A stretch of DNA of 23,397 nucleotides, taken from the IMG/VR virus record IMGVR_UViG_3300044946_000019, positions 1 through 23,397 of that record. One strand, written 5' to 3'. Under the pieces are notes generated by a model that saw nothing but the letters and a program-made list of their open reading frames with translations, had not been told where the DNA came from and ran no database searches. A program made the position numbers and the translations under genes. This DNA is from a virus. Each line of letters opens with the position of its first letter. Positions within the stretch are counted from its first letter, which is position 1. Below are positions 1-23,397 of the stretch, in pieces.

Positions 1-163
1 CAGTTAGCGAACAGTGCTTTTGCGCCGCACCGATTACGGTTTGCGGTAAGTCATTGATTGCAAAGGGTTTGCTGTACGTCAACACGATTGTCATATGGTA
101 GTTTATCAACATTTCACCCTGTGAATCCGCGCTAAACGAGACTGATTTGCATTTACAGTTAGG

Positions 164-189
164 GTTTACCCTTAGTTTTTCCGGTAAAC
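164..189. repeat. Inverted repeat GTTTACC/GGTAAAC
   Basis: A perfect 7-bp inverted repeat with a 12-base centre. A smaller dyad, AGGGT-TT-ACCCT (162-173), overlaps its left arm. It could be an operator or part of an mRNA hairpin. Nothing in the sequence decides between these. Confidence 0.35.
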
Positions 190-222
190 GCGAATCATTC
201 TCAACTCTGGGGGCCTCGGCAT

Positions 223-237
223 CCCCGCCGGACGGGG
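223..237 (+). terminator. Possible weak stem-loop terminator
   Basis: A 5-bp GC stem (CCCCG/CGGGG, loop CCGGA) is followed after a short gap by TGATAAATTTT. The stem is strong but short, and the T tract is displaced and interrupted. It may end transcription coming from upstream of the window. This is a weak call. Confidence 0.25.
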
Positions 238-297
238 TGATAAATTTTGGACCCTTGTCTCCCAATCCGCGATTCCTGAAACACTGATAAGAAGATG

Positions 298-306
298 TGA
301 TATACT
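298..306 (+). promoter_or_regulatory. Extended -10 promoter inside a palindrome
   Basis: TG-A-TATACT matches the extended -10 pattern (TGnTATAAT) with one mismatch in the hexamer. The -35 region about 17 bp upstream (GAAACA, 278-283) is poor, as is usual for extended -10 promoters. The element lies within nested inverted repeats: outer arms CTGATAA (284-290) and TTATCAG (314-320), inner arms TGTGA (296-300) and TCACA (309-313). A repressor bound there would cover the -10. Transcription would start close to the ribosome-binding site of the HNH gene at 330. Confidence 0.5.
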
Positions 307-329
307 TGTCACATTATCAGGAGAGTGAA

Positions 330-863
330 ATGGAAATCTGGCGCGACATCCCCGGCTACATTGGTTTCTACCAGGTGAGCGACGAAGGGCGGGTGCGGAC
401 TTTGGACCGGAACGTTCATCCGGATATGATCCTCAGCGGCATGCGGATACCGAAGAGCGGCGGGGGTATCCGTCCTCTGAATCCCGGCTACGCGGGCCGC
501 CTCGGGATCATCCTGTGCGCCTACGGGAAAACCAAACGGTTTCAGGTACACCGCCTGGTGCTGATGGCTTTCAAGGGAATTCCGGCAGGCGACCTTGACG
601 GGTTGCACAACGACGGGGACCACTTGAACAACCGGCTGGGCAATCTCCGTTGGGGAACGCACACCGACAACATGCGGGACAAGGTGGCGCACGGTACGCA
701 GACGCGCGGTGAAACGCATCCGATAGCCAAGCTGACCGAAGACGATGTGCGGGCAATCCGGGCTTCCCGGGAAACTACCCGCGCCTTGGGTGAGCAATAC
801 GGCGTGAGCCAGGTCGCCATCGTGTTTATCAAAAACCGCAAGACCTGGAAGCACGTGGCATAA
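330..863 (+). CDS. NUMOD4-HNH homing endonuclease
   Basis: A 177-residue free-standing HNH endonuclease, expected to nick or cut DNA at a specific site and spread its own gene. Residues 1-27 (EIWRDIPGY, YQVSDEGRVRTL) match the NUMOD4 DNA-binding motif. The HNH core covers residues 70-115, with H74 in VHRLVLMAF, H93 in GLHNDGDHLNN and N105 in NLRWGTHTDNM. Residues 133-177 (KLTEDDVRAIR to TWKHV) look like a helix-turn-helix module. The ATG at 330 is preferred over the in-frame GTG at 297 because a GGAG-type site (about 320-325) sits in front of it and the family usually begins at the NUMOD4 tryptophan motif. It lies directly ahead of the terminase genes, a common place for phage homing endonucleases. 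No split or intein host gene is visible. Confidence 0.88.
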   Translation: MEIWRDIPGYIGFYQVSDEGRVRTLDRNVHPDMILSGMRIPKSGGGIRPLNPGYAGRLGIILCAYGKTKRFQVHRLVLMAFKGIPAGDLDGLHNDGDHLNNRLGNLRWGTHTDNMRDKVAHGTQTRGETHPIAKLTEDDVRAIRASRETTRALGEQYGVSQVAIVFIKNRKTWKHVA

Positions 864-885
864 TCGCGCGGACAGGAGAGACGCC

Positions 886-1008
886 ATGACGAAACAGCCC
901 TTCACCCACAAGCCGAATTCGCCCAGGAATCCGAAGCCTGCGAAGCGCGAACAGCACGGCGAGAAGATCCAGCCGCAGCGCACACTGGCTGGGCGGAAGA
1001 CGAAGTGA
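886..1008 (+). CDS. Small basic protein before terminase
   Basis: A 40-residue ORF with a good ribosome-binding site (AGGAGAG about 874-880) 5-6 bases before its ATG. Its last codons overlap the terminase start by GTGA (1005-1008), typical of translational coupling. The product is rich in Lys, Arg, Pro and Gln, without hydrophobic segments, and is probably disordered. It is far too short for a normal terminase small subunit. I recognise no family. It resembles in composition the small basic ORFs after the terminase gene. Function is unknown. Confidence 0.55.
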   Translation: MTKQPFTHKPNSPRNPKPAKREQHGEKIQPQRTLAGRKTK

Positions 1009-3008
1009 GTTTCAACGCAGCAGCAACACTCCGGGTCATATCGGAAGACCGCGCACTGGCAAGCGCGATGGTGTTCCCGCACCGGCATCCGAAAGCCAGC
1101 CCTCCGTTTCACATCGAAATCATGGACGCATGGGGTGCGAAAGATGAGTACGTCCTGGTGGAGGCTTTTCGCGGCGCGGGAAAATCCACCTTGTCGGAAG
1201 AATTCCTGCTGGTCGAAGCGTGCTTTGGTAATTTCCAGTACGCGCTGATCATCGGCGAGACGTACACGAAAGCCTGCCAGCGGCTTGAAGCGATCAAGCA
1301 TGAAGCGGCGAAGAACACAAAGATCCTGGCCCTTTTCGGCAAGATTGCGAAAGTAGCCGGACGCCTGTGGAACGAGCATCAGTTCGAGCTGCCGAACGGC
1401 GTGCTGCTTGAGGCGCACGGGTGGGAGGAAGAGCTACGGGGTTTCAAGTGGCACGACTGGCGTCCGGACCGCGCGTATCTCGATGACATTGAGAACGAAG
1501 GTATGGTCAAGGACAAGGCCGCAGTGGATGCGACCATGCGCAAGCTTTATCTTCAGCTCGCACCCGCAATGGATGAGGAAAAACGCAGGTTAAGGGTTAC
1601 TCAGACCCCGCTGGCCGAAGACTGCCTCGTAGCCCGGTTAAGGGCGAACCCCGACTGGACGTGTCTGAGGGTACCGATCTGCAACGGGGATATCGACGAC
1701 CCGAAGACGGTTGCCGCATGGCCGGGACTATTCCCGATGGACGTGGTGAGGAAGAAGCGCGACGAGGCGGAACGCGCGGGCCAGCTCCGGGGTTTCCTCC
1801 AGGAGTACATGCTGATGGCGATCGGTAGCCAGGACAAGCCTTTTGAAGCGGAACACATCCATGAAATCGCAATCGATCCTGCGCCGTGGCTTCCGAAGAC
1901 TCTGGTGGTTGATCCTGCCCGCACTGCTAACGTGGGCAGTTCTGACCGGACGGGCCGAGTGGTTCTTTCTCGGCTCGCCACCCGCATCTACGTGCATGCA
2001 AGCTCAGGGGAGTACTGGAAGCCTGACGAAATAATCCGGGATGCGTTTTCCACAAGTGCCCGTTTCGATGGCGCTACCGTGGCGATAGAGAAGAATTCGC
2101 TGGACGAGTGGTTGCTGCAACCGATGCGCGCGGAGATGCTCAGAAGGGGCGAGAGTCTGCCGCTGAAGGCGATTCAGGCACCGCAGGACCGGAGCAAGGA
2201 ACAGTTCATCATGGGCCTGCAGCCCTTCTTCGAAGCAGGGGATATCGTACTGGTCGGCGGGCGCGGCGCGCATCCGCAACTGGTCGCGGAGATCCTGAAC
2301 TTCCCGTCGGGCAAGCGGGACATTCTCAACGCGCTCGCATACGCCCAGCGGGTATTCTCGGGGACAGTCGTGTATGAAGACTTTGGGCCGCACAATCTCA
2401 CAAGCGAATACGAGCCTTCGGCGCGGCATGCGCTTGCTCTGTGTTTTAACGCCAGCGGCGCTGAGACTGCTGCTGTGCTGGTTGCTGTGGAAGGCGAGCG
2501 GATGGTTGCCGTTGCCGACTGGATTTCGCCAGTCCCTCCTGCGCAGGCTGTCCCGGACGTTATGGCGCTCACTAGAGCGGCTTTCCCGCGCGCGAAGCTG
2601 ACGTGCTGGCTCCCGGCTGACGTGATGGACCAGCAGGACCGCATGCCGCTGATGGCGGCGTTGCGCGCGGCAGGCCTGCAACCGATGCGCGGCGCTTACG
2701 CGAGTCTCGCGCGCGGTTGCCTGTCGCCGATGATCCGTACCGAGATGAAGGGCCGGCGGCTGTTCCTCGTAGACTCAAACGCGCGGCACACGATGAACGC
2801 CATGGCGGGCGGCTACAACTGGCCGGTCATGAAGAACGGCCAGCAGAACACGGAACCGGAGCGCGGGCCGCACCGCACGCTGATGGAGGGGCTGGAATCG
2901 GCGGCTTACGTTATAACATCGCAGGCTGGCAATTCGTTGCCAGATGAGTTACATTCGGCGAGAAACCCTCAGGGTGCCCAATACTTTACCTCTCTCCCAA
3001 GGAGATAG
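1005..3008 (+). CDS. terL: Terminase large subunit
   Basis: Motor and nuclease of DNA packaging: it pumps genome into the prohead through the portal and cuts the concatemer. The 667-residue product has a Walker A motif FRGAGKST (residues 55-62), a Walker B motif YLDDIE (158-163) and an RNase H-fold nuclease whose acidic residues appear to be D303 (VVDPAR), E362 (VAIEKN) and D439 (KRDILNALAYA). The arrangement resembles the T7 gp19-like group, where about 590 residues is usual. The extra length lies at the C-terminus: residues about 474-637 look like a second RNase H-like unit lacking the first acidic residue (see findings). Translation starts at GTG 1005, overlapping the preceding small ORF by four bases. 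The next gene follows after two bases, with its AAGGAG site inside the end of this gene. No small-subunit gene is visible in the window. Confidence 0.93.
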   Translation: MSFNAAATLRVISEDRALASAMVFPHRHPKASPPFHIEIMDAWGAKDEYVLVEAFRGAGKSTLSEEFLLVEACFGNFQYALIIGETYTKACQRLEAIKHEAAKNTKILALFGKIAKVAGRLWNEHQFELPNGVLLEAHGWEEELRGFKWHDWRPDRAYLDDIENEGMVKDKAAVDATMRKLYLQLAPAMDEEKRRLRVTQTPLAEDCLVARLRANPDWTCLRVPICNGDIDDPKTVAAWPGLFPMDVVRKKRDEAERAGQLRGFLQEYMLMAIGSQDKPFEAEHIHEIAIDPAPWLPKTLVVDPARTANVGSSDRTGRVVLSRLATRIYVHASSGEYWKPDEIIRDAFSTSARFDGATVAIEKNSLDEWLLQPMRAEMLRRGESLPLKAIQAPQDRSKEQFIMGLQPFFEAGDIVLVGGRGAHPQLVAEILNFPSGKRDILNALAYAQRVFSGTVVYEDFGPHNLTSEYEPSARHALALCFNASGAETAAVLVAVEGERMVAVADWISPVPPAQAVPDVMALTRAAFPRAKLTCWLPADVMDQQDRMPLMAALRAAGLQPMRGAYASLARGCLSPMIRTEMKGRRLFLVDSNARHTMNAMAGGYNWPVMKNGQQNTEPERGPHRTLMEGLESAAYVITSQAGNSLPDELHSARNPQGAQYFTSLPRR

Positions 3009-3010
3009 CC

Positions 3011-3172
3011 ATGGCCGTGTCCCGTACAATCGTTCCGAAAGCCCCCTCGCAAAACCCGGTTGACTTCTACAAGGGCGTCCAGCAGGGCGGCGCGGAAGGC
3101 AAGCCCACCAAGGTTGGCGAGAAGCTGACCGGCGGCCCGATGCGTGAAGTCATGCGCCGTAAGGGGCTGTAA
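3011..3172 (+). CDS. Small protein, unknown function
   Basis: A 53-residue ORF two bases after the terminase stop, with AAGGAG at about 2999-3004 ahead of its ATG. The product is basic, and its C-terminal part (GEKLTGGPMREVMRRKGL) could form a short helix. No signal peptide, membrane segment or known domain is visible. Its stop TAA is directly followed by the GTG of the next small ORF, so the cluster is likely translated as a coupled unit. I recognise no family. Confidence 0.6.
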   Translation: MAVSRTIVPKAPSQNPVDFYKGVQQGGAEGKPTKVGEKLTGGPMREVMRRKGL

Positions 3173-3319
3173 GTGGAAGGCAAGAAAGGGCGGATGAGCC
3201 GGGTCTACACCGCCCCCGGCAAGAAAGCTCCGGAAGCTGCGATCAAGAATGGCGGCAAGTCGAAAGACCCCGCCATGAAGCACAGCAAGCCGCCGAAAAC
3301 GCCGAAGATGGGCGGCTGA
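3173..3319 (+). CDS. Lys/Pro/Gly-rich small protein
   Basis: A 48-residue product if started at GTG 3173, which abuts the previous stop and has AAGGGG upstream. An internal ATG at 3194 preceded by AAGAAAGGG is an alternative start giving 41 residues. The sequence is strongly basic and low in complexity (PGKKAP, GGKSKD, SKPPKTPKMGG), hence probably disordered. It shares this style, including PGK and GGK patterns, with its neighbours. No family is recognised. Confidence 0.5.
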   Translation: MEGKKGRMSRVYTAPGKKAPEAAIKNGGKSKDPAMKHSKPPKTPKMGG

Positions 3320-3320
3320 C

Positions 3321-3473
3321 GTGGCGCACCGCGAGGCGAAGGAGCCCAACAGCCAGTCCGGAGCGCGCGACGTGCGCAAGACCCCCGGCAAGGGCTCGAA
3401 GCTCCCGCCCATGCCCGGCGGCAAGATGACCGCGTTCCACGCGGACAAGAAGCGTAAGGCGAGGTCGAAATGA
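3321..3473 (+). CDS. Lys/Arg-rich small protein
   Basis: A 50-residue ORF starting at GTG 3321, one base after the preceding stop, and overlapping the next gene by ATGA (3470-3473). It is highly basic, with Pro-Gly-Gly-Lys motifs (KTPGKGSKLP, PMPGGKM) and a Lys/Arg-rich tail (ADKKRKARSK). A ribosome-binding site is not obvious, so translation probably depends on coupling. Function is unknown. Confidence 0.5.
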   Translation: MAHREAKEPNSQSGARDVRKTPGKGSKLPPMPGGKMTAFHADKKRKARSK

Positions 3474-3691
3474 AAGTATCGAAAAAGGATCGCGCCGGCA
3501 ACAACGGGCGCAACTGGTCGGAATCCGTCGAACTGCGCCACGGGGTACCGTGGGGCGGCAAGAAGACGGATACGACCTTTGGCCGGACTTCGAAGAAGCC
3601 GGAAGAGGACGACCGTCCGAAGCGCACGCCGGGTGACCGGAACACAGGTAGCAGCCTTGCGCGCAAGTTGGCCGGAAAGGTGATCGGATGA
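3470..3691 (+). CDS. Basic small protein, unknown function
   Basis: A 73-residue ORF linked to both neighbours by ATGA overlaps (3470-3473 and 3688-3691). The composition is rich in Lys, Arg, Gly and Asp, with a central segment WSESVELRHGVPWGGKK and a helix-prone end (SSLARKLAGKVIG). No membrane segment or recognised domain. Its coupled position between terminase and portal suggests late expression with the packaging genes. The role is unknown. Confidence 0.6.
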   Translation: MKVSKKDRAGNNGRNWSESVELRHGVPWGGKKTDTTFGRTSKKPEEDDRPKRTPGDRNTGSSLARKLAGKVIG

Positions 3692-3957
3692 ACTTTACGC
3701 ACGAAGCGAATCCGGTTCGCGTCTACGCGCGGCAGATCGTAAAAAAGATCCCGGTATTCGGAAAGGATCTTCCGCCCACGCAACATGGCTGGCATTTCGA
3801 ATTTGTGGAAGCTGACACAGACAAGTGGTGTTCGTTCACGGACCCGATGCTCGCACGCTACGTGCCGGAAGTTGGCGACTATCTGGTGACGCAGGAAGAC
3901 GGTTACGAGTACTTCAATCCGAAAGACGTATTCGAACGGAAGTATCACTCCATCTGA
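3688..3957 (+). CDS. Hypothetical protein, PGDY-like fold
   Basis: An 89-residue protein coupled by ATGA to the gene before it and sharing one base (TGATG) with the portal start. Unlike the preceding four small products it has a globular-looking sequence: aromatic-rich, with YVPEVGDYLVTQEDGYEYFNPKDVFERKY near the end broken here as GDYLVTQ and YFNPKDVFERKY. This resembles small phage proteins in which a Pro-x-x-Gly-Asp-Tyr-Leu-Val motif is followed by a Lys-Asp-x-Phe segment. I cannot assign a function. Confidence 0.65.
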   Translation: MNFTHEANPVRVYARQIVKKIPVFGKDLPPTQHGWHFEFVEADTDKWCSFTDPMLARYVPEVGDYLVTQEDGYEYFNPKDVFERKYHSI

Positions 3958-6140
3958 TGGCCAAAAAGAAAGAAGAGAAGAAAAAGGATGAGCCCGTAAT
4001 CGAGACAGTCGATTCACGGGCTATCGACGCTGAGCGCACCGGCGAAGAAATCGAAAACTGGGCTGAAGACATGGGCTCTGATGCCTATATCGACGCGGCC
4101 AAGCTCTACCCGAAGATCCAGAAGTGCTACGAAAACAAGCAGCAACAGTCCGATCGCGTCGAAGAGTATTGGAATATTTTTAACGCAATACCCGACGAGA
4201 ACCAGCAATACACCGGCAACAGTCAGTGCTACATCCCGGCGGTAAGGGATGCCATCACTGCGCGGTGTAAGCGCACCCTGGCTACGCTTTTCCCGGCGAA
4301 TTATAAGCACGTCGATGCGGTCGGCCCGAGCAACACGACCCCGTTTCCGACATTGGCCTTGCTAGAGCACTACATTCGCAAGACGAACCTGAAGGACATC
4401 GTTCGCGCGGATCTGCTCTCCGGCGACGTGACCGGCCAGTGGGCGCTGTACGTGGACTGGATGCGCACGACGCGGCGTATCACGGAACTGGTCAAGAAAC
4501 CGCCGATCCTTGAAAGCGATGATGGGATCGAAGCGGAAGACGTGACCGTTGAGGAAGAGTGGGACGTCGAGGAAAAGGAAATCGTAGACGAGATGCCGGA
4601 TATCTCGCCGATGGCGGTTGACGACCTGGCTGTCTACCCCCCAACCGTGAACGACATTGAGCGAGCGACTGCCACGGCAGTACGCCTGCGCCTGTCGAAA
4701 GAATCCGTCCAGCAGTTCATTGACGAAGGCGTCTTCGTCGGTTGGAATGCGAAAGAAATCATGGACAACCTGAACGAGCCGGATGGCGGTCGTCAGAAGC
4801 GTGTCCCTAACAAGCGCCGCACGGCGGACGCCGGCGTGCGCACCGAAGGCACGTACAAGTACGCGCTGATTTATGAGGCTCACACGAACCTCGAACTGGA
4901 AGAAGGCAAAGGGAAAGAGCCCTGCTTCGTCTACTACGCCGGGCCGGAAGTCATCCTGGGCATCATCCGCAATCCGTTCTGGTCGAAGAAACGTCCGATC
5001 ATCACGGCTCCAGTTGAGCGCATCCAGGGGACGATCTACGGCATCTCGCGCGTCGAGCCAGTCAAATATCTGCAGTGGAACTTGAACGACATGTGGAATA
5101 TGGGCCAGGACAGCGCGCAGTACGCGCTGCTGCCTATCGTCATGACGGACCCGCTCGCGAACCCAAATTACCAGTCCATGGTGATGGGTCTCGCCGCCGT
5201 GTGGCTGACAAATCCGCAGAGTACCCAGTTTGCTTCTTTCCCGGCGATCTATAAGGACGCACTGACTATCTGCGGCGCGCTGGAGCAGCGCATTAACCAG
5301 TCCATGGAAGTGAACGACGCCATGCTTGGCAAGATGCCGGCGGGCCGGAAGAATCAGGCGCAGGCCGCAGCGCAAGCCCAGTCGCAGGAGTCAAACATCA
5401 TCGACCATGCAAAGCGCTATGAAGAATGCATGCTGAACCAGCTTCTGGAGCGCATGTTCGAGTTCGACCGCCAGTTCCGCACGAAGGAATTGACTGTGGT
5501 CACGATGGGCGAAGTCGGCGCGCGCGCAAAGCAGGAGGAAATTCCGGTTCAGGCGTTCGGTGAACGCTACTTCTTCCGCTGGTGCGGCACGGCCTACCAG
5601 ACCGGCATGCAGCGCATGCAGCAGATGATTGCATGGATGAACGTGTTGCGCGGCATTCCTCCCCAGCAGCTCGACGGCCGGCGGCTTAACGTTGGCCCGA
5701 TCCTTGAGATGGGAACAGAACAGATCTTCGGCCCGGAAGTCGGGCCGCGTATCCTGATCGATGAGCGTAACCTGTTCCACGTCGAGCCGTCAGACGAAAA
5801 CCTGATGATGCACAACGGTTTGCCGGCGGAAGTCCACCCAGCGGACGACGATCAGCGGCACATCGCGGAGCATATGCGCGGCGCGACACTGACCGGCGAT
5901 CCGGCGGGCCTGTTCCGCGCACACATCCAGCAGCACCAGCAGGCGATGAACGCGAAGATGCAAAAGGCGCTCGGGCCGCCGCAAGGACAACCGGGGCAGC
6001 AGGGCATACCCGGCGGTGCGGGGCCCGGAGTGGCCGGAACACCGCGCCCCGGCGCGCAACCCGGTCAGCCACGCCCGCAAGGGCCGGCAGGCATGATCCA
6101 TCCTGACACCGTAGCCGACCCGGCAATGGGGCCGCGATGA
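3957..6140 (+). CDS. Portal protein
   Basis: A 727-residue protein expected to form the dodecameric ring at one capsid vertex, through which DNA enters and leaves and on which the terminase docks. The identification rests on size, position after the terminase, and segments typical of podoviral portals: an early QCYIPAVRDAITARCKRTLATLFP region, GDVTGQWALYVDW, VEPVKYLQWNLNDMWNMGQD and a helical MLNQLLERMFEFDRQFR stretch. The N-terminus is Lys/Glu-rich, an acidic loop lies at about residues 180-215, and the last 55 or so residues are Gly/Pro/Gln-rich and likely disordered. The ATG at 3957 overlaps the previous stop (TGATG). The frame stays open upstream to 3825, but that part is antiphase with the preceding gene and lacks portal-like sequence. 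Confidence 0.85.
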   Translation: MAKKKEEKKKDEPVIETVDSRAIDAERTGEEIENWAEDMGSDAYIDAAKLYPKIQKCYENKQQQSDRVEEYWNIFNAIPDENQQYTGNSQCYIPAVRDAITARCKRTLATLFPANYKHVDAVGPSNTTPFPTLALLEHYIRKTNLKDIVRADLLSGDVTGQWALYVDWMRTTRRITELVKKPPILESDDGIEAEDVTVEEEWDVEEKEIVDEMPDISPMAVDDLAVYPPTVNDIERATATAVRLRLSKESVQQFIDEGVFVGWNAKEIMDNLNEPDGGRQKRVPNKRRTADAGVRTEGTYKYALIYEAHTNLELEEGKGKEPCFVYYAGPEVILGIIRNPFWSKKRPIITAPVERIQGTIYGISRVEPVKYLQWNLNDMWNMGQDSAQYALLPIVMTDPLANPNYQSMVMGLAAVWLTNPQSTQFASFPAIYKDALTICGALEQRINQSMEVNDAMLGKMPAGRKNQAQAAAQAQSQESNIIDHAKRYEECMLNQLLERMFEFDRQFRTKELTVVTMGEVGARAKQEEIPVQAFGERYFFRWCGTAYQTGMQRMQQMIAWMNVLRGIPPQQLDGRRLNVGPILEMGTEQIFGPEVGPRILIDERNLFHVEPSDENLMMHNGLPAEVHPADDDQRHIAEHMRGATLTGDPAGLFRAHIQQHQQAMNAKMQKALGPPQGQPGQQGIPGGAGPGVAGTPRPGAQPGQPRPQGPAGMIHPDTVADPAMGPR

Positions 6141-6466
6141 TCGCACGCTCGACACTGTGGGGTACGGTCCAGATCGGTGAAGCTTTCCATCTGCTTTCCG
6201 AAATGCAGCAGTGCGCGGTGATCGCGCACGAGCGCGGGCACATCTACCACTACCACGCGTGGAAACGCCTGTGGTGGCTCGTGAGCTTCCAGTGGAAAGG
6301 GTTTTTCGAGCGCTGCGAGGCGCAGGAACTGGAAGCGGATCGGTACGCCGCGCAATGCGGGCATAAGGAAGGGCTCATTTCGTTCCTGACCCGCTGGTCG
6401 CAACCTGTAAAATCAGACGGCTATCCGACTGCGGAACAACGCCTGGAGAATCTGAGCCATGTCTGA
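6137..6466 (+). CDS. Minimal M48-like zinc metallopeptidase
   Basis: A 109-residue protein with the HExxH zinc motif (AHERGH, H31, E32 and H35) and a downstream ELEADRYAA segment (E66, D68) matching the third zinc ligand and following Asp of M48-type peptidases. The later PTAEQRLENL resembles the M48 C-terminal Pro-x-x-x-x-Arg-Ile-x-x-Leu stretch. A tryptophan-rich stretch WKRLWWLVSFQW (42-53) lies between the ligands, where membrane-bound relatives carry a hydrophobic hairpin, so membrane or lipid contact is possible. The start overlaps the portal stop by ATGA, and the end overlaps the fibre start by eight bases. The position in the head cluster makes a role in virion protein processing possible but unproven. 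An alternative is a non-peptidase structural use of the fold. Confidence 0.7.
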   Translation: MIARSTLWGTVQIGEAFHLLSEMQQCAVIAHERGHIYHYHAWKRLWWLVSFQWKGFFERCEAQELEADRYAAQCGHKEGLISFLTRWSQPVKSDGYPTAEQRLENLSHV

Positions 6467-8162
6467 CGAATTCGAAATTACCATTCCCGTAGTCCGGGGC
6501 GAAGGCGTGGGCGTGCCGATCGGAGAGATCCAGCGCGCAATCAATGTCATCTGCCAGCAGATGCAGACCGACCTGAATCTGATCGCATCAGGTGGCTTCC
6601 CTCTGACCGACGTGGATATCACCGGCGGCACGATCACGGGCGTCGCGATCAGCAATAGCACGGCTGTCGAACAGGGCTTTCTCGATAATTCAAGCCTGAT
6701 TGCTACAGATAGCTTCGTGAAGCGCTCCGTCCTCGCATCTACTGCGACGATTCCTATTTCCAATGTGACGGGCGGAATCTATAACTTTGCACCTACAGGA
6801 ACCGGAGCGCAGATTGTTGTGCTGGTGTCAGGCGGGGCAATAACCGGGTCGCTTTCGATTGCGGCGGGCGGAACGGGATATCTGGTAGGCGACTGCCTGC
6901 TGATGGTAGGAGGGAATGGTGACGCGATCATGCGCGTTACTGCTGTCTCCGGTGGCGTCATCACGACAGTGAGCGTGGTGTACGGGGGCACGGGTTACAC
7001 AACGGGCTTGCAACTTACAGGAACCTCGCTTCCACCGGGCAACCGGACGGGCGCGATTACTGGCACGCTCACCAGCAACATGACCGTCATTATTCCAGCG
7101 GGCACTTACTTGCAAGGCGGCAGGCGGATCGGCTTCCAGAACAACACAACAGGTGCATTCACGGTATCTGTCTTCCTTTCCGACGGGGCAGACGGCACGG
7201 TCGGTACCGGCACGGTACTGCCGCAGGGATCGGCGAATAGCACCTCAACGCTTCTCTACACCGATGGCCAGAATGACGTATGGCCAGAAGTTACACTGCT
7301 CGGGCTTGGCGCAGGCACGATGGCGACGCAGAACGCGAACAACGTCGCGATCACCGGCGGCACTGAAAGCGGTGTAGCGATCACGGGCGATACGATCAAC
7401 AGCACGCCGGTTGGCGCGACGACACCTAGTACCGGCGCTTTCACGACGCTGACCGCAACAACCCCGGTTGGCGTAGCAAGCGGCGGTACCGGGCGCGCGA
7501 CGCTGCTCGCGCACGGGGTACTGGTAGGGGAAGGCACCGCAGGCATCAATCAACTCGCAGTCGGCAATACCGGCCAGATGCTGCTGGGCTCCACGGGCGC
7601 TGATCCGGGATTCGGGAACAACCCGATAATCACCGGCGGCACGATTGACGGCGCGGCGATCGGCGGAACGACGCCCGCCACTGGCGCTTTCACGACGCTA
7701 TCCGCTACCGGAAACCTCACGCCGTCGCAGACGAACGGCATCGTCGGCACAACCACGAACAACAACGCGAACGCGGGCAGCGTGGGCGAATACGTCACGA
7801 ATTCGAGCACCGGCACGTCGCTTACGAGCAATACAGCCGCGAACGCGACGAGCGTGAGTCTGACCGCAGGCGACTGGGAAGTGTCAGGAGTTGTCACTTA
7901 CGTACCTGCGGGAAGTACCACAACGTCCGTCGAACAGGTCGGTATCAGTACGACTTCCGCGACGTTTGGCGCTGCCAACACCGGGAGTTTTGTTCTGCTG
8001 CAGATCGTTCCTGCCGCCGCGGGTGCGGGGGAGTCAATCGCGTCCCCTCCGCAGCGCGTTGCCATCGCTTCAACGACGACGGTTTTCCTGGTCGCATTAG
8101 CACAGTTCGCGGTAAGCACCATGACCTGCAACGGCTTTATCCGGGCCCGTCGCGTCCGTTGA
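6459..8162 (+). CDS. Fibre protein with Gly/Thr repeats
   Basis: A 567-residue fibre-like protein, presumably a trimeric tail or head fibre that contacts the host surface. The middle contains two GGTGY segments (AAGGTGYLVGD and VYGGTGYTTG), then repeated units of the form ITGGTI-x-G-x-AI followed by TTP-x-TGAFTTL-x-AT, which are common in phage fibre shafts. The C-terminal 130 or so residues resemble a jelly-roll tip (GDWEVSGVVTYVP, VEQVGISTTSATF, ending FIRARRVR), a frequent end domain of phage fibres. A GGAGAA site precedes the ATG at 6459, inside the end of the peptidase gene. Its position between portal and scaffold differs from the usual distal fibre location. The stop codon overlaps the -35 box of the promoter at 8159. 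Confidence 0.72.
   Translation: MSDEFEITIPVVRGEGVGVPIGEIQRAINVICQQMQTDLNLIASGGFPLTDVDITGGTITGVAISNSTAVEQGFLDNSSLIATDSFVKRSVLASTATIPISNVTGGIYNFAPTGTGAQIVVLVSGGAITGSLSIAAGGTGYLVGDCLLMVGGNGDAIMRVTAVSGGVITTVSVVYGGTGYTTGLQLTGTSLPPGNRTGAITGTLTSNMTVIIPAGTYLQGGRRIGFQNNTTGAFTVSVFLSDGADGTVGTGTVLPQGSANSTSTLLYTDGQNDVWPEVTLLGLGAGTMATQNANNVAITGGTESGVAITGDTINSTPVGATTPSTGAFTTLTATTPVGVASGGTGRATLLAHGVLVGEGTAGINQLAVGNTGQMLLGSTGADPGFGNNPIITGGTIDGAAIGGTTPATGAFTTLSATGNLTPSQTNGIVGTTTNNNANAGSVGEYVTNSSTGTSLTSNTAANATSVSLTAGDWEVSGVVTYVPAGSTTTSVEQVGISTTSATFGAANTGSFVLLQIVPAAAGAGESIASPPQRVAIASTTTVFLVALAQFAVSTMTCNGFIRARRVR
6618..7710 (+). repeat. Dispersed fibre-shaft repeats
   Basis: Three related copies start near 6618, 7350 and 7628 with ATCACCGGCGGCAC. 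The second and third continue through GGCGCTTTCACGACGCT, encoding TGAFTTL. They are imperfect and in frame, so they reflect protein shaft repeats and not a mobile element. They may allow recombination that changes fibre length. Confidence 0.6.
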
Positions 8163-8187
8163 CAATTTACAGCGTAAAGTATATAAC
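8159..8187 (+). promoter_or_regulatory. Sigma70 promoter for capsid genes
   Basis: A perfect -35 hexamer TTGACA (8159-8164) is followed by a 17-base spacer and TATAAC (8182-8187), a five-of-six match to the -10 consensus. The spacer is locally AT-rich within a GC-rich genome. The -35 box overlaps the stop of the fibre gene, and the first start codon downstream is GTG 8215. It should give the decoration, scaffold and capsid genes transcription by host RNA polymerase independent of upstream read-through. Confidence 0.8.
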
Positions 8188-8214
8188 CGGCGAAAGCCTA
8201 AACAGGAGCATATC

Positions 8215-8724
8215 GTGCGTAAAAACCGTCTCGCCGTGATGATCGGCATGTTGTTCCCGGCGATCCAGGGCCAGACGCCTGTGATCGCAGATAACGGCTC
8301 GATGCCGGATCAGATCAGTCTGATCAACGCGCTGATTTCAGTCAACCCGTGGCCGGCGACTGCGTACAACGTGGCCACCAACACCACGGCATTCACCGCG
8401 ACCCAACAGCAGATCTTCGCAGCAGAACAGACCTACCTGCTGATCAACTCGCTTAGCGGCGGCGCTGCCGTCACGCTTCCGACTGTTGCCACGATGCTCA
8501 CCACGATGACGCCGCAACAGGCTGTGGTCGGCTCTACCGTCGTGCTTCGCGTCCTGAACACCTCGGGCCAAACTGCGACGATCACGACCAACACCGGCTG
8601 GACACTCACCGGCCACGTGATCATTCTTACCGCCACGTACGTGGACTATGTTCTCCAGATCACCGCAGTTGGCACGACGCCTACCGCGACGTTGCAATCG
8701 GTCGGCGCAGGCGACGCTCCTTAA
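8215..8724 (+). CDS. Decoration/head-fibre-like protein with LFP tag
   Basis: A 169-residue protein beginning at GTG 8215, with AGGAG six bases upstream. After an N-terminal tag ending in LFPAI (residues 13-17) and a linker, the rest looks like an all-beta domain: TYLLINSLSGGAAVTLPT, then VLRVLNTSGQTATITTNTGW, TLTGHVIIL and VDYVLQITAVG. This series resembles beta domains found in phage head-fibre and decoration proteins. Together with its place just before scaffold and capsid genes, that suggests an external capsid component. The tag is shared with the next two proteins. An alternative is an unrelated minor head protein. Confidence 0.55.
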   Translation: MRKNRLAVMIGMLFPAIQGQTPVIADNGSMPDQISLINALISVNPWPATAYNVATNTTAFTATQQQIFAAEQTYLLINSLSGGAAVTLPTVATMLTTMTPQQAVVGSTVVLRVLNTSGQTATITTNTGWTLTGHVIILTATYVDYVLQITAVGTTPTATLQSVGAGDAP

Positions 8725-8733
8725 GGAATGACA

Positions 8734-9447
8734 ATGAACAAGCTGCTTAAAAAGCTGCTAGGCCTTCTTTTCCCGGGGATTGAAGGGGAACCTGATGAAC
8801 CTGATCTTCCTGATCCTGATGCACCTGATCCCGGCGACGCTGATCTTGATGATCTGCCTGACGATGATCTGCCTGACGATCCTCCTGCACGGACCGCATC
8901 GCGCCGTGATGATTCTGCTGAGCGTCTGGCTCGGCTGGAGGCTGAAGTCGAACGCCGGGGCCGTCTTGCGGCAGAACAGGCCGCTCGCCAGCCTGCTCCC
9001 GTAGACGCAGACTATCAGCGCGAAGAGGAACGCCTCCGGAATCCGGAAACGTCGGAGATGGAACGCTGGCAGATCCAGGCGAACCGCACGCTGCGCGATA
9101 CGCAGCGTCAGGCGCAACAGGCGATGTTCCAGGCGCAGGATATGTCCGACCGCACGCGGTTCGAGTCGAAAGTTTCGACCGATCCGCGCCGCGCGAAGTA
9201 CACGGAGCGCGTGGAAGAGGAAGTCCAGAAAGCGCGCTCACGCGGCCAGCAAGCCTCACGCGAGGATGTGTACTACTGGATGCTCGGCAAGGATATCGCG
9301 GATGGCAAGCTCAAGCCCAAAGCGAAAGTCCCACCCGCTGTTCCGCGCGGCAAGTCGCCGGGCGTGCGCAGCGACGTGCAGGGCCGGGGCCGTCCTTCGA
9401 GCGACCACGACAAGCGTCGCTCACGTCTGGAAAACCAGAATATTTAA
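8734..9447 (+). CDS. Scaffold-like protein with LFPGI tag
   Basis: A 237-residue, highly charged protein placed immediately before the major capsid gene, where scaffold genes normally lie. It has the tag KLLGLLFPGI (about residues 7-16), an acidic Asp/Pro repeat (20-51), a coiled-coil-prone middle (LARLEAEVERRGRLAAEQAA, and later helices with many Arg, Gln and Glu) and a basic C-terminus (RRSRLENQNI), like the basic capsid-binding tail of known scaffolds. AAGGA at 8723-8727 touches the ATG at 8728, so the ATG at 8734, six bases away, is the likelier start. The role as scaffold is inferred from context and composition. Confidence 0.65.
   Translation: MNKLLKKLLGLLFPGIEGEPDEPDLPDPDAPDPGDADLDDLPDDDLPDDPPARTASRRDDSAERLARLEAEVERRGRLAAEQAARQPAPVDADYQREEERLRNPETSEMERWQIQANRTLRDTQRQAQQAMFQAQDMSDRTRFESKVSTDPRRAKYTERVEEEVQKARSRGQQASREDVYYWMLGKDIADGKLKPKAKVPPAVPRGKSPGVRSDVQGRGRPSSDHDKRRSRLENQNI
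8791..8886 (+). repeat. CCTGAT-type repeats encoding Asp/Pro
   Basis: Imperfect tandem hexamers and nonamers (CCTGAT, CTGATCTT, GATCTGCCTGAC) in the scaffold-like gene encode Pro-Asp, Asp-Leu-Pro and Asp-Asp runs. The region is prone to slippage and is likely to vary in length between related phages. Confidence 0.7.
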
Positions 9448-9462
9448 CCCGCAGAGGAAACC

Positions 9463-10884
9463 ATGAAACTGCACCATAAACTGGGCCTCATGTGGGCCTC
9501 GCTGTTCCCCGGCGTTACCAACCAGTCCACCAGTTTTACGGCGGACGTTGAAGCGTACATTCAGGAAGAAGTTGAGCCGCTCGCGCGCCGCCAACTGGTC
9601 GCGTACCAGTTCGGCAAGCCGCTGAAGCTCGACACGAATCGCGGCACGACCTATACGGCTTCGCGCTACCAGCGTCTGCCGCTGCCGTTCGCGCCGTTGC
9701 AGGAAGGCGTAGCGCCCCCGGGCGAAGCGATGGCGCTGCAACAGGTTTCGGCCACTGCCCAGCAATGGGGTGACCGCGTCATCATCACCGACGTGGCGAA
9801 CCTGACCATCAAGCACCCGCTGTTCCAGCAGGCGTGCGAACTGGTCGCGCTGCAACTCCCGGAAACGCTGGAGCGCAACACGTTCAACACGCTGCTGGCC
9901 GCGACGCAGGTGAACTACGCGAACGGCAAGTCGAGCCGCGCCAACCTGCTCGCAACCGACGTGATGACGTCGCACGAGAACAACCGCATCGTCGGTTCGT
10001 TCCTCACCTACGGCGTGCCGCGCTTCATGGGCGACGAACGCGAAGACATGATGATCGAAGCGGGCGCTTACCGCGATCCGTCGAAGTCGCCGGCTGTCAT
10101 GCAGCACTACATCGGCCTGATTCACCCGCTGTCGGCGCAGGACATGCGCGAAAACACGACCGTGGCGAACGCCTGGTCGTACAGCGACGTGAACCGCCTG
10201 TACAACAACGAACTGGGTCCGTTTGGCGGCACGCGCTTCGTTGAGTCCAACATGATGCCGTACTGGACGGGCGCAGCGCAGATCAACGGTACGGCCTCGA
10301 CCTCAGGCGGCACGCTCGCGACGAACGCCGGCTACCAGATCATCGTGACGGCGGCACCGGCTCAGACTTCGGTCGAACAGGTGATCTACCAGGTGTCGAA
10401 CGCGATCAGCGTGACCGGACCGACGGGTTCCATCTCGGTCGTTCTGCCGCAGCTGGCCGGCTACATCTTCAACGTGTACATCGGCACGTCGGCCACGCCG
10501 TCGAACCTCGCCACGGCTATCGGCCTTGGCGTTCCGACGACTGGTCCGCTCGCGGGCATGGCAACGCAACTCACACCGAACCAGACGGTTACCCTGACGG
10601 GTATCGGCGTGGCGCAAACGCCGCCGGCAGCACCGGCAACGGGCGTGTCCGTGTTCCCGACGATCTACATCGGCAACCACTCGTACGGCCAGGTGCTTCT
10701 GGAGAACCCGGAGTTCCACTACCTGACGGGCGCTGACAAGTCGGACCCGCTGAATCAGACCCGCGTGGTGAGCTGGAAAGTGTTCTACGGCTCGATCATT
10801 CTCAACCAGGCATTTTTGGCCCGCGTTGAGGCTGGTTCTGCATTTACGCCGGGGTATACTGGCGGCACTGTGACAACCCCGTAA
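9463..10884 (+). CDS. Major capsid protein, N4-gp56-like
   Basis: A 473-residue shell protein of the HK97 fold, related to the N4 gp56 capsid family. Recognisable parts are the N-terminal YIQEEVEPLARRQLVAYQFG helix region, TASRYQRLPLP, the VIITDVANLTIKHPL segment, NELGPFGGTRFVES (249-262) and the C-terminal VFPTIYIGNHSYGQV with SWKVFYGSIILNQAFLARVE. Between about residues 271 and 396 lies an inserted beta-rich, Ig-like segment containing GYIFNVYIGTS, which may project from the capsid surface. Residues 1-17 carry the LFPGV-ending tag shared with the two preceding proteins. GAGGAA precedes the ATG. The codon choice is strongly biased toward C/G-ending codons, consistent with high expression. 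The gene follows the scaffold by 15 bases. Confidence 0.88.
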   Translation: MKLHHKLGLMWASLFPGVTNQSTSFTADVEAYIQEEVEPLARRQLVAYQFGKPLKLDTNRGTTYTASRYQRLPLPFAPLQEGVAPPGEAMALQQVSATAQQWGDRVIITDVANLTIKHPLFQQACELVALQLPETLERNTFNTLLAATQVNYANGKSSRANLLATDVMTSHENNRIVGSFLTYGVPRFMGDEREDMMIEAGAYRDPSKSPAVMQHYIGLIHPLSAQDMRENTTVANAWSYSDVNRLYNNELGPFGGTRFVESNMMPYWTGAAQINGTASTSGGTLATNAGYQIIVTAAPAQTSVEQVIYQVSNAISVTGPTGSISVVLPQLAGYIFNVYIGTSATPSNLATAIGLGVPTTGPLAGMATQLTPNQTVTLTGIGVAQTPPAAPATGVSVFPTIYIGNHSYGQVLLENPEFHYLTGADKSDPLNQTRVVSWKVFYGSIILNQAFLARVEAGSAFTPGYTGGTVTTP

Positions 10885-10896
10885 CCAGGAGCATAA

Positions 10897-11373
10897 ATGC
10901 CCCCGCGTACACCTAACACTCCGCCGGAAGGCGGAGACGAGGAACTGAACGCAGGCGCGCCGGAGGGTCAGCAAGACCTGAAGGCGCGCATCGCCGAACT
11001 GGAAGAAGAACTCCGACGTTCCGGCGCTGCGCGACTCATCGCCGAAGAAGAATCCGCGCGTCTGTCGGCGCAAGCTCAATCGAGCATGTTCACGACGAAC
11101 GTCACGGAACGTTTCTCGCGCACGGCGGAAAGCGGCAAGGATCTTTACTGGTATCGTATCGACCTCGCACCGTGTGGCGGAACCGAAGTGAAGATCAACG
11201 GGGTTCCGTACTACCACGGTTCGACTTACGAGTTCGAAACCGATCTTCTGCGCTCCATCAAGGAAATCGTGGCCCGCACATGGGATCACGAAAACAACAT
11301 CATGGGCGCGAACGAAAACGCGTACAAGGTCGCGCAGGATAAAATGCTTCGCGGCGGCGATCGTCGGCGCTAA
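10897..11373 (+). CDS. Conserved virion-associated protein candidate
   Basis: A 158-residue protein with AGGAG ahead of its ATG. The N-terminal 60 residues are acidic and contain a coiled-coil stretch (LKARIAELEEELRR). The C-terminal half has a compact, distinctive block: YWYRIDLAPCGGTEVKING (84-102), VPYYHGSTYEF and LRSIKEIVARTWDHENN. The layout (disordered or coiled N-terminus plus a small domain) and position right after the capsid gene suggest a head-associated protein or an anchor. I cannot name the function. Confidence 0.65.
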   Translation: MPPRTPNTPPEGGDEELNAGAPEGQQDLKARIAELEEELRRSGAARLIAEEESARLSAQAQSSMFTTNVTERFSRTAESGKDLYWYRIDLAPCGGTEVKINGVPYYHGSTYEFETDLLRSIKEIVARTWDHENNIMGANENAYKVAQDKMLRGGDRRR

Positions 11374-11385
11374 CCAGAGTAAACA

Positions 11386-11769
11386 ATGAGCGAAACCACA
11401 GCAGTGCTGGGCAATTTCCAGATCAATCTCCCGGGTCCGAACGGCGCTTCCATGTCGGTAAGCGGCTATCTGTACGCCGACGAGTCGAAGGAATCGCTGG
11501 ACGAGCGCATGGACACCTTGCGCGAATCCCTGATGCGTCAGCAGCAGGCGCTTGAAATTCCGGTTCTGGAAGAGCGTCTGACGCAGCTTGAACGCACGAA
11601 GACGCAGATCATGGAAGCGTACGCCGACCTTCTGGAAAAGCAGAAGCGCAAGACGCTGCCCAGCGCGGAAGCATCGCACCTGAAGAATTACCCGACGCAG
11701 ATCAAGCATATCGATGAAGAAATCGAGAAAGGCAAGGTCAAGATCGCGTCGGTGAAGAAGGCAGCGTAA
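11386..11769 (+). CDS. Coiled-coil protein, unknown function
   Basis: A 127-residue protein. Residues 1-30 look beta-rich (VLGNFQINLPGPNGASMSVSG split as FQINLPGPNG and SMSVSGYLYA). The rest is predicted by eye to be long helices with heptad-like spacing (LDERMDTLRESLMRQQ, VLEERLTQLERTKTQIMEAY, IDEEIEKGKVKIASVKKAA). The upstream site is only a weak AGAG. Its stop shares a base with the adaptor start (TAATG). It is probably a structural or assembly factor of the head. No family is recognised. Confidence 0.6.
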   Translation: MSETTAVLGNFQINLPGPNGASMSVSGYLYADESKESLDERMDTLRESLMRQQQALEIPVLEERLTQLERTKTQIMEAYADLLEKQKRKTLPSAEASHLKNYPTQIKHIDEEIEKGKVKIASVKKAA

Positions 11770-12479
11770 TGGCATACCTCCAGGCTCAACAGATCGTCAA
11801 CCTCGCATGTACCATCGCGAAGTGTCCTGGCTTTTTACAGCAGGGCGGACAGTTCCTGAACATGACCCTGGAGGATCTGTGGCTGCACCGTGACCTGAAG
11901 ATTAACCGGGTCACGGAATTCATCACGGTTGCCGCGAATAACTTCGGCCCGTTCGTGCTGCCGCAGAACTATCAGCGCACGTACGACCTGTTTTTCCAGC
12001 AGAACAACCTTCCGTACTTCCTGAACCCGATCAGCACTGAAGAGTACGATCAGGAATTCAAGGATCCGTCGATTGCGAACTACCCGTACGAGTTCATGAC
12101 GATCCTGTACGACGAGGTGACCGCGCTCGCGCAGGTTCCGCCATCCGCCGGCCAGCTTTTCATCTACCCGCAATCGAGCGGGCAGATCGTGCTCACGCAC
12201 CGGTACATGGTGAAGCAACCTGATATCGCCACGCCGGAACAGTCGACCGTCATTCCGTGGTTTCCGGATCAGGACTATCTGATCACGGCCACGGCAGCGC
12301 GGTTGATGCAGATTACCGACGATACGCGTCGGCCTGAGTTTCTCGCCGAACGCGATAAGATGCTGCGCATCCAGTTGATCATGGAAGGCGACGAACAACA
12401 GGTAGTCAAGTCCGTGCGCCTCGATCCGCGTAGATTTCACTCAAATCGGACCCTAAAAAGCACAAAAATCACGGATTGA
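11769..12479 (+). CDS. Head-tail adaptor candidate
   Basis: A 236-residue protein starting at an ATG that overlaps the previous stop (TAATG). The sequence has features of podoviral adaptor proteins that sit below the portal (P22 gp4 or N4-type connectors): an early helix with MTLEDLWLHRDLKINR, a beta-rich FGPFVLPQNYQRTYDLFF part, YPQSSGQIVLTHRYMVKQPDI and a long C-terminal helix followed by a basic tail (RLDPRRFHSNRTLKSTKITD). The tail would suit insertion into the portal ring. The assignment comes from context and general pattern. The minus-strand HNH gene ends at the next base. Confidence 0.55.
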   Translation: MAYLQAQQIVNLACTIAKCPGFLQQGGQFLNMTLEDLWLHRDLKINRVTEFITVAANNFGPFVLPQNYQRTYDLFFQQNNLPYFLNPISTEEYDQEFKDPSIANYPYEFMTILYDEVTALAQVPPSAGQLFIYPQSSGQIVLTHRYMVKQPDIATPEQSTVIPWFPDQDYLITATAARLMQITDDTRRPEFLAERDKMLRIQLIMEGDEQQVVKSVRLDPRRFHSNRTLKSTKITD

Positions 12480-12944
12480 TCACTCAACGTTTTTCCAGTT
12501 CTTGCGATGCACGATATCCCAAATCCCTTGGAAAGTCATACCAAAGTGCTCCGCAATACTGCGTTGGGTAGCGCCTTTCGCGTGCATTTTTCGGATGTGG
12601 CGAACATCGTCCTCCGTCAGCTTTGCCTTCCACTGGCCCTCGCCTTTTGGGCAGCGGTGCCGCTTTTTCTCGACCTTATCTGTCATGTTGGCCTGCGCAT
12701 CGCCAAGGAACAGATGGAAAGGATTGCCGCAAAGGGTTACGTCACAGCGGTGGCAGACGTAGGCCCCCTCGGGAATCGGACCTTTGAAAAGTCGCCAAGC
12801 TGCACGATGGCTTCCGTCATAATCCTTAGGCCCCATGTAGAACTTTCCGTATCGACCGTCCGGATAGGTGGAAGCTGTCCAGATCCAGCATCCCGATTCA
12901 GGGATCATCTCGATATTTTTCATGAAGCGCTGCAAAGCATCCAT
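12480..12944 (-). CDS. HNH homing endonuclease with HTH tail
   Basis: A 154-residue endonuclease on the minus strand, inserted between two + strand head genes. The N-terminal half is an HNH_3-type domain: SHRAAWRLF (H47), then VCHRCDVTLCGNPFHLFLGD (C64, H65, C67, C72, N74, H77) with a following N86. Residues 106-154 (KAKLTEDDVRHIRKMHAKG to RKNWKNVE) form a helix-turn-helix module very similar to the tail of the endonuclease at 330-863. The ATG is preceded on its strand by AGGAGAAACGA, a good ribosome-binding site. It converges with the adaptor gene without a gap and splits the late operon without breaking any gene. Opposite-strand placement marks it as a selfish insertion. Confidence 0.88.
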   Translation of the reverse strand: MDALQRFMKNIEMIPESGCWIWTASTYPDGRYGKFYMGPKDYDGSHRAAWRLFKGPIPEGAYVCHRCDVTLCGNPFHLFLGDAQANMTDKVEKKRHRCPKGEGQWKAKLTEDDVRHIRKMHAKGATQRSIAEHFGMTFQGIWDIVHRKNWKNVE

Positions 12945-12997
12945 TCGTTTCTCCTAGTCAGTGAGTCCTACTTTATCACAGATATGGAGGAAGTGTA

Positions 12998-14623
12998 ATG
13001 GCAATCCGCAACGGCCAGCCGGTACGGTTCACGCCGAAGGGCTTGGCCGACGCGTTCGACGCGACGGACGCCTTCCCGGGCGCTTGTCAGTCGCTCCAGA
13101 ATCTCGTTTTCGATCAGGCCAACCCCGAACTGGTAGTCTCGCGCCCCGGCGTGGGTACGGCGCTCACCACGTTCGCCAGCTTCACGACGCCAACTTTCGT
13201 GTCCGTGCAGATCACGATCGGGGCCATCGTCTACGGCATGGTGTCCACCAACCGGAACCCCGGCAACGACGAGCCGTTCGCATACAACATCCTGACGAAC
13301 ACGTTCACGACGATCAGCGGCGTGACGGCAGGTAACACACCGGCCTCCCCTAGCTCGAACCCTGCTGCAGCGTGGACGCCGCCGACCATGGCGGTAGTCA
13401 GCACAAAGATCCTGGTCACGCATCCCGGGTTCAGCGGCACGGGAACGAACTTCTTTGGCGTGATCGATATCACGAACCCCGCTGCGCCGGCCTGGAGTTC
13501 CGCCAATCTGGCGACGAACCCGCTCCCGGGCGTGCCAACCAGCGTGGCGAACTTCAACAACCGGGCGTACTTTTCGTTCGCGAACGTTGATTACTTCAGC
13601 GACGTGCTGGTGCCGACCACGCGCACGAATGCGAGCCAGTCAGTGACGCTGGGCGACCCTACGCCGATCACCGTGCAATCGGGCCTCCCGATCCAGACCA
13701 CTTCGTCCGGCGTAACCGGCGCGTTGATCGTGTTCAAGGGGTCCAGCACGTGGCAGATCACCGGGGACGCGGCGACGAATAACCTCGCACTGAATTACAT
13801 CTCGCTAACCACAGGGTGCAGCGCGCCGCGCAGCGTGACGCAAGTCCCGTTCGGGATTATCTTCGTTGGCGTGGACGCGCCTTACGTGCTGAACTTCCTG
13901 GGCACGCTCTCCCCCCTGTCGCACAGCCCCGGCAATGACGGCGTGGCGGATGTACAGGTTCCATTCCAGAATGCCACAACGCCTTCACGGATCGCAGGCT
14001 CGTTCTCCGGAAACATCTACCGGGTATGCGTCGCGACAGTCGTACAGGGCACGGCAGGCACGAACGACTACTGGTACGATATCCGGCGCAAGCGGTGGAC
14101 CGGCCCGCACACGTTCAGCTATGACTGCGCCTCGGAGTACGGAAACAGCTTCATCATCTCGGGAAGCGCGCACGGCGCGGCGCTGTACCAGAGCCAGAGC
14201 ATTCCCGGCGCGACCAGCGTCTATAACGATGCTGGCACGGTCCTGATGGGTCATATGCGCTCATCGTCGTTTCCGAAAACCGGGCACATGGCTCAGGTAC
14301 AGGTAATCGAATCGACCCTTGAATTGTCATCGTCCGGGCTCTCGACCAACTACAACATCACAGCCCTGGATGGCGGATACAACACGATCAACTCGACGTT
14401 TGTTCTGACACCGGCAGCAGGCACGTTCTGGGGAACCGGGATTTGGGGCAGCTTCCTGTGGGCTTCGGCTTCAGTCATTCCGAAGGTCTACAACATCCCC
14501 TGGTCAATCCCTCTGGTGTTCCAGAAAATGTCGATTGATGTGACGGTGACTTCCTCGCAGAGCGTGTCAATCGGAACGTTCTTTGCGCGCTACGCCGACA
14601 CCGGCTATACGAATCGGAGTTAA
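12998..14623 (+). CDS. P22 gp10-like stabilisation protein candidate
   Basis: A 541-residue, beta-rich protein after a strong GGAGGAAG site. The N-terminus (MAIRNGQPVRFTPKGLADAF, LQNLVFDQANPELVVSRPGV) is typical of proteins of the packaged-DNA stabilisation or tail-hub group, which read like beta-propellers: repeated strands such as VSTKILVTHPGF, FNNRAYFSFANVDYFSD, ALIVFKGSSTWQITG, FGIIFVGVDAPYVLNF and YWYDIRRKRWTGPHTF. Such proteins plug the portal-adaptor channel in podoviruses. Length is close to that of P22 gp10 (about 470). Context after the adaptor supports this role, but the precise family is uncertain. Confidence 0.6.
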   Translation: MAIRNGQPVRFTPKGLADAFDATDAFPGACQSLQNLVFDQANPELVVSRPGVGTALTTFASFTTPTFVSVQITIGAIVYGMVSTNRNPGNDEPFAYNILTNTFTTISGVTAGNTPASPSSNPAAAWTPPTMAVVSTKILVTHPGFSGTGTNFFGVIDITNPAAPAWSSANLATNPLPGVPTSVANFNNRAYFSFANVDYFSDVLVPTTRTNASQSVTLGDPTPITVQSGLPIQTTSSGVTGALIVFKGSSTWQITGDAATNNLALNYISLTTGCSAPRSVTQVPFGIIFVGVDAPYVLNFLGTLSPLSHSPGNDGVADVQVPFQNATTPSRIAGSFSGNIYRVCVATVVQGTAGTNDYWYDIRRKRWTGPHTFSYDCASEYGNSFIISGSAHGAALYQSQSIPGATSVYNDAGTVLMGHMRSSSFPKTGHMAQVQVIESTLELSSSGLSTNYNITALDGGYNTINSTFVLTPAAGTFWGTGIWGSFLWASASVIPKVYNIPWSIPLVFQKMSIDVTVTSSQSVSIGTFFARYADTGYTNRS

Positions 14624-14625
14624 GA

Positions 14626-15414
14626 ATGGCTATTGTCGGAACCCTCCCGAATATCCTCACCAACGGCACCGTGGCGGATGCGTCACAGGTCATGGCGGAT
14701 TTCAACTTTATCGTCAACCAGATAAACGCAAATGCGGTTCCGCTCGGCGTACCGCAACCCGGCGCGCTGCTTAACGTGCAGGCGTTCGGCACTTCCGGAA
14801 CCTATACGCCGACCACGGGGATGACGAAGGCGATCGGCTTCGCGGCGGGCGGCGGCGGTGCGGGCGGCGGTGCGAGCGGTGCGACGGGAGGTAACGTGAG
14901 CCTTGGCGCACCGGGCGGCGCAGGCACGTGGGCGCAGTTTCTGGTGACCGCCTTGCAGGTCGGCGCTTCGCAGACCGTCACAATCGGTGCAGGCGGGCCG
15001 GGCGCGGCGGGCGGCAACGGCTTCGCGGGTTCGGCCACGTCACTTGGTGCGCTCATCTCCTGCCCCGGGGGCCTCGGCGGCACCGTACTTAGTAACGTGG
15101 CTGCTCCGGTCCTGATCGGCAACGGTAACGTACTGGGCGGCGGCTTGCCGACAGGCAGCGCAAACATCATCAGTTACACTCTCGGCATCTGCCAGTTTCT
15201 TGCCCTCGCATACTCGGCGTCCTTTGCGCAGGGCGGAGCAGGCGCAACATCGGCGTATGGCCCCGGCGCACCGCCGGTTCCGATCAACACGGGCGGAAAC
15301 AACGCTTCGAACTACGCGGCGGGCGGCGGCGGGACAGTAGTCAACGCAGGTGGTGGTACTTCAACAGGGGGATCAGGGCACGCGGGTATTCTGGTCCTTT
15401 TCGAATTTGCGTGA
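14626..15414 (+). CDS. Glycine-rich tail fibre protein
   Basis: A 262-residue fibre-like protein. Residues 1-40 (VGTLPNILTNGTVADASQVM, then DFNFIVNQINANA) match the short helical start common in phage fibres and baseplate appendages. A beta segment QAFGTSGTYTPTTGMTKAIGF follows in parts, leading to a glycine-rich domain (AAGGGGAGGGASGATGG, GAGGPGAAGGNGFAGSA) and the closing AGILVLFEF strand. This is the glycine-rich domain arrangement of phage fibre tips that carry polyglycine II helices, implicated in receptor binding. GGAG lies ahead of the ATG, two bases after the previous stop. It is probably a second receptor-binding protein beside the fibre at 6459. Confidence 0.7.
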   Translation: MAIVGTLPNILTNGTVADASQVMADFNFIVNQINANAVPLGVPQPGALLNVQAFGTSGTYTPTTGMTKAIGFAAGGGGAGGGASGATGGNVSLGAPGGAGTWAQFLVTALQVGASQTVTIGAGGPGAAGGNGFAGSATSLGALISCPGGLGGTVLSNVAAPVLIGNGNVLGGGLPTGSANIISYTLGICQFLALAYSASFAQGGAGATSAYGPGAPPVPINTGGNNASNYAAGGGGTVVNAGGGTSTGGSGHAGILVLFEFA

Positions 15415-15424
15415 CGGGGGTCTG

Positions 15425-15616
15425 ATGGATAATAGAACGCTCACAGAGAGCGACGTAAAGGCCATTGTTGATGAACTGGAACGCAGAGCGGCGCAACGCT
15501 TCCAGATCAACATCGGGCGGGGTGTTTTAGGGCTGGCGTGGAAGGCCTGTTTTTACCTCATGCTGTGGCTCGCAGCTTACGGCGCGGCCGGCGGCTTCAA
15601 GAAATTCTTCAACTAG
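15425..15616 (+). CDS. Single-TM protein, lysis region
   Basis: A 63-residue protein starting at ATG 15425 behind GGGGG. The frame is open back to 15350, but that part overlaps the fibre gene. An N-terminal charged helix (ESDVKAIVDELERRAAQR) is followed by one membrane segment (about residues 34-54, GVLGLAWKACFYLMLWLAAY) and a short basic end (FKKFFN), suggesting the N-terminus outside the membrane and C-terminus inside or the reverse. Beside the endolysin and holin it could be an antiholin or second holin, but no family is recognised. Confidence 0.65.
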   Translation: MDNRTLTESDVKAIVDELERRAAQRFQINIGRGVLGLAWKACFYLMLWLAAYGAAGGFKKFFN

Positions 15617-15625
15617 GAGTAGATC

Positions 15626-15832
15626 ATGTTCGCAGCACTCGAAGCAGAATTCAATTCCATCATCAACGATGTGAAGTCGGTTCCGGAAAAGCTGGAAGCG
15701 CTTGTCGGCCTGCACACGAAGTCGCAAGCCGTGGAAGCACTGGCCGCGCCGATGACGACGGTCATCGAAGACGCGAGCAAGACGACGGAAGTCAAGGTCA
15801 CGGAAATCCTGACGATGGTGGGTAAGCTGTGA
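15626..15832 (+). CDS. Small helical protein before endolysin
   Basis: A 68-residue ORF with AGGAG before its ATG, ending in a GTGA overlap with the endolysin start (15829-15832). It appears entirely helical and amphipathic (EAEFNSIINDVKSVPEKLEA, later VIEDASKTTEVKVTEILTMV), with no membrane segment. Coupled translation with the endolysin suggests a link to lysis. I recognise no family, and it lacks the lipobox or signal anchor expected of a spanin. Confidence 0.6.
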   Translation: MFAALEAEFNSIINDVKSVPEKLEALVGLHTKSQAVEALAAPMTTVIEDASKTTEVKVTEILTMVGKL

Positions 15833-16371
15833 CTCCGGATACGCTATCCGCAGCCCTTGGCATCCCGCTCGCGCGAGCGCAGACATGGGCTGATCCACTG
15901 TCTGCGGCGATGGCTCTTTATGCGATCGATTCGCCAGCGCGTCAGGCTGCGTTCCTCGCGCAGATCGGCCACGAGTCCGGAGGCCTGATATACGTACGCG
16001 AACTGTGGGGGCCGACGTCGACGCAGGAAGGCTACGAGGGACGCGCCGATCTCGGCAACACCGAACCGGGCGACGGGTTCAGATTCCGTGGTCGGGGACT
16101 GATTCAGGTCACTGGGCGCGCGAACTACTCGACGTGCGGCGCAGCGCTGAATCTGCCTCTCACGGTTTCGCCTGAACTGCTCGAAACCCCGGGCAATGCT
16201 GCGCAATCGGCGGCATGGTTCTGGAATTCGCGCAGCCTGAACGACCTGGCGGATATCGGCGACTTCAACACGATCACTCGCAGGATCAATGGTGGACTGA
16301 ACGGGCTTGCGGACAGGCTGGCGCTCTACGCGTCATGCCAGAAAGTATTGGGAGATGGCGATGGCACTTGA
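15829..16371 (+). CDS. GH19 chitinase-like endolysin
   Basis: A 180-residue peptidoglycan-degrading enzyme of the glycoside hydrolase 19 type. The catalytic glutamate is probably E49 in AQIGHESGGL. Other family features are ELWGPTSTQEGYEGR, the FRGRGLIQVTGRANY block (85-99, with the typical Gly-Arg-Gly and Thr-Gly-Arg-x-Asn-Tyr) and RINGGLNG (152-159). The length fits a single catalytic domain with no cell-wall-binding domain and no signal peptide or anchor, so export depends on the holin. GTG at 15829 overlaps the preceding stop, and its end overlaps the holin start by 11 bases. Confidence 0.9.
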   Translation: MTPDTLSAALGIPLARAQTWADPLSAAMALYAIDSPARQAAFLAQIGHESGGLIYVRELWGPTSTQEGYEGRADLGNTEPGDGFRFRGRGLIQVTGRANYSTCGAALNLPLTVSPELLETPGNAAQSAAWFWNSRSLNDLADIGDFNTITRRINGGLNGLADRLALYASCQKVLGDGDGT

Positions 16372-16744
16372 TCCGATCACGGCAGGGGTAGACCTTGCCA
16401 ATACGATTGTCTCGCGTATCTGGCCTGACAAGACGGCGGAGGAACAGCAACAGCTGGCCGCTGTACTGTCGATGGTGCAAGGGCAGCTTGCGATCAATCA
16501 GGCGGAAGCGGGCAGCGCCAGCGCTTTTACGTCAGGCTGGAGGCCCTATATCGGCTGGGTATGCGGCACGGGCTGCGCGTGGAACTGGATCGGTCTGCCT
16601 ATCGCCACATGGGCGGCTATGGCGCTCGGCCATCCGATCAACGTCTCCCCGGCGGATCTCACGCAGATGCTCCCGCTGCTGATGGGCATGCTCGGTATGA
16701 GCGCGACGCACGCGTGGGAAAACGTTCAGACGAGCAAGAAATGA
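16361..16744 (+). CDS. Three-TM holin
   Basis: A 127-residue membrane protein that would form the inner-membrane lesion releasing endolysin. The N-terminal 58 residues form a soluble helical part, followed by SGWRPYIGWVCGTGCAWNW (58-76), the signature-like Gly-Trp-Arg-Pro-x-x-Gly-Trp of 3-TM phage holins (GTA holin-like). Hydrophobic segments cover about 62-90 and 102-114. The frame is open to 16307, but the start at 16361 has GGGAG six bases upstream. It lies inside the end of the endolysin gene. The stop overlaps the next ATG by ATGA. The low number of charges around the TMs fits a holin. Confidence 0.82.
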   Translation: MALDPITAGVDLANTIVSRIWPDKTAEEQQQLAAVLSMVQGQLAINQAEAGSASAFTSGWRPYIGWVCGTGCAWNWIGLPIATWAAMALGHPINVSPADLTQMLPLLMGMLGMSATHAWENVQTSKK

Positions 16745-16965
16745 AACAGTACCTGATCAACTTCGCGATCCTGCTGGACGAACTGGGGAATACGCTCACC
16801 GGCGGCGACCCGGGCGAGACGATCAGCAGCCGTGCAGGCAAGGGCCTGAAAGAGGGCAAGACATGGGCCTGCGTCCTGTGCCGCTTTCTTGACCTGTTCC
16901 AGAAGGATCACTGCCTGAAATCCATCAACCCTGACGACGGCACACGCGCCGTAGTGAAAGACTGA
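16741..16965 (+). CDS. Small conserved phage protein
   Basis: A 74-residue protein coupled to the holin by ATGA and to the next gene by TGATG. Its pattern (MKQYLINFAILLDELGNTLT, then GGDPGETISSRAGK and FQKDHCLKSI) resembles a small protein found beside lysis genes of many phages, with a Gly-Gly-x-Pro-Asp/Gly-Glu-Thr-x-Ser-x-Arg-Ala core and a conserved His-Cys near the C-terminus. Its function is not established. The N-terminal stretch is amphipathic and could associate with membrane. It is not a recognisable spanin. Confidence 0.65.
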   Translation: MKQYLINFAILLDELGNTLTGGDPGETISSRAGKGLKEGKTWACVLCRFLDLFQKDHCLKSINPDDGTRAVVKD

Positions 16966-17531
16966 TGAACAATCTGGTAAAAATCGCACAGGGTATCGAT
17001 ACTGCGCCGCTCCTGCTCGCTATCGCGCGCCAGCCGAAGCTGTGGAACCGGCATGCCTACCGGAAGGAAGGCTACGAGAACAGCCCGCATGCAGGTTCGT
17101 CTGATATCTGGCTGCGCTACAACGACGAGAAGCCGTACAAGGAATCGGGCGACTGGACCGGCTTTCACGATCCGCACGACCCGGTTTTCTACCCGGAATG
17201 GTACGCCCTGCCTCAGGCCCGCCTAATCGTGTTCGGGCTGATGGCCCGCGTGGAAGGAACCCGTCTCGGAGGTATCCTGATCACGAAAATCCCGCCGGGC
17301 GGCCGCATCCTGCCCCACGTGGACGATAGTTGGCACGTTCGGCATTACAATACGAAACTGTATGCCGTTCTCCAGTCAAACCCTCAGTGCGTCAACCGCG
17401 TGGAAAACGAACAGGTGGCAATGGCTCCCGGCGAGGTATGGTACTTCGATAACGCGAAGGAACACGAAGTCGTGAACGACGGTCTGGACGACCGGATCAG
17501 CCTTATCGTTTCTATCAGGTGCGAAAAATGA
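16965..17531 (+). CDS. Asp/Asn hydroxylase-like 2OG-Fe(II) oxygenase
   Basis: A 188-residue enzyme with the double-stranded beta-helix pattern of aspartyl/asparaginyl beta-hydroxylase-type oxygenases, which use Fe(II), O2 and 2-oxoglutarate to hydroxylate side chains. The motif ITKIPPGGRILPHVDDSW supplies H118 and D120 (HxD), TKLYAVLQ is the next strand, and HEVVNDGLDDRISLIVSI gives the distal H167 and the 2-oxoglutarate-binding R177. All key residues are present, so it is likely active. The substrate cannot be read from sequence: a virion protein, host protein or nucleic acid are all possible. It is coupled to both neighbours (TGATG before, ATGA after). Related oxygenases are known in cyanophages and other marine phages. 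Confidence 0.8.
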   Translation: MNNLVKIAQGIDTAPLLLAIARQPKLWNRHAYRKEGYENSPHAGSSDIWLRYNDEKPYKESGDWTGFHDPHDPVFYPEWYALPQARLIVFGLMARVEGTRLGGILITKIPPGGRILPHVDDSWHVRHYNTKLYAVLQSNPQCVNRVENEQVAMAPGEVWYFDNAKEHEVVNDGLDDRISLIVSIRCEK

Positions 17532-17845
17532 TGAGCCCCGCTTTCGTGACCGCGCTGCATGACTTCGGTGTCAGACACCACTCGGCGGGCGGCATCTACA
17601 TGCGCGAGCAAGCGTTGACCGCCGGTAACGAGGTAGAGAAGCACGAACACCCGTACGATCATCTGAGCTTTCTGTGTAGCGGTTCGGCGATCATCGATAT
17701 CGATGACGACATCCAGCACCTGGAAGGGCCGTGCGCTCTGGAAGTGAAGGCGGGCAAAAAGCATCGCATTCGCGCGATCACCGATATCGTCTGGCTTTGC
17801 ATCCACTCCGAAGTGGTTGCCGACCCGGAAATCATGAAGGAGTAG
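17528..17845 (+). CDS. Small cupin protein
   Basis: A 105-residue single-domain cupin. Motif 1 is HEHPYDH (H39, H41, H45), and motif 2 is GPCALEVKAGKKHRIRA with H79, giving a full set of likely metal ligands. ATG 17528 overlaps the oxygenase stop by ATGA. GTG 17519 and ATG 17531 are other possible starts. Small cupins range from sugar isomerases and dioxygenases to simple metal or ligand binders. Coupling to a 2OG oxygenase suggests they act in one process, which is inference. AAGGAG near its stop serves the next gene. Confidence 0.78.
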   Translation: MMSPAFVTALHDFGVRHHSAGGIYMREQALTAGNEVEKHEHPYDHLSFLCSGSAIIDIDDDIQHLEGPCALEVKAGKKHRIRAITDIVWLCIHSEVVADPEIMKE

Positions 17846-17849
17846 CATC

Positions 17850-18869
17850 ATGCCGTTTGCCGTTGCGGGGCCTGTTTTAGGCGCAGTTGCAGGCGCTGCC
17901 GCGTCGGCAGCGTTCGCCCCCGGCACGTCCGGCGGATCGGGCGGAGGAGGAGGTGGTCCGAACTACTATATCCCTACCGGTTTGCAGACCGCAGATCAGC
18001 AATGGCAGGGCCTGCAAGGCAACAACTACAATACGTATACGGGGGCCGGGCTCCAGCAGTATGGCGAACAGTCGCTCGACGCCCAGCTCGCGAACGTAAC
18101 GGGCTACGCCCCCCAGTTGCAACAGGGCGCGAACGCGGCGGGTGCGCAGTATGGCGCGCTCGGTCAGCAGCTTGGCGCGGCTTCCGGTCAGGAGTTTGGC
18201 GCAGGGAACCAGCTTTACCAGTCGGCTTTCGATCCGCAGAACGCGCTTTACAATCGCTCGGTCCAGCAATTGCAGGACCAGACCGGAGCCACGAACAGCA
18301 TGTACGGGCTCGGGTCCAGCGCTGCGGGAGCGGGCGTCGCGAATCAGGCGCTTGGCAACTTCAATATCGACTGGCAGAACCAGCAACTCCAGCGTCAGCT
18401 ACAAGGCGTTCAAGGGATGGGCCAGGCCTACGGCCAGGGGCAATCGCTGGGCGCAGCCGGAGCCGGATACACGCAACAGGGCTCGCAACTCCCGTACCAG
18501 ACCGCGCAGCAGATTGCGGGCGCTCCAGGCCAGCTTGGCGGGCAGTACGGAAGTTACCTGCAAAGCAACGTCTATGGCCCGGCGCAAGGGATTCAGGGGC
18601 AGGCGATTCCGTATATGAACTACGGTCAGGGGGCGCAGTCCGTGCCTTACCAGAATGCTACGCAAGGCGCAGGCGCAGCGGGCGCACTGGTGTCGCAAGG
18701 GATCAACGCGATCGGCAACAACCCGCAAGTGCAGCAGGGATTGGGTAATGCGTTCCAGAATTTCATGAACCCGGCTAGCGGATCGTTTAGCGGGGGCGAC
18801 TTCAGCGGAGCGTTCAACTCCAGCCCGTATTACAGTGGCGGCGGCAATTCATACGGCTTCACGATGTAG
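17850..18869 (+). CDS. Gln/Gly-rich putative ejection protein
   Basis: A 339-residue protein with a good AAGGAG site. An N-terminal hydrophobic Ala/Gly stretch (AVAGPVLGAVAGAAASAAFA, residues 4-23) could insert in a membrane, followed by a polyglycine linker. The body is rich in Gln, Gly, Ala, Asn and Tyr with loosely repeated units (LQQGANAAGAQYGALGQQLG, YGQGQSLGAAGAGYTQQG). This composition is usual for podoviral internal virion proteins injected with the DNA, and such proteins are often encoded in sets of three as here. The function is inferred from composition and place. Confidence 0.55.
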   Translation: MPFAVAGPVLGAVAGAAASAAFAPGTSGGSGGGGGGPNYYIPTGLQTADQQWQGLQGNNYNTYTGAGLQQYGEQSLDAQLANVTGYAPQLQQGANAAGAQYGALGQQLGAASGQEFGAGNQLYQSAFDPQNALYNRSVQQLQDQTGATNSMYGLGSSAAGAGVANQALGNFNIDWQNQQLQRQLQGVQGMGQAYGQGQSLGAAGAGYTQQGSQLPYQTAQQIAGAPGQLGGQYGSYLQSNVYGPAQGIQGQAIPYMNYGQGAQSVPYQNATQGAGAAGALVSQGINAIGNNPQVQQGLGNAFQNFMNPASGSFSGGDFSGAFNSSPYYSGGGNSYGFTM

Positions 18870-18878
18870 GGAGGAATG

Positions 18879-20459
18879 ATGGCCGGTTTCAACGTGGGCG
18901 CGCTTCCCTACTTCATCCAGGCGCAAGGTCAGCTTCAGGCTCAGGATCAGGCTAAGCAGCAACAGCAGATGCAGCTTATGCAGTTCCAGCAGCAGCAGCA
19001 GGACCGCCAACGCCAGCAGGCAGCGCAAGCTGCTGTCGGTAACGCGTTGCCGCAACTTATGGCACCGCCCCCGCAAGCCCCGGCCCCCGGTCAGGCTTCA
19101 CAGCCCGCGCCTCAACCGCAGCCGATGCCACAAGGTGCGCCACAAGGACAGATGCAACCGCCCCCGCAAGGCGCAGCGCCGTTGCTCGGTCAAGGTCCGG
19201 CACCGGGTGGCGTGATGCCTCCGTTGCCGCCCGGCGGTGCGCAAGGTCAGGTTCAGCCTTTCCGTCCGATGCCGACCTCTCCGCCCCAGCAACAGGCGCA
19301 GCCGGCAGGGATACCCGCGCCACCCCAACAGCAGGCGCAGCAACCTTCTCCGCAACAGGACCAGATGGAAGGCGGCTTCTCGCTGTCGAACATCATCCAG
19401 AGTGGACAGAAGCAGGGTTTGTCCGGATCGGATCTGTACGACTACGTGCAGACCATGGAACCGTACATGACCGCGCAGCAGAAGGCGAAGGCGGAGCAGT
19501 TCAAGACGCAGATCGAGCTGAAGAAGCTGGACGCGGAAATTGCGCTTCACGCGCAGGCGGCTCAGAACCAGCAACTCTCGCTTGCGGAGCGGGAGCGGCA
19601 TGATAGTGCACTGGAGAGCCTAGCTAGCCGTCGCGCGGATATTTCGCAAGGGCATCTGAACATCAGCATCTCGAAAGAGGGCGGTGGTGCCTCGGCTGCT
19701 CCTGAACCGCAAGGCGATCCGCTCAGTCCGAAAGGCACAGCAGGATACTCCAGCGATGCGATCAAGGCCTTGGGTGACGATTACGCCGTGCGAGGCCCGA
19801 CCGCGCTGGCCGGGTTTGGCTATAAGAACCTGCCGCCGGCTGCGCGCGCGGAGATCGTCAACTACGCTGCGGCAAAGAACGCAGCTGGCGGGCAGAACTT
19901 CGCGTCGAACAAGATCCAGTACGCCGCCGACACGGCCGGCGCACGCGTGAACGCGCAGCAGGCAGCGAAGACAGATGCCGCGTCGAACGCCTTGACCAGC
20001 CCGGGCGGAATTGGCGACCAGTTCCAGGAATCGATCGACGCGCTCAACCGCACCGGAATCCCGATTGCGAATCAGGCGCAGATGCAGGCGCTTCGCCTGT
20101 CCAACGATCCGCGTGTCTCGACTTACGATACGGCGATGAATGGTGTCGTGTCGGAATCCGCGCAGATCCTTGGGCGCGGCCAGATCACCGTGAACTCGAT
20201 GGAAGAAGCCCGCAAGGTAGTGAGCGGTTGGCACACTTCCGAACAGGCGAAGGCAGGCCTTGCGCAACTCAAGCGCGAAGCGGCGACCACGGTCAAGGCA
20301 TCGAGCGAGGAAGTGGCGAAGTCGGCCCGCACGCCGAAAGGACAACCCGGGGTTCAGGCTGGCGGCCCCGCCAAGATCAGTTCGGATGCTGATTACGCCG
20401 CTTTGCCCTCCGGCGCGGAGTTCATCGCGCCAGACGGTACGCACCGGAGGAAACCATAA
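18879..20459 (+). CDS. Gln/Pro-rich putative ejection protein
   Basis: A 526-residue protein. GGGAGGA lies directly against ATG 18876, so ATG 18879 is slightly better spaced. The next frame start differs by one residue only. Residues about 14-50 are nearly all Gln/Ala, and about 65-165 are Pro/Gln/Gly-rich low complexity. A helical region follows (LYDYVQTMEPYMTAQQKAKA, LDAEIALHAQAAQNQQLS) and then a globular-looking C-terminal part with LNRTGIPIANQAQMQALR and ARKVVSGWHTSEQAK. It resembles internal head or DNA-transfer proteins. The TAATG overlap with the next gene supports joint expression. No enzymatic motif is visible. Confidence 0.55.
   Translation: MAGFNVGALPYFIQAQGQLQAQDQAKQQQQMQLMQFQQQQQDRQRQQAAQAAVGNALPQLMAPPPQAPAPGQASQPAPQPQPMPQGAPQGQMQPPPQGAAPLLGQGPAPGGVMPPLPPGGAQGQVQPFRPMPTSPPQQQAQPAGIPAPPQQQAQQPSPQQDQMEGGFSLSNIIQSGQKQGLSGSDLYDYVQTMEPYMTAQQKAKAEQFKTQIELKKLDAEIALHAQAAQNQQLSLAERERHDSALESLASRRADISQGHLNISISKEGGGASAAPEPQGDPLSPKGTAGYSSDAIKALGDDYAVRGPTALAGFGYKNLPPAARAEIVNYAAAKNAAGGQNFASNKIQYAADTAGARVNAQQAAKTDAASNALTSPGGIGDQFQESIDALNRTGIPIANQAQMQALRLSNDPRVSTYDTAMNGVVSESAQILGRGQITVNSMEEARKVVSGWHTSEQAKAGLAQLKREAATTVKASSEEVAKSARTPKGQPGVQAGGPAKISSDADYAALPSGAEFIAPDGTHRRKP
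18915..19365 (+). repeat. CAG/CAA-rich low-complexity stretch
   Basis: Long runs of CAG, CAA, CCG and GCG codons encode the Gln- and Pro-rich part of the ejection-protein candidate. Short direct repeats such as CCGCAAGG and CAACAG recur. It is expected to be a slippage-prone, length-variable region. Confidence 0.65.
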
Positions 20460-21967
20460 TGGCCGGCTGGCAAGATGCACCTATTGTAGGAACCGTCGAC
20501 ACAGGCAAGAAAGCCGCATGGGAAAGCGCGCCGGTAATCGGCGCAGCGTCTGCCAGTGGGCTCGATAAACTGCCTCCGGAAACGCCGCAGGCGCGCCCGC
20601 AACCCGCTCAGAACAACGAAGGGATCGGCCAGCGTATCCTTGGCGCGGGTGAGGCGGGTCTGGCGCTTGGCACCGGCGCACTTGGTGGCGCTGCCGGTCA
20701 GCTATACGGCATCGGCAAGACGCTCACCGGCGGCAAGTATGGCACGCAACAGGGTGTGCAGGAAGGCGAGCGCGCGGGCGTTGAGCTTGCGAACAAACTG
20801 ACCTACCAGCCGCGCACGCAGACAGGGCGGGATATCGTTGGCGGTATCGGCAAGGTGGCAGAGGCAGGCCGCCTTGAGGGCTTGCCGGTTGAAGGCGCGA
20901 TGCTGAACCGCATTCCGGAAGTTCCGGGGGCCGCTTTGCGAGCCGGGGAAGGTCTAGCCGATATCAATAAAGGTGTCGCGCGCGTCGCGACGGCCCCGGC
21001 TCGCGCGCTCACGAAGAAGGCGATCAACGCCCTGCCGGACCTCGATCCTGAAACGAAACAGCTTGCGAGTGATGCGCACGGGATGGGATTCCGGCTCTCT
21101 CCTGAACAGGTGTACACGAACAAGTACGGCAAATTCGCGGGCGAACTGGCGACAGAAAACCCACTGGTAAAAAGCAATGGTGAACACAACCAGAAGATCT
21201 TCAACCAGCAGTTGCTGGGGCAGATCGGCGGCACGGGCGACAAACTGACGCGCAAGGCTTTCGGTACCGCAACAAAACAGGTAGGTTCGGAAATCGGCGC
21301 ACTTAGCCAGAAGTACGATTTGCCAATCGCGAAAGACTTTGTTCCTCGTCTCCGCACTGAAGCGCGCGGCCAGTCGCCCGAAGTCGCCAACCGCGTCAAG
21401 TACTACGCCAACCGTGTAGCGAAGAACACCGAAGGCGGCAACCTGAACGGTACGACGTTCCGCAAGATCGATACCGAAATCGGTAACGAGATAAAGCGGA
21501 CGAGTAACGGCGATCTGAAAAATGCGCTCGGGAAGATGCAAAAGAGTCTTCGCGACGTACAACAGGCGCAGATGAACCCTGCGGACAGAGCGCGGCTCCA
21601 GACTTTGCGAAAGCAATACGCTATTCAAAGAGTCATCGCCCCTTTGGTGGCCAAAAACCCCACGGGGGATGTTTCCCCTGAGTCACTGCTCGGTGCGATC
21701 ACCGCCACGAAAGCGGCTAAAGAGTTTGTTGCGCGCGGCGAGGGCGGCGACTTGGCAAAGCTCGCAGACATCGGGCAGAAGTTTCTTAAGCCGAATCGAT
21801 CGAGCGGAAGCGCGGAACGGAGTTTCTTTCAAAACCTGTTCGCGAAGCCCGTAGGGACGCTGACTGCCGGCGCTACCGCTGCGGCCACTGCGCCCGTTGC
21901 CGCAGCCTACAATCGGTACGCGCCTAGTGTGACGCAACAGCTTATTGATCGACCCCCAGTGCCTTAA
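20459..21967 (+). CDS. Putative ejection protein, WxxAPV repeats
   Basis: A 502-residue protein starting in a TAATG overlap. The N-terminus holds two copies of Trp-x-x-Ala-Pro-(I/V)-(V/I)-Gly (WQDAPIVG at residue 4, WESAPVIG at 22), short motifs seen at the start of many large internal virion proteins of podoviruses. A Gly/Ala-rich, possibly membrane-active helix follows (ILGAGEAGLALGTGALGGAA), then a long charged helical body (KRTSNGDLKNALGKMQKSLR) and an Ala/Thr hydrophobic end near 470-485. No lytic transglycosylase motif was found. It is the third of three consecutive injected-protein candidates. Its stop overlaps the end of the minus-strand gene by four bases. Confidence 0.58.
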   Translation: MAGWQDAPIVGTVDTGKKAAWESAPVIGAASASGLDKLPPETPQARPQPAQNNEGIGQRILGAGEAGLALGTGALGGAAGQLYGIGKTLTGGKYGTQQGVQEGERAGVELANKLTYQPRTQTGRDIVGGIGKVAEAGRLEGLPVEGAMLNRIPEVPGAALRAGEGLADINKGVARVATAPARALTKKAINALPDLDPETKQLASDAHGMGFRLSPEQVYTNKYGKFAGELATENPLVKSNGEHNQKIFNQQLLGQIGGTGDKLTRKAFGTATKQVGSEIGALSQKYDLPIAKDFVPRLRTEARGQSPEVANRVKYYANRVAKNTEGGNLNGTTFRKIDTEIGNEIKRTSNGDLKNALGKMQKSLRDVQQAQMNPADRARLQTLRKQYAIQRVIAPLVAKNPTGDVSPESLLGAITATKAAKEFVARGEGGDLAKLADIGQKFLKPNRSSGSAERSFFQNLFAKPVGTLTAGATAAATAPVAAAYNRYAPSVTQQLIDRPPVP

Positions 21968-22140
21968 CGTTGCGCGAATACACTGACAGGAATCAGCGCG
22001 ACGTACAGGATGAGCGCCCCTTTGATGATTTCCGAAAGCGAGAAGACCGAAAGGGCGTAGATGACGGCGGCGAACGGAGCAAGGACAGAACCAATCGCGA
22101 GCAGTGCGACAAAGGCTAGAATCACGGTACCGAGCTTCAT
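21964..22140 (-). CDS. Two-TM membrane protein
   Basis: A 58-residue minus-strand protein starting at the ATG complementary to 22138-22140, preceded by AGGAG. It is almost entirely hydrophobic: one segment at about residues 5-30 (GTVILAFVALLAIGSVLAPF) and another at 37-54 (IIKGALILYVALIPVSVF), with a short basic end. It has its own extended -10 promoter. Such isolated, oppositely oriented membrane genes in late regions are often moron-like accessories (superinfection exclusion or host alteration). That role is only a suggestion, as no family is recognised. Confidence 0.65.
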   Translation of the reverse strand: MKLGTVILAFVALLAIGSVLAPFAAVIYALSVFSLSEIIKGALILYVALIPVSVFAQR

Positions 22141-22164
22141 GGCGATCTCCTGAGTTGTGAAACC

Positions 22165-22173
22165 ATTATAGCA
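22165..22173 (-). promoter_or_regulatory. Extended -10 promoter of membrane gene
   Basis: On the minus strand TGC-TATAAT gives a perfect extended -10 element (TGnTATAAT). No good -35 is seen at 17 bp. The transcript would begin about 18 bases before the start codon of the 58-residue protein, including its AGGAG site. The small region 22141-22181 separates it from the divergent HNH gene. Confidence 0.65.
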
Positions 22174-22181
22174 ATTGCCGA

Positions 22182-22763
22182 ATGAAAAAGTGTAACAAAT
22201 GCGCCGTAACGAAGCCCTTGACTGAGTTCTATCTCCGTTCGGACGGATCGCGTAAGATCCCTCGCTCGGCATGTAAATTGTGCTGCAACTCAGAGATGCG
22301 GAAGAACTACTTTGCGGACCCTGAGGCTGCCAAGGTGCGGACCTTAGCTTGGGAGAAGGCTAACCCTGACAGAGTAAAAGCAAAGTCCAAACGCCATTAC
22401 GAAAAGCATAGAGAAGCCCTTCTAGATAAAAATCGCGAGTGGCACAAAGATCGCGAACGCGCCAACAAGAGGCATAACGCCTATCGCGCGGCGAATCCGG
22501 GCGAAGATGCACGTCGTGCCGCTAAAAGGCGGGCGGCAAAGCTACAGGCCACCCCCACTTGGGCGGACGAAAAACTAATAGCTGAATTCTACGAGACTGC
22601 GGCGGGTCTGAGCATGCTAACCGGCGAGTGGTACCACGTTGACCATATCGTGCCTCTGCAAAGTCCTTTTGTGTGCGGCTTCCATTCTCAGCATAATTTG
22701 CAAGTTCTAGAAGGAAAGGAGAACTTCAAGAAAAATAATCGCCACTGGCCGGAGATGCCGTGA
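22182..22763 (+). CDS. Zinc-ribbon HNH endonuclease
   Basis: A 193-residue endonuclease of the zinc-ribbon plus HNH type. CNKC (C4, C7) and CKLC (C31, C34) form a zinc site. A long Lys/Arg/Glu-rich helical linker (about 45-120) probably binds DNA. The HNH core is YHVDHIVPLQ (H152, D154, H155), then HSQHNLQVL (H171, N172) and NFKKNN (N181). No strong ribosome-binding site precedes the ATG. Its base composition is visibly more AT-rich than its neighbours, which suggests recent arrival. The stop overlaps the next gene's GTG start (GTGA). It is probably a homing endonuclease inserted next to the ATP-grasp gene. Confidence 0.85.
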   Translation: MKKCNKCAVTKPLTEFYLRSDGSRKIPRSACKLCCNSEMRKNYFADPEAAKVRTLAWEKANPDRVKAKSKRHYEKHREALLDKNREWHKDRERANKRHNAYRAANPGEDARRAAKRRAAKLQATPTWADEKLIAEFYETAAGLSMLTGEWYHVDHIVPLQSPFVCGFHSQHNLQVLEGKENFKKNNRHWPEMP

Positions 22764-23397
22764 ACATACTTTGCATAGACGTTGGGTCTAACGCTTTAGA
22801 CTGGCTTATGCGCTGCCAACGACAGGGGCACAAATGCCTTTGGTACGACAAACCGCGCACCGACGGTTCGCCGCGCCGTGCGGGAGAGGGGTTTGTCGAA
22901 AAGATCCGCGACTTTGATGAGCTTCGCAAGAAGTGGATCGGCTGGGCCGATCTGATCTACACCCCCGACAATACCTCCTATCTCGATCTGCTGGAGCCGT
23001 ATCGCAAGATCGGATACCCGATTTACGGCTGCAATCTCGAAACCGTGGAGTGGGAACTGGATCGCGAGGTCGGCCAGAAGGTCATGGAAGAGTGCGGCCT
23101 GGAAACGATTCAGGGCAAGACGTTTCACGACTACGACTCGGCCACCGCCTACGTGAAGAAGCAGGGCGTGGCAATGGTCTCCAAGCCGTCCGGCGACGGC
23201 GAGCGCGCCATGTCCTACGTGTCGAATAACGCCGCCGATCTGGTCTACATGCTCCAGCGATGGAAGACCGTCCCGAAGTATGTGAAGGCCGCGAAGGAAA
23301 CGGGGTTCATCCTTCAGGAGAAGGTGAACGGCGTAGCGGAGATGGCGGTCGGCGGCTGGTTCATTCCGGGCGTCGGCTGGTCGAAAGCGGGCTGGGT
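22760..23397 (+). CDS. PurD-like ATP-grasp ligase (partial)
   Basis: The first 212 codons of a gene running off the window. The GTG at 22760 overlaps the HNH stop, with GGAG about 8 bases upstream. The N-terminal part (NILCIDVGSNALDWLMRCQR) resembles the pre-ATP-grasp fold of phosphoribosylamine-glycine ligase (PurD: nucleotide-handling Val-Gly-Ser-Gly start). It is followed by a YGCNLETVEWELDREVGQKV segment and the ATP-grasp domain: KVMEECGLETIQGKTFHDYD, VAMVSKPSGDGERAMSYV (Lys/Gly-rich ATP loop) and FILQEKVNGVAEMAV (adenine-binding hinge region). ATP-grasp enzymes join a carboxylate to an amine or thiol through an acyl-phosphate. Whether it makes glycinamide ribotide or serves another ligation cannot be told without the C-terminus. 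Confidence 0.72.
   Translation, partial: MNILCIDVGSNALDWLMRCQRQGHKCLWYDKPRTDGSPRRAGEGFVEKIRDFDELRKKWIGWADLIYTPDNTSYLDLLEPYRKIGYPIYGCNLETVEWELDREVGQKVMEECGLETIQGKTFHDYDSATAYVKKQGVAMVSKPSGDGERAMSYVSNNAADLVYMLQRWKTVPKYVKAAKETGFILQEKVNGVAEMAVGGWFIPGVGWSKAGW

Follow-up and report, generated by a model that had tools for sequence, protein, structure and literature searches.

An N-terminal tag common to virion proteins of betaproteobacterial phages: a predicted leader and a candidate M48-like peptidase for its removal

The window, i.e. the whole stretch of 23,397 nucleotides analysed here, is a 23.4-kb IMG/VR phage contig, in which genes for the terminase (1005), two small ORFs, the portal (3951), an M48-like peptidase (6137), a tail-fibre-type protein (6459), P1 (8215), P2 (8728/8734) and the major capsid protein (MCP, 9463) are followed by adaptor and tail genes, an endolysin gene (15829) and genes for ejection-type proteins. 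The portal protein (3951-6140, + strand; PHROG 1216 and 332) is encoded directly upstream of the gene for the peptidase, a 109-aa M48-like metallopeptidase (6137-6466, +) with the sequence HERGH...QELEAD...PxxxxR. P1 (8215-8724, +) is a beta-rich protein of 169 aa. The top PDB match of its AF2 model (pLDDT 86) in Foldseek is the capsid spike of Pseudomonas phage Pa223 (9ny6_C; E 2e-4, probability 1.0), which at a TM of 0.36 is not close, and judging from this model P1 probably serves as a spike or decoration of the capsid. P2 (8734-9447, +) yielded neither a Pfam nor a PHROG match and is regarded as scaffold-like because of its position directly upstream of the MCP gene and its acidic, charged composition. 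The MCP (9463-10884, +) matches the major head protein family PHROG 1357 with an E-value of 8e-40; PDB profile searches using MCP and P1 returned no match. The window also contains an HNH homing-endonuclease-like gene (297-863, +) with matches to NUMOD4 and HNH_3, and a gene on the opposite strand among the tail genes (12480-12944, -) resembles such genes by eye.

P1, P2 and MCP, whose bodies are unrelated, have in common a basic and hydrophobic leader that ends in LFP(A/G)(I/V). With the start codons picked using Shine-Dalgarno scores, P1 starts at 8215 with a GTG codon (MRKNRLAVMIGMLFPAIQG), P2 at 8734 (MNKLLKKLLGLLFPGIEG), with an additional in-frame ATG at 8728, and MCP at 9463 (MKLHHKLGLMWASLFPGVTN); their N-terminal openings as translated are MRKNRLAVMIGMLFPAI, MNKLLKKLLGLLFPGI and MKLHHKLGLMWASLFPGV, respectively. 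The LFP triplet occupies residues 13-15, 12-14 and 14-16 of the translations, exactly as given in the first-pass annotation, which had pointed out the similarity. The predicted leaders, 15-17 residues long, are MRKNRLAVMIGMLFPA in P1 (8215-8262, +), MNKLLKKLLGLLFPG in P2 (8734-8778, +) and MKLHHKLGLMWASLFPG in MCP (9463-9513, +). The tag of P2 is conserved in the family, and in the alignment of the P1 family F14 and P15 are invariant. At the DNA level the 42-nt tag segments of the three genes exhibit pairwise identity of only 43-57%, and of 751 pairs of identical tag residues in the family 39% share their codon, compared to 54% expected from codon usage. Since codon agreement falls below expectation, the likeness of the tags is held at the protein level, which bears out the earlier claim of differing codons and no recent duplication; gene conversion of the gene starts was ruled out on the same grounds. 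A similar string in the portal protein, RTLATLFPANY, was also dismissed, as it lies about 100 residues into the portal body, away from the start.

When the MCP was used to scan viral contigs, 387 relatives were identified, 80 of which were kept, and four loci were found in bacterial genomes, three of them in Paraburkholderia species and one in a beta-proteobacterial MAG. The pattern [LFIM]FP[GAS][IV] is present in P1, P2 and MCP of nearly all of the approximately 80 viral relatives (MCP 80-100% identical), and the exceptions (LIYPGV, LVYPGV, ALNPGV, SLFIGI) retain the shape of the motif. Scans seeded with ever more distant MCPs revealed relatives with MCPs about 69-77% identical, in which the motif has drifted and still matches. 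In distant relatives it can be generalised as [FYLS][LF]x[P/L][GAPRS][V/I/A]; a strict LFPG motif proved too narrow, because LG, LP, LA and PR occur in relatives. All distinct MCP starts examined (75/75) carry the tag. Homologues without the motif, named in the first-pass annotation as the observation that would speak against a common signal, were looked for, and for P1, P2 and MCP none was found. With a matrix trained leaving each genome out, a score of at least 8 was reached by 80% of the tagged N-termini; among the remaining ORF starts of these loci the figure was 4.6%, and the majority of these high scorers proved to be further tagged virion proteins. Over 42 divergent genomes the mean identity is 79% for the MCP body, 50% for the motif and 25% for the MCP leader, in which 9-20 residues precede the motif. 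As far as can be told from the sequences, this is the pattern of a segment with an important end, the remainder of which need only be broadly basic and hydrophobic and poor in acidic residues. In five of the loci (L034, L036, L042, L043 and L046) the MCP start is rearranged (MAYRQLPMYLFPGV...), with approximately 100 extra bases near the original start, and LFPGV is still present.

In the family as a whole the tag is not restricted to the three head proteins to which it had been assigned, an assignment that holds for the window itself. In ten nearly complete distant phages as many as about nine virion proteins per genome carry it, namely a 115-aa protein whose gene follows that of the peptidase, P1, P1b, P2, MCP, one or two homologues of the tail-fibre-type protein encoded at 14626-15414 (+; PHROG 863) and, in some of them, a homologue of the protein encoded at 17850-18869 (+), which by its position is of the internal or ejection type. 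In the recognisable replication-type genes of these ten phages no convincing tag was found, the weak matches being on other strands or in other frames. In the window both the 14626 protein (which starts with M followed by AIVGTLPN) and the 17850 protein are untagged, while their homologues in relatives (for the latter, in L166, G014, G018 and G019) are tagged, hence the tag has been gained and lost protein by protein. The presence of the tag on fibre-type proteins rules out a head-only targeting signal. Distant genomes generally have duplicated and diverged P1-type genes, encoding P1 of about 270 aa and P1b of about 165 aa, with a tag on each (in L160 at 8702 and 9246), and a single P1 gene, of 169 aa, was seen in the clade of the window.

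The tags of one genome resemble each other more than those of different genomes. In a large distant clade, referred to as L-type, LFPGV is replaced by FLTLGV, and the change is common to every tagged protein of a genome, as exemplified by L180 (YLSLGV, FLSLGL, FLTLGI, FLTLGV), L249 (YLKLGI, YFTLGV, YSTLGV) and L248 (HLLLSV, HLTLAV). A motif locator was seeded solely from the three motifs of the window and trained with the genome in question left out; its calls matched those made by hand in 115 of 120 cases. When motifs were shuffled within the P-type group and within the L-type group, the observed within-genome similarity exceeded that of the shuffles (z 8.6, 0/2000), whereas under the same shuffles windows at +6 and +12 downstream of the motif gave z of 0.8 and -0.7, and the upstream flank at -6 exhibited a weak excess (z 2.5). 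A partial Mantel test of the MCP tag against the P2 tag, given MCP body distance, yielded r of 0.38 (0/2000), with values of about zero for the flanks; the genomes in these permutation tests are kin, so that the counts overstate their independence. The genome L222 is nested in the L-type clade in the MCP-body tree (UFBoot 98, 91 and 89 along the path, with one inner node at only 54; the P2-body tree is too poorly resolved for placing it), and it has P in all six tagged proteins (FLYPAI, FVWPRV, YLFPQV, FLFPRV, YLFPAV in the fibre protein and FLSPRA in a small protein). It therefore appears that one lineage switched all its tags together, and although this switch is a single event, a single recognising partner is the best explanation of concerted change. 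We regard it as virtually certain that the tag is a real feature of these proteins, held at the protein level and changing in concert.

Untagged homologues allow prediction of where the leader would end. A conserved anchor of the fibre family lies 11 residues from motif position 6 in 15/16 tagged proteins, and in 36 of the 45 untagged ones it lies equally far from residue 2; every one of the 45 has A, P, S, T, G or V as residue 2. Before these residues the initiator methionine is normally removed by methionine aminopeptidase. The anchor distance is 7 in 14/16 tagged and 2/4 untagged P1b proteins, and 10 in all tagged (8/8) and untagged (2/2) members of the 115-aa family. The fibre and 115-aa families had been excluded from motif training, and the g17850 family was left outside the comparison, since its matched set contained one tagged member only. 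As motif position 6 is thus in register with residue 2 of untagged proteins in three unrelated families, cleavage is predicted between positions 5 and 6. By this register rule, taken over from the other families, the implied cuts (marked by arrows) in the window are LFPA↓I in P1 (between A16 and I17), LFPG↓I in P2 (between G15 and I16) and LFPG↓V in MCP (between G17 and V18). Based on these sequence comparisons, cleavage of the tag seems to us highly probable. Among the functions suggested in the first-pass annotation (capsid targeting, co-assembly or cleavage), cleavage is favoured by the register, by the position of the protease gene and by the variable leader preceding a conserved MCP body, while targeting purely to the interior of the capsid is disfavoured by the tagged tail-fibre-type proteins of relatives.

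The protein encoded at 6137-6466 matches Pfam Peptidase_M48 above the cut-off (29.2 vs 20.3 bits, E 1e-6) and exhibits the features of that family, namely the HExxH zinc motif, a downstream glutamate and AD, and the gluzincin fold. In 23 representatives, 36-71% identical to the window protein, the catalytic residues H31, E32, H35, E64 and D68 are invariant and PxxxxR is also kept; the zinc-site motif is retained in distant forms as well. The AF2 model (pLDDT 95) is a small compact fold, the twelve best Foldseek matches of which in the PDB are all M48 enzymes (ZMPSTE24, Ste24p, BepA), with the minigluzincin proabylysin ranking lower (probabilities near 1, E-values of 0.08-0.5). The gene was found in every family record long enough to contain it (9/12 and 13/17 in two surveys, all seven misses being fragments of 4-14 kb), and in loci that reach that far it follows the portal gene, in the portal-to-capsid interval that is the usual position of a prohead protease. 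No family match to a serine protease of the herpesvirus or T4 type was obtained among the window proteins searched, and the M48-like gene is the only protease-like gene recognised. Neither the tag nor the M48 gene is present in the distant members of PHROG 1357 that were checked, which include MW202637 and are about 27% identical or less; the M48 gene was not found in seven distant phage records with capsids in this identity range, a small set in a search run with no positive control. The link between the peptidase and the tag is one that we infer from position and co-occurrence, and on this basis the M48-like protein is rather likely to be the maturation protease that cuts the leaders of this family. 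No family member was found to have lost either the tag or the M48 gene and kept the other except L151 (7323-9082), in which the end of the portal gene, the M48 gene and a tail-fibre fusion are left, all head genes are gone and an integrase gene lies at the end. It is possibly a satellite or a decayed element; its use as a natural experiment on an M48 gene without head genes was dropped, as it is a deleted prophage.

Similar systems have been described in other phages. In the staphylococcal phage 80alpha, the capsid protein (gp47) and the scaffold protein (gp46) share an N-terminal leader, 13-14 residues of which are removed by the host cysteine protease Prp; the leader of the scaffold is essential for assembly and its cleavage is dispensable, and in other phages the Prp motif has been found also on further virion proteins, in some cases on a major tail protein (PMC5744158, PMC9405229). 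Like the Prp tag of 80alpha and of Firmicutes L27, the tag described here is an N-terminal leader of similar length on unrelated capsid and scaffold proteins, with a cut (here predicted) beside a hydrophobic motif. However, the Prp motif is NLQFF↓A, whereas here it is [FYLS][LF]x[P/L]x↓[VIA], the candidate protease is a phage-encoded metallopeptidase, many more virion proteins are tagged, and the hosts identified are Paraburkholderia and the source of one beta-proteobacterial MAG rather than staphylococci. The tagged proteins contain no NLQFF and do not match the Prp consensus MLxx(D/N)LQ(F/L)F↓A at their starts, the motif in the window and its relatives being LFPG(V/I) or FLTLGV-like. By this analogy, the predicted leader system works like the Prp tag and is not a member of it, as both the motif and the candidate enzyme differ, and the remark in the first-pass annotation that no such signal was known to have been described was too strong (PMC5744158, PMC9405229). 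The capsid targeting sequence and internal-protein propeptides of T4 resemble our tag in that short N-terminal propeptides with a short motif are present on several unrelated proteins and are cut off there by one phage protease; on the other hand, in T4 the motif is L/I-x-E, and the protease, gp21, is of the serine type and acts within the prohead, while here fibre-type proteins are tagged as well and the candidate is M48-like (PMC9026906). The latter shares its fold and the HExxH...E...AD and PxxxxR signature with Ste24/ZMPSTE24, BepA and proabylysin, but unlike them it has 109 aa with no extra domains and is encoded within a head-gene cluster. An earlier description of an M48 maturation protease in phages, or of this combination, was not found in the open PubMed Central literature.

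We propose that selected virion proteins would be made with an additional short N-terminal leader terminating in LFP(G/A)(I/V), and that one partner would recognise all tagged proteins of a phage at [FYLS][LF]x[P/L]x↓[V/I/A]. A cut between motif residues 5 and 6 would create the same mature N-terminus as that of Met-trimmed untagged homologues, the most likely cutter being the phage's own M48-like zinc peptidase. Before its removal, the basic and hydrophobic leader probably aids correct folding of the subunits or their ordered assembly, by analogy with 80alpha. This reading as a whole, a virion-wide leader removed by a phage M48-like peptidase, we consider likely. Cleavage at the same site could be carried out by a host protease, with the M48-like protein having another job: the 80alpha precedent relies on a host enzyme (PMC5744158), and synteny is the only tie between the M48 gene and the tag. 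However, from one phage lineage to another the motif has drifted and switched, changes that a phage enzyme evolving together with it could follow more readily than an invariable host enzyme, and the M48 gene is always present, with its catalytic residues intact and in the position of a maturation protease, all of which makes a host cutter unlikely. It is quite improbable that the tag is never cleaved and persists as a docking or co-assembly element for one common partner (the portal, the MCP shell or a chaperone), since the tagged fibre, internal, scaffold and capsid proteins have no obvious common assembly site and a one-residue register with Met-trimmed starts in three families is unexpected for a retained extension, even though concerted evolution requires no more than a shared partner, a retained N-terminal segment would also yield conservation and covariation, and the N-terminal sequence of the 80alpha scaffold is needed for assembly while its cleavage is not (PMC5744158).

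The leader might also be a helix resembling a signal anchor, which sends nascent virion proteins to the membrane and is later removed or not. Indeed, basic and hydrophobic residues characterise the leaders, acidic ones being rare (absent from 42 MCP leaders), the M48 relatives Ste24 and BepA are enzymes of membranes or the envelope, and T4 proheads leave the membrane after maturation (PMC9026906). Yet most leaders have only 9-20 residues and moderate hydrophobicity (mean Kyte-Doolittle 0.0-1.1), only those of P2 and P1b are clearly amphipathic (for P2, a moment of 0.58 vs 0.36 in shuffled sequences), and the compact phage M48 protein, as modelled, would leave no room for a membrane domain, so that we hold membrane targeting for very unlikely. 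Phage proteins often start with hydrophobic residues; nevertheless, the idea that the tags are coincidental hydrophobic N-termini or remnants of duplicated gene starts is hardly credible, being refuted by conservation across many genomes, by covariation confined to the motif with none in the downstream flanks, and by codons that agree less than expected.

Phage capsid maturation is known mainly from serine-type prohead proteases and from the host cysteine protease Prp. If removal of a virion-wide leader by a phage metallopeptidase is true, a further protease class would be added to maturation, the common start of capsid, scaffold and fibre proteins would be explained, and exact mature N-termini could be predicted for hundreds of uncharacterised phages, in which annotation based on ORFs only would count the leaders within the mature protein. 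The many substrates with natural variants of the motif, including tags that switch jointly, would then offer material on co-evolution of a protease with its substrates. We lean towards the broader view that one family of betaproteobacterial phages marks many of its virion proteins (capsid, scaffold, spike, fibre and internal) with a genome-specific leader removed by a dedicated minimal M48 enzyme, which would be the first metalloprotease maturation system of tailed phages, its enzyme and substrates co-evolving.

Two head-region copies, each with 93% MCP identity to the window, were seen in a 79-kb record (IMGVR_UViG_3300037852_000046; L029 and L032), which is either two adjacent prophages or a chimeric contig. 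In the gut phage MT836150.1 (L087) the scaffold (MKKELLKKLHTHMFDGEG) and capsid (MNRDYLKKLHTQMFDVEL) proteins share a start tag of their own, and the MCP of L082 starts with MEMNLQMFAEN; these starts resemble Prp-type tags that have drifted, and would parallel the concerted tags described here.
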